Shown: one piece after another, positions 1 to 64,000 of the stretch
Position numbering within the stretch: the first letter of the stretch is position 1
How the letters are laid out: each line of letters opens with the position of its first letter
NCBI GenBank assembly: GCA_003142595.1
Contig: PLMU01000003.1
Location: forward strand, 70,501 to 134,500
Origin: Phycisphaerales bacterium
GTDB lineage: Bacteria; Planctomycetota; Phycisphaerae; Sedimentisphaerales; UBA12454
Length of the DNA stretch: 64,000 nt
Direction: 5' to 3'
Position numbers and translations under genes: made by a program
The notes under the pieces: model-generated
Told to the model about the DNA's origin: nothing
Database searches by the model: none
What the model saw: the letters and a program-made list of their open reading frames with translations, nothing else

Positions 1-1
1 G

Positions 2-208
2 ACGGACGCGGGAATTCCTGTAACAATAATAAGAGGTTATGAATTCGAAATTGATGAAACAAGAAATATCTCCAACACAATGCGATTTGTCGGCGACGAT
101 AAGGATATTATGCAGATTGTGCGGGGTACGATGGAATTGACTTCTTACACTTTCAGAAGCTTTGCCAAAAAACTTGTCTTCCGCATCGGCTCGTGGTTTA
201 TACGTTAA
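2..208 (+). CDS. C-terminal end of a CofE-like (F420-0:gamma-glutamyl ligase family) protein, partial
   Basis: An open frame enters from the left edge and ends at TAA 206-208, giving the last 68 residues of a protein. The visible stretch begins TDAGIPVTIIRGYEFE and continues with a conserved acidic/hydrophobic tail ending in GSWFIR. The AGIPV-x-x-x-RGY pattern followed by a short acidic segment resembles the C-terminal region of CofE-type coenzyme F420:glutamate ligase domains. These are also found in planctomycetes as stand-alone proteins of uncertain substrate. The N-terminus and active site lie outside the window, so the family call is tentative. The next 90 bases hold no gene. Confidence 0.45.
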   Translation, partial: TDAGIPVTIIRGYEFEIDETRNISNTMRFVGDDKDIMQIVRGTMELTSYTFRSFAKKLVFRIGSWFIR

Positions 209-301
209 AATGAACTAAATGGCCGAGACAAAGAAAAAATATTATCGCCAATACGTGAAGTATCCACCAATTTAATGTAAATAATTTAAACTGACCCATA
301 T

Positions 302-799
302 TTACCTCCACAGCATAAAGCCGAGATAATAAACAACACTTACCACAACTAAATGAACAAACCACCATCCCATATTGGGATAACGATAGCTTACGCCTGT
401 TTTCTCTCTGGTTGCGTCATAGCCGAAAAATTCCAAATCAAAGAGAGCCTTTCCAATAAAAAATTTGCCCCACAAAATCAATATATCAGCTAACAATGTA
501 TTCAAAAGAACAACCTGAAGCGTCGCAGGATTCGGCCAATGAGCAATCGAAAAATGAGCCATTGTGACAGTGCCTATAATAACTAAAAAACCGTTTAAAA
601 TATAGCCGTAAGAAATCGTTTTCCTGAAACAAAAAAGAACTGGTACAACCAAAATACCCAAAATACACGAAATAGCAGGAACAAGGTTTGAATAATTGGT
701 CTTGATTGGATGAATTCGAGTGTGAAGTAAAATTCCCCCGATTGAAAGCGATATCAGCCCGGCGAGCAGTATTGTCTTAATATAAGTTCTAACAGTCAT
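302..799 (-). CDS. Hypothetical integral membrane protein, 165 aa
   Basis: No family was recognised. The protein has about five hydrophobic segments: near residues 8-25, 40-58, 66-84, 95-115 and 144-162. Between the last two lies a polar loop rich in aromatic and charged residues. There is no signal-peptide cleavage motif, so the first segment is probably a membrane anchor. A good ribosome-binding site (AAGGAG, 8 bases before ATG) sits upstream. The gene follows uvrC on the same strand after 35 bases, so the two could be co-transcribed. The product is presumably in the inner membrane; its role is unknown. Confidence 0.7.
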   Translation of the reverse strand: MTVRTYIKTILLAGLISLSIGGILLHTRIHPIKTNYSNLVPAISCILGILVVPVLFCFRKTISYGYILNGFLVIIGTVTMAHFSIAHWPNPATLQVVLLNTLLADILILWGKFFIGKALFDLEFFGYDATREKTGVSYRYPNMGWWFVHLVVVSVVYYLGFMLWR

Positions 800-834
800 G
801 ATTTTCTCCTTAAAAACAAAATTATACAGCGTTA

Positions 835-2157
835 TTACCCATTAAGCATCTTTTTTTTTCGCAGGATATGATGATAATGCTGCGCAAAACGGTGCGCTTC
901 ATCGCGAACATACTGCAAAAGTTTTTTTGCCGGGTTTGTTGCGGGCAGTTTCAGAGGTTCATCTTTGCCCGCGACGTAAATTATCTCCTCCCTTTTTGCC
1001 AGCGCGACAAGTTTTGGCGGTGAGACTTTCAATTCTTTAAAGGCATCCTGTGCCGCGTGGAGCTGACCGATTCCGCCGTCAACTAAAACCAAATCAGGCC
1101 AAAGCTCCTGGCCTGTCGCAGCGTGATAGAAACGCCTGACTAAAACTTCCTTCAGGCAGGCATAATCGTCTATTCCGCTGACGGTTTTAATTTTGTATCT
1201 TCTGTAGCCCGCTTTAAAAGGTTTGCCGTCGATAAATCGCACAAGCGAACCGACCGTATCGGCCCCGGCGATATGAGCGATATCGAAACCTTCAATTATG
1301 CGAACGGGATTAGGACAATCCAAAAGCTTCTGCAATTTCACAAGGGCATCCGTCGGGTCTGTAAAGAAAACTTCCGGCTGAACGTCCTCGCTGACAGAGC
1401 CGCGTTTGTCGAGATTTTCAATCAGCCTGATTCTGTCGCGATACATTGCCGCTTTTTCATAATCCCGTCTGCCGGCAGTTTCGTCCATTTGCTTTTGCAG
1501 CTGTTTTAAAACTGTTGTTCTTTTGGAATTAAGAAATTTAACCAAATCGCCAATATTTTTGCGATAATCGGTTTTACTGAGGTAATCAGCGCAGGGTGCC
1601 GTGCACTGTTTTATGCTGTAAAGGATACAGGGCCTGAAAAACCGCCGTTTCTCGTCAGATGCTGAAATTTCAAGCCGACAGGTGCGAAACTTAAATATCT
1701 TCTGCAGGATAACCATCGCCCCTCTCAAGTCGCCAACATTAGCGAACGGACCAAACAAGCGACTGTTAGCCTGCGGCTTGCGGGTTATATAAACGCCCGG
1801 AAATTCATCACGAATCGTTATTTCAAGATAAGGAAATGTCCTATCATCGGTTAAATCTGAATTATAAGGCGGGTGAATATCTTTTATCAGCCTTGCTTCC
1901 TGTAAAACAGCGTCAACTTCGTTTTTTGTCTCAAGGAAGTCAACTATTTCGACCTTGGCGAGCATCTCGGCGATTTTCGGTCCGCGGGTCGATTCGATAT
2001 CCGACGACGGCTGAAAATAACTGGCGACTCTCGACCGCAAATTGCCCGCTTTGCCGATATAAAGAACCGTTTCCTTGGAATCCTTCATAAAATACAGGCC
2101 GGAACCGGTAGGAAATGTACGTATTATTTGCCGAAGTTTTTCAAATTTGTCTGCCAT
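835..2157 (-). CDS. uvrC: Excinuclease ABC subunit C-like nuclease lacking the HhH domain
   Basis: UvrC makes the dual incisions around DNA lesions in nucleotide excision repair. The N-terminal GIY-YIG domain is visible (GLYFMKD then VLYIGKAGNLRSRV, about residues 21-45). It is followed by a UVR helix pair near residues 210-240 (KQMDETAGRRDYEKAAMYRD) and the RNase H-like nuclease core. The core keeps its acidic and His residues in FDIAH, LVDGG and RDEAHRFA. The protein stops about 15 residues after that last motif (440 aa; typical UvrC is about 600 aa). The tandem helix-hairpin-helix domain is therefore absent, and no frame downstream restores it. The start at MADKFEKL was chosen because the 29 codons before it do not resemble the family. 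Confidence 0.88.
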   Translation of the reverse strand: MADKFEKLRQIIRTFPTGSGLYFMKDSKETVLYIGKAGNLRSRVASYFQPSSDIESTRGPKIAEMLAKVEIVDFLETKNEVDAVLQEARLIKDIHPPYNSDLTDDRTFPYLEITIRDEFPGVYITRKPQANSRLFGPFANVGDLRGAMVILQKIFKFRTCRLEISASDEKRRFFRPCILYSIKQCTAPCADYLSKTDYRKNIGDLVKFLNSKRTTVLKQLQKQMDETAGRRDYEKAAMYRDRIRLIENLDKRGSVSEDVQPEVFFTDPTDALVKLQKLLDCPNPVRIIEGFDIAHIAGADTVGSLVRFIDGKPFKAGYRRYKIKTVSGIDDYACLKEVLVRRFYHAATGQELWPDLVLVDGGIGQLHAAQDAFKELKVSPPKLVALAKREEIIYVAGKDEPLKLPATNPAKKLLQYVRDEAHRFAQHYHHILRKKKMLNG

Positions 2158-2414
2158 TCGTTTCTTATTGTAACTGATTTTTGCCTTACAAGCGATGACA
2201 AGTGGGTTGTGTGATGGGAAAATCTCAAAAAAATGCCATAACAAAGGCTAAAATAACGTCCGATAATTTACTTATTATTAAATAATTTTTACACCCTAAT
2301 CGCCAGGTAAACAAGTAACAGGAGCGAGAAAAAAATATATTACTAAAAAAATTTTCCGCAGGTTCATAATCTACAAGGACTAACGAAATTTTAATAATTT
2401 TTTCATTTTTTAGG

Positions 2415-2446
2415 TTGATAAAAGGATATTCGAGGCGTAGTATAAA
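2415..2446 (+). promoter_or_regulatory. Putative sigma-70-type promoter of nrdJ
   Basis: TTGATA (2415-2420) is followed after 17 bases by TAGTAT (2438-2443), which overlaps TATAAA (2441-2446). Transcription would start near 2450, just before the two NrdR-type boxes. This is inference from motif match only. Confidence 0.5.
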
Positions 2447-2459
2447 TTACGGTGTTAAT

Positions 2460-2505
2460 CACCTATATATTGTGGATTAGCCACAATTTTTACAATATAT
2501 TGTGT
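2460..2505 (+). promoter_or_regulatory. Tandem NrdR boxes upstream of nrdJ
   Basis: Two copies of the NrdR-box core CwAtATaTwG are present: CTATATATTG at 2463-2472 and CAATATATTG at 2493-2502. They lie 30 bases apart, about three helical turns, which is the paired and phased layout known for NrdR operators. Flanking bases (cac...tgg and tta...tgt) partly match the 16-bp consensus ends. They lie just downstream of the putative promoter and 140-190 bases before the nrdJ start. NrdR represses ribonucleotide reductase genes when dATP is plentiful; nrdR itself is not in this window. Confidence 0.75.
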
Positions 2506-2647
2506 ATCCGGCACCTATTTTTGATACAATGGCGGAAGGTAAAATCTGTGATGCAGGTATTTTTGAGCTTTTTGTTATTTCGCAGGACCAATCAGATAGA
2601 TGCAGGACGAGTTTAGTCGCAAGGCGCGAGTATTTGCAGGGAGGCAC

Positions 2648-5600
2648 ATGGCCACGATGAGCAATTCGAATGGATTTATGGATCGAAACGAAAAAAGCGG
2701 TATGTATAATTGGCAGGGTTCTGGTAATTCCAGGCCCAAAGGCTTGAAGATAACTCAGTTTTTCTCCACGCCTGCGGTTCATCCGTTCGACCAGCTCGAA
2801 TGGGAAACAAGGCAGGCAAAAATCACCGGCGACGGCGGCGAAGTAGTCTTCGAACAGAACGACGTCGAAGTGCCCGCTTCCTGGAGTCAGCTTGCCACAA
2901 AGGTTGTCGTCAGCAAATACTTCTACGGCGATATGGATACCGGCCATCGTGAAAACTCAGTCAAGCAGCTTATTCACCGGGTTTGTCGAACTATCGCCGA
3001 CAGAGGACACAAAGACGGATACTTCGCTACCCAGACAGATACGGAAAACTTCTATAACGAACTTGTCTGGCTGTGCGTCAATCAATACGGCTCATTCAAT
3101 TCTCCGGTTTGGTTCAACGTCGGGTTAAAAGACGTTTACGGCATTGAAGGCAGCGAACACAACTGGCACTGGGACCTCAAACAAAATAAAGCGATGCCCT
3201 GCAAAAGCAGTTACGAATATCCGCAGGCCTCGGCCTGTTTCATCCAGTCCGTAAAGGACACGATGGAAGATATTATGAAGCTTGCCGCAAGTGAAGCTAT
3301 GCTCTTTAAGCACGGCTCAGGAACCGGCACAGACCTTTCAACCCTCCGCAGCAGCAAAGAGAAACTTGCCGGCGGCGGAAAGCCATCGGGTCCACTGAGC
3401 TTTATGCGCGTTTACGACCAAATCGCTGCCGTTGTAAAATCCGGCGGAAAAACAAGACGCGCCGCAAAAATGCAATCATTAATGGTAACTCATCCGGATA
3501 TTAAGGAATTTATCTCCGCTAAGATGGAAGAAGAGAAAAAAGCCCGCGCTCTAATCAGGGAAGGATACGGCGGGCCTTTCAACAACGACGCTTACAACAG
3601 TGTGATGTTCCAGAACTCAAACCTGTCGGTCAGAGTTACCGATGAGTTTATGGAAGCGGTTGAAAAAGACGATACATGGACAACCCGCGAAGTTACCAGC
3701 GGCAAACCTTCGGTAAAATACAAGGCAAACGAGCTTATGGACTTAATTGCCGAAGCGACAAGGCTTTGCGGCGACCCGGGCATCCAGTATCATTCCACAA
3801 TTAACAGATGGCACACCTGCCCGAATTCCGGCGAAATCCACGCCTCCAATCCGTGCAGCGAATATATGTTCCTCGACGATTCGGCCTGCAACCTTGCCTC
3901 GCTCAACCTGATGAAGTTCAGAAAAGAAGATGGCTCGTTCGACGTGGAAAGATTCAAGACTGCGATACGAATTTACATCATCGCTCAGGAAATTCTCGTC
4001 GATAACGGCAGCTACCCGAATTCAATGATTACGGAAAACAGTCATAACTTCCGCGCTTTGGGATTAGGTTACGCAAATCTCGGCTGTCTTATGATGAGTC
4101 TTGCCCTGGCCTATGACAGCGATGAGGCAAGAACCTGGGCATCGGCGATAAGTGCAATCCTTACTGGAACTGCGTATATTACAAGCGCTGAAATCGCCGC
4201 CATAAAAGGCCCATTTGAAAAATACCAGTTAAACGGTCAGCCTATGCTGAACGTAATCAATATGCACCGCGAGCATTGCAGAAACATCTCAGAAGTGCAG
4301 TGCCCCGATTATCTGCTCAGTGCAGCAAGAGACGCATGGGACCAGGCGCTTGACGCAGGTTCAAAGTTCGGATTCAGAAACGCACAGGTTACAGTTCTTG
4401 CTCCGACAGGCACTATCGGCTTTATGATGGACTGTGACACAACGGGAGTTGAGCCGGATATTGCGCTTGTAAAGTACAAACTTCTGGCCGGCGGCGGAAT
4501 CTTCAAAATCGTCAACAAAACCGTCCCGATGGCGCTGGAAAGAATCGGCTATAGCGCAGAAGACATTAAACATATCTGCGATGACATCGATAAAGATGAT
4601 ACAATTGAAACAAGCAAAAAACTTAATAAGGAACATTTGTCGATATTCGATTGTGCTTTCAAGCCGCAAAAAGGCTCCCGCAGCATACATTATATGGCTC
4701 ATATTAAAATGATGGCCGCGGTTCAGCCGTTCATCAGCGGCGCAATCAGCAAAACCATTAATATGTCTAAAGAAACAACTGCTGAAGAGGTCCGCTCTGC
4801 GTATATGGAAGGCTGGAAACTTGGTTTAAAGGCAGTCGCAATTTATCGCGACGGCTCAAAACTGCTTCAGCCGGTAAAAACCAATGAACATACGGACGAT
4901 TCTAAGGAAGAATTTAAAAAGCCCATCGCTACCGCCAAACCGTATAGGCGAAGGCTGCCGGAAACCAGGAAAAGTATCACGCACAAATTTTCCGTTATCG
5001 GCCATGAAGGTTATTTAACGGTCGGCCTGTATGATGACGGCCAGCCGGGCGAACTGTTTATCACTATGGCCAAGGAAGGCAGCACGGTCGGCGGCTTGAT
5101 GGATGTCGTTGGCACCTGCGTTTCGATGGCCCTGCAATATGGTGTGCCGCTGATTACGCTTGTCGATAAGTTCAGACACGCAAGGTTTGAGCCGGCAGGA
5201 ATGACTTCAAACAAAAAAATCCCATTCGCAAAGAGTCTGATTGACTATATCTTCTGCTGGATGGGTTGCGAATTTATCCCCGGCTACGCGGAAAAGAACA
5301 CGCCGAACCGTTCGGAAGGCAATTCGCCGGACAATAAAACTACAACTACGGCAAAGACCCTTGTCGAAAAAACAAAAGACCTTGCCAAAAAAATCGCCGA
5401 GGCCAAGTCTATCCAGCCAAAACCGCCAGTAAAACCTATTGACGAGGATTCATTGTCGCATCGGCACGAAAAAAGCAGATTGGCCGATTTAGCCGACAGG
5501 ACTATCGCGATGGTAACTTCAATCGTCAAAGGCGACAGCGACATACAGGCTGAGGCCGCCGCAGTCCAGCAGTTTAACGCCCAGTTCGAGCATTTTCAGG

Positions 5601-5698
5601 ATGATGCGCCGGTCTGCGATATCTGCGGCTCGATTACCGTCCGCAACGGCTCGTGCTACAAATGCTTTAACTGCGGCAATTCAATGGGCTGCAGCTAA
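2648..5698 (+). CDS. nrdJ: Adenosylcobalamin-dependent (class II) ribonucleoside-diphosphate reductase
   Basis: Reduces ribonucleotides to deoxyribonucleotides using adenosylcobalamin, so it is oxygen-independent. The ten-stranded barrel is recognised by ACFIQSVKDTME, the loop FKHGSGTGTDLS and the active-site stretch NPCSEYMFLDDSACNLASLNL near residues 400-420. The barrel end is marked by APTGTIGFMMDCDTTGVEPD. The C-terminal extension has the TSCPD-like region (MDVVGTCVSMALQYG) and ends in a Cys-rich tail, CDICG...CYKCFNCG, which shuttles reducing equivalents. At 1016 aa it is of the long NrdJ type. The start is uncertain: ATG 2648 lies 3 bases after GGGAGG, while ATG 2600 and ATG 2657 are alternatives. 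The gene stands alone behind two NrdR boxes. Confidence 0.93.
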   Translation: MATMSNSNGFMDRNEKSGMYNWQGSGNSRPKGLKITQFFSTPAVHPFDQLEWETRQAKITGDGGEVVFEQNDVEVPASWSQLATKVVVSKYFYGDMDTGHRENSVKQLIHRVCRTIADRGHKDGYFATQTDTENFYNELVWLCVNQYGSFNSPVWFNVGLKDVYGIEGSEHNWHWDLKQNKAMPCKSSYEYPQASACFIQSVKDTMEDIMKLAASEAMLFKHGSGTGTDLSTLRSSKEKLAGGGKPSGPLSFMRVYDQIAAVVKSGGKTRRAAKMQSLMVTHPDIKEFISAKMEEEKKARALIREGYGGPFNNDAYNSVMFQNSNLSVRVTDEFMEAVEKDDTWTTREVTSGKPSVKYKANELMDLIAEATRLCGDPGIQYHSTINRWHTCPNSGEIHASNPCSEYMFLDDSACNLASLNLMKFRKEDGSFDVERFKTAIRIYIIAQEILVDNGSYPNSMITENSHNFRALGLGYANLGCLMMSLALAYDSDEARTWASAISAILTGTAYITSAEIAAIKGPFEKYQLNGQPMLNVINMHREHCRNISEVQCPDYLLSAARDAWDQALDAGSKFGFRNAQVTVLAPTGTIGFMMDCDTTGVEPDIALVKYKLLAGGGIFKIVNKTVPMALERIGYSAEDIKHICDDIDKDDTIETSKKLNKEHLSIFDCAFKPQKGSRSIHYMAHIKMMAAVQPFISGAISKTINMSKETTAEEVRSAYMEGWKLGLKAVAIYRDGSKLLQPVKTNEHTDDSKEEFKKPIATAKPYRRRLPETRKSITHKFSVIGHEGYLTVGLYDDGQPGELFITMAKEGSTVGGLMDVVGTCVSMALQYGVPLITLVDKFRHARFEPAGMTSNKKIPFAKSLIDYIFCWMGCEFIPGYAEKNTPNRSEGNSPDNKTTTTAKTLVEKTKDLAKKIAEAKSIQPKPPVKPIDEDSLSHRHEKSRLADLADRTIAMVTSIVKGDSDIQAEAAAVQQFNAQFEHFQDDAPVCDICGSITVRNGSCYKCFNCGNSMGCS

Positions 5699-5778
5699 AA
5701 GGCCAAAATAAAGAATAAAAGAGAAGCTGGGTCGACAAATTACTCACGATCCGGCTGTTAAAATCTACAAAAAATGCG

Positions 5779-5806
5779 TTGACACCTCTTTTTTGGCCGT
5801 TATAAT
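5779..5806 (+). promoter_or_regulatory. Near-consensus sigma-70 promoter of rplM-rpsI
   Basis: A perfect TTGACA (5779-5784), a 16-base spacer and a perfect TATAAT (5801-5806) lie 33 bases before the rplM start. Transcription would begin near 5813. This is the strongest promoter match in the window and fits a ribosomal protein operon. Confidence 0.85.
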
Positions 5807-5838
5807 ACTTCGTTTCCTAAACATTTAAGAAAGAATCT

Positions 5839-6267
5839 ATGAAGAGTTTTTTAGCTAAAAAAGAACAAATTCAGCGAAAATGGCATATAGTTGACGCCGA
5901 TGGGGCGATTCTGGGCAGATTAGCCGCCAAAATAGCGCCGATTTTGATGGGCAAAACAAAGCCGATTTACACGCCATCCGTTGATACCGGCGATTTTGTC
6001 ATTGTCATAAACGCCGAAGGAATAAGACTTACCGGCAAAAAGGCCCAGGCCAAGTTGTACGACTACTACACATTTTATCCCGGCGGACATAAATATGTCA
6101 CCTTTGAGGATTTGATGAAAAGAAAGCCTGAAAAAGTCGTCGAGCTTGCCGTAAAGAGAATGCTGCCAAAGACCGCTCTGGGCGAAGATATGTTTAAGAA
6201 ATTAAAGGTTTATCGCGGTACGAATCATAAACATGCCGCGCAGCAGCCTGAAAAAATCGAATTATAA
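5839..6267 (+). CDS. rplM: 50S ribosomal protein L13
   Basis: Structural component of the large ribosomal subunit that binds 23S rRNA early in assembly. The 142-residue protein shows the family features: WHIVDADGAILGRLAA near the N-terminus, the GD-F-VVIN core (GDFVIVINAEGIRLTGKKA) and the C-terminal MLPKTALG motif followed by KLKVYRGTNHKH. Its length matches bacterial L13. It is followed after 23 bases by rpsI, the usual rplM-rpsI pair, and the two share the promoter just upstream. Confidence 0.97.
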   Translation: MKSFLAKKEQIQRKWHIVDADGAILGRLAAKIAPILMGKTKPIYTPSVDTGDFVIVINAEGIRLTGKKAQAKLYDYYTFYPGGHKYVTFEDLMKRKPEKVVELAVKRMLPKTALGEDMFKKLKVYRGTNHKHAAQQPEKIEL

Positions 6268-6290
6268 ATAATTTTACGGAAACTTAAAAT

Positions 6291-6770
6291 ATGGCAGAAA
6301 CTCCAGCAAACACAAATACCCCTCTGGCAGGATTAAAGGTCCCGGCCACTGCAGCGCAGCCTGCCCAAAAGCCCAAGGCAAAAGATATTTATACCTGGGG
6401 AACCGGCAGAAGAAAAACATCCGTCGCAAGGGTCCGAATCGCACCGGGAAAGGGCGAGCTTAAAATAAATAACAGAGAGCTCGACAAATTCTTCACGAGA
6501 CCTCAGGATATTAGTAATGTCATCGCTCCATTGAAGGCGACCAAGACTGAAAAGAGTCTTGATATCCTTGTCAATGTCAAAGGCGGCGGAATTACCGGCC
6601 AAAGCGGCGCTATTATGCTTGGAATCGCGAGGGCATTGAAGATTTACGACCCGACTTTGCTTCCGGCACTTAGAGACGGTGGTTTCCTGACCCGTGACGG
6701 CAGGATGGTCGAAAGGAAAAAGCCTGGACAGTCCGGCGCCAGAAGGAGATACCAGTTCTCAAAACGTTAA
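6291..6770 (+). CDS. rpsI: 30S ribosomal protein S9
   Basis: Component of the small-subunit head; its C-terminal tail reaches the P-site tRNA. The conserved start of the fold, YTWGTGRRKTSVARVRI, begins at about residue 34. It follows an Ala/Pro/Thr-rich extension of some 30 residues that most S9 proteins lack. The family C-terminus is intact: LRDGGFLTRDGRMVERKKPG and the final RRRYQFSKR. It is the second gene of the rplM-rpsI operon, and an intrinsic terminator follows 30 bases later. Confidence 0.97.
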   Translation: MAETPANTNTPLAGLKVPATAAQPAQKPKAKDIYTWGTGRRKTSVARVRIAPGKGELKINNRELDKFFTRPQDISNVIAPLKATKTEKSLDILVNVKGGGITGQSGAIMLGIARALKIYDPTLLPALRDGGFLTRDGRMVERKKPGQSGARRRYQFSKR

Positions 6771-6799
6771 TTGCAAATTACCTTCAGGATTATTACAAT

Positions 6800-6830
6800 G
6801 GCCGCGATACGAGAACGCGGCCTTTTTTTT
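6800..6830 (+). terminator. Intrinsic terminator after rpsI
   Basis: Perfect 7-bp stem GGCCGCG (6800-6806) / CGCGGCC (6816-6822), 9-base loop, then eight T (6823-6830). It separates rpsI from argC, whose ribosome-binding site begins just after the T run. Confidence 0.9.
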
Positions 6831-6842
6831 GGAGATTTTAAA

Positions 6843-7847
6843 ATGTTAAATGTCGCTATTATAGGTGCCAGCGGATACACCGGAGCCGAGGCTATCGAAA
6901 TTTTGCTCCGCCATCCGCAGGCCAAACTTGCCTATCTTACCGCTCTGCCGGAAGAATGCGGAAATGTCGCAGACGTTTTTCCGCGATTCAAGGGACGATG
7001 TTCACTTGATATCGAACCGCTTCAGATGAATAAACTCATAGACAAGGCAAAAATCGTTCTGTGCTGCCTGCCGCACAAGGTATCGATGGAATTTGTACCT
7101 AACCTGCTCAAGGCGGGCTTGAAAGTTATCGACTTCAGCGCGGACTATCGAATCAAAGATGTCAAAGTCTATGAAAAATATTACCAGCCGCACAGCGATA
7201 AGGAAAATCTCAAGCACGCAGTCTATGGTCTTTGCGAACTGAACCGCGATAAAATTAAGGACGCAAAACTTATCGCCAACCCCGGCTGTTTCCCGACAAG
7301 TTTCATTCTCGGCACAGCTCCTCTTTTGAAAAACAATCTCATCAAAGGCACTGCGATTGTGAACTCCGTTACAGGCACCAGCGGCGCCGGCAAAAATCCA
7401 TCGAAGAATTTCCATTTTCCGAATATGAACGAAAATTTCTATGCTTACAGCATTGGCAAACATCGTCATCAGCCTGAGATGGAACAGATTGCAGGCGAAA
7501 TCACAGGCAAGAGCTTTGAAGTCCTGTTCCAGCCGCACGTCGGCCCATTCGATTACGGAATACTGTCAACGATTTATTGCGAGCCGAAAGAAAAAATCAC
7601 AGCGGAAAAACTAACTGAATTGTATAAGGAATTTTACAAAAATGAGCGTTTTGTGCAGGTGCTTAATACTGCCCCGATGCTCAAAGATATTGCCAAGACA
7701 AATTATTGCCAGATTTATCCGGCTGTATGCAAGGACAAGATTGTAATTTTCAGTGCCATAGACAACCTGATAAAAGGCGCTTCCGGCCAGGCTATCCAGA
7801 ATATGAACATTATGTATGGTTTCGATGAAACCGCAGGACTTTTATAG
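6843..7847 (+). CDS. argC: N-acetyl-gamma-glutamyl-phosphate reductase
   Basis: Third step of arginine biosynthesis: NADPH-dependent reduction of N-acetylglutamyl phosphate to the semialdehyde. The N-terminal Rossmann motif is NVAIIGASGYTGAE. The catalytic cysteine lies in LIANPGCFPTSFILG, followed by NSVTGTSGAGK. The C-terminus VIFSAIDNLIKGASGQAIQNMNIMYG is typical. The 334-residue length is normal. ATG 6843 was chosen because it has GGAG 8 bases upstream and starts directly at the nucleotide-binding strand; the longer frame would run into the rpsI terminator. The nitrilase-family gene follows after 2 bases and argJ after that, so the three are probably one operon. Confidence 0.95.
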   Translation: MLNVAIIGASGYTGAEAIEILLRHPQAKLAYLTALPEECGNVADVFPRFKGRCSLDIEPLQMNKLIDKAKIVLCCLPHKVSMEFVPNLLKAGLKVIDFSADYRIKDVKVYEKYYQPHSDKENLKHAVYGLCELNRDKIKDAKLIANPGCFPTSFILGTAPLLKNNLIKGTAIVNSVTGTSGAGKNPSKNFHFPNMNENFYAYSIGKHRHQPEMEQIAGEITGKSFEVLFQPHVGPFDYGILSTIYCEPKEKITAEKLTELYKEFYKNERFVQVLNTAPMLKDIAKTNYCQIYPAVCKDKIVIFSAIDNLIKGASGQAIQNMNIMYGFDETAGLL

Positions 7848-7849
7848 CA

Positions 7850-8716
7850 ATGGCGAATCCCGGAACAATTAAAATTGCGACCTGCCAGTTTCCTGTAAGT
7901 GAAATTGTCGAGCAGAATTCAAAATATATTCAGAAGTATCTGCGCAAAGCAAAAAAACTCGGCGCCGAGATTGTTCACTTCTCCGAATGCGCTTTAAGCG
8001 GCTACGCAGGTGTTGATTTCGATTCTCTCGATGGCTATGATTGGCCTTTGCTTGTCGAAGAGACCAAAAAAATTATGGCCCTTGCCGGCAAATTGCAGCT
8101 ATGGGTCGTCCTTGGCAGCACACACAAACTTACTGAGCCGAATAAGCCGCATAATTGTCTGTATCTTATTAATCCGCAGATTAATCCACAGGGCAAAATT
8201 GAGGACAGATACGACAAACGTTTCTGCACCAATAGCGACTTGAATTATTACACGCCCGGTGACAGGTTCGTAACTTTTGAACTTAACGGCGTAAAATGCG
8301 CCCTGCTTATATGCTTTGATTTGCGTTTTCCTGAATTGTATAGAGAATTGAGAAAATTAAATGTTCAGTGTATCTTTCAGTCGTTTTATAATGCCCGACA
8401 GAAAGAGCAAAGTGTGCACAGACATATAATCAGACAGACAATGCAGGCAAATGCCGCTTCGAATTATTTTTGGGTAAGTCTGGCAAACTCCTGCGGCGAA
8501 ATCGCTCCGTATCCATCCTGTTTTATCCAGCCCGACGGCGAAATTGTAAATGAATTAAAAACTCATAAGCCCGGCATAATGGTTAATACTGTCGATACTG
8601 CAAAATCTTTTTACGACCCCTCGGCCCAGTTCAGAGACCTCGCGATGAAAGGGATTTTAACAAACGGCCCCGGCTCAATAAATGACCCCAGAAGCAAAGA
8701 TACAAAAACTTTATAA
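7850..8716 (+). CDS. Carbon-nitrogen hydrolase (nitrilase superfamily)
   Basis: Hydrolyses a non-peptide C-N bond; the substrate cannot be told from sequence. The Glu-Lys-Cys catalytic triad of the superfamily is complete: E46 in HFSECALSGY, K123 in RYDKRF and C155 in LLICFDLRFPELYR. The 288-residue length fits a single-domain amidase or N-carbamoyl hydrolase. It sits two bases after argC and 18 before argJ, so it is co-transcribed with arginine biosynthesis genes. A role in amide or carbamoyl nitrogen metabolism is possible but not shown. No signal peptide is seen; the protein is cytoplasmic. Confidence 0.85.
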   Translation: MANPGTIKIATCQFPVSEIVEQNSKYIQKYLRKAKKLGAEIVHFSECALSGYAGVDFDSLDGYDWPLLVEETKKIMALAGKLQLWVVLGSTHKLTEPNKPHNCLYLINPQINPQGKIEDRYDKRFCTNSDLNYYTPGDRFVTFELNGVKCALLICFDLRFPELYRELRKLNVQCIFQSFYNARQKEQSVHRHIIRQTMQANAASNYFWVSLANSCGEIAPYPSCFIQPDGEIVNELKTHKPGIMVNTVDTAKSFYDPSAQFRDLAMKGILTNGPGSINDPRSKDTKTL

Positions 8717-8734
8717 CACAACAGGAATGCAAAA

Positions 8735-9937
8735 ATGAAAAACACTACAGTAACGGCACCGAAAGGATTTCTCGCGGCAGGAATCAGCTGCGGAATTAAA
8801 ATCTCAGGCAAAAAAGATATCGGATTTATTGCCTGTCCGACAGGCGCAAAAGCCGCCGGCGTCTTTACGACAAATAAAGTCGTATCAGCGGCTGTAACCG
8901 TCTGCAAGCAGCACATCAAAACTGGCAATGCCGAGGCAATTGTCGCCAATGCGGGCATCGCCAATGCCTGCACAGGCAAACTGGGCTTAAAAAATGCCGA
9001 GGCTATGTGCCAAACCGCTGCCCAGCTTATCGACGCAAAAGCAAATCAGGTTCTCATCGCTTCAACGGGCATTATCGGCCATCAATTGCCGATGGATAAA
9101 ATCAGCAGAGGAATTATTCTCGCCGCGGCGCAATTGTCGAGCAGTCAAAAAACCGGAAATGATTTTGCCCAGGCCATTATGACAACCGATACCCGCTGCA
9201 AACAGGCATTTAGAACAATCGTAATCGGCAGCGCGAAAATATCTATCGCTGGCACCGCAAAAGGAGCTGGAATGGTTGGGCCGAATATGGCGACCACTCT
9301 TTGCTTCATTACAACAGATGTCGATATCACAAAACCGCTGCTGCAGAAAGCCTTAAAAGATGCTGTCGGCAATTCCCTCAATAAACTTACCGTTGACGGC
9401 CATCAAAGCACAAACGATACGGCGATTATTCTCGCTTCCGGCCTTGCCGGGAACAAACCGATAGCAAAAGCAGATTCGCAATATAATAAATTCGCTGCCG
9501 CCCTTGCCGCCCTTACTACGGATTTAGCCAAGCAGATGGCTCTCGACGCCGAGGGCGCGACAAGAATGTTTACTATTGTCGTAAACGGCGCGGCATCGAA
9601 AACCGATGCTGCAAAAGCTGCCCGTGCTGTCGCGAATTACGACCTTGTCAAATGTGCAATTCACGGCGGCGACCCCAACTGGGGCAGAATTATCTGCGCT
9701 GTCGGCTCCTGCGGCGTAAAAATAAATCTAAACAAACTTTCCTGCTCAATAGGAAATACAGCCGTCTTTAAAAATGGCCAGCCTGTAAAATTCGACCCGA
9801 AAAAAGTCTCAAAAATCATAACACAGAAGGAGCATACGATTACTGTAAATTTAGGAGCCGGCAAATTAAGCGACTTCTGCTACGGCTGCGACCTGAGCAA
9901 AGAATACGTAACAATTAACGCCGATTATCACACATAA
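8735..9937 (+). CDS. argJ: Glutamate N-acetyltransferase / ornithine acetyltransferase
   Basis: ArgJ moves the acetyl group from N-acetylornithine to glutamate, recycling it in arginine synthesis; some members also use acetyl-CoA. The protein is made as one chain and cleaves itself between Ala and Thr. The site is visible in KGAGMVGPNMATTLCF, with T187 as the expected nucleophile. Other family blocks are VDGHQSTNDTAIILASG and IHGGDPNWGRIICAVG, and the chain ends in a short hydrophilic tail. The 400-residue length is normal. Whether it is mono- or bifunctional cannot be read from the sequence; no argA was seen here. Confidence 0.95.
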   Translation: MKNTTVTAPKGFLAAGISCGIKISGKKDIGFIACPTGAKAAGVFTTNKVVSAAVTVCKQHIKTGNAEAIVANAGIANACTGKLGLKNAEAMCQTAAQLIDAKANQVLIASTGIIGHQLPMDKISRGIILAAAQLSSSQKTGNDFAQAIMTTDTRCKQAFRTIVIGSAKISIAGTAKGAGMVGPNMATTLCFITTDVDITKPLLQKALKDAVGNSLNKLTVDGHQSTNDTAIILASGLAGNKPIAKADSQYNKFAAALAALTTDLAKQMALDAEGATRMFTIVVNGAASKTDAAKAARAVANYDLVKCAIHGGDPNWGRIICAVGSCGVKINLNKLSCSIGNTAVFKNGQPVKFDPKKVSKIITQKEHTITVNLGAGKLSDFCYGCDLSKEYVTINADYHT

Positions 9938-9947
9938 TTACAAACAG

Positions 9948-9976
9948 TTGACTTAAAACAAGATTAAATGTATCCT
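9948..9976 (+). promoter_or_regulatory. Putative promoter of rsfS-argS
   Basis: TTGACT (9948-9953), 17-base spacer, TATCCT (9971-9976). The predicted start near 9983 coincides with the hairpin at 9982-10012. That hairpin may therefore act as a 5' leader structure of the new transcript as well as ending argJ. Confidence 0.5.
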
Positions 9977-9981
9977 ATCGA

Positions 9982-10012
9982 GGTCGAGATTGTCTCTCGG
10001 CCCTGTTTTTTT
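9982..10012 (+). terminator. Intrinsic terminator after argJ
   Basis: Stem GGTCGAGA (9982-9989) / TCTCGGCC (9995-10002), 8 pairs including one G-T, 5-base loop, then CTG and seven T. It lies 44 bases after the argJ stop and 15 before the rsfS start. Confidence 0.7.
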
Positions 10013-10026
10013 ATAGAAAGATTAAT

Positions 10027-10410
10027 TTGGCAAAAAAGAAAACTACTGCAAAAAAACCTGCTGTTTTAACTGCAAAAAAATTCGTCCTCGAGGCGGCTAA
10101 AATCGCCCTCGAAAGACATTGCACCAACATAGTTGCGCTCGACCTCAAAGGCAAAAGCCCCGCAACCGATTATTTTCTCATCGCCACCGGCACAAGCGAC
10201 CGCCAGACCCGCTCCATCGCCGACGAAATCATACAGTTCGGCAGAGAACGCGGTTTTAGAATCTTCGGCCGGGCTGGTTACGAACAAGGCAAATGGATAC
10301 TCCTGGACTTCGTTGACGTGGTCGTCCATCTCTTCGACGAGGAATTCAGACAATATTATGACCTTGAACTGCTCTGGGGCGACGCAAAAAAATTAAAAAT
10401 TGAAGATTAA
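10027..10410 (+). CDS. rsfS: Ribosome silencing factor
   Basis: RsfS (Iojap/YbeB family) binds L14 on the 50S subunit and blocks subunit joining during starvation. The family core is clear: FVLEAAKIALERHCTNIVAL, then SPATDYFLIATGTSDRQTRSIADEI, and the C-terminal GYEQGKWILLDFVDVVVHLF...YYDLELLWGDA. A Lys/Ala/Thr-rich N-terminal tail of about 14 residues precedes it. The start codon is TTG (10027-10029); no in-frame ATG or GTG is available before the conserved core. argS follows after 6 bases on the same transcript. Confidence 0.93.
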   Translation: MAKKKTTAKKPAVLTAKKFVLEAAKIALERHCTNIVALDLKGKSPATDYFLIATGTSDRQTRSIADEIIQFGRERGFRIFGRAGYEQGKWILLDFVDVVVHLFDEEFRQYYDLELLWGDAKKLKIED

Positions 10411-10416
10411 GGTTTT

Positions 10417-12180
10417 ATGAAACCTGCAATCCAAATAATCTCTGAAAGAATCAGCCAGGCAATCCAAAAGGCAACCGGCCAAAATGTTCCCGCTATTGTA
10501 ACACCCGCGACAGACTCTAAATTCGGCGATTATCAGAGCAACAACGCCCTTGCCCTTGCCAAACAATTAAAAGCAAATCCACGCCAGCTTGCTGAAAAGA
10601 TTATCGCCCAATTGCAAATTGATGATATCTGCCAAAAACCTGAGATTGCCGGAGCAGGATTTATTAACCTTAGACTCAAACCTGAATTTGTCGCAAAAAA
10701 TCTGCGTGAAACAGTTTCCGACAAAGACAGACTTGGCATAGAAAAAACAAATAAGCCCGAAACTGTCGTTGTTGACTTTTCCGGCCCGAACATCGCAAAG
10801 CAGATGCATGTCGGCCATCTGCGAAGCACAATCATCGGCGACTGTATCTGCCGAATGCTCGAACTTGCAGGCCACAAGGTAATCCGCCAGAATCACATCG
10901 GCGACTGGGGCACACAATTTGGAATGCTTGTAGAATTTCTCAAGGAAAGACTAGAAAAATTATTTAATTCCCATTCAGTTGAGTGGACGGCAGGACCTAT
11001 AGAAGACATAGAAGATTTTTATAGACAGGCAAGCGAACAATATAAGAATAACACTGAATTTGCTGGCAAAGCAAGAACAACTATAGCTGATCTACATAGC
11101 GGCAATCCTGCCTGTTTGGAGCTTTGGCAAATGATAGTTACTGAAACGAGAAGACATTATCTTCCACTCTATAAAATGCTGGGAGTTAACCTGACTATTA
11201 ATGATGAACGTGGTGAAAGTTTCTATAAAGATAAATTAGCTGATGTAGTCAATGATTTAAAAAAACAAGGATTAGCTGTTGAATCAGAAGGTGCAATTTG
11301 CGTTTTTCCTGAAGGCTTTAAGACAAAAGACGATAAGCCGATGCCTTTTATTATTCAAAAATCTGATGGAGCTTTCCTTTATGCAACAACAGACCTGGCG
11401 GCGCTGCGGTATCGTATAAACGAATTAAAAGCTGATGAAATTATTTATGTAACCGATGCAAGGCAGAAACAACATTTTGAAATGCTCTTTGCCGTGGCGA
11501 AAATGGCCGGCTGGGTGAAAGATACAAAACTTGTTCATATTACCTTCGGCTCAGTCCTGGGCGAAGATGGAAAACCTTTAAAAACCCGCTCCGGCGAAAA
11601 TGTAAAATTAAAAGAGCTTCTCGATGAGGCCGTCAAAAGAGCAAAGGCAGTTGTTCAGGAAAAAAATCCCGACCTGCCGGACGACGAAAAAGAAAATATC
11701 GCTCAGTCTGTCGGTATCGGCGCGGTTAAATATGCCGATTACTCGAACAATCGGACAAGCGATTATATTTTCAGTTACGATAAGATGCTGGCGATGGACG
11801 GCAACACAGCGCCATATATGCAGTATGTCTATGCCAGAGTTTGTTCTATTTTCAAAAAAGGAAATATCGATATTAAAAAGGAATTAAATGAAATAAAAGA
11901 AATATATTTAAATGAACCTGCCGAATTTGAGCTTGCAAAACAGCTTATCAGATACAGTGAGGCGTTCAATTCGGCAATCGCAGATTTTAAGCCTAATTTT
12001 CTTACCGCTTATCTTTATGAACTTGCCCAGAAATTCAGCGCATTTTACAATGCCTGTCCGGTTCTCGACGCCCAGGAGAAAATCAGGCCGTCGAGACTAC
12101 TGCTTTGCGACTTAACCGCCAAAATTATCCGTCACGGCCTTGAAAATCTGCTCGGCATAAAGACAATCGAGCGAATGTAG
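10417..12180 (+). CDS. argS: Arginyl-tRNA synthetase
   Basis: Class I synthetase charging tRNA-Arg. The N-terminal Add-1 tRNA-binding domain covers about residues 1-90. It is followed by the HIGH-type motif in GPNIAKQMHVGHLRSTIIGD near 130, the KMSKS-equivalent region PLKTRSGENVKL near 390, and an alpha-helical anticodon-binding domain ending in LLGIKTIERM. The 587-residue length is normal. Codon and base use change sharply inside the gene. About 10940-11395 is AT-rich and prefers codons such as GAT, AGT, GCT and TTA, while both flanks use GGC, GAC and CTC as their neighbours do. This suggests a mosaic gene. Confidence 0.96.
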   Translation: MKPAIQIISERISQAIQKATGQNVPAIVTPATDSKFGDYQSNNALALAKQLKANPRQLAEKIIAQLQIDDICQKPEIAGAGFINLRLKPEFVAKNLRETVSDKDRLGIEKTNKPETVVVDFSGPNIAKQMHVGHLRSTIIGDCICRMLELAGHKVIRQNHIGDWGTQFGMLVEFLKERLEKLFNSHSVEWTAGPIEDIEDFYRQASEQYKNNTEFAGKARTTIADLHSGNPACLELWQMIVTETRRHYLPLYKMLGVNLTINDERGESFYKDKLADVVNDLKKQGLAVESEGAICVFPEGFKTKDDKPMPFIIQKSDGAFLYATTDLAALRYRINELKADEIIYVTDARQKQHFEMLFAVAKMAGWVKDTKLVHITFGSVLGEDGKPLKTRSGENVKLKELLDEAVKRAKAVVQEKNPDLPDDEKENIAQSVGIGAVKYADYSNNRTSDYIFSYDKMLAMDGNTAPYMQYVYARVCSIFKKGNIDIKKELNEIKEIYLNEPAEFELAKQLIRYSEAFNSAIADFKPNFLTAYLYELAQKFSAFYNACPVLDAQEKIRPSRLLLCDLTAKIIRHGLENLLGIKTIERM

Positions 12181-12191
12181 AAAGAAAAGCT

Positions 12192-12602
12192 ATGAAGATT
12201 TTAAATAATTCCTTTACCGTCAGCACGGGAAAACGCAATGAGATGGTCGATATCACCGGCAAAGTCGAAAAAGCCGTCGCCGATGCAGGTATATCGGACG
12301 GCACTGTTGTAATTTACTGTCCGCATACAACCGCGGCAATTACAATAAATGAAAACGCCGACCCAGATGTGGTGCACGACATTTTGCTTACGCTTTCGGC
12401 TCTTGTTCCGCAGGACAAAGACGGCTACCGGCACTCCGAAGGAAATTCTGACGCTCACGTCAAAAGTTCAATCGTCGGCTGCAGCGAAACAGTCCTGGTA
12501 AACAATGGACAGATGCAGCTTGGCACCTGGCAGGGAATTTATTTTTGTGAATTCGACGGCCCGCGAAAAAGAAGCGTCATCGTCCAGATTACCGGACAAT
12601 AA
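12192..12602 (+). CDS. UPF0047 / YjbQ family protein
   Basis: A 136-residue secondary-thiamine-phosphate-synthase-like protein (YjbQ, UPF0047). The signature is present: VVIYCPHTTAAITINENADPDV, the HSEGNSDAHVKSSIVG block with conserved His and Ser/Asn, and the closing GTWQGIYFCEFDGPR. Family members form trimers. Some show weak thiamine-phosphate synthase activity, but the true role is not settled. It begins 11 bases after argS and is probably the last gene of that operon. The gene-free region with G-loop hairpins follows. Confidence 0.9.
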   Translation: MKILNNSFTVSTGKRNEMVDITGKVEKAVADAGISDGTVVIYCPHTTAAITINENADPDVVHDILLTLSALVPQDKDGYRHSEGNSDAHVKSSIVGCSETVLVNNGQMQLGTWQGIYFCEFDGPRKRSVIVQITGQ

Positions 12603-12657
12603 ACACCCCTTAAATTAAGTCCTGAATATATCGGCGGAGAAACTATGCGCAAAAAAA

Positions 12658-12716
12658 TGGCGAGTAGGACAACGTGGTTTGGGGGGAAACCACTTGTTGC
12701 GCCTCCTCGCCGAGGA
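12658..12716 (+). ncRNA. Bulged hairpin with G6 terminal loop, copy A
   Basis: An outer stem GGCGAG (12660-12665) / CTCGCC (12707-12712) encloses a long hairpin: CAAC (12671-12674) / GTTG (12697-12700), a 2-base bulge, then a perfect 7-bp stem GTGGTTT (12675-12681) / AAACCAC (12688-12694). The cap is a loop of six G. The same architecture recurs at 12807-12866 with compensating differences in the stems, which argues for a conserved RNA or ssDNA fold. No known riboswitch or RNA family was recognised, and strand and function are unknown. Confidence 0.5.
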
Positions 12717-12806
12717 TTTTTCAGCAAAATTGCGACGTTGCGGGGGGAGACCTCGTCATGAGGAAAACTCTCGCCGCCTCTTATAAAGCCTTAAAGGCCT
12801 TAAAAA
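12717..12806. other. Spacer between the two G-loop hairpins
   Basis: Contains a third run of six G (12743-12748) between GACG (12734-12737) and CGTC, resembling a degenerate third hairpin. GCCTTAAAGGC follows near 12790. No coding potential was recognised. Confidence 0.3.
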
Positions 12807-12866
12807 TGGCGAGACGGTCAAAGTGGCTGGGGGGGAACCACTGTTTTGACACTGCCTCGCCGAGGT
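12807..12866 (+). ncRNA. Bulged hairpin with G7 terminal loop, copy B
   Basis: Second copy of the 12658 element. Outer stem GGCGAG (12809-12814) / CTCGCC (12857-12862); inner TCAAA (12819-12823) / TTTGA (12846-12850); a 3-base bulge; GTGG (12824-12827) / CCAC (12839-12842). The loop contains seven G (12830-12836). Stem sequences differ from copy A while pairing is kept. Both copies begin ATGGCGAG and end CTCGCCGAGG. A smaller hairpin, CTGC-TTCGC-GCAG, follows near 12877-12889. Confidence 0.5.
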
Positions 12867-13047
12867 TCGTTAAACTGCTTCGCGCAGCATAGTTACATAT
12901 ATACAATTTTCTACAAGGATTAAGGTGTATTATATCAATTTTAAAGAACAAAGTCAAAGGAATTTCCGATACCCGCGCACATCCTATAAAACAGAATCTA
13001 AAAGGTCTGTCAAGCCCTTTTTAGCGAAAAATGCATAAACTTTAGGC

Positions 13048-13076
13048 TTGAATTACTCAATTTTGCACCTTAGATT
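13048..13076 (+). promoter_or_regulatory. Weak putative promoter of the Topo VI A-like gene
   Basis: TTGAAT (13048-13053), 17-base spacer, TAGATT (13071-13076), 57 bases before the start codon. Moderate match only. Confidence 0.35.
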
Positions 13077-13132
13077 ATGTATTGTTAATTTACGAAACTT
13101 TTCCCCTGTTTTTTCGCTGGGAGTTGCAATAA

Positions 13133-14227
13133 ATGAGTAAAAAGACCGATTCGGCCGTTGCCGAGAAGATTAAAGATGCGGCAAGGTCCATTCAGGACAA
13201 GATTTTAAAGAAGCAAAAGCCGACTATGTCCACCCCTGTCCGTTCGCTGGGCAATGTCAAATATCAGTCCGACGAAGGACATTTCGAGATTCTCGGCAAA
13301 AACAAGATTAGAACTCTTACTGTAAGCACAGTCAAAACTTTCGCCCAAACTCTAAAGATGATGTCGCTTTCAAAAGAGCTTATCGAGGCAAATAATATGG
13401 CTACAAAGAGAGAGGCCTATTACATCTCGAAGAACTGGGGTAAGGCAGGTTTCACCGAACAGCCCGAATCGGACACAATAATGGACGACATCGAGGCGAT
13501 GTTTGGCGTCAACCGCGAGCAGCTTAAATTTATTCCTGAAGAAAAAGGCGGCGAAGTCGCCGGAAGACTTATCGTCATCGATGCCGATTCAAAGGGAAAC
13601 AGGCTCAAAATTGACTGCACACGTTTCGGCTCCGGCGCTTATTCCATTCCAATTGACGTCGAGGACCTTGAATTTTCCAGCGACGCTAAATTTATTCTCG
13701 CCATTGAAACTGCCGGTGCCTTTCAAAGACTCGTCAAGTACGACTACTGGGAAAAAAATAACTGCATCCTTATCAGTATGGGCGGCGTTCCTACCCGCGC
13801 ATGCAGAAGATTTATCCGCAGGCTTTCCGACAAGCTCAGAATACCTGTTTACGCCTTTGTCGATGGCGACCCTTACGGCTATTTCAATATTTACAGAACG
13901 CTGAAAGTCGGCTCAGGCAATTCCGCTCATCTTAATCAGTATTTCTGTGTCCCAAAGGCGAAATTCCTCGGCGTAACTCCGCAGGACATTGTTGACTATA
14001 AGCTGCCCACGCATCCGCTTAAGGAAGTGGACATTAAACGCGCAAAGGACGCGCTGAAAAATGACCCGTTTGTTAAACATCACAAACCCTGGCAGGCCGC
14101 AATGAATCAAATGCTGAATATGGGTGTCCGTGTCGAGCAGCAGGCCTTTGCCAAGCACGGCCTCGATTTCGTTGTAACAGAATATCTCCCGCGAAAACTT
14201 AAAAATCCGGCAAAATTCCTGCCGTGA
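13133..14227 (+). CDS. DNA topoisomerase VI subunit A-like protein (Spo11/Top6A family)
   Basis: Spo11/Top6A proteins make a DNA double-strand break through a tyrosine, with a TOPRIM domain binding Mg2+. The winged-helix catalytic stretch is visible as NMATKREAYY with the Tyr pair at 96-97. The TOPRIM acidic residues sit in ILAIETAGAFQRL (Glu near 192) and FVDGDPYGYFNIY (Asp-x-Asp near 244-246). The 364-residue length matches archaeal Top6A. The first 40 residues are Lys/Ala-rich. No Top6B (GHKL ATPase) gene is adjacent, whereas archaea usually pair the two. yggS follows after 22 bases. Confidence 0.85.
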   Translation: MSKKTDSAVAEKIKDAARSIQDKILKKQKPTMSTPVRSLGNVKYQSDEGHFEILGKNKIRTLTVSTVKTFAQTLKMMSLSKELIEANNMATKREAYYISKNWGKAGFTEQPESDTIMDDIEAMFGVNREQLKFIPEEKGGEVAGRLIVIDADSKGNRLKIDCTRFGSGAYSIPIDVEDLEFSSDAKFILAIETAGAFQRLVKYDYWEKNNCILISMGGVPTRACRRFIRRLSDKLRIPVYAFVDGDPYGYFNIYRTLKVGSGNSAHLNQYFCVPKAKFLGVTPQDIVDYKLPTHPLKEVDIKRAKDALKNDPFVKHHKPWQAAMNQMLNMGVRVEQQAFAKHGLDFVVTEYLPRKLKNPAKFLP

Positions 14228-14249
14228 TAATTTTTGTCGGATAAATCAA

Positions 14250-14969
14250 ATGAGCAAAATTGCCGACAATCTGAAAAAGGTTCGTGACAGCATTGCCTCT
14301 GTCTGCGCACACTGCAATAGAAATGTTTCCGAGATTACTCTGGTCGTTGTAACAAAATCCGCAAATCTCGACGCGATTAAACAGGTTGTTCGTCTCGGTT
14401 GCACCGACCTGGGCGAAAACAGGGTCCAGCATCTGAAACTCACCGCAGACGATATCGAAGCGTTTATAAAACAGAATCCCGACGATACCGCCCTGCCGCA
14501 AAAAATTAACTGGCATATGATTGGACATCTTCAGAGAAACAAGGTTCGTCAGCTTTTAAAATGTTCTGATACCATCCACTCCATCGATACGCTCAGGCTC
14601 GCTGAAGAAATTAGTAAAGACGCTGAAAAACTTGACCTCTGCCCCAAAATTCTGATGCAGGTTAACGCTTCCGAAGAACCTCAGAAATATGGCGTCCCCG
14701 TCGGCGCCGCCGTTCATCTTGCCGAACAGATTGCTACTATGCCTAATATCAAACTCATCGGCCTGATGACGATGGGCCCTCTTACACTCAACAAGGACAT
14801 CGTAAAAGCCTGTTTCATTCGTGTTCGTGAACTGTTTGAAGAAATTCAAGGCGAAAAAATAGCCGGGCCGGACTTTAATCACATCAGCATGGGAATGAGT
14901 CAGGACTATGAAGTCGCTATCGAATGCGGCGCTACAATTCTGCGAATTGGTTCAGCGATTTTTGCCTGA
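14250..14969 (+). CDS. YggS family pyridoxal-phosphate homeostasis protein
   Basis: Single-domain alanine-racemase-fold protein (YggS/PROSC/YBL036C family) that binds PLP and buffers cellular B6 pools. The PLP lysine lies in TLVVVTKSANLDAI near residue 31. Other family blocks are GCTDLGENRVQ, INWHMIGHLQRNKVRQLL, and the phosphate-binding end HISMGMSQDYEVAIECGATILRIGSAIF. The 239-residue length is normal. It probably shares a transcript with the topoisomerase-like gene upstream. Confidence 0.93.
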   Translation: MSKIADNLKKVRDSIASVCAHCNRNVSEITLVVVTKSANLDAIKQVVRLGCTDLGENRVQHLKLTADDIEAFIKQNPDDTALPQKINWHMIGHLQRNKVRQLLKCSDTIHSIDTLRLAEEISKDAEKLDLCPKILMQVNASEEPQKYGVPVGAAVHLAEQIATMPNIKLIGLMTMGPLTLNKDIVKACFIRVRELFEEIQGEKIAGPDFNHISMGMSQDYEVAIECGATILRIGSAIFA

Positions 14970-14974
14970 TTGAA

Positions 14975-15223
14975 CTATACCTGCCCAGGCTTTTTTTCTA
15001 TCGGCCATCTCGAGAATGCCAGGACACAGAGCATTATTATCGTCCCGAAAGGCGCCAGTATCAGTAGACTAAACGCTCCGCTGTAGCCGGCCTTTGAAAA
15101 AATCCGCCACCAAAGAAAAATCTTAAATAAAAACAACGGCATAATAATAGCAAACACCAGCAGAACCATAAAAAGCCCCATAAACGGTGCCGCTATTAAA
15201 GCGGGATTTATTCCACAATGCAT
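14975..15223 (-). CDS. Small membrane protein, 82 aa
   Basis: A short protein with two or three hydrophobic helices, near residues 8-38 and 50-68, and a basic C-terminus. The middle reads FLWWRIFSKAGYSGAFSLLILAPFGTIIMLCVLAFSRWPI. The pattern Phe-Ser-Lys-Ala-Gly-Tyr then a proline-containing helix then Ala-Phe-Ser-x-Trp-Pro recurs in small planctomycete membrane proteins of unknown function. It lies convergent to yggS, 5 bases after its stop. A distinct role cannot be assigned. Confidence 0.7.
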   Translation of the reverse strand: MHCGINPALIAAPFMGLFMVLLVFAIIMPLFLFKIFLWWRIFSKAGYSGAFSLLILAPFGTIIMLCVLAFSRWPIEKKPGQV

Positions 15224-15375
15224 ATTTGAACCCTCTCAATTATATCCGACTAATACGTAAAATTACATTCAAAGACCGATAAAATCCTAATCTATTTAAT
15301 CTTATCCGTCAAGCGGTCGCTTTGAACATAAGTCACCGGCTAAAACTGCCGAAATAAGCTTGTATTAAATAAATT

Positions 15376-16581
15376 GTGGTCGAAAAAATGGTCGAAATCC
15401 TTACAAAGCCAAAGAAAAATGCAGCAGACTTCATCGATGCTCTGTTCATCTTCGCCGACGATTATTTGCGCCCGGAAATCCAAAAAGTCATCGACTATGA
15501 AAACCTCACATGGCAAATTGTGGATTTAGCTAAATTCTCCGAAACAGAATTTAATCTCGAAACTATTGGAACTGCCGTAATCGACGCCGAATCAATAACA
15601 GACAGTAATCAGGAAAAATGGCTTGAAATTATCGAACTGCTCGATAGGGCGAATATCCCCACTGTGCTCTATGGAAACACCGACAACATCAACATAGACA
15701 AATTTGAAATGTTGAACATAATTGAAAAAAACTCCGCCCGGCAGATTATTCCCGTAATAAAAATAAGCAACGTATATCGCAAAAAAATCATTGATATCAA
15801 AAATAATAATTCTGATGTTTCAGCAAAAGACAATCATGCCGAGCATCTCGAAACTCAGTTAAAAATGGCAGGCGCCGTTCAGCGAGATTTTCTCCCGCAA
15901 ACTCTACCGGACAGCGATAAATTCAAATGGGCTATAACTTTTATGCCGGCCGACTGGGTCTCAGGCGATATTTACGACATCACAAGGCTCGACGAGCAGC
16001 ATATCGGCTTTTATCTTTCCGATGCCGTCGGCCACTCTATGCCGGCCGCACTGCTTACTATGTTCCTTAAACAGGCCATTCTAATGCGGCAAACTATCGG
16101 CAACGAATATAAAATCTTTTCACCGCTGGAAGTTATTGATAACCTCAACGAAAAAATGTTCGCCCAGCATTTAAGCGGCTGCCAATTCGCGACAAGCTGT
16201 TATTGCCTCTTGAACACGCAAACTCTGAATTTATCTTATTGCAGGGCAGGCCATCCTTATCCGATTTTGATTAGAAAGAACAATCCTCCGCAGCAGCTTC
16301 AGACAAGAGGCTCGCTGCTCGGCGTTTTCGATAATGCTCCTTTTGAACAAGCCTCGGTTCAACTCCAGTCAGGCGATAAATTGCTTTTATACTCCGATGG
16401 CGCAGAGCCTTTTATCGGCGCAGTTGACGATAATCAGTCTTTCAGATTTGACAGTCGTTTTCTCGATATCACCGGTTTACCGGTTTCACAGCTAAAATCG
16501 GAATTTGAATCCCTTATTCGACAGGATAAAAACTCTGCCGAACGCGATGATATTACCCTGATTGCACTTGAAATCCTCTAA
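15376..16581 (+). CDS. PP2C/SpoIIE-type serine phosphatase with divergent N-terminal domain
   Basis: The C-terminal half (about residues 160-401) is a SpoIIE/RsbU-type phosphatase: QLKMAGAVQRDFLPQTLP, then DWVSGDIYDI with the metal-binding Asp, GFYLSDAVGHSMPAALLTMF, and the closing LLLYSDGAEPFIG and RDDITLIAL. Such proteins dephosphorylate anti-sigma-factor antagonists in partner-switching stress pathways. The N-terminal 150 residues have the alternating pattern of a receiver-like fold, but no clear phospho-acceptor Asp was identified. The start is GTG 15376 or ATG 15388; neither has a clear ribosome-binding site. No anti-sigma partner is adjacent. Confidence 0.85.
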   Translation: MVEKMVEILTKPKKNAADFIDALFIFADDYLRPEIQKVIDYENLTWQIVDLAKFSETEFNLETIGTAVIDAESITDSNQEKWLEIIELLDRANIPTVLYGNTDNINIDKFEMLNIIEKNSARQIIPVIKISNVYRKKIIDIKNNNSDVSAKDNHAEHLETQLKMAGAVQRDFLPQTLPDSDKFKWAITFMPADWVSGDIYDITRLDEQHIGFYLSDAVGHSMPAALLTMFLKQAILMRQTIGNEYKIFSPLEVIDNLNEKMFAQHLSGCQFATSCYCLLNTQTLNLSYCRAGHPYPILIRKNNPPQQLQTRGSLLGVFDNAPFEQASVQLQSGDKLLLYSDGAEPFIGAVDDNQSFRFDSRFLDITGLPVSQLKSEFESLIRQDKNSAERDDITLIALEIL

Positions 16582-16606
16582 GATTTGTTTCTTTCCACCT
16601 GTTATC

Positions 16607-17605
16607 TTAAAAAATCATGCCTATTACATGTCTTGTGCTGATTATTATATCCACAAAAACAGCCGAATACAAAACCAGCATCCTCGTGCTATGCCAGGCA
16701 AAATTACCCCGTGCGATAAAAAATATAAGTAATACTGCCATAACGCCTATGCCGTACAGGCCGACAGCGCCGGACACTCCTGTCAGTAAAACGCTGAACA
16801 AGCCGAACAATAATAAAATCGCTGTCATTGTCAGCAGCCATTTTGAATCTCCTGCGCCGGCAAGAATTACGGCTTCCAGGCCTGCCGCTATCATCACCGA
16901 GCAAAGCATTACCGGAATTGATGCCCATACTACCGGCGGCACATTAAACAAAGGCCTGTAAAACGCTGCGCATATCGTTATCGCAAATAACGCGATTGTC
17001 CATAATCTTTTTGTCTCCAGCAGCAGCACAACCCCCATAATCAGTCCCGCTATAGACACATGATAAAAACCAATCGTAAAAATATTGGGGCTTACGCCGG
17101 TCGGGTTTATAATCCCCGTCAGACTTTGGACTGTTAGAGATGTATTTACAGGTATCGGGTTAAAAAAATACATCCCCGCGGCAAATTCATAAGCGCATAA
17201 AATAAATAGAATTGGCAGCAGCGAAAGCAACGCCGAGATAATTGCGACAGTTTTTGATTCTAATTTCGTCCAATGATAGAAAAATACCCCCGGCACAAAA
17301 AACCACGGCACAAAAGCATTAATAAGTCCCGCAAGCGGATGATAACAGTAAACTGAACAGGCGTATGTACCGAAGCCGAAGACAATTCCGCCCGCCAGCG
17401 ATGCGAAAAATGAAAGCACCCATCGTCTGCACAGAACAAAAACCCCCGTCGCGCCGATGACCGCTGCTGCCGGAAAAAGAATCTGGCCACGTGGCTGGCC
17501 ATGTAAAAGTTTCTGAGTATAAGGATAGAAAAGCCAACAGGCGAACGCCGCGTAAATTATTACCGCGGCCGGGAATGAAACAATCAATGGCGGTCTTTTC
17601 TCCAT
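16607..17605 (-). CDS. Hypothetical polytopic membrane protein, 332 aa
   Basis: Almost the whole protein is hydrophobic, with about ten transmembrane helices separated by short loops. There is no recognised transporter or enzyme motif. A conserved-looking Gly/Phe-rich stretch (SLAGGIVFGFGTYACSVYC) and a Pro/Asn-rich periplasmic-type loop (FNPIPVNTSLTVQSLTG) are the only distinctive parts. It begins 19 bases after purM on the same strand and could be read through from the purF-purM transcript. Function unknown. Confidence 0.7.
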   Translation of the reverse strand: MEKRPPLIVSFPAAVIIYAAFACWLFYPYTQKLLHGQPRGQILFPAAAVIGATGVFVLCRRWVLSFFASLAGGIVFGFGTYACSVYCYHPLAGLINAFVPWFFVPGVFFYHWTKLESKTVAIISALLSLLPILFILCAYEFAAGMYFFNPIPVNTSLTVQSLTGIINPTGVSPNIFTIGFYHVSIAGLIMGVVLLLETKRLWTIALFAITICAAFYRPLFNVPPVVWASIPVMLCSVMIAAGLEAVILAGAGDSKWLLTMTAILLLFGLFSVLLTGVSGAVGLYGIGVMAVLLIFFIARGNFAWHSTRMLVLYSAVFVDIIISTRHVIGMIF

Positions 17606-17624
17606 AGCCGGACCTGCTCAGCAA

Positions 17625-18692
17625 CTATTTTAAAATTACGTTTCCGCTTCCTTTACGGATAACGCCTATTTTATACACCGTCTCGCCGTATGAACACAAC
17701 TTTTTTGCCACCGAATCGGCAAAATCTTTTGAGACCACAACCACATATCCGATGCCCATATTAAATACGCGAAACATTTCTTCTTCCTCTACAGGACCGT
17801 TTTTCTGCAAAAAGTCGAATATCGGCTGTTTTTTCCACGCCGATTTTTCCAGTACCGCGTCGCAGCCCGCCGGCAGAACTCGCGGCACATTGCCCACAAG
17901 CCCGCCGCCCGTAATATGCGCCATCCCGTGCACAACTTGTTTTATCTTGTATTGCGAAAGCAGCTTTATAATTGGCCGAACATAAATTTTCGTCGGAGCC
18001 AGCAAACAATCGCCTATTGAAAGCCCGCCTAGTTCCGGAATTTCTTTTTCCGGTTTCAGTTTCATTTTCTTAAAGCAGATATTTCTCGCAAGAGCAAAAC
18101 CGTTGCTGTGAAGTCCGCTCGATGCAAGACCCAGTATAACGTCGCCCACTTCAATTTTTGAGCCGTTAATGATTTTGTTTCGTTCCGCAACTCCGACGGC
18201 AAAACCCGCCATATCGAAATCGTCTTTTTTATAAACATCCGGCATTTCTGCCGTTTCTCCGCCGATAAGTGCGCAATTCGCGACCCTGCACGCCGCCGCG
18301 ATGCTCTCGACAAGTTCAGCCACTTTCACAGGGTCAAGCGTATGAAGCGCCAGGTAGTCCAAAAAGAACAGCGGTTCTGCACCCATCACAAGCATATCGT
18401 TTACGCTCATCGCGACAAGGTCGTAACCCAGCGTATCGAATTTTTTCAAATCCCGCGCGACCAGCACTTTTGTTCCGACTCCGTCTGTGCACGCGACGAG
18501 GATAGGACTTTTAAAGTTTTTCTTGAATATTTTTTCGTCATAATCGAGCCGGAACAGGCCCGCGAAGCCTCCGTGAAGGTCGATTACCCGCGGCCCGAAA
18601 GTACTCTGCACCGATGACTTAATCCGTTCGACCATCTCATCGTTCGCGTCGATATTCACGCCCGATTTGGCATAGGTAAGGTATTCAGCCAT
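17625..18692 (-). CDS. purM: Phosphoribosylformylglycinamidine cyclo-ligase (AIR synthetase)
   Basis: Fifth step of purine synthesis: ATP-dependent closure of the imidazole ring. Family blocks are VACTDGVGTKVLVA (ATP/phosphate binding), YDLVAMSVNDMLVMGAEPLFFLDYLA, LIGGETAEMPDVY and LASSGLHSNGFALAR. The C-terminal HITGGGLVGNVPRVLP motif is also present. At 355 aa it is of normal length. Its ATG overlaps the purF stop (TAATG), showing translational coupling, and the two form an operon. Confidence 0.96.
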   Translation of the reverse strand: MAEYLTYAKSGVNIDANDEMVERIKSSVQSTFGPRVIDLHGGFAGLFRLDYDEKIFKKNFKSPILVACTDGVGTKVLVARDLKKFDTLGYDLVAMSVNDMLVMGAEPLFFLDYLALHTLDPVKVAELVESIAAACRVANCALIGGETAEMPDVYKKDDFDMAGFAVGVAERNKIINGSKIEVGDVILGLASSGLHSNGFALARNICFKKMKLKPEKEIPELGGLSIGDCLLAPTKIYVRPIIKLLSQYKIKQVVHGMAHITGGGLVGNVPRVLPAGCDAVLEKSAWKKQPIFDFLQKNGPVEEEEMFRVFNMGIGYVVVVSKDFADSVAKKLCSYGETVYKIGVIRKGSGNVILK

Positions 18693-20140
18693 TACATTTG
18701 CACCGAATCATCTTCAAAAAGCTGCATCTGATAACGCTCCATCGTAAATTTATTCACTATCGTCTGAATTGGTATCGGATAAGTGCCGGACCAGCAGGCC
18801 GTGCAGTAATGCTCCTTTGGCAAAGATGCGCACGACAGCATCCCTTCCAGCGAAAGATACCCGATACTGTCAACATCGAGAAATTCTTTTATCTGCTGCA
18901 TATCCCTGCCGTTGGCAAGCAGTTCTTCCTTCGTCGGAAAATCGACTCCGTAAAAACATGGATGTCTTATAGGCGGACAGCTCACTCGCATATGCACTTC
19001 TTTTGCGCCAGCTCGTCTGAGAGCGCTGATTTTACCTTTCGTGGTTGTGCCACGCACGATTGAGTCGTCGACAACAATCACGCGTTTGCCTTTCACAACT
19101 TCTTTCACGACCGCCAGTTTAAGTTTTACCGCCAAATCCCGCATATCCTGCCGCGGCGAAATAAATGTTCTGCCGATATAATGGCTTCTGATAAATCCCA
19201 TATCGAACGGTATCCCGCTCTGCCGTGAATATCCTATTGCCGAAGATGTGCCCGAGTCCGGAACAGGAACTACAACGTCGGCATCAACCGGATGCTCTTT
19301 CGCTATCTGAGCCCCAAGTCTTTTTCTGAATTCGTGAACATTTTCCCCGAAGATTGTGCTGCTCTGCTTGGCGAAATATACATGCTCGAAAATACAATGT
19401 GCAGGCCGAATATTTTCCGGCTTTACAAATCTTCTGCTTTCGAATCCTTTTTCGCTTAGCGTAATAATTTCGCCCGGCTCGACATCGCGGACATAATCCG
19501 CTTCGATTGTATCGAGTGCGCACGTCTCGCTCGCCACGCACCAGGCTCCTTTTTTCGTTTTGCCTATACACAAAGGTCTTATGCCGAATGGGTCTCTTGC
19601 CGCTTCAATCCTGTCCGCAAATAAAAACAGCAGAGAATATGCTCCCTGCAAATGATTAAGAACGTGACCCAGCGGGTCCGGCTTGGAGACATGCGATGGC
19701 TTTGCCAGAAGATGAATAATAATTTCTGTATCGTTTGTGGATTTGAAGATATTTCCATAAGCCTCGTATTCGTCCCGCAGCAGCGACGCGTTTATTAGAT
19801 TTCCATTATGTGCCACCGCTACCTGCCCGCGCGAATATTCGCTAAGTAATGGCTGGGCGTTGGCCAGATTCCACGATCCGCTGGTCGAATATCGAACATG
19901 TCCTATCGCCATCTTATTGCGAAGCTGGTTAAGAACAGTTTGACCCGACCTGAAAACCCTGCTCACGTGCCCCATTCCCGTATGTAATATAACCGTATCG
20001 CCGTTGCTTGTAGCGATACCGGCCGACTCCTGCCCACGGTGCTGCAGGCTGTGAAGAGCGAAGAACGTCTTTTCAGCAGAGTCAGGATCCCCATATATCC
20101 CGAAGAGACCGCAGTTTTCTTTTTTATCCATAAACATCAT
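18692..20140 (-). CDS. purF: Amidophosphoribosyltransferase
   Basis: First committed step of purine synthesis: glutamine plus PRPP to phosphoribosylamine. The N-terminal Ntn glutaminase begins after a short leader, with the expected nucleophile Cys10 in KENCGLFGIYGD. HSLQHRGQESAGI and the acceptor region GHVRYSTSG follow. The PRPP-binding site is VIVVDDSIVRGTTT. C-terminal cysteines (SCPPIRHPCFYG and HYCTACWSG) lie where Bacillus-type PurF binds a 4Fe-4S cluster. The start is at one of three clustered Met codons; Met1 would give a 9-residue propeptide. It is coupled to purM by a one-base overlap. Confidence 0.96.
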   Translation of the reverse strand: MMFMDKKENCGLFGIYGDPDSAEKTFFALHSLQHRGQESAGIATSNGDTVILHTGMGHVSRVFRSGQTVLNQLRNKMAIGHVRYSTSGSWNLANAQPLLSEYSRGQVAVAHNGNLINASLLRDEYEAYGNIFKSTNDTEIIIHLLAKPSHVSKPDPLGHVLNHLQGAYSLLFLFADRIEAARDPFGIRPLCIGKTKKGAWCVASETCALDTIEADYVRDVEPGEIITLSEKGFESRRFVKPENIRPAHCIFEHVYFAKQSSTIFGENVHEFRKRLGAQIAKEHPVDADVVVPVPDSGTSSAIGYSRQSGIPFDMGFIRSHYIGRTFISPRQDMRDLAVKLKLAVVKEVVKGKRVIVVDDSIVRGTTTKGKISALRRAGAKEVHMRVSCPPIRHPCFYGVDFPTKEELLANGRDMQQIKEFLDVDSIGYLSLEGMLSCASLPKEHYCTACWSGTYPIPIQTIVNKFTMERYQMQLFEDDSVQM

Positions 20141-20202
20141 CCAGATAAAAAGTTAGAGCAGAAGCAGTATCGAAAATGATTGCCCTTGTGAAGTATGCCA
20201 CA

Positions 20203-20231
20203 AGTGTATCCAAATATACCTCTCAAGTCAA
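20203..20231 (-). promoter_or_regulatory. Putative purF promoter
   Basis: Read on the minus strand: TTGACT (20231-20226), 17-base spacer, TACACT (20208-20203). Transcription would start near 20196, about 55 bases before the purF ATG. No PurR-type box was recognised. Confidence 0.45.
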
Positions 20232-20375
20232 ATACTTTATACGTTTTACGCCTCTCAACGGTCTTTTTAAAAGATAAAATGGAAATAACAAGAAATTATT
20301 GCAAAAACCAGCCCTTGACTGTATCCTGTAAGCGGATAGGAATTTATCTTTAAATGGATTTTTTTAGAGGCGTCT

Positions 20376-21359
20376 ATGACAGGGGGAAAACCGAAAGTTG
20401 TTGTCCTCGGCGGCATATACGTTGATATGGCCATTCGCTGCGAGGACTTTCCCGACTCTGCCGAGCTCGTTCCGGGCAGCGAATTTTCACACATCCCCAC
20501 CGGCAGCGGTATTAATCAGGCTATCCAGGCTGCACTTTGCGGATGTCAGGTTACACTTGTCGGCAAAGTCGGCAATGACCCCTTCGGCCAAATGGCAATA
20601 GACAACCTGAGGGATTTCGGAATTAATTGTGATTTTATTTTCGAGGCCGAGGCCAAAAACACCGGCGTTACTCTTTCATTTGTCAATAGCGCAGGCTCCA
20701 ACCGCACCGTCGTTTCCGAAGGAGCGAACAGGGCTCTTACTCCCTCTGATATCAGCGGCGCTAAATTCGAAGAATTGATTTCGAATGCGAACATTTGCCT
20801 CGTCAACGGAAAATTGCCTCCGGATTTCGTTTCCGCCGCGATAAGAGCGGCAAAACTTTCAAACAAAAAAGTTATTCTCGACCCTGCCCTGCCCGGCGGA
20901 GAGTTTCAGCATCAAAGCGTCTCACTGCCGCCAGATTATTACACCGCCGATATTTTAGTGCCGAATTTCGTCGAGGCCGCCGAGATAATCAACCCCCAAA
21001 ACCATAATATTCATAACGCAAAACTCATTGGCGCAGACCTTATCGCCCGCGGCGTCGGCTGTGCCGTTATAAAGCTCGGCAGGCGCGGAGCATTGGTTAT
21101 CGATAAGGCAGGCGCAGACCATATTCCGTCTTTTGAGGTTAAATTTGTTGACCGCACCGGTTGCGGCGACGCCTTCGATGGCGCACTTGCAGCAAGTTGC
21201 GCCGTCGGCTCCGCTAAGGGATGCCTTACGGCAGATGAAATAAGAAAGGCCGTTAAGTTCGCTTCTGCCGCAGGCGCACTTGCCTGTTCCAAATTCGGCT
21301 CTCAGGAATCACTCCCCAAAAAAGAAGAAATTATCGAACTCCTCCAGGACCTGCCGTAA
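20376..21359 (+). CDS. PfkB-family carbohydrate kinase, ribokinase-like
   Basis: Cytoplasmic sugar kinase of the ribokinase/PfkB family. The N-terminal signature is seen in VVVLGGIYVDMAIRCEDFP and the substrate-binding stretch HIPTGSGINQAIQAALCG. The C-terminal ATP/anion-hole motif is VDRTGCGDAFDGALAA, with Asp as catalytic base. The 327-residue length is typical. The double-glycine ribokinase motif (GGKGANQA) is altered to GSGINQA, so the exact sugar is uncertain; ribokinase is the closest guess. It stands alone, divergent from purF and convergent with the TSUP permease gene. Confidence 0.85.
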   Translation: MTGGKPKVVVLGGIYVDMAIRCEDFPDSAELVPGSEFSHIPTGSGINQAIQAALCGCQVTLVGKVGNDPFGQMAIDNLRDFGINCDFIFEAEAKNTGVTLSFVNSAGSNRTVVSEGANRALTPSDISGAKFEELISNANICLVNGKLPPDFVSAAIRAAKLSNKKVILDPALPGGEFQHQSVSLPPDYYTADILVPNFVEAAEIINPQNHNIHNAKLIGADLIARGVGCAVIKLGRRGALVIDKAGADHIPSFEVKFVDRTGCGDAFDGALAASCAVGSAKGCLTADEIRKAVKFASAAGALACSKFGSQESLPKKEEIIELLQDLP

Positions 21360-21363
21360 TCAA

Positions 21364-22131
21364 TTAAAACAACAATTTAATTGCTGCTGTTGCCGCGAAT
21401 ATTTGCATTGCGATATTAAACCATTTCTGCGGCACTTTTTTTAGTATAAACAGTCCCGCCACTGCTCCGGCCACAATCAGCGGCAACATGATAGCGTCGG
21501 ATGCGATTGCCCCGGCGGTTATTCTGCCTTCGGACATAAATATTGGAACTTTAATCCAGTTGACAATCAAAAAAAACCATGCGCTTGTGCCGATAAATTC
21601 GAACTTCGGCAGGTTCATCGCCAGCAGATAAATAACCATAATTGGTCCTGCCGCGTTGGCAAGCTGCGTCGTAAGTCCCGCCAAAAATCCCATTACCGCG
21701 GCAAACAGCACATGGTGCGGCAGTCTGGAATAATCCTGACGCATTATGCCTCGCAGGTAATTCGCCGCCAGCATAACAAGCACTATCACACCTATAATTG
21801 GAGCGAGTTGTGCGTCGCTGATTCGCCTGACTACAACAGTTCCTACCGCCATACCGGCCAGTGCCGCCAGCAGAAGTCTGAGAATATATTTCCATTTCGC
21901 GTGGCGATGATAAAAACCTACCGCCATCAAATCGCCCGTTGCAAGCATTATCAAAAGCAGGCCGGTCGAACTGCCTGCCGGAAAAAACGATGCCATTAGC
22001 GGCACAACGACTACGCCCATTCCAGGCATCGCCGTTTTATTCAGACCTACGCAGACTGCGCAGATGCAAAGCACGACCCATTGCGTCAAACTGTAATCAT
22101 GCGGCAGTAAATTTACATAATTTGAAAACAT
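21364..22131 (-). CDS. TauE/SafE (TSUP) family membrane permease
   Basis: An integral membrane protein of the TSUP family, which exports or imports sulfite, sulfonates or other organic anions. About eight transmembrane helices form two similar halves. The first half carries GLNKTAMPGMGVVVVPLMASFF and the second GFLAGLTTQLANAAGPIMVIYLL, the repeated Gly-Leu/Asn-Ala-Gly-Pro motif of the family. The 255-residue length is normal. The substrate is unknown and no sulfur genes are adjacent. It ends 4 bases from the convergent sugar kinase. Confidence 0.88.
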   Translation of the reverse strand: MFSNYVNLLPHDYSLTQWVVLCICAVCVGLNKTAMPGMGVVVVPLMASFFPAGSSTGLLLIMLATGDLMAVGFYHRHAKWKYILRLLLAALAGMAVGTVVVRRISDAQLAPIIGVIVLVMLAANYLRGIMRQDYSRLPHHVLFAAVMGFLAGLTTQLANAAGPIMVIYLLAMNLPKFEFIGTSAWFFLIVNWIKVPIFMSEGRITAGAIASDAIMLPLIVAGAVAGLFILKKVPQKWFNIAMQIFAATAAIKLLF

Positions 22132-22228
22132 AATGAGCTAATATTAGCAGTTAAGCCGGATAAAGGCAAAAAAAATGGCTGCACAGCAGAATTTGCCACA
22201 CAGCCATGATTTTCCAAAAAATCAGTAT

Positions 22229-23428
22229 TTACCTTCCAAGATACTCGGTTTTCGGCAGACCTCCGGTCAACGGCAGTGCATATTCTACAAACGCCTTTGT
22301 TATGCCGTTGCCTTCTTTATTAATAAATTCAGCCGGCATCGACTTTGTTTTTTCGGCGACGTTTGCAAGTTCAGTCCTGAAAAGTTCAACGCCGTAATTT
22401 TTGCTGTTGCCTGTTCGTTTCATCGCGACAGAACCGTTGGCGTTTGTCATCGAAAGTTTAACCGCTTCTATTCCGCAGCGTCTTGCTTCAGAAGCGTCAA
22501 CAGATGATTGCAAACCCGCGAAGCTTCTCTGCAGATAGCCGAATGTGTCTGCGCGAACGCGCTTAATCTTCAAAGTGTCCCTAATTCTATCAGCAAGAAA
22601 ATCTGCCAAGGCACCTGTTCCTGAAAGCTGAATATTTCCGTGAGAATCGGTTTCCGCTTCTTTGGCAAGTTTTTCGGCCCAGGTAACACCTTCAGAGTCA
22701 CAGATCCCTTCGCTAATAGCTACAACACATCTGCCGAGTGTTTTGTAAACTGACTCAACATCAGACAGAAATTTATCCAGCGAAACACCTCGCTCCGGAA
22801 TATATATAAGGTGAGGAGCATCGTCATCTCTTTGTTTGCCGAGAGCTGCGGCTCCGGTCAGGAAACCCGCGTGCCTGCCCATAATACAATCGATTTTAAT
22901 TCCGCCTAAAGAACGATTATCAAGGTCATCTCCTATAAGCGCACAGGCGACAAACTTTGCCGCTGTGCCGAAGCCTGGACAATGGTCGGTAACAAGCAAA
23001 TCGTTATCTATTGTTTTCGGAACGTGAAACGCCCGCAAATCGTGGCCTGTTTCCTGTGCCATTTTATTTATGATAAAGCAGGTATTGGCCGAATCGTTGC
23101 CGCCGATATAAAAGAAATAACGGATATCCCGCTTTTTGAACACATCGAGGACTTTTTTGCAGTATTCAGCGTCCGGCTTATCCCTGCTCGAGCCCAGCGC
23201 CGATGACGGACTTGCGGCAACAGTTTCGAGAACATCATTTGAGATTTTCATCAGGTCTATGAAATTTTCCTTTACGATACCGCTTACCGCGTGAATCGCA
23301 CCGTAGAGATTTTTAATCTCGGGATGTTTCTTTGCTTCTTCGATAACGCCGACCAGTGATGCGTTAATTACGCCTGTCGGCCCGCCGGACTGACTGACAA
23401 TCGCGTTTGCTTTCGGAGCACTTGCCAT
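22229..23428 (-). CDS. Pyrophosphate-dependent 6-phosphofructokinase
   Basis: Phosphorylates fructose 6-phosphate, most likely with pyrophosphate. The N-terminal loop is VSQSGGPTGVINASL. The diagnostic residues are GGND (109-112), with Asp where ATP-dependent enzymes have Gly, and the lysine in PKTIDNDL (137-144); both mark the PPi-using type. GRHAGFLTGAAALG forms the sugar-phosphate site. The C-terminal part has the family's QRSFAGLQSS-type loop. The 399-residue length fits the PPi clade found in planctomycetes. The reaction is reversible, serving glycolysis and gluconeogenesis. The gene is monocistronic. Confidence 0.9.
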   Translation of the reverse strand: MASAPKANAIVSQSGGPTGVINASLVGVIEEAKKHPEIKNLYGAIHAVSGIVKENFIDLMKISNDVLETVAASPSSALGSSRDKPDAEYCKKVLDVFKKRDIRYFFYIGGNDSANTCFIINKMAQETGHDLRAFHVPKTIDNDLLVTDHCPGFGTAAKFVACALIGDDLDNRSLGGIKIDCIMGRHAGFLTGAAALGKQRDDDAPHLIYIPERGVSLDKFLSDVESVYKTLGRCVVAISEGICDSEGVTWAEKLAKEAETDSHGNIQLSGTGALADFLADRIRDTLKIKRVRADTFGYLQRSFAGLQSSVDASEARRCGIEAVKLSMTNANGSVAMKRTGNSKNYGVELFRTELANVAEKTKSMPAEFINKEGNGITKAFVEYALPLTGGLPKTEYLGR

Positions 23429-23474
23429 TTCTAAAACCTTTCTATCTTAAATCTTATACTTTTATGGACAGGTC

Positions 23475-23502
23475 ATTATACATATTTGGCCGTTATCATC
23501 AA
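23475..23502 (-). promoter_or_regulatory. Putative promoter of the phosphofructokinase gene
   Basis: On the minus strand, TTGATG (23502-23497), 16-base spacer, perfect TATAAT (23480-23475), about 47 bases before the start codon. Confidence 0.55.
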
Positions 23503-23579
23503 GCGGAAACCTGCTTTACATAACCTCGGCTATCGTTTAGGATTATGAAAAATATCTGTATTCGACGGAAATGTATTTT

Positions 23580-24071
23580 ATGAAAATCGGAATAATCAGC
23601 GACACCCACGACCATCACGTCAATGTATTAAAAGCAGTTGAGATTTTTAAAAATGAAAATGTTCAATATATCCTGCACGCAGGCGATATGGTTTCGCCTT
23701 TTACCGCGAAGGCTTTTGGCGATGTGAAAAATGCCAAATTCATCGCAATCTTCGGCAACAACGACGGCGAAAAATTTATGCTCGAAAAAGTTATCGAAGG
23801 TTTCGGCGGCCAAATCCACCGCGACCCTTATCACGGCCAAATCGCCGGCAAAAAGATTTTTATGACACACAAGCCCGGTCTTATAAACGAGGCCGTCGCA
23901 AGCGGAAAATACGATATTATCGTTTACGGCCATACGCACTTCAAAGACATCAGAACCATCGGTAAAACGCTGATTATAAATCCCGGCGAAGCGACAGATT
24001 GGGTGTGCGGCAAAGGAAATCTTGTAATACTCGACACCGACAGTTTGGAAATAAAAGAGATGGAACTCTAA
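23580..24071 (+). CDS. YfcE/MJ0936-family metallophosphodiesterase
   Basis: A small calcineurin-like phosphoesterase that needs two metal ions. The metal ligands are visible in order: GIISDTHDHH, HAGDMVSPF, FGNNDGE, FMTHKPG and VYGHTHFKD. Relatives hydrolyse phosphodiesters such as bis-p-nitrophenyl phosphate; the natural substrate is usually unknown. The ATG at 23580 is preferred because the protein then starts directly with the first beta strand and a GGA lies 11 bases upstream; ATG 23571 is in frame and possible. 163 residues. The gene is convergent with larE. Confidence 0.9.
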   Translation: MKIGIISDTHDHHVNVLKAVEIFKNENVQYILHAGDMVSPFTAKAFGDVKNAKFIAIFGNNDGEKFMLEKVIEGFGGQIHRDPYHGQIAGKKIFMTHKPGLINEAVASGKYDIIVYGHTHFKDIRTIGKTLIINPGEATDWVCGKGNLVILDTDSLEIKEMEL

Positions 24072-24078
24072 TTTAGAA

Positions 24079-24906
24079 TCAAAGGTTTTTCTTTTTTTCT
24101 TCCTGCGAAAGCATTTCATTAAGCGAACCGCTTCGAAAGCCTTCAAGGTCCACGGAAACAAACTTAAACCCCAGCGATTTTAAATTTTCAGCAATTTCCT
24201 CTCGCAGTTCCATCACCTTGGCTATATCTTCCTTGTGAACTTCTATTCGGGCGACCTGGTCGTGATAGCGAACGCGAAATTCTACAAACCCCAGACTTCT
24301 CAAAAAATCTTCCGCCTGTTCTATTTGTTTGAGTTTCTTTTCTGTAATTTCCATTCCATAACTGATTCGCGAAGCCAGGCACGGCGAAGCGGGAATGTCC
24401 GCTGTAGGCAGTTTTAACTTCCTGCTCAACTGCCGTATCTCATTTTTAGTTAACTGTGCTTCCGCAAGCGGACATCGCACATTAAAAAGTTTCACGGCCT
24501 TATTGCCGGGCCGGTAATCGTCATAATCATCCAGATTGCTGCCGCACAGAACCGTATCGCATCCTTTTTCTTTGGCGATTTTGTTGAGCAATTTGAATAA
24601 ACTGCTTTTGCAGTGAAAACACCTGTCAGCCTTATTGGCCGAAAATGCCGCATCGGAAATTTCGTTTGTCTCCACTGTTTCAACGGCAACCTGCATATCA
24701 TTTGCAATTTCAATTGCGTTATCCAATTGGCTTTTCGGCAGCAAAGGTCCTGTTGAAATGCACGCCAGCACGTTTTTACTGCCGAGGTTGTCAACGCAGA
24801 CTTTCAAAAGAAAAGTGCTGTCAACGCCGCCGGAATATGCTACGAGCACTTTGCCGAGCTTTTTGATATTTTCCCCCAGGAGTTTATATTTTTCATCGAT
24901 TGTCAT
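24079..24906 (-). CDS. larE: Pyridinium-3,5-biscarboxylic acid mononucleotide sulfurtransferase LarE
   Basis: LarE adds the sulfur atoms of the nickel-pincer nucleotide cofactor. The N-terminal PP-loop that adenylates the carboxylate is LVAYSGGVDSTFL (Ser25-Ser30). A conserved pair of cysteines follows in RCFHCK (96 and 99). Cys176 in IPASPCLASR sits where the Lactiplantibacillus enzyme has its sacrificial cysteine, so this LarE probably gives up its own sulfur. At 275 aa the length is normal. Its ATG overlaps the larB stop by four bases (ATGA). larC and the racemase larA are not in the window. Confidence 0.93.
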   Translation of the reverse strand: MTIDEKYKLLGENIKKLGKVLVAYSGGVDSTFLLKVCVDNLGSKNVLACISTGPLLPKSQLDNAIEIANDMQVAVETVETNEISDAAFSANKADRCFHCKSSLFKLLNKIAKEKGCDTVLCGSNLDDYDDYRPGNKAVKLFNVRCPLAEAQLTKNEIRQLSRKLKLPTADIPASPCLASRISYGMEITEKKLKQIEQAEDFLRSLGFVEFRVRYHDQVARIEVHKEDIAKVMELREEIAENLKSLGFKFVSVDLEGFRSGSLNEMLSQEEKKKNL

Positions 24907-25682
24907 TGCTTGTTTTTGCTGCCTGTCTCTATTTTTCTGTTTATCAGCGTAGCTATTACCGCCGCCGAAAATCCATTATCTATATTTACCACCGACACGC
25001 CTGATGCGCAGCTGTTCAGCATTGTCAAAAGCGCAGCCACACCGCCGAAATTCGCCCCGTATCCTACGCTGGTCGGGACCGCGATTACCGGGCAATCGAC
25101 CAATCCGCCTACAACGCTTGCAAGCGCCCCTTCCATTCCCGCTACAACGATAATTACGTTAGCTTCTCTGAGTTTTTCTACCTGTCCCAGAAGCCTGTGC
25201 AGACCGGCCACGCCGACATCGCAAATTATTTCCGCCGGCTGACCCATTATTTCAGCGGTAACTTTCGCTTCGCTTGCCACAGGCAAATCAGAAGTGCCTG
25301 CCGTTATTATCGGCACAGCGATTTTCGACCGCGATAATTCTTTCTGTTCCAGAACAATCGCCCTGGCTAATTTTTCATATCTTGCCTTGGGAAATTTTCC
25401 TGTTTTCGCCAGTGCATCGAAAATATTTTCTTCGGCCCTTGTCGCCAGAACATTATTTCCTTTTTCCGCAAGTGCTGAAAATATGGATATTATCTGTTCT
25501 GCCGTTTTGCCGGGGCAGTAAATCACTTCCGGCAACCCGCATCGAATCTGCCGATGATGGTCCACTCGCGCAAAGCCCAGATCTTCAAATGGCAGATGAC
25601 GCAGCTTCGCCTCTGCCTGTTCGACGGTAATTTCGCCGGCTTTGACTTTTTCCAACAGTTCTTTTATTTGCTGTGCGTTAAT
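24903..25682 (-). CDS. larB: Nickel-pincer cofactor biosynthesis protein LarB
   Basis: LarB carboxylates nicotinic acid adenine dinucleotide and hydrolyses it to start nickel-pincer cofactor synthesis. It resembles AIR carboxylase (PurE). Motifs are HLPFEDLGFARVDHHRQIR at the N-terminus, then ITAGTSDLPVASEA, VAGMEGALASVVGGLV and PTSVGYGANFGGVAALL. The coding frame has no ATG or GTG start. Family-like sequence (NAQQIKELLEKVKAGEIT) runs up to an in-frame stop at 25686-25688. A Shine-Dalgarno AAGGTG (25692-25687) lies directly before two ATT codons. An ATT start at 25682 or 25685 is proposed; TTG 25655 is the conventional alternative. Confidence 0.88.
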   Translation of the reverse strand: MNAQQIKELLEKVKAGEITVEQAEAKLRHLPFEDLGFARVDHHRQIRCGLPEVIYCPGKTAEQIISIFSALAEKGNNVLATRAEENIFDALAKTGKFPKARYEKLARAIVLEQKELSRSKIAVPIITAGTSDLPVASEAKVTAEIMGQPAEIICDVGVAGLHRLLGQVEKLREANVIIVVAGMEGALASVVGGLVDCPVIAVPTSVGYGANFGGVAALLTMLNSCASGVSVVNIDNGFSAAVIATLINRKIETGSKNKQ

Positions 25683-25709
25683 AATTCACCTTATTCTTTC
25701 CAACAAAGA

Positions 25710-26447
25710 TTATAACTCAGAAGTATCATTTACCATAGCAGGCATTTCAAGGCCGTATTCTGCCATTAGTTTCGTATCAAACATTATTTCCTTTGCTTCT
25801 CCGTCTGCGATTATGCGTCCTTTATCCACCAAAACAGCCCTGTCGCCAATAGCAGCCGCAAAATTCATATTACAGGTGGCTATTATCAGCGTCTGGGGCA
25901 GATTTTTCAGCAGCGCAACAAGTTTTTCGCGGTTGCGAGGGTCAAGACTGCCGTCAGGTTCATCGAGTGCGATTATATCCGGCGACATTGAAAGAACCGT
26001 CGCTATTGCCGCCGCCCGTTTTTGACCCGCCGAAAGATGATGCGGCGCCTTTTCCGCCATTGCCTCCATACCGACCGTTCGCAATGCCTGTGCCACACGA
26101 ATTTTTACCTGCTCGGTATTAAATCCCATATTTAAAGGGCCGAATGCAACATCGTCAAACAAGGTCGGCATAAATAATTGGTCATCAGGATTTTCAAAAC
26201 AGCAGCCGATTACAGTGCGAATTTTCTTCAGGTTTTTCTTTTCAACTTTCAAACCGTTGACAATAATTTCACCTTCGCCTTTTGCAAAACCAGCCATTGC
26301 CAACATCAGGGTCGATTTGCCCGCGCCATTTGGGCCGATTAGAACGACCTTTTGTTTTTCCTCAATACTAAGATTGATATCGCTAAGGGCAATAGTGCCG
26401 TCTGGATATTTATAAGAAAACCTTTTTATTTCAATCGCTTTTGCCAT
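25710..26447 (-). CDS. cbiO: Nickel/cobalt ECF-type transporter ATPase (CbiO/NikO-like) with altered H-loop
   Basis: Energising ATPase for nickel (or cobalt) uptake with CbiQ and CbiM. Walker A is GPNGAGKST (38-46), the Q-loop region CCFENPDDQLFMPTLFDDV is typical of the CbiO family, the signature is LSAGQKR near 138, and Walker B is IIALDEPDGSLD near 160. The switch histidine expected in a T-H-D motif after Walker B is replaced: the sequence reads IATCNMNF near 190. Catalysis may therefore be unusual. It is translated 7 bases after cbiQ and 25 bases before the larB start region. Confidence 0.9.
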   Translation of the reverse strand: MAKAIEIKRFSYKYPDGTIALSDINLSIEEKQKVVLIGPNGAGKSTLMLAMAGFAKGEGEIIVNGLKVEKKNLKKIRTVIGCCFENPDDQLFMPTLFDDVAFGPLNMGFNTEQVKIRVAQALRTVGMEAMAEKAPHHLSAGQKRAAAIATVLSMSPDIIALDEPDGSLDPRNREKLVALLKNLPQTLIIATCNMNFAAAIGDRAVLVDKGRIIADGEAKEIMFDTKLMAEYGLEMPAMVNDTSEL

Positions 26448-26454
26448 AAAACCT

Positions 26455-27231
26455 TTAATTCAGGACCGGTACTGCAAAAAAATACAATGAAATCACAAAA
26501 ACACTAAAAAGTACGCCAAAAATATAATCATTGTTCGAAATTTTTAACCGCGAAATTGTCCGCCAGTTTCCATTAAAGCCTCGCCCATGCATCGCAATAT
26601 TGATTCGTTCTGCCGTATCGATACTGCGGATAAAAAGAGAGCCCAGCATAGCTGATGCTATTTTCATTTCCTGTTTAACCCCCAGATTCCTGAAAGTTCT
26701 GCCTGTTCTTGCCCGAAGTATATGCTGTGCGGTATCTATAAGAACAAATATATACCGGTATAAGAACCCCAACTGAATTATCAAAAGTTTTGGCACGCCA
26801 AGCTTGCCAAGACCGGCAAGTAAATTACTGAACCGTGTCGTCGAAACAAGTGCGATAAGCGCAAGCATCGTAACAACAAATTTGCCGCAGATTGTGCAGC
26901 ACCGCTCCCAGCCGACCGTGGTTTGAAACACAGACGGCCCAAAAGCAATTTTCACGGGCGTTTTATCGTATAAAGGACAACTCAGCGCAAGTATCAGAAC
27001 AAACGGACTGACAAGTAAAATATGTTTAAAGACGAATTTAAGAGGAATTCTGCCAAGCACAAGAATTACAAAAGGCCCAATCGCATAGCAGAAAAGTATT
27101 GCAAAAGAAGTTCGCGGCAGCGAAATCACTACCGCAGTAAAAATAACCGCAGCAATAAACTTAACCCGTGCGTCGAGACGATGTACGGGCGAATCCTGAT
27201 AAGCAAATTTATCTATATGTGCGTGATGCAT
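26455..27231 (-). CDS. cbiQ: Nickel/cobalt transporter transmembrane protein CbiQ/NikQ
   Basis: The T-component of an ECF-type metal transporter, in the inner membrane. The N-terminus HHAHIDKFAYQDSPVHRLDARVK is typical of CbiQ/NikQ. Four to six hydrophobic helices follow. The two cytoplasmic coupling motifs appear as ARTGRTFRNLG and SIDTAERINIAMHGRGF, containing the conserved Ala-Arg-Gly-type signature. The 258-residue length is normal. It lies between cbiM (11 bases) and cbiO (7 bases) in the same operon, beside larB and larE, so nickel is the likely substrate. Confidence 0.92.
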   Translation of the reverse strand: MHHAHIDKFAYQDSPVHRLDARVKFIAAVIFTAVVISLPRTSFAILFCYAIGPFVILVLGRIPLKFVFKHILLVSPFVLILALSCPLYDKTPVKIAFGPSVFQTTVGWERCCTICGKFVVTMLALIALVSTTRFSNLLAGLGKLGVPKLLIIQLGFLYRYIFVLIDTAQHILRARTGRTFRNLGVKQEMKIASAMLGSLFIRSIDTAERINIAMHGRGFNGNWRTISRLKISNNDYIFGVLFSVFVISLYFFAVPVLN

Positions 27232-27242
27232 TTATCGATTCA

Positions 27243-28268
27243 CTAAACTGCAACTGTTTTGGGATTATTTCTCCGCAAAATCCAGGCCGTCAGCCAGATA
27301 ATGACCATTGTCGTAATCGACCCAAAAATACCGGCAAAACTCCTCCAGCCCGCTAAAGCCTGGATTTTTTTATCCTCGCCGTCACTTCTCACCGAATAGT
27401 CCGGCATCAAAGAATATTTTGATTGCAGCTTATCTACAACTGCGATTCTCGAATCATTATTTGACACAACAGGCTTAAAATTCGGCTGGTCAGGCCTTTC
27501 GGCATAGCTCCACTCAAGACCGTCCGGCATACCGGATGCCAACAGCGATAATCCTGCGCCGATAATAATAGTGAAAACAACAAAGGTTGTTAATACCGCT
27601 CTCTTGCTCAGCCTGATTTTACCTTGAAGATTATCTGCGACAATGTCCGGTCTTACCTGCTGAATATATGCCAGCACAGTTACCGTTATAAGACTTTCAA
27701 CAAGACCCACCAGAAAATGAACTCCAATCATTGTTGCAAGAAAAGTCGAAAACGGAACCATCAGAACGCCGGACAGGCTTGTCTCTATGGGAACCAGAAC
27801 GGCACCCATTTCAATTCCGATAAGGCAGGCCAGCATTACACCAATATACGTTCGCAGATTACTGAACTGTTTAGCGGTAACTATCCTGTATAAATAATAT
27901 CCGACATAAGTAGGAACAATGGCCATATTGATGATATTGCAGCCAAGAGCCAGCAGGCCGCCATCCTGAAATATCAGGCACTGCACAATTATCACTGAAG
28001 ACATTACTATTGCAGCGGCGTGCGGACCAAGTATTATCGCAAGAAGAACCGCCCCTACCATATGCCCGCTCGTTCCCGGCATCGCCGGAAGACGGAAATT
28101 GACCATCTGGGCCGCGAAAACAAATGCGCCCAATATTCCCATCAGGGCAAGTTTTTCTGATGTGATTACCTGTTTCGCTTTTCTGCAAATCAGCCCCAGA
28201 ACCCCGCCGGCAATTGCAAGAGTGCCGCCAGCCACAGGCAGCGAAAGTAATTCATTAGCCATGTGCAT
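27243..28268 (-). CDS. Nickel transporter substrate-binding membrane protein, CbiM/NikM with PDGLE C-terminal part
   Basis: The S-component that binds the metal. It begins Met-His-Met-Ala-Asn-Glu; in this family the N-terminal Met-His helps coordinate the ion, and MHMA is the form seen in nickel-specific NikM rather than MHIPDG of cobalt CbiM. The core shows FRLPAMPGTSGHMVGAVL and LGPHAAAIVM. After residue 230 a transmembrane segment, the motif MPDGLEWSYAERP and a final helix make a fused NikN/PDGLE domain (341 aa in all). It is the first gene of the operon leading into larB-larE and lies divergent from cupin-nikR. Confidence 0.9.
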   Translation of the reverse strand: MHMANELLSLPVAGGTLAIAGGVLGLICRKAKQVITSEKLALMGILGAFVFAAQMVNFRLPAMPGTSGHMVGAVLLAIILGPHAAAIVMSSVIIVQCLIFQDGGLLALGCNIINMAIVPTYVGYYLYRIVTAKQFSNLRTYIGVMLACLIGIEMGAVLVPIETSLSGVLMVPFSTFLATMIGVHFLVGLVESLITVTVLAYIQQVRPDIVADNLQGKIRLSKRAVLTTFVVFTIIIGAGLSLLASGMPDGLEWSYAERPDQPNFKPVVSNNDSRIAVVDKLQSKYSLMPDYSVRSDGEDKKIQALAGWRSFAGIFGSITTMVIIWLTAWILRRNNPKTVAV

Positions 28269-28289
28269 AGTAAAAATCCTTTATTTCTG

Positions 28290-28318
28290 TTGACATATCT
28301 GATTCCCGCGCATAAAAT
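28290..28318 (+). promoter_or_regulatory. Promoter of the cupin-nikR pair
   Basis: Perfect TTGACA (28290-28295), 17-base spacer, TAAAAT (28313-28318). The start would be near 28325, immediately before the inverted repeat at 28329-28349. Confidence 0.7.
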
Positions 28319-28322
28319 TATA
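28317..28322 (-). promoter_or_regulatory. Minus-strand -10 element of the nickel transport/lar operon
   Basis: Perfect TATAAT on the minus strand (28322-28317). The -35 region 17 bases upstream reads GCTATT, a poor match, which is common for regulated promoters. It overlaps the -10 element of the divergent cupin-nikR promoter. Confidence 0.5.
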
Positions 28323-28328
28323 AAAAAC

Positions 28329-28349
28329 GTAATACCGACAATAGCTTAC
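28329..28349. promoter_or_regulatory. Inverted repeat between divergent nickel-gene promoters, candidate NikR operator
   Basis: GTAA (28329-28332), 13 bases, TTAC (28346-28349). It covers the -35/spacer region of the transporter promoter and the first transcribed bases of cupin-nikR, where a repressor would control both. NikR binds spaced inverted half-sites, but this half-site does not match the E. coli GTATGA box, so the call is inference from position. Confidence 0.35.
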
Positions 28350-28411
28350 AAAATTTGGGCCGGACAATCAAGCGCGAATTTGAAAATTTCATACGATTTG
28401 GGAGTAAAAAG

Positions 28412-28741
28412 ATGACAATAGAGCCTTTAATTGTAAAACTGAACGACAGCACTGAATATCAATCTTTACTTAAGCCTCCTAAAACATTCGGCTTGCACGC
28501 CGGACGGGTTTATTTAAAGCCCGGCGCCGAATGCGGGCAGCATACAACCGGCATAAATGAAGAAATGCTTGTTTTTCTCTCAGGACAGGGACAGGCCGTT
28601 TTGGGCGAAAAAACTTTTCCCGTTGGAGTTGGCAAAATTACTTATATTCCACCGCAAACCATACATAATATAAAAAATACATCTGACAAACCGCTGATTT
28701 ATATATTCTGTGTGGCCCCGGCAGTTGGTAAAGGAGAATAA
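28412..28741 (+). CDS. Cupin-domain protein encoded with NikR
   Basis: A 109-residue single-cupin protein. The first cupin motif is recognisable in AGRVYLKPGAECGQHTTGINEEMLVFLSG and the second in ITYIPPQTIHNIKNTSDKPLIYIF, although only some metal-binding His/Glu positions are kept. ATG 28412 has GGGAG 7 bases upstream. nikR starts one base after its stop, so the two are co-translated. A role in nickel handling or sensing is suggested by position only. A mannose-6-phosphate isomerase-like cupin with another role is the alternative. Confidence 0.85.
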   Translation: MTIEPLIVKLNDSTEYQSLLKPPKTFGLHAGRVYLKPGAECGQHTTGINEEMLVFLSGQGQAVLGEKTFPVGVGKITYIPPQTIHNIKNTSDKPLIYIFCVAPAVGKGE

Positions 28742-28742
28742 A

Positions 28743-29162
28743 ATGGCTAAGGGTATAGAACGAATAGGTGTCTCGCTCGAAAATGATTTGCTTGCGTCAT
28801 TCGACAAAGTCATTTCCTCCAAAGGCTACAAAAACCGTTCCGAAGCGATTCGCGATTTAATTCGCGAGCATTTATCGAAACTGAAAATCGAGCACAAAAA
28901 AACTCCCGCAATCGGCGCTATTTTCCTTGTTTACGACCACCATACAGCTCACATCTCAACTGTCTTTAAAAAACTGCAGCATCACAAGCCGATAAAAACA
29001 ATTTCTTCCATCCATGTTTATATCGACAGCCATAATTGTCTCGAAATTCTTCTGCTCAGAGGTTTGGCTTGTGATATCAACAATCTTGGCGAAAAGATGA
29101 TTAGTCTGCGAGGCGTTAAGCACGGTTACATTAATCTCGTAGCAATCGAAAACGAAAAATAA
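28743..29162 (+). CDS. nikR: Nickel-responsive transcriptional regulator NikR
   Basis: Ribbon-helix-helix repressor with a C-terminal ACT-like nickel-binding domain. The N-terminal DNA-binding part is IERIGVSLENDLLASFDKV then YKNRSEAIRDLIREHL. Aligned without gaps to E. coli NikR, the high-affinity ligands map as follows: His76 is kept as H80, His87 as H91 and Cys95 as C99. His89 is replaced by Tyr93, while an extra His is at 97 (E. coli Asp93). Metal geometry or specificity may differ. It lies divergent from the nickel transporter/lar operon, its likely target. 139 aa. Confidence 0.93.
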   Translation: MAKGIERIGVSLENDLLASFDKVISSKGYKNRSEAIRDLIREHLSKLKIEHKKTPAIGAIFLVYDHHTAHISTVFKKLQHHKPIKTISSIHVYIDSHNCLEILLLRGLACDINNLGEKMISLRGVKHGYINLVAIENEK

Positions 29163-29170
29163 GTGGTTAG

Positions 29171-29192
29171 CCCAGCCAACACTTTGGCTGGG
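29171..29192. terminator. Hairpin between convergent nikR and debranching-enzyme genes
   Basis: Perfect 9-bp stem CCCAGCCAA (29171-29179) / TTGGCTGGG (29184-29192) with a 4-base loop. It lies 8 bases after the nikR stop and directly at the convergent stop codon. The T run is short, so termination strength is uncertain. Confidence 0.55.
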
Positions 29193-29193
29193 T

Positions 29194-31218
29194 TTAGCTG
29201 TGAATCAGCAGCCAGGCTCTCAACACTTCCGCCACGCTCCATGCTTGAGCGAATGTTCCTCGCGGTTTGTGCGGCCCGTCGCCGTCGAATATTTCGTTTA
29301 TACTGTTTATACAACCGTCATTTTTAAAATGTTCAATTAATGGTTCGAGCCAATCCTCGCATATTTTTTTGCTCTGCTTGTTATAATCATTAACTTTCAG
29401 ATATGCTTCGATGAAACCGCCTATCAGCCACGGCCACACTGTTCCCTGATGATATGCGCTGTCGCGTTCTTTTGGCCCGCCTTGGTATTTCCCTTTGTAT
29501 TTGCTGTCGCTTGCGGCAAGTGTCCTCAGGCCGTAAGGCGTCAGAAGATTAATTTCAACACAGCTCACCACCGCTTTTTGCATCGAGATGTCCAGCGGCG
29601 AATACGGAAGCGAAACGGCAAATATCTGGTTGGGCCTGATGCTGGCATCCTTAAATTCTTCCGTTACGCAGTCGTAAAGATATTGGCCTTTTTCATACCA
29701 GAAACACGAAGAAAAACTGTGCGCAATTCTATCGGCCATTTTACTGAATTTTTCCGCCATAACTGCGTCTCTGTTTCGATAGAACTCGGCGCAGTTGCAA
29801 ATGGCGTTATACCAAAGTGCATTTACTTCCACCGCTTTGCCGTGCCGGGGCGTAAAAACGATATTATCAAACTTCGCGTCCATCCACGTAAGCTGCGTAT
29901 CGGCGCTTCCGCCCATTATTAACCCGTCAGTATCGGCTTTTATGCCGAACTTGGTGCCCTGCTGATACGCATCGATTATCCAGCGAATCACGGGCATTAA
30001 TTTTGAACTGAAGCCTCTTAGGTCGCCGCTTGTTTTATAATATTTAAATGCCGCGTCGATAAACCAAAGCGATGTATCGATGCTGTTGAAATGAGCACCT
30101 GTTTCGTCATCGCCGAAATAGTTGGCAATCATTCCTTCGTCGGCGTTATATGCGAAGTTAAGCAAAACCGCACAGGCGTCTTCGTATCTGCCGCAGCACA
30201 GCAGCAAGCCTTCCAGCGAGATGAAAGTGTCTCTACCCCAGTCGCTAAACCAGGGAAAGCCGGCAAGGATTGATTTTGTTTTCAGTTTCTCGATTTTCCG
30301 GTCGATAACAAATTGGTCTGCCGCAATAGCAAGCGACTGGACGACAGGATCTTTGCTTTTCACATTGTTCAGCAGTTGTCTTTGCCGCAGTTTAAGGTCG
30401 TCGATTATCACATCGACATCAAGCCCTGTCATTTTATGCGACATAGTCGAATCGCCGAAGCCCGCCCAGAGAACGATTCTCACGGGCCCTTCAACGGTTA
30501 TCCTGAAAAACCCCGGACAAAACAGGTCTTCGATGTAATCGTAGCCCCGCTCTTTTTCCTGGCGATATAGAAAATTATACCACCACTGCTTGTCCTCTAT
30601 GAAGGCCATTTCATCTGTCGCCAGCAGAAGCGCAGCCTTTTCGAGACTTTTGTTTTTGACCGCCAGAAAATCATCCTGCCATTCAATATAAAAATTATTG
30701 CTTGCCCGCCCGAGGCTGTGATAATTCCTCATCGCGGCAAACGGCCTTACGGTAAATTCGAACTTCTGCTGTACATCGCTGAAATTATATACGATTGCGG
30801 TTATATCGGAATCCGGCAGCAGGTAAATGCTCTTTGTAAGTTTAAACTCGCCGGTTGAAAAATCGAAATGTGCCCCGACATCCTTCCTGAAATCTACCGG
30901 CAGCGGCACGATTTTATCATCTGAAGGCGGCTCAAATTCCAATTTATTGAGATTATACTGATGGTTCTCGGTGATTATTGTTTCAAGACAGTTTGAAAGT
31001 GTGACAATTCTTTTCGCCGGCGGCCTCAGCGAACCGTTGAGCAGTCCGTGATAGCGCCTGGTATTGCTGCAGCACAGCGTCCCGCAGGCAAAACTTCCGC
31101 GATTGTTTGTCAGCAGCCATTCGGTATCTATCAGCTTTTCGAATCTATCCGCCCAGCCGGATTCGTCTTTGGGAATCTGCTGTTTTAGTTTTGAAATCTG
31201 TTGGGCAAGTTCCGCCAT
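29194..31218 (-). CDS. Glycogen debranching enzyme (amylo-alpha-1,6-glucosidase family)
   Basis: Removes alpha-1,6 branches of glycogen. The N-terminal half (about residues 30-260) resembles the bacterial/archaeal GDE N-terminal domain, with NNRGSFACGTLCCSNTRRYHGLL. The C-terminal half is an alpha/alpha-six-barrel of the GH133 type. Its typical blocks are FPWFSDWGRDTFISLEGLLL, IDTSLWFIDAAFKYY, TWMDAK, EVNALWYNAICNCAEFY, and SAYHQGTVWPWLIGGFIEAYL. The Asp in WGRDTF and the acidic residues around TWMDAK lie where the catalytic acids are expected. 674 aa, normal. It is the last gene of a three-gene glycogen cluster, 21 bases after the GH57 gene. Confidence 0.92.
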   Translation of the reverse strand: MAELAQQISKLKQQIPKDESGWADRFEKLIDTEWLLTNNRGSFACGTLCCSNTRRYHGLLNGSLRPPAKRIVTLSNCLETIITENHQYNLNKLEFEPPSDDKIVPLPVDFRKDVGAHFDFSTGEFKLTKSIYLLPDSDITAIVYNFSDVQQKFEFTVRPFAAMRNYHSLGRASNNFYIEWQDDFLAVKNKSLEKAALLLATDEMAFIEDKQWWYNFLYRQEKERGYDYIEDLFCPGFFRITVEGPVRIVLWAGFGDSTMSHKMTGLDVDVIIDDLKLRQRQLLNNVKSKDPVVQSLAIAADQFVIDRKIEKLKTKSILAGFPWFSDWGRDTFISLEGLLLCCGRYEDACAVLLNFAYNADEGMIANYFGDDETGAHFNSIDTSLWFIDAAFKYYKTSGDLRGFSSKLMPVIRWIIDAYQQGTKFGIKADTDGLIMGGSADTQLTWMDAKFDNIVFTPRHGKAVEVNALWYNAICNCAEFYRNRDAVMAEKFSKMADRIAHSFSSCFWYEKGQYLYDCVTEEFKDASIRPNQIFAVSLPYSPLDISMQKAVVSCVEINLLTPYGLRTLAASDSKYKGKYQGGPKERDSAYHQGTVWPWLIGGFIEAYLKVNDYNKQSKKICEDWLEPLIEHFKNDGCINSINEIFDGDGPHKPRGTFAQAWSVAEVLRAWLLIHS

Positions 31219-31239
31219 CCTGGCAATTCCTCCTGGAGT

Positions 31240-32448
31240 TTATTTCATAACTTTTTGACGGCTATGCTGCGGTTTCGTGCATCTTTTATCCAGATTGCCC
31301 ATCACGTTCATAAAGTTAATATAAGAATCGTAAGGCGAATCGTAAGGGTTAAAATATTTATGCACATCGCCGTCTGAAAAATATTTCGTGCACATATAAT
31401 AAAAATGGTCTGAGCTTTGAAGTTTTCGCCAGTCCGACAAAAGAGACTTGTCGCCGGTCTTTTTTACCTTATTTTCCATACGATAAAGCTCGTGCAGAGC
31501 GTTTGATTGCATCGCGTTGCCGAGCCAGGCAGAAAGGTCTCTTTCCATATCGGCCCAGCTTATCAGCTCCGGCACATTTACCACATCCGTTGCCGGATAA
31601 GCCGCTATCGCCTCGGAAGGCGTTTTAAAATTGTTGTCCGGATGCTTCATAATTTCGTCAGGCAGCTGTCTCATAAAATTGAATATGCCTGTATCTTCCC
31701 ACTGGTGTTCGCCGAAAGTTTCATAATCCATAAAAAGATTGACAACATATCCGTTGCCGTTGACCCTGTTCACCCAATGGCTGAATTTCTCCGCCATAAG
31801 CGGCCATTCGTTCCAGTCTCTGTTCGAGAATCGAAACGCGATATCGTCGCTCAAAGCGTAATTTTTCAGCAGCAGTTTGATTTTCCCTTCTTTTGGCGGC
31901 TTATAAAGAAAATTCGGGCTTCTTCCGCCCAGAATCCGGTCCGCACCTTCGGTTATAACACCGTCAAATATCCCCATCTCTTCTATCGCCGCCGCAAGGT
32001 CGTTGCTGTAAATAAGCTCGGTATTACGGAAAACCTTCGGCCTCTGTCCGAAGAGCTTTTCAACCGTATCCATATGCTTGAAAATCTGTTCTTTGAATTC
32101 GTTTCGCGAATATAAAAAGCTCAGGCTGTGATAATACGTTTCCGCCAGAAATTCCACGCATCCTGTTCTTGCAAGTGCGTCGAATGTGCTCATTACCTCT
32201 GGAGCATACTCGGCCAGTTGTTCCAGCAATACGCCGGTAATGCTGTATGCCACTTTAAATCGTCCTTCGTGACGTTTTATCAAGTCAAGAATCAGTCTGT
32301 TTGTAGGAAGGTAGCATTTGTTGGCGACTTTTTGGCAGATTGCTTTGTTCTTGAATGTGTCGAAATATCTCTGGTCTTCATCGAAAACCGTGTAGTGTCG
32401 AAGCCTGAAAGGCTGATGGACTTGAAAATAAAAGCATACAGACGGCAT
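31240..32448 (-). CDS. Glycoside hydrolase family 57 protein (alpha-amylase/glucanotransferase type)
   Basis: Acts on alpha-glucans, by hydrolysis or glucan transfer. GH57 motifs are in order: YFQVHQPFRL (His11-Gln-Pro), a second motif in the 60-110 region ending EFLAETYYHS, the catalytic nucleophile E144 in KVFRNTELIYS, and the acid/base D241 in NLFMDYETFGEHQ. The 402-residue length matches the short alpha-amylase-like GH57 proteins that neighbour GT4 glycogen synthases in archaea and some bacteria. Whether it branches, cuts or transfers glucan cannot be read directly. No signal peptide; cytoplasmic. Confidence 0.9.
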   Translation of the reverse strand: MPSVCFYFQVHQPFRLRHYTVFDEDQRYFDTFKNKAICQKVANKCYLPTNRLILDLIKRHEGRFKVAYSITGVLLEQLAEYAPEVMSTFDALARTGCVEFLAETYYHSLSFLYSRNEFKEQIFKHMDTVEKLFGQRPKVFRNTELIYSNDLAAAIEEMGIFDGVITEGADRILGGRSPNFLYKPPKEGKIKLLLKNYALSDDIAFRFSNRDWNEWPLMAEKFSHWVNRVNGNGYVVNLFMDYETFGEHQWEDTGIFNFMRQLPDEIMKHPDNNFKTPSEAIAAYPATDVVNVPELISWADMERDLSAWLGNAMQSNALHELYRMENKVKKTGDKSLLSDWRKLQSSDHFYYMCTKYFSDGDVHKYFNPYDSPYDSYINFMNVMGNLDKRCTKPQHSRQKVMK

Positions 32449-32486
32449 AAATCAATCCTTTGATAATATTAACTGTTTAGACATTT

Positions 32487-33800
32487 TTAAACGCCAACCG
32501 GCTGCTCGATGAGCTGCAGGTATATCTGTTTGCACTTTTCAGCGGCATCTTCCCATCGGAGTTTGCGCACTTCAAAGTTGCCGTGTTCCTTCAATGTCAT
32601 CTGCAGAGGCGGATACTTCAGCACCGCGACAATTTTATTTGCTATTTCATCGACGTCCCAGAAGTCCGCCTTGAGAACATGCGTTAAAACTTCCGACACG
32701 CCGCTTTGTTTGCTTATCAGAACCGGAACATCGTTATTGAGCGCTTCCAGCGGTGCTATGCCGAACGGCTCGGACACGCTTGGCATAACATAAAGGTCCG
32801 CTCTTTCATAAACCTTTTGGACTTCATCGCCTCTTAAAAAGCCCGTGAACAATATTTTGCTGCCGATACCAAGTTCAGCGGCGAGCTCAATAGACTTTCT
32901 CATCATATCGCCGGAACCTGCCATAACAAATTTGACATTGTCCATTACCTCGAGAACTTTTTTGGCCGCGCCAAGAAAGTATTCCGGCCCTTTTTGCATC
33001 GTGATTCTGCCGAGAAACAGAACGATTTTTTCGTCTTTGCGGACTTCCACCTTGCCTAAATTTAATCCATTGCCATTTCTCTCGATTCCGTTATAAACCA
33101 CTTCCACCTTATCGCCGTTTACGCCGTATCTGGAGAGAATTATATTCTTCGTAAGATAACTAACTGCGATTACCTTATCGGCGGCATGCATCCCGGCCCG
33201 CTCGATATTGTAAATCATCTGATTAACATTTTCGCCGCTGCGGTCAAATTCAGTTGAGTGAACGTGAACGACAAGAGGTTTGCCCGTAACTGCCGCTACG
33301 GCAAGTCCTGCCGGGTATGTCATCCAGTCGTGGGCGTGAATAACATCGAAATCTTCCTGCATCGCCAGTTTTACGGCTGATGCCGCATATCTGTGAACTT
33401 CGGTATACATATCGCCGGAATAATGTCCGTTGGTGTCAGAATCGTTTGCCGCGCTGATTCCGGTTACGCCGCCGCGCTTTTGTTTGGCGCGTATCATATT
33501 CTCAATTTCGCTGCGGTAAGTTTCCGCGGTGGCATAAGGTTTCAGGGCTGAGTCTATGGTCTTGAATTTTATATTTTTGAGTTCGGAATCGAATTTTTCT
33601 CCGAGTTTGCTGTAATTTATATCCGCAGGCGTTCGCATTTTTACGCAAGTCGAGGAATTATCTACGGGTATCGCTTTGGGCAGAACAAATGTAACCTCAA
33701 GTCCCAGCTTGCTCATCGCTTTGGTTAAGCCGTAACATGCGGTGCCTAGTCCGCCACTGATAAATGGCGGAAACTCCCATCCTAACATAAATATCTTCAA
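32487..33800 (-). CDS. Glycosyltransferase family 4, glycogen synthase-like
   Basis: Builds alpha-1,4-glucan from a nucleotide sugar. The N-terminal domain starts KIFMLGWEFPPFISGGLGTAC, the Gly-rich donor/acceptor loop of glycogen synthases, and contains DVIHAHDWMTYPAG. The C-terminal domain has VLFLGRITMQKGPEYFL and the E-x7-E type motif SEPFGIAPLEALNNDVPV. This is the GT4 type used for glycogen in archaea rather than bacterial GT5 GlgA. A TTG start at 33800 is chosen because it begins at the family's first strand; a GTG at 33827 is in frame. It heads the cluster with GH57 and the debranching enzyme. Confidence 0.9.
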   Translation of the reverse strand: MKIFMLGWEFPPFISGGLGTACYGLTKAMSKLGLEVTFVLPKAIPVDNSSTCVKMRTPADINYSKLGEKFDSELKNIKFKTIDSALKPYATAETYRSEIENMIRAKQKRGGVTGISAANDSDTNGHYSGDMYTEVHRYAASAVKLAMQEDFDVIHAHDWMTYPAGLAVAAVTGKPLVVHVHSTEFDRSGENVNQMIYNIERAGMHAADKVIAVSYLTKNIILSRYGVNGDKVEVVYNGIERNGNGLNLGKVEVRKDEKIVLFLGRITMQKGPEYFLGAAKKVLEVMDNVKFVMAGSGDMMRKSIELAAELGIGSKILFTGFLRGDEVQKVYERADLYVMPSVSEPFGIAPLEALNNDVPVLISKQSGVSEVLTHVLKADFWDVDEIANKIVAVLKYPPLQMTLKEHGNFEVRKLRWEDAAEKCKQIYLQLIEQPVGV

Positions 33801-34045
33801 GACCTTATGGTCTCCCAATAAAAACACAAGTATAGTGGGTATAAGATAATATACCTCTTTAGGAATATAATCGGTCTTTTAGTGTAACTGGTTTAATAAA
33901 TTGTTCCTATAAAATCAGATTTCAGTATCGCCAGCCCTGTTTTTTGTGGTTATCGGACGTTGAACGGGTGAAAGTTAGAAATAACGACAAAAATTATACA
34001 AAAAAGACAATCAGACAAAATCCTTGTTAAGTTTAGCCGTAAAAA

Positions 34046-34080
34046 AAACCGACCTCTGCCCAATTCACAGAGGTCGGTTT
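34046..34080 (-). terminator. Terminator after the histone-fold gene
   Basis: Perfect 13-bp stem AAACCGACCTCTG (34046-34058) / CAGAGGTCGGTTT (34068-34080), loop of nine. Read on the minus strand it ends in a run of T, 27 bases after the histone-fold gene. The region 33828-34045 holds no other gene. Confidence 0.9.
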
Positions 34081-34106
34081 CAAGTCTCTCAAATAGAGAT
34101 TTAATC

Positions 34107-34301
34107 TTACAGGTCCTGTGGTTTTAATGTACTTCTTCTGTTGCCTTTTGTGCGTTCACAGGCATGATCGAGAATACAATAAACCTTGTCGCTCAGTGCG
34201 CCAAGCGCATCGGCCGATGTCATCATCTTTTTGCTCTTTACATAAGCCTTTACTTTGCTTGCCACAATCAGAGACTCTTTGCCGCCTTTTTTCTTTGCCA
34301 T
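34107..34301 (-). CDS. Small bacterial histone-fold protein, 64 aa
   Basis: A basic 64-residue protein: ASKVKAYVKSKKMMTSADALGALSDK, a long helix ending HACERTKGNRR, then STLKPQDL. This matches the single histone fold: a short helix 1, loop, long helix 2, and the Arg-Thr pair in R-S-T-L-x-x-x-D-L. The pair corresponds to R-K-T-[IV]-x-x-x-D-[IL] of archaeal histones and of the short bacterial histones known from Bdellovibrio and others. Helix 3 is cut short. It likely coats or bends DNA as a dimer. It has a strong GGAGG ribosome-binding site and its own terminator. The family assignment is by pattern, not alignment search. Confidence 0.7.
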   Translation of the reverse strand: MAKKKGGKESLIVASKVKAYVKSKKMMTSADALGALSDKVYCILDHACERTKGNRRSTLKPQDL

Positions 34302-34559
34302 GCTATAAAACCTCCATGAAAATTAAAACAACTATTCCTTTTTTATCGGTCCTTTTACGACAGGGTCGATTCCTGAGGCCTATTTTGAATACTTATAAGA
34401 CCTTTTGCAACAAAAAAATTTGCTAAAACCACGAAATTTTGCACTTAATATGCCATTTGCACGCCTTTTCAGATTATATGACACTCATTTATTGACGAAA
34501 ATAGCTTAGGACCCCCCTAAAAGGGCTTTTTTGACAATGTTGGGATGGGAGTCAAAATA

Positions 34560-34916
34560 ATGAAAGACAATGACAAGAACATCGATAACCAGAGAGTGGC
34601 TTTGGAGGATTATGTTACTGTCGCTATCGCCGAGGACATTGATCTTGCAAACGAATATCGGGACATCCTTGCCGGGCACGATATTCCAGCTGTTACCGCC
34701 ACGCAGCGAAGTTATTCTTCGGCTGTTCTCGGCACAGCGGTAATGGTTCCTGAGTATTATCTCGAACAGGCACAGGAAATCATCGAATCCCAGCAGAACT
34801 TTGACCATTTTCTCGATGACGCCTTCAACGACCCCGACCAGTGGAACGACGACGAACCTGACGCCGAAGATATTGATGACAAGGAAAGTTTTGACGATGA
34901 CGACGAAAATATTTGA
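34560..34916 (+). CDS. DUF2007-like acidic protein, 118 aa
   Basis: The middle part (VTVAIAEDIDLANEYRDILAGHDIPAV...VMVPEYYLEQAQEIIES) has the layout of DUF2007 'putative signal transducing' domains: a strand, a helix, a short loop and a Val-Pro-Glu strand. After residue 85 the protein becomes a very acidic tail, rich in Asp. ATG 34560 has GGGAG 8 bases upstream. The gene after it starts about 24 bases later on the same strand and ends in a shared terminator, so the two are likely one operon. Function unknown. Confidence 0.7.
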   Translation: MKDNDKNIDNQRVALEDYVTVAIAEDIDLANEYRDILAGHDIPAVTATQRSYSSAVLGTAVMVPEYYLEQAQEIIESQQNFDHFLDDAFNDPDQWNDDEPDAEDIDDKESFDDDDENI

Positions 34917-34939
34917 TTTGACTGAAAATTGATGAGGTG

Positions 34940-35305
34940 ATGAAAGTGGAAGAATATAAATCACATACAGAAAATTGTTTCACAGACAGGCGCAGCATCG
35001 CCGCCGAAAGACGTGCAAAAGGCAGGAGAGCCGATGTCATGGACAGAAGGTCCGACCTTGACAGACGTCGAGGCCCCGGCAGGAGACGCTCGGAAGACAG
35101 AAAAGCCGCTGAAGAAGGCCAGATGACCGATGAACAATTTGAGTTTATCAGGGCCGTTGATGAATACAAAAAACTCAACTCCCGGCCTTTTCCAAGCTGG
35201 ACTGAAATTCTTGAACTCATAAAGACTCTGGGTTATCGAAAGGTAGAAGATTCCTGCTCTATCAAGGATTTGCAGGATAAAGAGGCTTCAGAATCAAAAG
35301 ACTAA
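34940..35305 (+). CDS. Conserved hypothetical protein with Arg/Asp-rich N-terminus
   Basis: The first 60 residues are dense in Arg and Asp (FTDRRSIAAERRAKGRRADV then DRRSDLDRRRGPGRRRSEDR), probably disordered and able to bind nucleic acid or membranes. The C-terminal 60 residues form a compact helical part with SRPFPSWTEILELIKTLGYRKV, a motif seen in short planctomycete proteins. No known family was recognised. The start is one of GTG 34937, ATG 34940 or GTG 34946, since GAGG lies at 34934-34937. It is followed 13 bases later by an intrinsic terminator. Confidence 0.65.
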   Translation: MKVEEYKSHTENCFTDRRSIAAERRAKGRRADVMDRRSDLDRRRGPGRRRSEDRKAAEEGQMTDEQFEFIRAVDEYKKLNSRPFPSWTEILELIKTLGYRKVEDSCSIKDLQDKEASESKD

Positions 35306-35318
35306 AAAGCTTACAAAA

Positions 35319-35349
35319 ACACCGGCTGATACACAGCCGGTGTTTTTTT
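35319..35349 (+). terminator. Intrinsic terminator
   Basis: Perfect 10-bp stem ACACCGGCTG (35319-35328) / CAGCCGGTGT (35334-35343), 5-base loop, T run to 35349. It ends the two-gene unit starting at 34560. Confidence 0.9.
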
Positions 35350-35381
35350 ATTCCCGCAAAGCATTCTTCAAATAAAAATAA

Positions 35382-36458
35382 TCAGACGGTTTTTCTTCGT
35401 CTGTAAATAAATATTCCGCCAAGCGTCAAAAGACAAATCGTCGCCGGCTCGGGCACCGGGTCGAGCAGAAAGGCATGATCCTGCCCGCCACGATATCCAT
35501 ACCCCACAATTTGCCCGGAGTCGTTAATAGCAGTTGCCGACTCTAACGTCCAGTCCGAGGCCGGGTCAATCAGGGTATTCAGGTCAATCATCGTCGAGCC
35601 GCTGCAGAGAAAGGCATGAGGGCCACCGGCGGCGATATCAGCCTCGCCCACGACCTGCCCGCTGTCGTTGATGCCATTGGCAAAGCTATTCGTCCCGCCG
35701 AGTGTGCCCAGGTCAATCATCTTCGAGCCGCTGTAGAGAAAGGCGCGATAGCCATAGTTACTGTTAGACCAGCCCACGATCTGCCCGCTTGCGTTGATGC
35801 CCCAGGCATAGCTGTCCCCGTTATATACGAATGCACCGAGGTCAATCATCGTCGAGCCGCTGTAGAGAAAGGCGTGATAAGAATCGTGAGTGGCAGCCCA
35901 GCCCACAATCTGCCCGCTGTCGTTGATGCCATGGGCAGCGCTGTCCCTTCCGCCGAGTGTGCCCAGGTCGGTCATCGTCGAGCCGCTGTAGAGAAAAGCA
36001 TGCTCAGCGGCATTGCCGGTAGTGTAAGAATAACCCACGACCTGCCCGTTTGCGTTGATGCCTATGGCCCCGCTCCACGTCCCGCCGAATGTGCCCAGGT
36101 CGGTCATCGTCGAGCCGCTGTAGAGAAAGGCATGCTCCGCAACATTGCCTGTTGTATAAGCATGGCCCACGACCTGCCCGCTGTTGTTGATACCATCGGC
36201 CCCGCTCCACATTCCGCCGAGTGTTCCGAGGTCGGTCATCGTCGAGCCGCTGTAGAGAAAGGCACGATAAGCAAACTCACCGGCGGCGGTATTAGCATAA
36301 CCCACAACCTGCCCGCTTGCATTGATGCTATTGGCCCAGCTCCCTGTTCCGCTGAGTATGCCCAGGTCGGTAATTGTATATTGTGTTACTGCCATCACCT
36401 GCCCGGAGCCAACTAACATTAAAACACCGGCCATCATAATAATAAATTGCTTTTTCAT
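35382..36458 (-). CDS. HAF-repeat protein with PEP-CTERM sorting signal
   Basis: A secreted repeat protein. It has a signal peptide (MKKQFIIMMAGVLMLVGSGQVMA) and about seven repeats of 45-50 residues of the HAF type, each with AFLYSGSTM-[TI]-DLG followed by GIN-[AD]-SGQ-[VI]-VG. The C-terminal tail VPEPATICLLTLGGIFIYRRRK is a PEP-CTERM signal, cut by an exosortase and used to place proteins in an exopolysaccharide or surface layer. The DNA repeats with it: the segment coding for LYSGSTM recurs about every 140-160 bases. HAF repeats probably form a beta-propeller. The gene is monocistronic. Confidence 0.88.
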   Translation of the reverse strand: MKKQFIIMMAGVLMLVGSGQVMAVTQYTITDLGILSGTGSWANSINASGQVVGYANTAAGEFAYRAFLYSGSTMTDLGTLGGMWSGADGINNSGQVVGHAYTTGNVAEHAFLYSGSTMTDLGTFGGTWSGAIGINANGQVVGYSYTTGNAAEHAFLYSGSTMTDLGTLGGRDSAAHGINDSGQIVGWAATHDSYHAFLYSGSTMIDLGAFVYNGDSYAWGINASGQIVGWSNSNYGYRAFLYSGSKMIDLGTLGGTNSFANGINDSGQVVGEADIAAGGPHAFLCSGSTMIDLNTLIDPASDWTLESATAINDSGQIVGYGYRGGQDHAFLLDPVPEPATICLLTLGGIFIYRRRKTV

Positions 36459-36858
36459 AACTTCATCTCCTTAAAAATTTTATAATATTATTTTATAAAT
36501 TACACCGCACAGTGCGATTTACGGTTTTTCTTCGCACCAAAGAGATAATCTGGCCGGATACGGACGGACTATCACCAACTTAGGCTGCAATCAAAAAATG
36601 TTCAGATTTAAAGTGGTGTTAAAAGAGATGGGCCAAAAAAGATATGATGAAAAAACCAAACTTATATATAATGACATTCTTAAATTATAATTTTCTTCTG
36701 TCCATCTCCCAAACAGACCATTACGAATATATAATACCACTAATCTGTAATATGTCAAGAAAAAAGTAGATTTACCAATAAACCAGCCGTGTCTTTGTTT
36801 CCTGATTTCTTTATTCCCTCATTGTTCTGGACAAAAACAGGCTGTTTTTATTGTTCGG
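36459..36858. other. Gene-free stretch upstream of the HAF-repeat gene
   Basis: AT-rich 400 bases with a good ribosome-binding site for the HAF gene at its left end (AAGGAG). No open frame with family resemblance, strong hairpin or repeat was found. Confidence 0.4.
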
Positions 36859-37719
36859 CTATGAACGTACCAGCCTGCTTTTTTTATCCATCAGCAGAAC
36901 CGACTTTTCATATATGGCCGGACTAAGTTTTTCTTTCAGGATTTTTTTTGCGTCAAGAATATGCGTTCTCTGGCTCAAATGCGTAATGATGACATATTCA
37001 TTTTCGAATTCAGCGAGCATTTTCGCGAAATCATCGACATGCATATGTTCGCCGGCAAGAGCCCTGTCTGTATGCTCATCGGAAACAAACGTGCACTCGG
37101 CAATCAGAATTTTGCTTTTGGCGACATAGTCTAATTTCGCGAAGTTGGAATACCGCGTATCGCCGAGGTATGTTACTATCGGCAGTTCGACCGGATAGTC
37201 TATCGCTATATTTTTGCTTTTGAGTTCGACTATTTCGCTGCTCGAAAGGCCCAGATATTCTTCTTTCAGTTTTTTCTTTTTCTCGATAACAGTAAATCCC
37301 AATGACCCTTTGCAGTGTTTGGTCGCGAATGTCCTGATAAAAAGATTAGGTTTGATTTGGTGCTCATCGCCGGCCTGCATTCCGACAAGTTCAGCCGGTA
37401 TTTTATTTCCGTCGAGTCTGCCCCAGCCGTCTATTATTTCCCGCATCGGAAGTATCATATTTTCCGGCGCAAACACTCTGCCCGGCTTTTGTCCGCAGAA
37501 TATCCTGTGTGAAAGGTAGTAAGCGATTCCGGCCGAGTGGTCCATATGGCCGTGCGTCAGCAAAACATTGTTTATGCTTATAAGCTGGTCGGGTGCCTTG
37601 CCGATATCGAAGCATACATCCAGTTGCGGTATCCCCACGACCGTTTCTTCGCCCGCGACCGAATAGCCGATAATATCAAGGTCATCTATTTTTAATTTTG
37701 CCAGGTTATGACTTGCCAT
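36859..37719 (-). CDS. MBL-fold hydrolase, RNase Z-like
   Basis: A metallo-beta-lactamase-fold hydrolase resembling tRNase Z, which trims the 3' trailer of pre-tRNAs. Zinc ligands are visible in LLTHGHMDHSAGIAYYL (H-x-H-x-D-H), in YLGDTRYS (Asp) and in ITHLSQRTHI (C-terminal His). The AGEHMHVDDFAKML segment matches the AxEHxHxxA-type motif of tRNase Z. 286 residues, in the range of the short form. The flexible arm typical of classical RNase Z is not obvious, so another MBL phosphodiesterase role is possible. AAGGA precedes the ATG. Confidence 0.8.
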   Translation of the reverse strand: MASHNLAKLKIDDLDIIGYSVAGEETVVGIPQLDVCFDIGKAPDQLISINNVLLTHGHMDHSAGIAYYLSHRIFCGQKPGRVFAPENMILPMREIIDGWGRLDGNKIPAELVGMQAGDEHQIKPNLFIRTFATKHCKGSLGFTVIEKKKKLKEEYLGLSSSEIVELKSKNIAIDYPVELPIVTYLGDTRYSNFAKLDYVAKSKILIAECTFVSDEHTDRALAGEHMHVDDFAKMLAEFENEYVIITHLSQRTHILDAKKILKEKLSPAIYEKSVLLMDKKSRLVRS

Positions 37720-37983
37720 AAGTCCTTAATTACAAAACCATTGCCAATCTTACTAAATTTTTAATTTATCGCAAAGGCCTTTATTAAAAAATATGGTTTT
37801 TTTATGTCGCCAATATAGCCGGCCGTAAGCCTTTTTAGGCTCCTGGAAGGCCTTAAAAGCCATAAAATAAAAATAATTAACGGCGTTGTTGTGAAATATG
37901 CTCTATTTGACGGTATAACTTTTGGCCTTGATGGCATAATCTTTTGGTCAAGAACTGTTATTTCCCACCTTCTATTAGATGCT

Positions 37984-37999
37984 TGTTAAACGTTTAACA
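37984..37999. promoter_or_regulatory. Perfect 16-bp palindrome, LacI-family-type operator candidate
   Basis: TGTTAAACGTTTAACA reads identically on both strands and has the central CG typical of LacI/GalR-family operators. It lies between the divergent RNase Z-like gene (265 bases) and the small-RNA/symporter region. The regulator is not in the window. Confidence 0.45.
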
Positions 38000-38133
38000 G
38001 TCGTATTTTCGTTATTTCGCGATAGTTATGACGTTTTGCCCTTCCATACACTCCATAAGACTATTAAAATCATTACCAGCCTCACAAAAATATCGAAAAA
38101 TTACTAAAAATAATTTTGAACAATATTTTTTGC

Positions 38134-38163
38134 TTGACGTATTATGGGTATAAACGTTATTCT
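38134..38163 (+). promoter_or_regulatory. Putative promoter of small RNA 1
   Basis: TTGACG (38134-38139), 18-base spacer, TATTCT (38158-38163). Start expected near 38170. Motif-based inference. Confidence 0.45.
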
Positions 38164-38169
38164 TGATAA

Positions 38170-38246
38170 CCCACACGTACCTCCTCCTCTTTAGGAGGCG
38201 CACACGGCATGGCGGTTTCTCTCCTCGGCCGCCTGCCATTTTTTTT
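38170..38246 (+). ncRNA. Putative small RNA 1 with CU-rich loop
   Basis: About 77 nt. The 5' part forms CCTCCT / AGGAGG (38193-38198), with two slipped partners at 38180-38185 or 38183-38188. The 3' part is a terminator: GGC-at-GGCGG (38206-38215) pairs with CCGCC-t-GCC (38229-38237), followed by eight T (38239-38246). Its 13-nt loop is pyrimidine-rich and contains CTCTCCTC. There is no open frame. Exposed CCTCC-type sequence can pair with ribosome-binding sites, as in known small RNAs. Confidence 0.45.
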
Positions 38247-38290
38247 GCGCTAATTTTGACAAACATTTTAGGGGCCATTTCGTATGATAA

Positions 38291-38367
38291 GTAGGAAGCT
38301 ACTTCCATAGTTGGCCTTCCATGGGCAGACAGCCAATTCCTCCTGTGCTGTTTGCCCATCTTTTTTT
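38291..38367 (+). ncRNA. Putative small RNA 2 with anti-Shine-Dalgarno loop
   Basis: About 77 nt, 45 bases after small RNA 1. GGAAG-cta-CTTCC (38294-38306) forms a first hairpin. The terminator is a 13-bp stem (38321-38333 with 38347-38359, one G-T pair) and seven T (38361-38367). The 13-nt loop 38334-38346 contains TCCTCCT, the anti-Shine-Dalgarno core. A TTGACA (38256-38261) and TATGAT (38283-38288) lie upstream, but their 21-base spacing is long. Confidence 0.5.
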
Positions 38368-38438
38368 ATATGGCCTCAAAACTATCAAATCGCATATTTT
38401 GCCTGTCTTTTTCCACACAGAATAAATATCTGAAAACA

Positions 38439-38467
38439 CTGTCATTTTTACAAAGGTGCGATAAAAT
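38439..38467 (+). promoter_or_regulatory. Putative promoter of the sodium:solute symporter gene
   Basis: CTGTCA (38439-38444), 17-base spacer, TAAAAT (38462-38467), 49 bases before the start codon. Confidence 0.4.
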
Positions 38468-38515
38468 ACCGAAAACATAAACAATCAATACCGGTTCTTT
38501 ATAAGGAGATAAAGT

Positions 38516-40003
38516 ATGACGGCAAGTATTGTTGCACTGGCGATTTTTCTTATCGCAATGGTAGTCATCGGATTCTGGGGGATGAAAAAAACCACAACAC
38601 TGAATGATTTCTTCCTGGGCGGTCGGACGGTCGGGCCATGGATTTCGGCCTTCGCCTACGGAACAACTTATTTCAGTGCCGTTATCTTCATCGGCTTCGG
38701 CGGAAAAATCGGTTGGGGTTACGGCCTAAAAGGTATGGCCATCGCTTTCGGCAACGCTTTTATCGGCGCCGGACTTGCCTGGCTCGTCCTGGCCGCAAAG
38801 ACAAGAAGAATGACGCACAATCTCGACGCTATGACTATGCCGGAATTTCTGCAGGAGCGTTTCGGAAGTAAATATATAAAGATGTTCGCCGCTCTGATTA
38901 TTTTCGTATTTCTGATTCCATATTCCGCCTCTGTTTTCAAAGGCTTAAGTTATCTGTTCGAAGCGAATTTCCATATCCCCTATGATTACGCGCTTCTGAG
39001 TATGGTTGCTATCACAGGTTTATATCTGATACTTGGCGGATATTTCGCCGTTACCCTGACCGATTTTGTGCAGGGTATCATTATGATTTTCGGCGCAATT
39101 GTTATGGTGGTTATTCTCAGCAACAGGGCCGGCGAAATTGCGGCGGTAAACAGATTAGACGGCGGAGTTATTCAGGCCGCTGCCGAACGTTATAACCAAT
39201 GGCACGCAACTCTCCCGCCGGAAAAACAGCCCAGTATGTTGATGTTGTGGGCGCTTGTTTTTATGACATCTTTCGGCGTATGGGGTATGCCGCAAATGGT
39301 GCAGAAATTTTACGCCATTAAAAACGTCGCCGTCATAAACAAAGCCGCTCTGATTACAACAATCTTTTCGGTGATAATTTCTTTCGCCGCGTATTATACA
39401 GGTGCGCTGACGCATATTTTTTATGATAAGCTGCCTATGCTCGCAAACGGAACTGCACCGGACTTCGACAGAGTAATTCCCGAACTTTTGACGAAATATC
39501 TGCCCGGCGGACTTATGGCTATTATACTTCTGCTGATTCTCTCTGCCTCGATGAGCACGCTCTCGTCGCTGGTGCTTGTCTCAGCCTCGGCTGTCGCTAT
39601 CGACCTTTACAAAGGACACGTCAATCCGAATATCTCAAAGGAAAAATCTCTGCTTATGATGAGATTTCTCAGTGCTGTTTTTGTTGCGGTATCATATCTT
39701 GTCGCGAAATATCAGCTTACCATTATTGTCGAGCTTATGGCTCTTTCCTGGGGTGCGGTGGCTGGTGCTTTTATGGCCCCGTTCTTCTATGGTCTTTACT
39801 GGAAACGCGCCACTCACAGCGGTGTTGTAGCCGGAATGGTAACGGCCCTGGTTATAAATACTGTTCTGTATTATTATCTCGGCTCGAAAAATGCCCCGAT
39901 TGCCGCAAGCATCGCGATGATTGTGCCATTTGCCGTGGTACCGCTGGTTAGCATTTTCACAAAGCCGCCGTCAGCAAAAATTATCGAAAAGGCTTTCGCG
40001 TAA
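38516..40003 (+). CDS. Sodium:solute symporter (SSS family)
   Basis: A sodium-driven uptake protein with about 13 transmembrane helices in the inner membrane. Family blocks include the N-terminal GFWGMKKTTTLNDFFLGGR, the helix-1 break SAFAYGTTYFSAVIFIGFGG, GLYLILGGYFAVTLTDFVQG and ILSASMSTLSSLVLVSASAV with the serines that bind the second sodium. The solute cannot be told from sequence. 495 aa, normal. A strong AAGGAG ribosome-binding site precedes the ATG, and an intrinsic terminator follows. Confidence 0.93.
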   Translation: MTASIVALAIFLIAMVVIGFWGMKKTTTLNDFFLGGRTVGPWISAFAYGTTYFSAVIFIGFGGKIGWGYGLKGMAIAFGNAFIGAGLAWLVLAAKTRRMTHNLDAMTMPEFLQERFGSKYIKMFAALIIFVFLIPYSASVFKGLSYLFEANFHIPYDYALLSMVAITGLYLILGGYFAVTLTDFVQGIIMIFGAIVMVVILSNRAGEIAAVNRLDGGVIQAAAERYNQWHATLPPEKQPSMLMLWALVFMTSFGVWGMPQMVQKFYAIKNVAVINKAALITTIFSVIISFAAYYTGALTHIFYDKLPMLANGTAPDFDRVIPELLTKYLPGGLMAIILLLILSASMSTLSSLVLVSASAVAIDLYKGHVNPNISKEKSLLMMRFLSAVFVAVSYLVAKYQLTIIVELMALSWGAVAGAFMAPFFYGLYWKRATHSGVVAGMVTALVINTVLYYYLGSKNAPIAASIAMIVPFAVVPLVSIFTKPPSAKIIEKAFA

Positions 40004-40055
40004 ATATTGTTTCAGAGCCCAAGAGATAGCGCAGGGTAATTCAGATTTCCAAAAG

Positions 40056-40084
40056 CCCGCCGATTTATTCGGCGGGTTTTTTTT
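40056..40084 (+). terminator. Terminator after the symporter gene
   Basis: Perfect 8-bp stem CCCGCCGA (40056-40063) / TCGGCGGG (40069-40076), 5-base loop, eight T. It lies directly before the convergent pheT stop. Confidence 0.92.
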
Positions 40085-40087
40085 ATT

Positions 40088-42103
40088 TTACGCCTTTCGG
40101 AGTTCTGCTCCGATTTTAGCGGCCAGTTCTGCGAAAATTTGCTGCTGCCAGCCGTCAACGGTCTGGTGCTGCAAAGTCCCGTCCTCGTCTCTGAACAGAA
40201 GCGAAACAGTAACGCTTTTTTTGCCCGCGGGTATCGGTTTGCCCCTGTAGATTCCCTCGAATTTTACTTCTTCAAGTTCCTGAGGCGATTTAGACAATAC
40301 AATTCCTTCTATCTGCGACCATTGCACAGGCTCATCGACTATCAGTGAAAGGTCCCTGTTAATGGCCGGGAATTTCGGCAGAGGTTTCATCCTGATTTGT
40401 GTTAGTTCCAGTTCCGCAAGCACATCGAAATTAATCTCAGCCGCGCAAACCATCGATGCCTTGATGCCCAACTCGGATATTATCTGGTCTTTTATCACGC
40501 CTGCGGAGCCGATTTTCTGTCCGTTTAAAATTATATCGGCGCCGGTTTTCGCCCAGAAAACATTGGCGGGATTAAAAGAAACCTTCGCTCCCCCGTCAAT
40601 CGCTTTAATCGCCCCTTCAATCGCTCCGCGCATAATTCTGAAATCACCGTCGCACAACGCCGCAAGACTGCAATTTTCCGTATGTTTGCCGTCTTCGATT
40701 TTATTGAATACGTTTGCTATTTCGTAAATTTTTATATTCTTGCTGCCGGCGTTGTAATTTCGTTTGAGAACCTCAAGCAGCGAACCTATTAATGTGCTCC
40801 TGAGCATATTCGCCGTCCTGCTGCTCGCGTCCTGCACGACAAGATGGCCGTCTGCTGTTTTGCCGGTTATTAACTTTGCGACAGAATCCTCGTTAAAGCC
40901 CGGCGTTATCGTTTCATAAAATCCGCAACTATTCAAAAAATCGCTTACCGCGGCGATTCTTTTTTGTCTTTTGTCAACCGGCACCACTTCAATATTTATT
41001 TTCTGCCGTATGCCGACTTTATCATAGCCGTAAATTCTCGCCACTTCCTCAATCAGGTCGACTTCTCTGGTAATATCCGGCCGCCAGGTCGGGATTACGC
41101 AGAGAATTTTATCCGTTTCATTTTTTTGCGGACTGAAACTCAGCCCGCGAAGTATCTCGAAAATCGACTGTTGCGGAATATCTATGCCCAGCAGTTTCTT
41201 CACTCTGTTCAGTCTCATTGAAACCATTCGATGGTTCGCCGTCTTGCCCGGATAAGCGTCAACAACGCCTTCGATGATTTTCCCGCCCGCGACCTGTGCG
41301 ATAAGCTGTGCCGCCCTCTGTGATTCCCAGTCAATCTGCTCAATGTCAACGCCCCTGCCTAACCGGTACGCCGCTTCGCTGGGCAAAACAAGTTTTTGTG
41401 AAGTTTTTCTGACGCTCACGGGACTAAAAGACGCGTTTTCGAGCAAAATTGTTGTCGTCGAATTGCTTACTTCCGTTTCGATTCCGCCCATAACTCCGCC
41501 TATCGCCACCGGCCTGACGCTATCGGCGATAACCAGCATATCCGGCTCAAGGTTGCAACTTGTCCCGTCAATGCTGACTAATTTTTCGCCTTTTTTTGCC
41601 AGGCGGACGATAATTTTTGCGCCTTTGATTTTATTATAATCGAAAGCGTGCGGCGGCTGACCGGTTTCCATCATCGCGTAATTCGTCGCGTCAACGACAT
41701 TGTTTACGCTGCGAAGTCCGACTGCTTCGAGCCGTTTAACCATCCACGCAGGACTTGCCCCGATTTTCACTCCCTCGATTATTCTCGCCGTATATCTGCC
41801 GCAAAGCGCTGGCTCCGCTATCTCGACGCTAATCAGACTGGCTATATCTTTTTTCACCGGCTCATATTTGACTTTCGGCAGCACCACTTCTCTGCCGGTC
41901 GCCGCGGCGATTTCGCGGGCTATACCGATATGGCTCAGGCAGTCCGGCCGGTTACTTGTAATTTCAAAATCAATCACAGTATCGTCGCCCGCCTGCTCGA
42001 TGCTTTCGGTATTAAACCCTATATTGCTCAACAGGGCGCTAAGTTCCTGCGCCGATTCGCTTACAGGAACATATTCCTTTAACCAGCTTAGAGAAATTTT
42101 CAT
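40088..42103 (-). CDS. pheT: Phenylalanyl-tRNA synthetase beta subunit, short form
   Basis: Beta chain of the PheST synthetase. The N-terminal MKISLSWLKEYVP is typical. The EMAP/OB tRNA-binding domain usually inserted between about residues 39 and 150 is absent, and the chain goes straight to FEITSNRPDCLSHIGIAREIAA. The B3/B4 editing region (GRYTARIIEGVKIG, SVNNVVDATNYAMMETGQPPHAFD), the B5 domain and the C-terminal ferredoxin-like anticodon-binding domain (LPKFPAINRDLSLIVDEPV) are present. 671 aa against about 800 for the long form. pheS is not next to it. Confidence 0.95.
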   Translation of the reverse strand: MKISLSWLKEYVPVSESAQELSALLSNIGFNTESIEQAGDDTVIDFEITSNRPDCLSHIGIAREIAAATGREVVLPKVKYEPVKKDIASLISVEIAEPALCGRYTARIIEGVKIGASPAWMVKRLEAVGLRSVNNVVDATNYAMMETGQPPHAFDYNKIKGAKIIVRLAKKGEKLVSIDGTSCNLEPDMLVIADSVRPVAIGGVMGGIETEVSNSTTTILLENASFSPVSVRKTSQKLVLPSEAAYRLGRGVDIEQIDWESQRAAQLIAQVAGGKIIEGVVDAYPGKTANHRMVSMRLNRVKKLLGIDIPQQSIFEILRGLSFSPQKNETDKILCVIPTWRPDITREVDLIEEVARIYGYDKVGIRQKINIEVVPVDKRQKRIAAVSDFLNSCGFYETITPGFNEDSVAKLITGKTADGHLVVQDASSRTANMLRSTLIGSLLEVLKRNYNAGSKNIKIYEIANVFNKIEDGKHTENCSLAALCDGDFRIMRGAIEGAIKAIDGGAKVSFNPANVFWAKTGADIILNGQKIGSAGVIKDQIISELGIKASMVCAAEINFDVLAELELTQIRMKPLPKFPAINRDLSLIVDEPVQWSQIEGIVLSKSPQELEEVKFEGIYRGKPIPAGKKSVTVSLLFRDEDGTLQHQTVDGWQQQIFAELAAKIGAELRKA

Positions 42104-42243
42104 CTTATTTACCTGTACAAATTAAAAAAGCTACTTTAACCCGTAATCTTGCCTATGTCAACGTTTTACACCTGTGGAGATTAAAGTTTTAGGAGGATTT
42201 TTCCGGCCGAAAGCCGGATATGAATAATCAGCGAAAGTGAAAT

Positions 42244-44856
42244 TTAATTGCAAACAGTATTTTTCTGTAATTCTTTTGCCATCTGCTTCCACTCGGTGAT
42301 ATCACGGACAATTGCCTGGATTATGGAATGCCCATCAATCTCAATACAGTTAAGCGAGACTTCCACGTCGAATAACGTGCCGTCGGGCCGTATATGTGTC
42401 CACTCAAAAAACTGGGGATTACCTGCATACGCTGCATGGATTTTCTCAAGTGCTTTCTCATCTGAACGTCGGCCGTCGGGTTGAGTTTCCGGCGAGAAAC
42501 GAATCGGTGTTTGACCGATAATCTGCTCCCGCGTCACACCGAACATTTTAAATGTGCGCTCATTGCAGTCGGTGAAGTATTCGTTCTCCATTAACAAGAT
42601 AGCATCGCTCGCCTGCTCAAAGAGAGTATGGTACCGTTTACTGCTGTCCTGCAGGATATGCTCCGCTTGCTTCCGCTCGGTGATATCCAATGCCGCAAAA
42701 ACAATTCCGCGTGATACGTCTTCTTTATCTAATACTATCCCGGTAAGCAATATATTCAAAATTCTGCCGTCTTTGTGCTTCCAGTTTACCTCTATCTCAG
42801 AACTGCCTTTTTCTCCTAATTCTCTGTAGAATTGATTACCGACAAGGTTATACCCTTCGTCAGTTTCATAAAATATACGGGTGTCACTTCCGACAACTTC
42901 TTCTCTTTGGCGACCAAGAAGCTGCAGAAGATAATCGTTTACCCATTCTGTCACCCTGCCCGTGGCCATGCCTAAACCGACAGGCACTGCGGTAGCAATA
43001 CTCCTGAACATAGTTTCGCTGTTTTTCAGATTTTCCTCCGCCTGCTTGCGAGCCGTAATATCGCGTATCATTCCGATAGCGCCGATTATTTGGCCGCTGC
43101 TATTCCGGTGAGGCGTATAAGTGTTGGCCACCCAGCCCATTTTGCCGGTTTCAGGGCATCGATACGCTACGTCCGGCATAGCTATCGTTTCCCCTTCAAA
43201 TACCCGCCCAAGCGCTTTATCGACCCCGCTTTCATGAATATGAGGAAATAGTTCTCTCGCGTCTTTGCCGATTACATCCTTCCTCTTCATCCCGGTCATA
43301 TTCTCCATGAACGTGTTCCATTCCAGGTATCGTAACTGGGCATCGTAAACAACCACGCCTACCGCGGCATTTAAGATTATTTCCTGGTTGAACCGCAAAG
43401 CGTCTCGCAGTTCGGCATTAGATTTTTTACGCCCTTCCTCCATCAGCCTCCGCTCGGTAATATCCCTTATAAAATGCACCACTTCGATAACTTCTCCATT
43501 ATCGCCGAATACCGGATGGGTGGATATTTCCAGATGTTTTCTAAGGGCTTCGTAATATATTTCTACTTTGGCCGTCTTACCGTCTGACAGCGTCTTTCTC
43601 AATGGACAATTCTCAGGCGGCTCTTTCGTATTATGCACCAGCTCACAGCATCGTTTGCCGACAAGTTCCTCTGGCCGCTTTCCAAATACATCTGCAAAGT
43701 TCTTGTTAACGATTTTAATTCTATGGTCGCTGCTGACAATTGAAACCAAATCTGGAATGGAGTTGAATGTCGTGCTCCATTCTTTGGCCTCATCGTATTT
43801 CTGCCGGTAGAAGCGTATCTGCTGCTGCCTCCAGACCGCCCCAACACCTGCTCCCGCCCCTCCGACAAGAACCGCGATAAAAGCGATTACCGCCCATAGT
43901 TTTTTATGTAAAGGCGCATATACCTCAGAGGCATTGATTTTGGTAACCAGAAACCACGGCGAATCAGGCACGGCTCGAACATCGGCCAAAACCGGATTTC
44001 CCTGATAATCGCTTCCATCCACGACGCCTTCATGTCCCAAAACCGCTTTAACCGCAGGCAAAGTTATATTCGCGATAGAATGATCTAATTTAAGAGCGGT
44101 CCCTTTTCGAAATTTAAGTTCATTCAGATATTCAACCGACTCTCCCTTTTTGCGGACAAGCAGCGTTTCCGCTGTTTTAATATTCGGCACCGGCCAGTTT
44201 GCAATAAACGGATACAGATATATTTCAGGGTCGATTCGCAACGCCACTGCGCCGATCATCTTGCTGCTGCCTTCCTCGAGAATGGGAACAAGAATTTTCA
44301 GATAAATTTTATGATTTTGTTCATTCCAGTAGAAATCCTCAAAGACTATCTGCCCGGTCTCCAGAATATCAGATGTGCCCCACGAAACATAGGATGTGGG
44401 CCTCTCCTCGGGACTGTCCGGGATTATCATCTTCTTGCGATATAGGCTGTCCAGAAGCATTAGCTTGTCATATTTATAAGCCGTCTGCATGCTGTTTAGC
44501 CGCTGCTCTATCTCCACTCGTGCTTCTTTGTCGTTGGGGTCATTAAAATATCTTTTGACAAGAGCGGAAAAAACATAGTTCTTGTAAAGAATTTCTCCGT
44601 CTCCAAGACGTTCTTTTCTCCAATTCGAAATCTCCTCTGATTTCAGTTTGCCTATAGCGGTCAGTTGTTTTCCTATCTCATTTCTGTATTGTTCTTTGTA
44701 ATTTGAATAATAGAACCCGCCGGCGGTAATTAGACCGACCAGCATTGTTACATATATTATGACAAGTATGCGCCCTAATGTTTTATCTTTTTTGACCAAT
44801 GCACTCACAATCGGATATCCTTTTTCGCTTTTGTCAAACCTCAATTTTTTCTCCAC
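42244..44856 (-). CDS. Membrane-bound multi-PAS sensor without kinase domain
   Basis: A transmembrane helix (about residues 29-50), a periplasmic double-Cache-like sensor (about 55-315), a second helix (about 318-342), then four PAS domains of about 120 residues. PAS ends are marked by [25 protein letters not shown] and DITEWKQM. The first PAS has a Cys cluster ([11 protein letters not shown]...NCPLRKTL) that may bind a cofactor. The protein ends 14 residues after the fourth PAS with no HisKA, HATPase, GGDEF or methyl-accepting part, and none lies downstream. It may pass its signal by protein contact, or be a truncated kinase. Confidence 0.85.
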
Positions 44857-45387
44857 TGGTGCGGTGCCGGTGCTTTAATTTTATCGGCAACTTCCTTTAG
44901 TGCCTCTATCTGCTTTATCTGCTTTAAGATATTTCTTTACAATAACTTAAATATGGTTTTTCTTGCCCCTGCGCCTTTTTATTATAAGACCTTTTCGCCT
45001 CCCTCAGTTAAAACTTCCCCCCTCAGTCCCATATTATCCCGCCCTTGCCGTTATTTAGCCCCTTGATTCATCAAGGGGTTCGCTTGCCCCGTTAGATGCG
45101 TAAATTAGCTTCTTGAAGATGCTTTAGCTATCTAACTGGGGTCGGCGTTCGTTTCTGAAATTTTCAAATCTTAATCCGCCTGCGTTGTCATTCTGAGCGC
45201 AGCGTCGGAGCCGCAGCGCAGACCCCAACGCATCGGCGAAGAATCTCGTCATTCAACGTTCAATGTTCGATGTTGGACGTTCGGCATTTCGCCTTCTGCT
45301 CTAATCCTTCTCCTCGCCAAATTAATAGGTAAACGTCTCCTGTTAATTTTCACAAAAAATTTATTTACATTCCTGAATCTATATGTT
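44857..45387. other. Gene-free region with two stem-loops
   Basis: Contains a perfect 9-bp hairpin CCCCTTGAT (45059-45067) / ATCAAGGGG (45070-45078). A longer one follows: CCCCGTTAGAT (45087-45097) with ATCTAAC-t-GGGG (45130-45141). Next comes a 'CATTCTGAGCGCAGC...GAAGAATCTCG' phrase (about 45189-45249) of a kind that recurs in intergenic DNA of many bacteria. No gene was recognised. Confidence 0.5.
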
Positions 45388-45413
45388 ACTATATGAGTAG
45401 ATAATCATATAGT
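45388..45413. promoter_or_regulatory. ArsR-type operator
   Basis: Perfect inverted repeat ACTATATGA (45388-45396), 8 bases, TCATATAGT (45405-45413), 20 bases before the arsR start. AT-rich spaced palindromes of this kind are bound by ArsR/SmtB repressors; autoregulation is likely. Confidence 0.7.
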
Positions 45414-45433
45414 TATATATCAAAGGTGGAACT

Positions 45434-45763
45434 ATGGATAAAAAATCGCAAAAAATGGTTTATGACAAACAGGCCGAAATCTTAAAAGCCCTGGCACATC
45501 CGATTCGTATCGCGATACTCGACTTTTTAAAGGACGGCGAGCAATGCGTCTGCGATATCGCCGAATTCGCTGGGTCCGAGAGATCCAATGTTTCAAAACA
45601 TTTATCTGTTTTGGTTTCCTGTGGAGTTCTTGAATTCCGAAAGGAAGGACTGAAGGTAATATACAGTCTGAAAGCCAGATGTATTATGGATTTTTTCAAA
45701 TGTATAACTACCTGTGTCAAACAGCAGGCAAAAGACAGTGAAAATTTATTGAAAGTTCTATGA
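45434..45763 (+). CDS. ArsR/SmtB-family transcriptional repressor
   Basis: A 109-residue winged-helix metalloregulator. The fold is clear: ILKALAHPIRIAILDFLKDG, the recognition helix SERSNVSKHLSVLVSCGVL and the wing EFRKEGLKVIYSL. The cysteine pair in EQCVCDIAEF matches the alpha-3 CVC site of arsenic-responsive ArsR. Two more cysteines lie in KCITTCVKQ near the C-terminus. Either could sense As(III) or another thiophilic ion. It is the first gene of a six-gene operon; its stop overlaps the permease start (ATGA). A perfect operator lies just upstream. Confidence 0.92.
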   Translation: MDKKSQKMVYDKQAEILKALAHPIRIAILDFLKDGEQCVCDIAEFAGSERSNVSKHLSVLVSCGVLEFRKEGLKVIYSLKARCIMDFFKCITTCVKQQAKDSENLLKVL

Positions 45764-46782
45764 AGACAAAAGTATTAAAATGGATTCTGTTTTCGGCTGC
45801 AGGGGTAGTTATATGGTGGCTGATTTATTCAAACCTGTCGGCGTTTGCCGGTTGGTTTACATATTCTTTGCTGAAAATGGAGCAGGGCAGACATCTCGCC
45901 TCGGCTGTTGAGTTTTTTGTTTTTGAAACGCCGAAGGTACTGATGCTCTTAGTATTGGTTGTGTTCGGCGTAGGTATTATACGTTCATTTTTTACTCCTG
46001 AAAGAACACGTAAAATACTTTCCGGCAAGAGTGAATCGGTTGGCAATGTTCTGGCAGCGCTGCTGGGGGTGGTAACGCCTTTTTGCTCGTGTTCTGCGGT
46101 TCCGTTGTTTGTGGGATTTGTAACGGCAGGAGTTCCGCTGGGCGTAACGTTTTCATTTTTGATTTCCGCGCCGATGATAAATGAAGTTGCGCTTGTTTTG
46201 CTTTTCGGGATGTTTGGCTGGAAAGTTGCGGCGCTCTATATGGGTGTCGGACTTTTAATTGCGATAGTTGCCGGCTGGATTCTTGGAAGGCTGCATATGG
46301 AAAAATATATCGAGCCATGGGTTTTCGAGACGCAGGTCGGAGAGAATGTTGCCGGGCAGGTTATGAATTGGCAGGACAGGATAAATTACGGACTGACTGC
46401 GGTACGGGACATCGTTTTGAAGGTTTGGATTTATGTGATTTTGGGAATCGCGGTCGGTTCCGGCATTCACGGCTATGTGCCGGAGGATTTTATGGCGTCG
46501 TTTATGGGTAAAGGAGCGTGGTGGTCGGTTCCGCTGGCGGTACTGCTTGGCGTGCCGATGTATTCGAACGCGGCAGGGATAATTCCGATTGTTAAGGCAC
46601 TATTGGAAAAAGGCGCGGCACTGGGAACGGTTCTTGCGTTTATGATGGCGGTGATTGGTTTGTCGCTGCCGGAAGCGATTATTCTGCGGAATATTTTAAA
46701 GCCGAAACTGGTTTTTACGTTTTTCGGCATCGTGGCCGCAGGGATTATAATCATCGGCTATCTTTTTAATATGGTTTTTTAG
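45760..46782 (+). CDS. DUF318/ArsP-like permease
   Basis: Inner-membrane efflux protein with about eight to ten helices. It carries the diagnostic Cys motif VVTPFCSCSAVPLFVGFVTAG near residue 108 and the repeated second half GVPMYSNAAGIIPIVKALL. Related ArsP proteins export trivalent organoarsenicals, while the SO_0444 branch has been linked to copper or zinc. The ion is probably thiophilic, given the ArsR repressor and thioredoxin-like neighbours. 340 aa. It overlaps arsR by four bases. Confidence 0.88.
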   Translation: MKTKVLKWILFSAAGVVIWWLIYSNLSAFAGWFTYSLLKMEQGRHLASAVEFFVFETPKVLMLLVLVVFGVGIIRSFFTPERTRKILSGKSESVGNVLAALLGVVTPFCSCSAVPLFVGFVTAGVPLGVTFSFLISAPMINEVALVLLFGMFGWKVAALYMGVGLLIAIVAGWILGRLHMEKYIEPWVFETQVGENVAGQVMNWQDRINYGLTAVRDIVLKVWIYVILGIAVGSGIHGYVPEDFMASFMGKGAWWSVPLAVLLGVPMYSNAAGIIPIVKALLEKGAALGTVLAFMMAVIGLSLPEAIILRNILKPKLVFTFFGIVAAGIIIIGYLFNMVF

Positions 46783-46794
46783 AAAAGGCAAAGG

Positions 46795-47028
46795 ATGAGA
46801 AAAATACAAATACTCGGAACAGGCTGCCCGAAGTGCAAGAAACTTGCCGAATGTGCCGAAGCAGCGGCAAAAGAGCTCGGCATCGAATATGAAATTGAAA
46901 AAGTTACGAAGATAAGCGACATAATGAAATTCGGCGTGATGTCAACGCCGGGCCTTGTCGTTGATGGCCAGGTAAAAGTCGCTGGAAAAGTTCCGACAGT
47001 CGAACAATTAAAGGAAATGCTCAAATGA
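46795..47028 (+). CDS. Small thioredoxin-fold redox protein (TM0996/MTH895 type)
   Basis: A 77-residue glutaredoxin/thioredoxin-like protein: IQILGTGCPKCKKLAECAEA with the active-site CPKC (residues 10-13), then VMSTPGLVVDGQVKVAGKVP with the cis-proline. Such 'redox-active disulfide protein 2' genes are regularly found beside DUF318 permeases with ArsR regulators. It may reduce the permease cysteines or bound metal. The stop overlaps the next start. Confidence 0.9.
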   Translation: MRKIQILGTGCPKCKKLAECAEAAAKELGIEYEIEKVTKISDIMKFGVMSTPGLVVDGQVKVAGKVPTVEQLKEMLK

Positions 47029-47468
47029 GGAATTTGTGGAAAATAATCATCGTATTGCTTCTTGTTTCAGCAGTGGCTGCCGTCATAGTTTTGAAAAAGA
47101 AGGAAAACCAGCCTCTACAAACCCAAACGAATGTAAATAATCCTCAACCAGTTGTTGTCGAGGCTAATAAGACGCAAAAACTGCCAAGATTGGTCGATTT
47201 GGGCGCCGATAAATGCATCCCCTGTAAAATGATGAAACCTGTACTTGATGAGCTTGGGACTGAATACAAGGGCATTCTTGATGTAGTTTTTATTGATGTA
47301 TGGAAAGACGAGGCTGCCGGCAAAAAGTTCGGTATAAGAGTTATTCCGACACAGATTTTCTTGGACCCAGACGGCAAAGAACTTTTCCGGCACGAAGGTT
47401 TTTTTTCTAAAGAAGATATATTGGCTAAGTGGAAAAAATTAGGCTTTGAAATTAAGAAGAAGGATTAA
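47025..47468 (+). CDS. Membrane-anchored thioredoxin-like protein
   Basis: A single N-terminal transmembrane anchor (about residues 5-24) and a spacer carry a thioredoxin domain to the outer face of the membrane. The active site is CIPC in VDLGADKCIPCKMMKPVLDEL. The cis-proline lies in FGIRVIPTQIFLDPDGKELFRHEGFF. 147 aa. It overlaps the preceding gene by four bases. It probably receives electrons through the CcdA protein encoded at the end of the operon. Confidence 0.92.
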   Translation: MRNLWKIIIVLLLVSAVAAVIVLKKKENQPLQTQTNVNNPQPVVVEANKTQKLPRLVDLGADKCIPCKMMKPVLDELGTEYKGILDVVFIDVWKDEAAGKKFGIRVIPTQIFLDPDGKELFRHEGFFSKEDILAKWKKLGFEIKKKD

Positions 47469-47469
47469 T

Positions 47470-48396
47470 ATGAAAACAAGTAAAATTGCAATAGCTATGT
47501 TAATTATTTCCCTGACGTGCATCGCATTGGCGGGCGAACCGAACACAATTATGTTAAATGAAAAGTATCCGGGTCTGGCATCAGGATGTCTGACCTATGC
47601 CAAACTTGCGGAACTTCCGGCCGGAATTCTTCTCAAATCGCCTGATGTAAATGTAACCGCCTCGGATGCTAACGAACAGATTGCCAAAAACCCTAAAGAG
47701 GTTCAGGAACAACTTAAGAAAAACGAATTCTTTCTGGTCGAGCAAATCGCTACGGGAAAACTTTTGATCGTGATTGCCAAAAAAGATGCGGCCGACAGTA
47801 ATAGAACAGACCTGAAAAACAAATCCGACAATGAAATAGTTCAGGCTTATTTTGAAAAAGTAACAAAATCTGTAAGTGTAACAGATGCAGACGTAAATCA
47901 ATTTTACCAGGAGAACAAAGATGCCTGCGGCGGGGCAAGTCTGGATGCGATGAAGGACCAGCTAAAACAATATGTTCTCGACCAAAAGAAACAATTAGCT
48001 GTTACTGAGCATATTAAAACACTTGGAAAGAGACTGCCCATTGAAGTTTCTTCGAGCTGGGTCAAGGCGCAAGCTGTGCTGGCAAAAGATAATCCTGTCG
48101 ATAAGGCACGAGCCAGCGGAAAACCATCAGTTGTTGATTTTGGCGCCACAGGCTGCCGGCCTTGCGATATGATGGCGCCGATTCTGGCAACTCTAAAAGA
48201 AAAATACGCTGGGAAAGTCAACGTGCTTTTTGTGCACGTTAAAGAGCAGGAAATCCTCGCCAGCCGATACGGCGTGCAGTCTATTCCGATACAGGTGTTT
48301 TTCGATAAGGACGGCAAAGAAATTTTCAGGCATAGCGGTTTTTATCCTCAGGCTGAAATTGAAAAGAAACTTGTTGAAATGGGAGTGAAATTATAA
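47470..48396 (+). CDS. Secreted protein with helical N-domain and C-terminal thioredoxin domain
   Basis: A signal peptide (MKTSKIAIAMLIISLTCIALA) leads into an unusual region, about residues 25-190. It is helical and Lys/Gln-rich and resembles the SurA/PpiC-type chaperone linker (SVTDADVNQFYQENKD...LKQYVLDQKKQLAVTEHI). The last 105 residues are a thioredoxin domain with active site CRPC in VVDFGATGCRPCDMMAPIL and cis-proline in YGVQSIPIQVFFDKDGKE. The ATG at 47470, one base after the previous stop, is used because the signal peptide begins there. The fusion of a chaperone-like arm to thioredoxin is uncommon. Confidence 0.85.
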   Translation: MKTSKIAIAMLIISLTCIALAGEPNTIMLNEKYPGLASGCLTYAKLAELPAGILLKSPDVNVTASDANEQIAKNPKEVQEQLKKNEFFLVEQIATGKLLIVIAKKDAADSNRTDLKNKSDNEIVQAYFEKVTKSVSVTDADVNQFYQENKDACGGASLDAMKDQLKQYVLDQKKQLAVTEHIKTLGKRLPIEVSSSWVKAQAVLAKDNPVDKARASGKPSVVDFGATGCRPCDMMAPILATLKEKYAGKVNVLFVHVKEQEILASRYGVQSIPIQVFFDKDGKEIFRHSGFYPQAEIEKKLVEMGVKL

Positions 48397-48398
48397 CT

Positions 48399-49097
48399 AT
48401 GCAGGAATTATTTACACAACTTACCCGTGCCGTTGAAAGCAGCTGGTTTATTGCCTTGGCCGCTTCGTTTATCTGGGGCGTTTTGAGCATTCTGCTTAGT
48501 CCCTGTCATCTGGCAAGTATTCCGCTTATAGTAGGCTTTATTGATGAGCAGGGGAAAATCTCAACGAAAAGAGCGTTCTGGATTTCATTCCTTTTCGCGG
48601 CCGGGATTCTTATAACTATCGGGATTGTCGGTGCGGTTACGGCCGCTGCCGGAAGATTAATGGGCGATGTAGGAAAATACGGCAATTATTTTGTCGCGGC
48701 AATATTTTCCCTTGTAGGACTCCATCTGCTCGATGTGATCCCAATCCCGTTTTCAGGGCCTTCAAAAATCGGTATAAAAAGCAAAGGGCTTTTGGCGGCA
48801 TTTCTGCTTGGTCTTATCTTTGGCATAGCAATCGGACCGTGTACTTTCGCGTATATGGCGCCGATGCTGGCTGTTACATTCAAAGTCGCTTCGACAAATA
48901 TCGTTTATGGCATTTTACTTTTGGTTTTTTATGGACTGGGTCATTGTTCGGTGATTGTTTTTGCCGGCACATTTACAGAACTGGTTCAGCACTATATGAA
49001 CTGGAACGAAAAATCTAAAGGTGCTGTGATTCTCAAAAAAATCTGTGGCGTACTTGTTCTTGCGGGCGGACTTTATCTGATTTATACTGCTACTTGA
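48399..49097 (+). CDS. CcdA/DsbD-type transmembrane electron carrier
   Basis: Moves reducing equivalents from cytoplasmic thioredoxin across the membrane. It has six helices in two pseudo-symmetric halves, each with the key cysteine-proline motif: ILLSPCHLASIPLIVGF near residue 35 and AIGPCTFAYMAPML near 148. 232 aa, normal for CcdA. It closes the operon begun by arsR and would keep the two exported thioredoxins reduced. Confidence 0.93.
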   Translation: MQELFTQLTRAVESSWFIALAASFIWGVLSILLSPCHLASIPLIVGFIDEQGKISTKRAFWISFLFAAGILITIGIVGAVTAAAGRLMGDVGKYGNYFVAAIFSLVGLHLLDVIPIPFSGPSKIGIKSKGLLAAFLLGLIFGIAIGPCTFAYMAPMLAVTFKVASTNIVYGILLLVFYGLGHCSVIVFAGTFTELVQHYMNWNEKSKGAVILKKICGVLVLAGGLYLIYTAT

Positions 49098-49368
49098 CCT
49101 TAAATAGGGAACGTTCAATTTTTAAATTTTTATTTGTCATTTTGCACTTTGATTTTTGATATTTAATTTTCTCCTGAAACTATACCTGCCAAATTATATC
49201 CTAAAAAAACATAAAAACCAAAGGAAATTATCAGCACCCTCCGCCGAGATAGTCTTTGAACATCTGAATTTTGGTTATTCGAAATTGTTTCGGATTTCGA
49301 TATTCGTATTTCGAATTTTTTTCTATTTGGCATCTTTACGTTTATATTGTATATTATATATAGAGTGG

Positions 49369-49448
49369 GTAATTCCTTTAGTGGGTGACTTGAGCTTCAG
49401 CCTCCTTGAGGCTCGGCGGGCCACGCTGCCACAGGCGCCGCTTTTTTT
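49369..49448 (+). ncRNA. Putative small RNA 3
   Basis: Upstream TTTACG (49335-49340), 16-base spacer, TATATA (49357-49362). The transcript would contain AGCCTC-ctt-GAGGCT (49399-49413), then a stem CGGCG (49414-49418) / CGCCG (49436-49440), then C and seven T (49442-49448). The layout resembles the two candidates near 38.2 kb. No open frame was found. The rest of 49098-49636 is AT-rich, with a short AATTAAAAATT tract (49487-49517) and a 'TTTGTGTCTTTGTGTCTTAG' phrase. Confidence 0.35.
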
Positions 49449-49636
49449 ATGCGCTTTAAATGTCTCGGCCAACGGCCGAACTCCTCAATTAAAAATTAAG
49501 AATTAAAAATTAAAAATTCGCTTTGTGTCTTTGTGTCTTAGCCTGTCTCGTCGAAGCCTTGGGCAAAGACGGATGGCTAAATTTCTCTTTAATTTTTCAC
49601 TTTTCACTTATCACTATTCACTGTAAACTATCCGCT

Positions 49637-50539
49637 ATGGAACTTTCCTGGACAATGAGAATTAGAATCGTTTTAGCAGTGGCAATTGGTGTTGTGCTGC
49701 TGGGCATTTTACCGTGGAATCAAATTAAGCCTGGACCTGAAGGCATTTTCGCCCTTTTGAGCGGCAATATCAGCAGGGCTGATTTAATAACTTGCGCTAT
49801 TTTGGCGTTTGGAGCCGGTTTTCTTGCTTCGACAGTATGCACGCCTTTCGGAATGCAAATCGGTGTAATAGCCGCCCCTGCCGGTATGGCTGTCTGGTCA
49901 TTTAGAAGTGCCGACCTTTCAACTCTTTTCCAGGCATCCCCCGCCGTAAATGACAGATTAGCGGTTTATGCCAGGCTCAGATTTGAGGCGTTTATCTGGC
50001 TGGCATTGGCGGCCTGTTGTTTTCTTGGTGCTTACGTTGCGGATAAACTGATTGGCAAAAAGAACGCAGATTTACCGGACAAATTCGATGCCACGTTTAA
50101 GCTTCCGAATTTTGCGATAATTCCCGCGGCGGTTATTGGAACTGTTATTGTTGCAAATATTTTAATAAACATTCTTGCCGGCGACGTCCGTTATTCCGAC
50201 CCGAAGATGGGTCAGGTAACTGGCCAGCCGGCCAATTTTCAGATAGCTTTTGCCGTTATAGTTGCTTTTATGGCCTGCGGATATGTAGCAAAATTATTTA
50301 TTGGTTCATCTTTTATATGGCCCGCAGCGGCATCTGCGCTTTTAAGCTCTTATTCTATAATCACTTACAGCAACCAATCTGCTATAACATATTTGGCCAA
50401 AACTTGGCCTGCGGTCTTTTTTATCAAGCCTGTAACTGCGGTTTTGCCGGTTCAGATGGTCGCTTTCGCCTGTTTGGGGGCCGTTTGGGGTTATTGGCTG
50501 GCCGTCAGGTATAACCTCTGGAAAACATACGAAAGCTGA
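49637..50539 (+). CDS. Hypothetical polytopic membrane protein, 300 aa
   Basis: About eight hydrophobic helices. The first follows a short positively charged start (MELSWTMRIRIVLAVAIGVV). Distinct stretches are STVCTPFGMQIGVIAAPAGM and a cytoplasmic-type loop with charged residues (ADKLIGKKNADLPDKFD). No transporter or enzyme family was recognised. ATG 49637 is used; the open frame extends further upstream, but that part is intergenic repeat-like sequence. Function unknown. Confidence 0.7.
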   Translation: MELSWTMRIRIVLAVAIGVVLLGILPWNQIKPGPEGIFALLSGNISRADLITCAILAFGAGFLASTVCTPFGMQIGVIAAPAGMAVWSFRSADLSTLFQASPAVNDRLAVYARLRFEAFIWLALAACCFLGAYVADKLIGKKNADLPDKFDATFKLPNFAIIPAAVIGTVIVANILINILAGDVRYSDPKMGQVTGQPANFQIAFAVIVAFMACGYVAKLFIGSSFIWPAAASALLSSYSIITYSNQSAITYLAKTWPAVFFIKPVTAVLPVQMVAFACLGAVWGYWLAVRYNLWKTYES

Positions 50540-50759
50540 TAATAATCATTTAAGCATAACCCATTTCCAACAAAGCACTTAGTGATATTTTAGCCATAAT
50601 TCATCAATTTTAAATCTTCAAAGTTAATTAACCCGCATTAATGGTCGAAAACATAGGGTAGTGTTTTAAATGTAAAGATATTATGAAACAGAAGACAAAA
50701 AATTTTCGTAGTATAAACTGCAGGAAGGCATATATATCCGCAGAAAGGAGTGCCGGAAA

Positions 50760-50972
50760 ATGTTAGTACTAAGCCGACAAAGAAACGAATCGATAATGAT
50801 TGGTGACGACGTAGAGATCACTATAGTCGATGTCCGTGGTGATAAGGTAAGATTGGGTATAACCGCTCCTAAGACAATATCCGTCCACCGCAAAGAGGTG
50901 TACAATGCGATACAACTTGAAAAGGCGGGGCAGAAGCCGGTAAAAAGCCATCCGGAACCATCACCAAGCTAA
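50760..50972 (+). CDS. csrA: Carbon storage regulator CsrA
   Basis: RNA-binding translational regulator that blocks ribosome-binding sites carrying GGA motifs. The 70-residue protein has the full fold: [20 protein letters not shown], then [24 protein letters not shown]. The RNA-contact residues Leu4 and Arg6, and the VHRKEVY segment with its Arg, are kept. A Pro/Ser tail follows. A strong AAGGAG lies 9 bases before ATG and could itself be a CsrA site. It has its own terminator and no fliW or flagellar gene beside it. Confidence 0.95.
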
Positions 50973-50997
50973 AATACCCAGCCTGAGAACGAACAGT

Positions 50998-51025
50998 AAA
51001 AGGCCGTGAGTTAAACGGCCTTTTT
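50998..51025 (+). terminator. Terminator after csrA
   Basis: Perfect 10-bp stem AAAAGGCCGT (50998-51007) / ACGGCCTTTT (51015-51024), loop of seven, T-rich tail. Confidence 0.88.
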
Positions 51026-51051
51026 ATTTTTTAAAGCATCCGGAATGGAAT

Positions 51052-51083
51052 AAAAAAGCCCTGTGGGAAACAGGGCTTTTTTT
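51052..51083 (-). terminator. Terminator after the PEGA-domain gene
   Basis: Perfect 13-bp stem AAAAAAGCCCTGT (51052-51064) / ACAGGGCTTTTTT (51070-51082), 5-base loop, T-rich on both strands. It lies right after the minus-strand gene stop and could serve both directions. Confidence 0.88.
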
Positions 51084-51084
51084 G

Positions 51085-51552
51085 TTAGTTTTGTTTTGGG
51101 GGTTTTATTTTCTTCGGCTTTTTCTCTTTTACCATCGGCTTTGCCAATTCGTCAGCAGTCTGCTGCTTCATCTTTACGGCCTGGTCTATCAACTGGTCCT
51201 TTTGCGGCTGCTCATACGGCTCAAGTTTGAACGTCCAGGTGTATTCGTCAATCCTCGTGTGAAACGCATCGTCAAGGAAATCAAAACCGACCTTGTCCCG
51301 CAACGGCCGTTTCAAATTCTGATGAGTATTGAGAGTCTTAAAACCCTCTTTTGTGAGCCTGACACTGTAATCGCCATACCATTCAAAACCAACAGTAACA
51401 GGCGATGTGCCGATGTCCTCATCGTTGAGCGCTACAAGAGCGCCAGAAGGTTCGGTTAATATGGTAATCTTTCTCTCTACGCAGCCGCAGCAAAAACAAA
51501 TCAGGGCAAAAAAGATTATCATCGCAGCAGCGTTCAGCTTCCTTACTGACAT
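51085..51552 (-). CDS. PEGA-domain lipoprotein
   Basis: An exported lipoprotein: basic N-terminus, hydrophobic segment and a lipobox-like FCCGC about residues 21-25. One PEGA-type domain follows (ITILTEPSGALVALNDEDIGTSPV), with the typical turn, then DYSVRLTKEGFKTLN. The C-terminus is Lys/Pro-rich. PEGA domains occur on surface proteins and often bind sugars or cell-wall material. ATG 51552 has GGAG 6 bases upstream. 155 aa. It is convergent with csrA. Confidence 0.85.
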   Translation of the reverse strand: MSVRKLNAAAMIIFFALICFCCGCVERKITILTEPSGALVALNDEDIGTSPVTVGFEWYGDYSVRLTKEGFKTLNTHQNLKRPLRDKVGFDFLDDAFHTRIDEYTWTFKLEPYEQPQKDQLIDQAVKMKQQTADELAKPMVKEKKPKKIKPPKQN

Positions 51553-51889
51553 ATTCGTCTCCATAACATTAATTTTAACGGCCTGATTATCAGCTAAAAC
51601 ACATAAAATGTCAATCAGTAAGAAACCGGGAGAAAATTGCAGATTTTTTGAGGTTTTTCGCGGCCATATCCTTTGCGACCATTATTTTTTACAAAATGCG
51701 CATGTAAAAAAGTGCGCGCTTTAAAAAAATAAAAAAATTTATATCCTTATTCTACAAGGACTTACAAATTTCACATCTCAAATTTTGTTCGAATTTTCGC
51801 ACAAAGCGCGCAAGTTCCTATGTAATATGGAGAGCTATTTTTTGTCCTTGGGGCAGCCTTTATTGGAAGTCCAATGTTACGTTGTTTTA

Positions 51890-52010
51890 ATGTTTTAAGG
51901 CGAAATCCCATAGGGATAAAAAATTCAAACACTAAACCCGGCTGAAGCTTGCTTCGGAGAGGGTTTTGTTTGAATTTTTTATGTGGTCGTAGAACACCGC
52001 CTTAAAACAT
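51890..52010. repeat. 121-bp nested inverted repeat
   Basis: Outer arms ATGTTTTAAGGCG (51890-51902) / CGCCTTAAAACAT (51998-52010) are perfect over 13 bp. Inside, AAAAAATTCAAACA (51918-51931) / TGTTTGAATTTTTT (51967-51980) is perfect over 14 bp. It continues after a 2-base bulge as AAACCC (51934-51939) / GGGTTT (51961-51966). The centre folds again as CTGAAGC-tt-GCTTCGG. It could be a miniature inverted-repeat element, an RNA, or a bidirectional terminator. The rest of 51565-52211 has no gene. It contains 'CTCTGTGAACTCTGTG'-type phrases (about 52015-52050) and TCTACAAGGACT (51751-51762). Confidence 0.75.
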
Positions 52011-52211
52011 AGTCTCTGTGAACTCTGTGCTCTCTGTGGCTCTGTGGTGAAATTATTTTCCCCTCGTGTCGCTTCCACACAGTGTCCCTTACGGGAGTGT
52101 CTAAAAAATCAATGAAATCTGCGTAATCTGCGTCTAAAAATTCGTGTCTTAGAGTTTTCGCTGAAGCGCAGCGGAAGTCCCGACGCATCGGGATGGCTAT
52201 CGGGATGAAAA

Positions 52212-52823
52212 ATGTCACCAAAACAAAAAATGGACTATCTGATGTTCAAAGTTCGCGGCCGATTGGTAAAAGTTGACCCCGATATCTATTACAAAATCAG
52301 AAACGCAATGCACGAACTACCTTACAGAAAATACAACGGCGGTATTATCGCAATGCGGCTTAATGATGGCTATCCGATAATCGTCTGCGGAAAAGAAAAA
52401 CCGGAAAGATATATCCTGCTCTCGCGGTTTGTAATGAACGCAGAAGAAGGCGAAATCGTTGACCATATAAACGGCGATCCGCTCGACAATCGCCGATGTA
52501 ATCTGCGAATCGTAACTCACCGTCAAAACAGTCTGAACAGAAAATCAAAGACTTCCACTGGTTTTGTTGGTGTTACAATTAATCGCACCCACGGAAAGAC
52601 TTATTGCCTGGGACGGTTCCAGCTCAGCACCGGCAAAGCGCCAGCATTTAATCTACCCGACAGTCCCGAAAATCGAATCATCGCGGCCTTTGCCCACGAT
52701 AAATTTGTCCTGCAGGCCGGCGATGAAGAATACGCGCCGCTGAATTTCCCCTGCTTTAAATTTGAGCCGTTCAGAAGCTTTCTGCTGGCAGAAGATTTGA
52801 AAAAATACAGGGAAATTAACTGA
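52212..52823 (+). CDS. HNH endonuclease-type protein with AP2-like C-terminal part
   Basis: The HNH nuclease motif is seen in VDHINGDPLDNRRCNLRIVTHRQN (about residues 84-107), with the His-Asn-Asn/His pattern of phage and homing HNH enzymes. A Lys-rich linker leads to STGFVGVTINRTHGKTYCLGRF, resembling the AP2/NUMOD DNA-binding region often joined to HNH. The tail ends in a helical segment. 203 aa. It stands in a repeat-rich region with no target intron or intein beside it. It may be a selfish nuclease or a domesticated DNA-binding protein. Confidence 0.85.
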   Translation: MSPKQKMDYLMFKVRGRLVKVDPDIYYKIRNAMHELPYRKYNGGIIAMRLNDGYPIIVCGKEKPERYILLSRFVMNAEEGEIVDHINGDPLDNRRCNLRIVTHRQNSLNRKSKTSTGFVGVTINRTHGKTYCLGRFQLSTGKAPAFNLPDSPENRIIAAFAHDKFVLQAGDEEYAPLNFPCFKFEPFRSFLLAEDLKKYREIN

Positions 52824-52869
52824 ATTGACAACCCATCCCAATCAGGTAAACTGTCGAAGAAGAATAATA

Positions 52870-53109
52870 ATGAACGATGGGAATGAAAGAAATTTCGGTC
52901 CGCAGCCTATCGCCGGCATTATGACAAAGCTCAATTTAAAGCCGCACGATCTTGTAGCGGCTTTGCCGCCGCAGCAGCTTACGCATAAAATGGTTTCAAG
53001 GGCCTGTAAAGGCAGAAAGCTGACCGACAAAAGCAAATCAAAGGTTCTAATCGCCCTAAACCTTGTCACCAAAAAGAACTACGCACTAAGCGATCTTTTT
53101 AACTACTAA
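52870..53109 (+). CDS. Small helix-turn-helix-like protein, 79 aa
   Basis: A basic protein with a helical core: IAGIMTKLNLKPHDLVAALP, then QLTHKMVSRACKGRKLTDKSK, ending YALSDLFNY. The pattern resembles a helix-turn-helix in which THKMVSRACKGR is the recognition helix, as in small DNA-binding proteins of several phyla. ATG 52870 follows GAAGAAG. It lies just before the broken tmk and about 47 bases downstream of the HNH gene. Likely DNA-binding, role unknown. Confidence 0.7.
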   Translation: MNDGNERNFGPQPIAGIMTKLNLKPHDLVAALPPQQLTHKMVSRACKGRKLTDKSKSKVLIALNLVTKKNYALSDLFNY

Positions 53110-53141
53110 CGACGGTCTCTTGCTAATCGGCTATAATTGCG

Positions 53142-53160
53142 GTATTCTAATCTGATTATG
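53142..53160 (+). repeat. 19-bp direct repeat, left copy
   Basis: GTATTCTAATCTGATTATG, ending in the start codon of the tmk remnant. Identical to 55308-55326 at the start of the complete tmk. Upstream homology extends about 25 bases further, from CTCTTGC (53117 and 55283). Confidence 0.9.
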
Positions 53161-53241
53161 ATTATGAAACTTAAATCACGTTTTATAGTTCTCGACGGCC
53201 CGGACGGCTGCGGCAAGAGTTCACAGGTTAAGCTTCTTGAT
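53158..53241 (+). pseudogene. tmk: 5' remnant of thymidylate kinase
   Basis: Reads M-I-M-K-LKSRFIVLDGPDGCGKSSQVKLLD, the first beta strand, P-loop and helix of a thymidylate kinase. Homology then stops abruptly, and the frame runs into sequence antisense to the dGTPase end. The same segment of the complete tmk at 55324 reads LKGQFIVFDGPDGSGKSTQIKLLE. The remnant has the GC-richer codon use of the chromosome, while the complete gene is AT-rich. It is therefore most likely the resident gene, cut at about codon 28 by the inserted DNA. Confidence 0.85.
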
Positions 53242-53263
53242 AATGGAAAAATACTATTACCCT

Positions 53264-54445
53264 CTATACCATTGCTTGAGGAACGAATAATTGCAGGAAA
53301 GAACGTACTGCAAAAGTATCCGTCATACCTGCTATAAAATCTAAAATGATCAATTCATCGGGGTCTAAGGCGTCGTATATTTTTCCCATATCTTTTTTTA
53401 CAAATTCATAGAGTATTCTGTAAACAGCTGGATCTTTTTCTGCATCTTCATCATAATTATTAAATCTACTCGTTTCTTGTAATTTCTTTAGTAAGGCCTT
53501 AAAGAGTGATGTTATAGTGTTTTGGGCTTGGGTTCTATATCCCTCTGATTTTTCGCTATGGTATATCTTCTCAACATTAAAACTGATCATGCTGAGTAAT
53601 AAATCAGCTTTTTCTTGAGAAAGAGCTATATAGTCTTTTTTATGGCTTTCTTTGATAATATCTTCTAAAAAAGCACCTATTATTTGGCCATTGTTTTCGC
53701 CTAATTCTTTATTTATTTTCTCAGGAACTTGTGATATTGTTATAATATTCGCTGCAATTGCGTCTTCAATATCTTTGCCGCAATAAGCTATCTTATCAAT
53801 CAATCGGACAATACAACCTTCTAAAGTTGTAGGATTTCCAGCATTTTCTTTATTTCTTATCGCTTCCAAATTTTTAAGTTTGTCACCTGGTACAAGTTTA
53901 CGGGTTTTGTAATCCTCTCCACAATGAGAAATAATGCCATCCCTTACATCCCAGGTTAAATTAAGGCCTGGAGTTTCTCTGTCAAGTTTGGCTATTTTAT
54001 CGACAACTCTAAGACCATATATCTCATGTTGAAATTTCGGTATGATCTGTTTTAATTTGGGATTCTTGCAAGTTTCAATAATCTCTTGTAGAAAACCCTC
54101 TCCTTGATGACCAAAAGGAGCATGCCCAATATCATGTGCCAAACCAATAGCTTCTGTTAAATCTTCATTCAGCCCTAAACATCTAGCCACCGTTCTTGCT
54201 TCTGAAGCAACTAATAATACATGATCCATACGAGTAGAAACATGATCATTTTGTGGAAAATAAAAAACTTGTGTTTTATGCCGTAAACGCCTAAATGCTT
54301 GTGAATATATTATCCTGTGAACATCACGTTGAAAATCTGTACGAAACTCATCCTGCCCAAGAGGCTTATTCCTTCCTCTCTGACTACCTATTGTTGCATA
54401 TGGGCTAGAATAGAGTTCTCTCTCTGATTTGATATATGTTGACAT
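53264..54445 (-). CDS. dGTP triphosphohydrolase-like HD-domain protein
   Basis: An HD-domain dNTPase that splits dGTP (or other dNTPs) to the nucleoside and triphosphate. The metal-binding residues are seen in STRMDHVLLV (His75) and GLAHDIGHAPFGHQGE (His104-Asp105). The N-terminal RTDFQRDVHRIIYSQAFRRL and KTQVF segments are typical of dGTPases. A later Asp lies in CIVRLIDKIAYCGKDIEDAI. 393 aa. A GGGGAG lies 5 bases before the start. The gene is AT-rich unlike its surroundings and begins inside the end of the deoxyribosyltransferase-like gene (58-base overlap). SAMHD1-like dNTP depletion is a known anti-phage strategy. Confidence 0.9.
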   Translation of the reverse strand: MSTYIKSERELYSSPYATIGSQRGRNKPLGQDEFRTDFQRDVHRIIYSQAFRRLRHKTQVFYFPQNDHVSTRMDHVLLVASEARTVARCLGLNEDLTEAIGLAHDIGHAPFGHQGEGFLQEIIETCKNPKLKQIIPKFQHEIYGLRVVDKIAKLDRETPGLNLTWDVRDGIISHCGEDYKTRKLVPGDKLKNLEAIRNKENAGNPTTLEGCIVRLIDKIAYCGKDIEDAIAANIITISQVPEKINKELGENNGQIIGAFLEDIIKESHKKDYIALSQEKADLLLSMISFNVEKIYHSEKSEGYRTQAQNTITSLFKALLKKLQETSRFNNYDEDAEKDPAVYRILYEFVKKDMGKIYDALDPDELIILDFIAGMTDTFAVRSFLQLFVPQAMV

Positions 54446-55059
54446 CTCATCTCCCCAAAAAGCAATATTAAAAGTTCCGTAATCTCATTCAATGTTTTTT
54501 TAGAAGATAAATATTCACGAATAGTTCGACCATTTTTCTTTGCAGTTTCAAATTTTGGGGAAACTAAAGAATCAGCATCGTTAGAGGATTTTTTAAATTT
54601 TTCGGCAAAAGCAATAGGGATGTCTTTATAATTTTCTACAAACTCAAAATTAGATAGCCCCATTACTAAAGGATTACAGTTGCCTTGAATCAAAGAACGA
54701 TCATCGTTTTTGAATATCACTAAGGATTTGTTATTGGCCCAAGCTATACCAGCTTCAACCATTGCCCCCTCATCAGGAACTCGCCCATTAAGATTTAATG
54801 CTAAACCATCTGAATCTATAATTTCAAAAACATCGAGTGAGAATATTGCCATATTTAATATTATTGCGGCTTGGAGCGGATGTATATTTTTGGCAATAAA
54901 AGCCGGTAATAATTTAGCAAATTCCAGCCCATCCTCTTGTGGTAAAAAATAATCATAACCAGCAGAATCTAAAGCTGATGCTATGCTGGCCATTTCTTCA
55001 CGTTCTTTGGGGTTAAATAAGGGGCCTGCACAATATATTTTGTATTGAGATTTTTTCAT
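54388..55059 (-). CDS. Nucleoside 2-deoxyribosyltransferase-like protein
   Basis: The N-terminal 150 residues show the fold of nucleoside 2-deoxyribosyltransferases, which cut or exchange the base of deoxynucleosides. The visible parts are KIYCAGPLFNPKEREEM, then FLPQEDGL, and GRVPDEGAMVEAGIAWANNKSL, where Asp and Glu (DEG...E) occupy the catalytic region. The C-terminal 70 residues are a helical extension not typical of the family. Related folds also hydrolyse nucleotides in defence systems. 223 aa. It is AT-rich, translationally overlapped with the dGTPase gene, and divergent from the complete tmk, with 264 bases of gene-free AT-rich DNA between. Confidence 0.82.
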   Translation of the reverse strand: MKKSQYKIYCAGPLFNPKEREEMASIASALDSAGYDYFLPQEDGLEFAKLLPAFIAKNIHPLQAAIILNMAIFSLDVFEIIDSDGLALNLNGRVPDEGAMVEAGIAWANNKSLVIFKNDDRSLIQGNCNPLVMGLSNFEFVENYKDIPIAFAEKFKKSSNDADSLVSPKFETAKKNGRTIREYLSSKKTLNEITELLILLFGEMRCQHISNQRENSILAHMQQ

Positions 55060-55307
55060 AGCGACTCAAAGGAATATTATAACGTCTATCGAAATAGTTA
55101 GCAAAGGGATTCAAAACTATCTTTTTATAATTATTTTCTTAATAGATTGAGGAGAATTATAGCCGAGAATAAGGTAGAAGGCAAGGGAAATCCGTCTTTT
55201 CTGCTCCACCTCAATAAATCAGGGTAGCTAAGGGCTTACATTAAAACTTCACTGAGATTTTGCAAAGATAAATTGTGGCTGCCTCTTGCCAGTTGGCAAT
55301 GATTACT

Positions 55308-55326
55308 GTATTCTAATCTGATTATG
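55308..55326 (+). repeat. 19-bp direct repeat, right copy
   Basis: Identical to 53142-53160 and likewise ends in the tmk ATG. Just before it, TTGCC-agtt-GGCAA (55286-55298) forms a small hairpin that is degenerate in the left copy. Confidence 0.9.
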
Positions 55327-56025
55327 CTTAGGAATTTAAAAGGACAATTTATAGTTTTTGACGGGCCGGACGGTAGCGGGAAGAGTACACAAATTAAGCT
55401 ACTTGAAGAATATTTAAGCAAATTCAATCTTGATGTGGTAACTACGAATGATCCGGGGGGAACTCCTATTGGAAACCAAATACGGCGATTGTTAAAGTAT
55501 GATGCGAAGAGCAAAATGGATGTGCATACAGAACTTATGCTTTTCATGGCTTCTCGATCCCAGCTTGTAGCCGATGTCATTTTACCCGCTCTTAAAGACC
55601 ATAAAGTGGTTCTTTGTGATAGATTTGTTTCTGCGACATGTGCCTATCAGGGTGCGGGAGGTTATGATCCCAAAAAAATAATTGATTTAGCCAAATATGT
55701 AATAGATGGACATTGGCCAGATTTGACAATAATCTTGGATTTGCCTGTTGAGGAAGGTCGCCTAAGAATTGGCCAGAAACCTGGCCAGAAAACCAAGACA
55801 AATCATGAAGATGCATGCCAACCTTATCTTCCTAAATTTGAAAATACTACAACTGACTTATTTGACTCAAGAACTGTTGAATATCACCGTAAGGTAAGAA
55901 AAATATTTCAAAATTTGCATGATTATTATCCTAAACCAGTTGAAATACTTGATGTTAGCAACACAAGCCAACTTGAGGTGAACGAGAAAATAGTTCAGAT
56001 AATAAAAAAACACTTCAATTTCTAA
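55324..56025 (+). CDS. tmk: Thymidylate kinase, complete (probably xenologous copy)
   Basis: Phosphorylates dTMP to dTDP. P-loop FDGPDGSGKST (13-23), the DR-type motif VVLCDRFVSATCAYQGAGG, the substrate region NDPGGTPIGNQIRRLL and a LID-like Gly/Lys segment (GQKPGQKTKTNHED) are all present. 233 aa. The whole gene is AT-rich with codons unlike those of holB, which starts 6 bases downstream. The first codons duplicate the broken tmk at 53158. The likely history is replacement of the resident gene by an incoming cassette whose own tmk restores function. Confidence 0.95.
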   Translation: MLRNLKGQFIVFDGPDGSGKSTQIKLLEEYLSKFNLDVVTTNDPGGTPIGNQIRRLLKYDAKSKMDVHTELMLFMASRSQLVADVILPALKDHKVVLCDRFVSATCAYQGAGGYDPKKIIDLAKYVIDGHWPDLTIILDLPVEEGRLRIGQKPGQKTKTNHEDACQPYLPKFENTTTDLFDSRTVEYHRKVRKIFQNLHDYYPKPVEILDVSNTSQLEVNEKIVQIIKKHFNF

Positions 56026-56031
56026 AAATAT

Positions 56032-57147
56032 ATGAATCTTTCCGAAATTTTTTGTCAGGCCAAAGCTGTTGATACACTGACGCGGGCGTTTGGTGCCGGC
56101 AAATCGGCGCACGCTTATATCTTCGAAGGTATCGAGGGCGTTGGAAAATATACAACCGCCCAGGCTTTCGCCAAACTCCTGCTTTGCCAGTCGCCTGTAA
56201 AAAACGACTCTTGTGGCAAATGTCCATCGTGCACGGCCTTTGAGGCCGAGTCGCATCCTGATTTTCATCATGTCTATAAAGAATTAAATAAAATCAGTAA
56301 ACTCCCTGAGCACAGGAAAAAACAGGTTTTTGAACTTCCTATTTATGTCATCAAAGAATTTCTCATTGAGAAAGTCCAGTTAAAGCCGAGTTTTTCAGCG
56401 TCGAAGGTTTTTGTCGTAAGCGAGACAGAGGAGCTTAATGCCGAAAGCCAAAACGCGCTTTTAAAGGTTCTCGAGGAGCCGCCGAACAAAAGTTTTATTA
56501 TTTTGCTTTGCACGAAACTTGATAACCTGCTTCCGACGACAAGGTCGCGATGCCAGATTGTTCACTTCGGCCCGTTAAGCGAAAACATAATAATTGAAAA
56601 ACTTTCCGCCAAAGGGATTGACAAGGCCGAGTCGAAATTCTGGGCGCGGTTATTTGGCGGCAGTTTAGGACAGGCGGAATTTTATTCGAATCCCCAGCCT
56701 TCGTTTTATAAAATTAAAAAAGATTTTTTAAATCGCATAAGCAAACTTCAGCTTGGCGAGGTAGTCGATTTTGCGCAATGGATAAATTCGACCGCTTCGG
56801 AGTTTACGACTGCCTGGCTGAAACTGAATCCCGACGCAAATAAGTCCGATCTCGGCAGACAGGCCAAAAGAGCTTTTGTTTCGATTCTTATCTCGGCTTT
56901 TACCGATGCGATGAAGATGTCTTTTACCGGAGCTCCTGCTGCGCAGGAAAAAATGACGAATTTCGACCAGCCGGGTGCGATAAAACAGCTTGCCGAAAGG
57001 TTTGCCCCCGAGGCTTGTGCCGAGCGGATTGAGCGTTTCTTCGAATCAATCCGGTATATCGACGCTGCGGTCAATGAAAAGCTTGTTTTCGAGCATTTGT
57101 TGCTCAATTGCACAGAATCTGATATAGTTAAGGAACGTAGCCACTAA
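56032..57147 (+). CDS. holB: DNA polymerase III delta' subunit
   Basis: Clamp-loader subunit. The AAA+ domain begins MNLSEIFCQAKAVDTL and has a Walker A-like IEGVGKYTTAQAFA. The zinc-binding cysteines are in CQSPVKNDSCGKCPSC, and the sensor/SRC-type region is TELEELNAESQ-like (SETEELNAESQNALLKVLEEPP) followed by TTRSRCQIVHF. The C-terminal collar domain is helical. 371 aa. It follows tmk in the usual bacterial order tmk-holB-yaaT. Base composition returns to the chromosomal norm here. Confidence 0.92.
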   Translation: MNLSEIFCQAKAVDTLTRAFGAGKSAHAYIFEGIEGVGKYTTAQAFAKLLLCQSPVKNDSCGKCPSCTAFEAESHPDFHHVYKELNKISKLPEHRKKQVFELPIYVIKEFLIEKVQLKPSFSASKVFVVSETEELNAESQNALLKVLEEPPNKSFIILLCTKLDNLLPTTRSRCQIVHFGPLSENIIIEKLSAKGIDKAESKFWARLFGGSLGQAEFYSNPQPSFYKIKKDFLNRISKLQLGEVVDFAQWINSTASEFTTAWLKLNPDANKSDLGRQAKRAFVSILISAFTDAMKMSFTGAPAAQEKMTNFDQPGAIKQLAERFAPEACAERIERFFESIRYIDAAVNEKLVFEHLLLNCTESDIVKERSH

Positions 57148-57247
57148 GACACAAAGGCACTAAAATAATATTAAAAATTGTGATTTTGTGCTTTTGCGGT
57201 AAAAATAATAATATTCTTTTGGGATTTAATCCTGTTTCAGGGAATTT

Positions 57248-58315
57248 ATGAACGATACCGAAGCAAAATTTAAACCTAAGTTTAATCCGCCTGAGAAGAA
57301 GATGCTCGTGCGTTATGGAAAGACGAGTATCGTAGGCTGGTTTGTGCACGAAGAAAAGACGATGCCCAAGGCCAACAGTAAGGTAATGATAAAGACTGAA
57401 AGAGGTCTTGAAATAGGTGAAGTGGTGGGCAGATTTTCGTATAAGACCGGGGCTTTTAAAAAGAGCGAAGAGGCGGTTGTCGATTATTACGGGCAAGGCG
57501 CAGCTGAATGTCCGGTGACGGCAGGCGGAAAGTTTGTCCGTTACGCTACTGAGCAGGACCTCAGCGAGGAGCACCATATTAATCTCGGCGCAAAAGAGGA
57601 ACTGGCAAAGTGCAAGCAGGCTATAAATGAATTGAAATTGCCGATGAAACTTGTCGATATCGAACATGTTTTCGGAGGTGAGAGGATAATATTTTATTTC
57701 ACGGCTGAGTGCAGAATCGATTTCCGCGAACTTGTGAAAAGACTGGCCAAGGAATTCCAGACCCGTATAGAGATGCGCCAGGTCGGCTCGCGAGACGCGG
57801 CGAAAATCGCCGCCGATATCGAAGTCTGCGGCGAGCAATGTTGCTGCCAAAGATTTTTGAAGATTTTGAAGCCGGTGAATATGAAGATGGCCAAACTCCA
57901 GAAGGCTACGCTGGACCCGTCAAAAATTTCCGGATACTGCGGCAGACTTAAATGCTGCCTAAGATACGAAGACCACACTTACAGAGATCTGGTCAGGAGA
58001 CTGCCAAGAAAACGCTCACGCGTAAGAACATCACACGGAGACGGCTTCGTCATTGACGCACAAATCCTCACACAACTTGTCTGCGTAAGAACGGATGATG
58101 GAAATGTATTCGCGGTGCCGGTAGAAGAAATACAAATTCTCGACCAACCGCCTCAACAACCTGTTTCCAACAGACCGGATGAAGGCGACGAATATGATGA
58201 AAAACCAACTGAGTCCGCCCCAGGCGAGACTTCGCCAGCGGGCGAACCGCAGGAACCTGATATCGACCAGGAATATGAGATAGACGACGATACCGCCAAG
58301 GGGACGGAGAAGTAA
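57248..58315 (+). CDS. YaaT/PSP1-family protein
   Basis: Homologue of Bacillus YaaT, part of the YmcA-YlbF-YaaT complex that tunes RNase Y. The PSP1 domain spans about residues 20-260. It shows CRIDFRELVKRLAKEFQTRIEMRQVG and the Cys-rich core CGEQCCCQRFLKIL, then ISGYCGRLKCCLRYE, where the cysteines may hold an Fe-S cluster. The last 60 residues are acidic and disordered. 355 aa. A phrase CTAAGACACAAAG (57144-57156), also found inverted at 49529-49541, lies in the gap before it. metG starts directly after its stop. Confidence 0.9.
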   Translation: MNDTEAKFKPKFNPPEKKMLVRYGKTSIVGWFVHEEKTMPKANSKVMIKTERGLEIGEVVGRFSYKTGAFKKSEEAVVDYYGQGAAECPVTAGGKFVRYATEQDLSEEHHINLGAKEELAKCKQAINELKLPMKLVDIEHVFGGERIIFYFTAECRIDFRELVKRLAKEFQTRIEMRQVGSRDAAKIAADIEVCGEQCCCQRFLKILKPVNMKMAKLQKATLDPSKISGYCGRLKCCLRYEDHTYRDLVRRLPRKRSRVRTSHGDGFVIDAQILTQLVCVRTDDGNVFAVPVEEIQILDQPPQQPVSNRPDEGDEYDEKPTESAPGETSPAGEPQEPDIDQEYEIDDDTAKGTEK

Positions 58316-60340
58316 ATGAGCAGAAAGATTATCGTCACATCCGCACTTCCTTACGCCAACGGCCCAATCCATATAGGACATCTTGTAGAATACCTGCAGA
58401 CTGATATCTGGGTGCGATTCCAAAAGGCAATCGGCAACCAATGCTGGTATTTCTGCGCCGACGATACACACGGAACACCAATAATGATTAAAGCACGGGC
58501 CGAAGGAATCGAGCCTGAGCAATTAATAAAGAAAGTTTACGCAGAACACACAAGAGACTTTGACAAATATCATATTAAGTTTGATAACTATTACTCCACA
58601 CACTCGGACGAGAACAGGCAGCTTAGCGAGCTGATTTTTCAGCGACTTAGCGAAAAGGGGTCGATTGTAAAAGGCGAAATCGAACAGGCATACTGCGAAA
58701 ACTGCAAGATGTTCCTGCCGGACAGGTTTATTCGCGGGACTTGTCCGAAATGCAAAGCGGAAAATCAATACGGCGATTCGTGCGACAGCTGCGGAGCGAC
58801 GTATCAGCCGACAGATTTGATTAACCCTGTCTGCGCGACGTGCGGGACAACGCCGGTGAGAAAAAAGAGCATTCATTACTTTTTCAGGCTTGCCGATTAT
58901 CAGCAACAATTAAAAGACCTTATGGCGGGCGGTTATACCGGTAAAAGCGTTTCCAATAAACTCGACGAGTGGTTTTCGGCGGGACTGAAAGACTGGGACA
59001 TTTCGCGGGACGGGCCATACTTCGGATTTAAAATTCCAGGCGAAAAAAATAAATTTTTCTACGTCTGGCTCGATGCACCTATCGGATATATGGCGAGCTG
59101 CAAAAATTACTGCGATAAAAACGGGCTGGACTTCGAGAAAGTCTGGAATAGTAACGAATACGAACTTTATCACTTCATCGGTAAAGATATTATGTATTTT
59201 CACGCGCTGTTCTGGCCGGCGACTCTGATGGGCAGCGGATTTAGAATTGCAAAAAGACTTTTTGTGCACGGATTTCTCACCGTCAACGGCGAAAAAATGA
59301 GCAAATCCAAAGGCACTTTCATAAAGGCTGAAACTTACGCAAAACATCTCGACCCGGAATATCTGCGGTTTTACTACGCAAGTAAACTGGCAGGCGGAGT
59401 GGAAGATATAGACCTGAGTCTTGACGATTTTGTCGCTAAAGTAAATTCAGACCTTGTCGGCAAACTGGCAAACCTGGCAAGCAGGTCGGTGCCAATGCTG
59501 ACAGGTAAACTGGACTCGATGCTGGGAACAATCGACGCGGCAGGTAAAAAACTACTTCATCAGCTTGTCTCGGCCAAAGAGCAGATTATTAGCGATTATG
59601 AAAACCTCGATTATGCATCGGTTATGAGGCAGATTGCCCTGCTTGCCGATGCGGCAAACAAATATGTCGAGCAAAATAAGCCATGGGACACAATAAAAAC
59701 AGACGCGGAAAAAACCCGCACGGTTCTAACAACAATTCTGAACGCAGCGAAAATTCTTACTGTGTATCTGAAGCCTGTGCTGCCGGTGTTTGCTGAAAAG
59801 ATTGAAAAGATTCTCAATATCGCTCCTTTGTCGTTTGCGGATATCGAAACGGTATTGGAAAATCATAAAATTAACGAATATATAAGACTTGCTGAAAGAG
59901 TTGATAAGGATAAGGTGCAAGCTATGTTAGAAGAAAGTAAAAACGAATCCGCCGTCGCCAAGGCTATGGCGGACGGGCAAACAGGCCAAGTTACTCTTGC
60001 TGAGCCGATTGAGCCAGAGTGCACAATCGACGATTTCAAGAAGGTTGACCTACGGGTTGCAAAGGTTGTAAAGGCTGAAAAGGTTGTCGGCGCGGATAAA
60101 CTTCTGCATCTTGAACTGGATATCGGCGGTATAACGAAAAATGTTTTCGCGGGCATCGCACAGGCATATGTGCCGGAGCAGCTTGTCGGCAGATTAGTTA
60201 TTTGCGTCGCTAATTTGCAGTCGCGAAAGATGAAATTCGGAATATCGGAAGGAATGATTCTGGCAGGCGGCAGCGGCGGTAAAGATATCTTTATGCTCGG
60301 CATAGACAGCGGAGCAAAGCCGGGACAAAGGATTCACTAA
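58316..60340 (+). CDS. metG: Methionyl-tRNA synthetase
   Basis: Class I synthetase charging initiator and elongator tRNA-Met. HIGH is in NGPIHIGHLVEYLQ (19-22) and KMSKS in GEKMSKSKGT near 325. Zinc knuckles with four Cys-x2-Cys pairs are seen (CENCKMF, CPKC, CDSCG, CATCG) between 125 and 185. The helical anticodon-binding domain follows, and the C-terminal 110 residues form an EMAP-type tRNA-binding domain (KKVDLRVAKVVKAEKV...KFGISEGMILAG). 674 aa, the long dimeric form. It begins immediately after the yaaT stop. Confidence 0.96.
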   Translation: MSRKIIVTSALPYANGPIHIGHLVEYLQTDIWVRFQKAIGNQCWYFCADDTHGTPIMIKARAEGIEPEQLIKKVYAEHTRDFDKYHIKFDNYYSTHSDENRQLSELIFQRLSEKGSIVKGEIEQAYCENCKMFLPDRFIRGTCPKCKAENQYGDSCDSCGATYQPTDLINPVCATCGTTPVRKKSIHYFFRLADYQQQLKDLMAGGYTGKSVSNKLDEWFSAGLKDWDISRDGPYFGFKIPGEKNKFFYVWLDAPIGYMASCKNYCDKNGLDFEKVWNSNEYELYHFIGKDIMYFHALFWPATLMGSGFRIAKRLFVHGFLTVNGEKMSKSKGTFIKAETYAKHLDPEYLRFYYASKLAGGVEDIDLSLDDFVAKVNSDLVGKLANLASRSVPMLTGKLDSMLGTIDAAGKKLLHQLVSAKEQIISDYENLDYASVMRQIALLADAANKYVEQNKPWDTIKTDAEKTRTVLTTILNAAKILTVYLKPVLPVFAEKIEKILNIAPLSFADIETVLENHKINEYIRLAERVDKDKVQAMLEESKNESAVAKAMADGQTGQVTLAEPIEPECTIDDFKKVDLRVAKVVKAEKVVGADKLLHLELDIGGITKNVFAGIAQAYVPEQLVGRLVICVANLQSRKMKFGISEGMILAGGSGGKDIFMLGIDSGAKPGQRIH

Positions 60341-60365
60341 TTTAAAATTTAAGATTTAAAATTTA

Positions 60366-60752
60366 ATGAAAAAGAGTATTGAAGAAATAGCGAGGCTTGA
60401 CGGGAGATATTCGCTGCGGGCGTTTGAGTTCGTGCAGGAAGGCCTGAGCCGAACTGTAAAAAAACATTACAGCGATGAAGTTGAAAACGAGGGGCCTCAT
60501 CATGTAACGGGAAAACAACTTTGTTTCAGCCTTGCGGAACTGGCGGCAGAAAAATGGGGCTATCTTGCAAAAGTCGTCCTTAATCAACTCGGCATAAAAT
60601 CCACAATCGATTTCGGCAATATCGTATATATAATGGTCGAAAATAAATGGATGCACGCCCGGCCGGAAGATACGTTAGAAGAGTTTAACGACGTTTATAA
60701 CTTCGAAGAGGTTTTTGAAAAAAATTATCAGTTTTCAAATTCTAAAAATTAA
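60366..60752 (+). CDS. Minf_1886 family protein
   Basis: A 128-residue protein of the Minf_1886 family, common in planctomycetes and verrucomicrobia and of unknown function. The conserved core reads RYSLRAFEFVQEGLSRTV, then HHVTGKQLCFSLAELAAEKWG, VVLNQLGIKSTIDFGNIVY and FNDVYNFEEVF. It contains no catalytic signature. It follows metG by 25 bases, which hold an AT-rich tract (ATTTAAAATTTAAGATTTAA). It may be co-transcribed with metG. Confidence 0.85.
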   Translation: MKKSIEEIARLDGRYSLRAFEFVQEGLSRTVKKHYSDEVENEGPHHVTGKQLCFSLAELAAEKWGYLAKVVLNQLGIKSTIDFGNIVYIMVENKWMHARPEDTLEEFNDVYNFEEVFEKNYQFSNSKN

Positions 60753-60794
60753 GTATCAAAAAACAAGGTTTGGACTGTTAGGAGATTTGACACT

Positions 60795-61154
60795 ATGAAC
60801 ATCATTCGTATAAAAATTATAGCCTTTTGGTTATCATTTCTGCTTTTCTGCCTTTTGCTCTGTTTTTCGTGGAGTCACAGACTTCTGTGGATAGCCATTT
60901 TTATTCCTGCATTGGTGATTATCGAACTCATCAAGCCACGGTTGCCAGTTCCACCTCCAAATATCAGGCTACTAATAGGGCTGATTTTATTCGTATTTGT
61001 GTTTGCGTTGGTAGTGCACGGTTTGCTATTTCCTCATTCGAGGGCTCTATACCTTGTGGTGATAATCCTGCAAGCACTGCTCTCGGTTCCGGTGCTTTGC
61101 TACAAGGCGTATGCCGATTATGTTGCGTTTAGGTCGTCACGCAACGAAAGATAA
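60795..61154 (+). CDS. Small membrane protein, 119 aa
   Basis: Four hydrophobic segments (about residues 6-24, 30-46, 57-78 and 85-105), a short Pro-rich loop (KPRLPVPPPNIRL) and a basic tail (SSRNER). No family was recognised. A GGAG ribosome-binding site lies 13 bases before ATG. It is convergent with thyX. Membrane protein of unknown role. Confidence 0.65.
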   Translation: MNIIRIKIIAFWLSFLLFCLLLCFSWSHRLLWIAIFIPALVIIELIKPRLPVPPPNIRLLIGLILFVFVFALVVHGLLFPHSRALYLVVIILQALLSVPVLCYKAYADYVAFRSSRNER

Positions 61155-61167
61155 TACCAGCGATAAA

Positions 61168-61815
61168 TTATTGTGTATCGTCGGGGTGTTCTTGTCCGAT
61201 TTTAATATCACTGAAACAATCGGGGGCGTGGTGTTTTAAAATTTTAAATATCTCCGTGCAGGCAATCCTGATTTCCCACTGGGCTTTGGGACTTGTGCGG
61301 ATTTTTATAATATGCCGCCATTCGCGTAAATTGGCCGTTACGACAATCTCGCTTGTGCAGGCGTTTGGCAATACAAACCTTGCGTCTTCTCTCTTTAACC
61401 CCTTATCCCGCCATTTTTTATACATCAGCCTGATAGTTTCCATATCGGTTTTAAATTCATCGACATCTTTTGCGGGCAGAGTTTGGGGCACAACGAAACT
61501 GAAATTTTCCTCATCGACATATCTTTGCGACTGCTGGGAGACGCTCATCAATCTGTGGCGGACGAGCTGATGGGTCATCGCGCGGGAGCAGTTTTCAATC
61601 CTGAATGTCGCACAGGCGTGCTCAAGGGGAGAATCGTGGCCCATTTTTATAAGTCTCTGTATGAAATCGCTGGCGGAGTTTGCGCCGATTTTGTCGTAAC
61701 TTAGATAACAGGTTCTGCCGGCCTCTTCAATGAGCTTTTCGGCGTCAGGGGTTATCGCAAGTAATGTAACTTTTAATTGATGATTATTTTCGTTCATATT
61801 TAAATTACCGCTCAT
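61168..61815 (-). CDS. thyX: FAD-dependent thymidylate synthase
   Basis: Makes dTMP from dUMP with methylene-tetrahydrofolate, using FAD and NADPH. The ThyX motif is complete: RHRLMSVSQQSQRY (86-99), matching RHRxxSxNxxSxRY with Gln for Asn. HDSPLEHACATFRIE and LPNACTSEIVVTANLREW, with the His/Arg cluster, are also typical. 215 aa. The start is Met1 or Met7. Its product is the substrate of the thymidylate kinase encoded 5 kb away. Confidence 0.95.
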   Translation of the reverse strand: MSGNLNMNENNHQLKVTLLAITPDAEKLIEEAGRTCYLSYDKIGANSASDFIQRLIKMGHDSPLEHACATFRIENCSRAMTHQLVRHRLMSVSQQSQRYVDEENFSFVVPQTLPAKDVDEFKTDMETIRLMYKKWRDKGLKREDARFVLPNACTSEIVVTANLREWRHIIKIRTSPKAQWEIRIACTEIFKILKHHAPDCFSDIKIGQEHPDDTQ

Positions 61816-61873
61816 TTACATTCGCGGCTCTGAACCCCGCCATAGTGATGGCGGGGCTAACCGCTAAATATTT

Positions 61874-63733
61874 TTAAATTTGATTTATATCCAATTTACC
61901 TGCGGCGACGAGGGCTATTTTTACATTTCCAAACGGCGCGCTAATCGCAAAGCCGGCGACATTATCCTTTATTTTGTCCATCAATTCCACGGCAATCTGG
62001 ACGCCGGCTTTTCTGGCGTCGCTGCCGTCTTTTGTGCGGGACATTTTTTCGAGAATTTCGGGCGGAACGACAACGCCGGGGACTTCATTGGCCATAAACT
62101 CGGCGTTTTTATAGTTTGTAAACGGCCAAATGCCGGCGATTACAGGAATTTTACAGTCTTTTGTCAGCTCAAGGAATTTAAATAAACTTTTTTCATCGAA
62201 GACCGGCTGAGTAATCGCAAATTCGGCGCCGGCGGCGACTTTTTTTTTGTATCTTTGAATTTCCCTGTCTAAATCGGAGGCGACGGGATTTGCGCCAACG
62301 CCAATGACGAGCGAGGTCGGGATAGAAAGGCTGTTGCCTGCGATATCGACGCCGTGGTTCAAATCGCTGACTACTTTTGTGAGCGTAATCGAATCAAGGT
62401 CGAAAACGGCAGTGGCGTCCGGATATTCCCCGAGTTTCGGCGGGTCGCCTGTGATTATCAGGACATTTTGTAAATCAATCGCCTGGATGCCGAGCAGGTC
62501 GGACTGCATCGCAATGATATTTCTGTCGCGGCAGCAGAAATGCAAAATTGTTTCGATATCGCAAAGCTGTTTTATTTTTATGGCCGTTATCATTGCGCTT
62601 AATCTCGAACTTGCGCGTGGGCCGTCTGGAATATTTACCGCATCAATGCCCATTTGGGCGCAGAGTTTTACTTTTTCGATAAGGCCTGAAACATCGGTGC
62701 CTCTTGGCGGAGAAATCTCTATCGTATAAATTTTCTGGCCTGCGGCGAGTTTTGCACCGAGTTTAGATTTATTTTTCAGCTCAACTGGTTTTTGCCTTGG
62801 GGCCTGCTTTTGAGAAGGTTTAATTTCTATTACGGCAGAGCTTAAATCGGCTTTGTGCAAAGGCCTGACGGCTTTTACCATTTGTTTAATATGTTCGGGA
62901 GTTGTGCCGCAGCAGCCGCCGAGAATTCTAACGCCCTTTTCGTAAAATCTTTTTGCGTATTCTGCCATATATTCCGGCGTACACATATAAATGGTTCTGC
63001 CGTCGATGTTCTGGGGCAGGCCTGCGTTTGGCTGAATCGATATCGGTTTTGTCGTCGCTTTTTTAATTAACTCAATGTTTTCGAGCATTGCGGCCGGGCC
63101 GATAGTGCAATTCAGACCAACGGCGGCAACGTGTTTAAACTCGGAAGCTTTTGCGAGGGCAAATTCGATTCGGTCGCCATAGAGCGTTTCGCCATTTTCG
63201 TTTACCGCCATTTGCGCTACAATCGGAAGAGAGCAAACATCGGCAGCAGTTTTTATTACCAAAAGCAACTCGGCCAGATTGCCAAAAGTTTCCAAAAGCA
63301 GGAAATCAACGCCTGCATCAGCAAGAGCTTTTATCTGTTTTGTGAAAGCATCGATAATTTGTTTTTCAGTTATCAGGCTGCCGGCGGCGATATCGATACC
63401 AAGCGGTCCGAGAGCTCCGGCGACAAGGACTTTGCCTGCGGCGGATTGTTTTGCGATTTTGACGGCGGAAGTATTAATTTGGACGGTTTTGTCGGCAAGG
63501 CCGAATCTTGCGAGCCTGAACTCGTTTGCACCGAAGGTATTTGTCTCGATAAAGTCGCTGCCGGCGGAAATATATAAGTCGTGGATTTGGCCGACGAGCT
63601 GGGGGCGGGAAATATTTAGCTCTTCAAAGCAGGTATTGATAAATACGCCCTTTGTGTAGAGCATTGTGCCCATCGCGCCGTCGCCAAAGACGAGCTGCTT
63701 GCTTAAAAGGTCTGTTAATTTATTTTGTATCAT
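61874..63733 (-). CDS. Bifunctional homocysteine S-methyltransferase / methylenetetrahydrofolate reductase
   Basis: A fusion of two methionine-cycle activities. The N-terminal 290 residues are a homocysteine-binding TIM barrel with LVFGDGAMGTMLY, IETNTFGANEFRL and the zinc ligands (Cys in GLNCTIGPAAM and Cys-Cys in GGCCGTTPEHI). The C-terminal 290 residues resemble MetF: YTIEISPPRGTDVSGL, LHFCCRDRN, VLIITGDPPKLGEYP and EFAITQPVFDEKSLFKFLE. No cobalamin domain is present, so this is the YitJ type, not MetH. 619 aa, normal for the fusion. It supplies methyl-THF or passes methyl groups to homocysteine. It has no operon partner. Confidence 0.93.
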   Translation of the reverse strand: MIQNKLTDLLSKQLVFGDGAMGTMLYTKGVFINTCFEELNISRPQLVGQIHDLYISAGSDFIETNTFGANEFRLARFGLADKTVQINTSAVKIAKQSAAGKVLVAGALGPLGIDIAAGSLITEKQIIDAFTKQIKALADAGVDFLLLETFGNLAELLLVIKTAADVCSLPIVAQMAVNENGETLYGDRIEFALAKASEFKHVAAVGLNCTIGPAAMLENIELIKKATTKPISIQPNAGLPQNIDGRTIYMCTPEYMAEYAKRFYEKGVRILGGCCGTTPEHIKQMVKAVRPLHKADLSSAVIEIKPSQKQAPRQKPVELKNKSKLGAKLAAGQKIYTIEISPPRGTDVSGLIEKVKLCAQMGIDAVNIPDGPRASSRLSAMITAIKIKQLCDIETILHFCCRDRNIIAMQSDLLGIQAIDLQNVLIITGDPPKLGEYPDATAVFDLDSITLTKVVSDLNHGVDIAGNSLSIPTSLVIGVGANPVASDLDREIQRYKKKVAAGAEFAITQPVFDEKSLFKFLELTKDCKIPVIAGIWPFTNYKNAEFMANEVPGVVVPPEILEKMSRTKDGSDARKAGVQIAVELMDKIKDNVAGFAISAPFGNVKIALVAAGKLDINQI

Positions 63734-63801
63734 TTCGATAATTATACATATATAATTGGAAAGTTCAAATTCAGAGTAAATTATTTATAATGAGGCGATT
63801 T

Positions 63802-64000
63802 ATGGGCTTAAGATTTAAAGTCAATCTGCTACCATCGCTTATGCCGGGAGAGACGGTGCTTTTCTTCAAAAAATGGATATGGTATTGTTCGGCTAAATCT
63901 TTTCCGAATTACCGGATTTTCTTTTCTTTGCCGCCATTGTGGGACGGCGCGGTATATATTACAAACAGGCGAATACTTTTTGTCGGTTATCTTTTCAGGC
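63802..64000 (+). CDS. PH-like domain protein, N-terminal part, truncated by window end
   Basis: An open frame of at least 66 residues runs off the right edge: MGLRFKVNLLPSLMPGETVL, a Trp/aromatic stretch, then DGAVYITNRRILFVGYLFR. The order 'Gly-Glu-x-Val-x-Phe ... Val-Tyr-[IL]-Thr-Asn-x-Arg-[IL]-Leu-Phe' is the pattern of bacterial PH/GRAM-like domains. ATG 63802 has GAGG 6 bases upstream; ATG 63790 is in frame. Confidence 0.6.
   Translation, partial: MGLRFKVNLLPSLMPGETVLFFKKWIWYCSAKSFPNYRIFFSLPPLWDGAVYITNRRILFVGYLFR

What the first reader, a model, noticed from the sequence alone, without database searches (positions are those of the whole stretch)
53117..56030. Resident tmk cut and replaced by an AT-rich cassette carrying its own tmk
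The first ~28 codons of a GC-richer tmk survive at 53158-53241 and stop abruptly. Then follow about 2.8 kb of AT-rich DNA (dGTPase, deoxyribosyltransferase-like gene, complete tmk), and holB resumes normal composition. A perfect 19-bp repeat (53142-53160 and 55308-55326) and about 25 bases of weaker upstream homology sit at both tmk starts. The cassette thus appears to have entered at tmk and restored the essential function with its own copy. This is the logic of elements that land in essential genes, but no integrase or transposase is present.
Basis: partly seen in the sequence, partly recalled or inferred. Interest (0 to 1): 0.82.

Follow-up and report, generated by a model that had tools for sequence, protein, structure and literature searches.

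The report
Enzyme cassette displaced resident thymidylate-kinase gene
In this Phycisphaerae-like genome an AT-rich stretch carrying two nucleotide-degrading enzyme genes cut off the essential thymidylate-kinase gene after 28 codons and put a patchwork replacement behind it, with no integrase in sight, so it looks like ordinary (if rarely so clearly scarred) recombination rather than a specialised mobile element.

Summary
A native tmk promoter plus 28 codons survives at 53117-53240, is followed by about 2.7 kb of the most AT-rich DNA in the window, and is repeated at 79% identity in front of a complete tmk. Same-genus genomes show the uninterrupted sORF-tmk-holB order. "The cassette brought its own tmk" holds only in part: the complete tmk is a mosaic with genus-native promoter and first ~36 codons, a core (~55431-55948) of a divergent Tmk type otherwise seen only in one genus of another family, and native-like last codons running into vertical holB. 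The dGTPase and NDT-like genes are a separate, conserved, overlapping pair found in several phyla, never beside tmk in the loci examined. Two same-genus relatives carry other defence-type genes at this spot. Best reading: integrase-free recombination with incoming DNA, homologous at the tmk 3' end/holB and illegitimate at codon 28, at a small gene-turnover hotspot. An integrase element or simple target duplication is less likely but not excluded. The NDT-dGTPase pair may be an undescribed nucleotide-depletion module; a defence role is untested.

The parts
52212..52823 (+). HNH_3 endonuclease gene, a dispersed multicopy family (9 copies in this genome); vertical neighbour
   Evidence: Pfam; copies; orthologue in G003
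52870..53109 (+). small conserved ORF (79 aa) directly upstream of tmk in the genus; vertical flank
   Evidence: 70-90% identical at the same place in five same-genus genomes
53117..53240 (+). remnant of the resident tmk: native promoter plus first 28 codons (ATG 53158), then abrupt end
   Evidence: direct repeat; 85% aa identity to G003 tmk; promoter 89% identical to G003
53241..53263 (.). left junction, apparently illegitimate: resident codon 28 to dGTPase stop codon
53264..54445 (-). dGTPase-like HD phosphohydrolase, 393 aa, catalytic HD motif intact; not the housekeeping dGTPase, which is on contig C16
54388..55059 (-). nucleoside 2-deoxyribosyltransferase-like enzyme (NDT), 223 aa, overlaps dGTPase by 58 bp; DEGxMVEAGIAW motif conserved
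   Evidence: Pfam; alignment; model and fold search
55060..55282 (.). AT-rich divergent intergenic region with sigma-70-like sites for NDT (55184-55156 and 55104-55076, minus strand; consensus matches only)
55283..55430 (+). second copy of a genus-type tmk promoter (TTGCCA-17-TATTCT at 55286-55314) plus codons 1 to ~36 of the complete tmk
55324..56025 (+). complete, mosaic tmk (233 aa)
55431..55948 (+). foreign core of tmk (about codons 36-208), divergent Tmk type shared with genus g15 of another family
   Evidence: chi2 76, 0 of 300 permutations; tree 100/100, AU p 3e-31 against vertical placement
55949..56025 (+). native-like 3' end of tmk; probable homologous crossover zone reaching into holB
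   Evidence: 73% nt identity to G003 over the last 15 codons against 33-51% to g15
56032..57147 (+). holB, vertical right flank
   Evidence: 68% aa identity to G003 holB, normal GC3

Best explanation
Foreign DNA replaced part of the chromosome at tmk by recombination, without an integrase. The incoming DNA carried an overlapping dGTPase-NDT gene pair next to a tmk that already had a genus-type promoter and start and a divergent core. On the right it was probably joined by homologous recombination in the last codons of tmk or in holB. On the left it was joined illegitimately to codon 28 of the resident tmk, deleting the resident core. This is the pattern of homology-facilitated illegitimate recombination; a circular donor joined by one crossover, followed by deletion of the redundant copy, would look the same. 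The essential function is kept because the incoming tmk has its own native-type promoter. The cargo probably destroys deoxynucleotides in two steps (dGTPase: dNTP to deoxynucleoside plus triphosphate; NDT: breaks or swaps the base-deoxyribose bond). Shown by sequence: truncation, empty sites, foreign core, mosaic structure, module conservation. Inferred: order of events, mechanism of joining, enzyme activities and their purpose.
For: Same-genus genomes G001-G004 have sORF-tmk-holB uninterrupted, G005 has tmk-holB, and G006 has sORF-tmk. The remnant is native and still shows mostly synonymous differences from G003 (pS 0.70, pN 0.11), so the truncation is recent relative to that split. The complete tmk has a genus-type promoter (80% identical to G003, 18-20% to g15), a core with g15 (100/100; AU against family placement p 3e-31) and a native-like 3' end; the mosaic is significant (0 of 300 permutations). 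The tract is uniformly AT-rich. The NDT-dGTPase pair sits in other genomes at other places without tmk, and 18 such loci show no long direct duplication of flanking DNA, so duplication at the ends is not a property of the module. The locus also varies in relatives: type IIG restriction enzyme parts after tmk and before holB in G006; SIR2-like plus XRE gene upstream of sORF in G003. ComEC and DprA are encoded. Hotspots without mobile elements and with recombination at flanking core genes are described in PMC5635113, illegitimate module displacement in PMC5361080, and patchy donor tracts after transformation in PMC13344027.
Against: No genome with the postulated donor arrangement (dGTPase-NDT beside a mosaic tmk) was found. 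The core's change-over could be an older, separate event. A duplication of the resident start is not formally rejected (AU p 0.073). Competence is not shown by ComEC/DprA alone. The genome is a draft assembly and the left junction is not verified by reads.
Confidence: 0.58

Rival explanations
1. Insertion with long target duplication: the dGTPase-NDT pair inserted at codon 28 and about 124 bp of tmk promoter and start were duplicated, so the downstream copy restored the gene. The foreign core is then an older, unrelated allele replacement.
For: Geometry fits: about 124-bp repeat, insert between, complete gene downstream. Long (order of 100 bp) target duplications are described for restriction-modification insertions (PMC3874152). 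Synonymous distance between the two copies (0.43) is the lowest of the set.
Against: The two copies are only 79% identical while the remnant still looks recently constrained. The ML tree puts the complete copy with G003, not with the remnant (AU p 0.073 for sisterhood). No long direct flanking duplication at 18 other loci of the same module. Needs a second event for the foreign core.
Confidence: 0.2
2. A small integrative element that targets the start of tmk and carries a replacement promoter and 5' end, moved by an integrase encoded elsewhere; the tmk body is then the resident's.
For: Replacement of the 5' end of a target gene is typical of site-specific elements (general knowledge); the two copies share TTAAGCT and CTTGA near the break. 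An NDT relative occurs near a tyrosine recombinase on one viral contig, L084.
Against: No integrase in or near the tract. Other copies of the module are at unrelated sites and not at tmk. The body is not resident-type. Same-genus relatives carry different cargo at different points of the locus.
Confidence: 0.1
3. dGTPase, NDT and the divergent tmk form one functional nucleotide-metabolism cassette, with the new Tmk selected together with the dGTPase (for example because dGTPases of the Clover type sense dTTP).
For: All three act on deoxynucleotides, share low G+C and GC3 and sit together; Clover's CloA dGTPase is activated by dTTP (PMC12265719).
Against: The pair is found without tmk elsewhere; the g15 genomes with the same Tmk type have no NDT match; G024, which has the pair, has an ordinary Tmk.
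Confidence: 0.07
4. Assembly or binning artefact at the left junction.
For: Draft genome of 18 contigs, contamination 1.64%; reads not available.
Against: The tract lies inside a 397-kb contig and both flanks are syntenic with relatives. The only perfect repeat is 19 bp. The mosaic tmk is unaffected by this.
Confidence: 0.05

Closest known systems
Gene-turnover hotspots without mobile elements, recombined through flanking core genes (Oliveira et al. 2017, PMC5635113); 'minimal mobile elements' of Neisseria (Saunders and Snyder 2002, cited in PMC3898611)
   Same: Different whole-gene cargo between conserved genes, no mobility genes, core-gene alleles recombined alongside
   Different: Here the flanking essential gene itself was truncated and replaced by a mosaic xenologue, leaving a visible 28-codon scar
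Homology-facilitated illegitimate recombination, and T6SS effector-immunity module displacement in Vibrio cholerae (PMC5361080, PMC3240628)
   Same: One homologous anchor, one illegitimate end, remnant of the displaced resident gene
   Different: Target is an essential housekeeping gene rather than an effector; demonstrated experimentally in other species, only inferred here
Insertion of restriction-modification units with long target duplication (Nobusato et al. 2000; Furuta et al. 2010, cited in PMC3874152)
   Same: About 100-bp imperfect repeat bracketing an accessory unit, gene complete downstream
   Different: Copies 79% identical and apparently of different descent; foreign gene core; the module shows no such duplications elsewhere
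Clover and other anti-phage dGTPases (PMC12265719)
   Same: Two-gene unit with a dGTPase of the HD superfamily
   Different: Partner is an NDT-fold enzyme, not a Pol-beta nucleotidyltransferase; by sequence the dGTPase is nearer to PDB 2dqb and the PRK01286-type dGTPases than to the curated anti-phage type
Nucleoside 2-deoxyribosyltransferases (PDB 7o62, 8pqr; Pfam PF05014)
   Same: Fold (Foldseek E 1.6e-6 to 7o62) and conserved DEGxMVEAG motif
   Different: Longer than the solved enzymes (223 against about 150 residues; helical C-terminal extension) and paired with a dGTPase in most loci seen

Membership tests
Mobile-element-free recombination hotspot (PMC5635113) | Different accessory genes between the same conserved genes in relatives | tested here: met
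   dGTPase-NDT in G000, type IIG restriction enzyme in G006, SIR2/XRE in G003 just upstream of sORF, none between sORF and holB in G001, G002, G004
Mobile-element-free recombination hotspot (PMC5635113) | No integrase or transposase | tested here: met
Mobile-element-free recombination hotspot (PMC5635113) | Homologous recombination in the flanking core gene | tested here: met
   Mosaic tmk, 0 of 300 permutations; AU p 3e-31
Mobile-element-free recombination hotspot (PMC5635113) | More accessory genes than expected by a genome-wide model | not tested
   Only seven genus members held; no background rate computed
Homology-facilitated illegitimate recombination | One homologous junction | tested here: inconclusive
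   Native-like last ~15 codons of tmk into vertical holB; donor unknown
Homology-facilitated illegitimate recombination | One non-homologous junction with deletion of recipient DNA | tested here: met
   Codon 28 joined to dGTPase end; resident codons 29 onward not found in the genome
Site-specific integrative element | Integrase gene or recurrent integration at the same site | tested here: not met
Long target duplication | The two repeat copies are each other's closest relatives | tested here: inconclusive
   ML tree separates them; AU p 0.073
Clover (CloA-CloB) | Pol-beta type nucleotidyltransferase partner | tested here: not met
   Partner is PF05014
Anti-phage dGTPase (NF041026) | Score above the curated cut-off | tested here: not met
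   132.9 bits against cut-off 400; the PADLOC dGTPase model scores the housekeeping enzyme of G003 higher, 327 against 210 bits
Nucleoside 2-deoxyribosyltransferase (PF05014) | Fold and conserved glutamate motif | tested here: met
   57.2 bits against cut-off 28.8; DEGxMVEAG motif in all 18 sequences; Foldseek hit 7o62
Nucleoside 2-deoxyribosyltransferase (PF05014) | Transferase or hydrolase activity | not testable with these tools
   needs an enzyme assay

The most novel reading that the evidence does not exclude
The overlapping NDT-dGTPase pair is an undescribed mobile two-enzyme system that irreversibly destroys deoxynucleotides (dGTPase makes the deoxynucleoside, NDT cleaves it so that it cannot be salvaged), probably against phages, and it travels by integrase-free recombination between genomes of several phyla.
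Probability: 0.35. Interest if true: 0.65.

Novelty: new variant of a known kind. Interest (0 to 1): 0.5.

Why it matters
It is a clear fossil of how accessory gene pairs can enter at, and overwrite part of, an essential gene without mobile-element machinery: the scar, the empty sites, the mosaic replacement and the neighbours' alternative cargo can all be seen. It also points to a conserved NDT-dGTPase gene pair that the literature searches made here did not find described and that can be tested directly.

Tried and rejected
Phage origin of tmk: best phage Tmk about 35% identity and no relative in viral contigs. tmk as part of the module: not found beside it elsewhere. Direct duplications around other copies of the module: none of note (L056 has a 58-bp inverted repeat). 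Defence-island context for other copies: flanks are mostly metabolic genes. PADLOC dGTPase hit as evidence of defence: rejected by the housekeeping control. AT-ward bias of the native-like 5' end as proof of a one-piece donor: not significant. Within-genome duplication of the tmk start: disfavoured, not excluded. Searches failed and one search was uninformative.

Full report
What is there. The remnant, the AT-rich tract and the complete tmk are at the stated coordinates. The 124-bp repeat (53117-53240 / 55283-55406, 79%) covers the tmk promoter and first 28 codons and is, one tandem array aside, the only repeat in the window at E <= 1e-5. The tract 53241-55950 is the most AT-rich 2.7 kb of the window (0.354 against mean 0.452, sd 0.017), and GC3 is 0.24-0.28 against 0.49-0.53 in the neighbours.

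Empty sites. Same-genus genomes G001-G004 keep the small ORF, tmk, holB and psp1 in order without the insert; G005 keeps tmk-holB-psp1, with no match to the small ORF in its retrieved stretch. The remnant's 27-28 residues are 85% identical to G003's Tmk and its promoter 89% identical. The own genome has no other match to tmk than the complete gene and the remnant, so the complete gene must carry the function.

The complete tmk is a mosaic. Its promoter is of the genus type (80% to G003 and to the remnant; 18-20% to g15). Its core, about codons 36-208, groups with four genomes of genus g15 in another family (100/100; placing it with the window's family is rejected at p 3e-31). Its last 15 codons are again genus-like (73% nt to G003, 33-51% to g15). 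A two-breakpoint scan places the foreign tract at about window 55431-55948, with 0 of 300 permutations reaching the observed value. In a sample of 392 genomes of the phylum only G000 and three g15 genomes had this Tmk type, while other genera of g15's family have the ordinary type, so g15 itself probably acquired it.

The module. NDT and dGTPase overlap (58 bp here) and form a pair in about 20 genomes, mostly Planctomycetota but also Spirochaetota, Desulfobacteraceae, Hydrogenedentes and Zixibacteria. In a class sample 9 of 298 genomes have the NDT, and the other family members hold only a distant, housekeeping-type dGTPase. Contexts differ and are mostly metabolic, and no copy has tmk next to it. 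In most loci the module is AT-richer than its flanks. The NDT model (mean pLDDT 81) matches solved deoxyribosyltransferases, and the catalytic-type motifs of both enzymes are conserved. One NDT relative lies between a tail-type gene and a tyrosine recombinase on a viral contig. The PADLOC dGTPase model scores a relative's housekeeping enzyme higher (327 against 210 bits), so that hit says nothing about defence.

The locus in relatives. In G006 the two ends of a type IIG restriction-methylation enzyme, one after tmk and one just before holB, lie on two contigs. In G003 a SIR2-like gene and an XRE regulator in AT-rich DNA sit upstream of the small ORF, next to a truncated second copy of the HNH gene. 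In G009 an ankyrin protein of a candidate defence family precedes tmk. This looks like a small turnover hotspot; enrichment against the genome background was not tested.

How it arose. One incoming piece, homologous at the right (tmk end/holB) and illegitimate at the left (codon 28), explains the missing resident core, the native-type promoter of the new gene and the lack of mobility genes. Long target duplication explains the geometry but expects the two 5' copies to be sisters; the ML tree joins the complete copy to G003 instead (AU p 0.073 for sisterhood), while the remnant still shows the substitution pattern of a recently functional gene (pS 0.70, pN 0.11 to G003). The test is weak on about 126 bases and the matter stays open. 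The genome encodes ComEC and DprA, which permits but does not show natural transformation.

Comparison with the literature. Integrase-free hotspots with recombining flanking core genes (PMC5635113), illegitimate displacement leaving remnants (PMC5361080), mosaic transformation tracts (PMC13344027), long target duplications (PMC3874152) and minimal mobile elements (PMC3898611) cover the mechanism. Two full-text searches of the held library for the NDT-dGTPase pair found no paper; subscription papers are not covered. Clover (PMC12265719) is the nearest described two-gene dGTPase system found, but its partner enzyme is unrelated.

Verdict. Real, well supported as a horizontal replacement at an essential gene, ordinary in mechanism as far as can be seen, with an unusually readable scar and a gene pair worth testing.

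Noticed in passing
L066 (G003) 3867-7532: SIR2-like gene, XRE regulator and small ORF in AT-rich DNA between a full HNH gene and a truncated second HNH copy (258-bp repeat, 84%), just upstream of the small ORF and tmk.
   Followed up: partly
L067 59-1540 and L097 2-931 (G006): N- and C-terminal parts of a type IIG restriction enzyme on two contigs, one after tmk and one before holB, suggesting that the gene sits between them.
   Followed up: partly
L003-L006 (G021, G029, G039, G025): Genus g15 has the divergent Tmk type in place at tmk-holB although other genera of its family have the ordinary type; a second in-place displacement.
   Followed up: partly
L084 3971-6933: Viral contig with an NDT relative between a tail-type gene and a tyrosine recombinase, without dGTPase.
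   Followed up: partly
L056 around 4863-6977: 58-bp inverted repeat (88%) flanking the NDT-dGTPase pair in a Desulfobacteraceae genome.
   Followed up: no
window 52212-52823 and eight other places in G000: HNH_3 endonuclease family with 9 copies in this genome, about 10 in G003 and 12 in G009.
   Followed up: no
window 35580-36377: G+C-rich tandem repeat of about 129-bp units.
   Followed up: no
window 61168-63733: ThyX and a homocysteine methyltransferase/MTHFR protein close to tmk; conserved in the genus.
   Followed up: no
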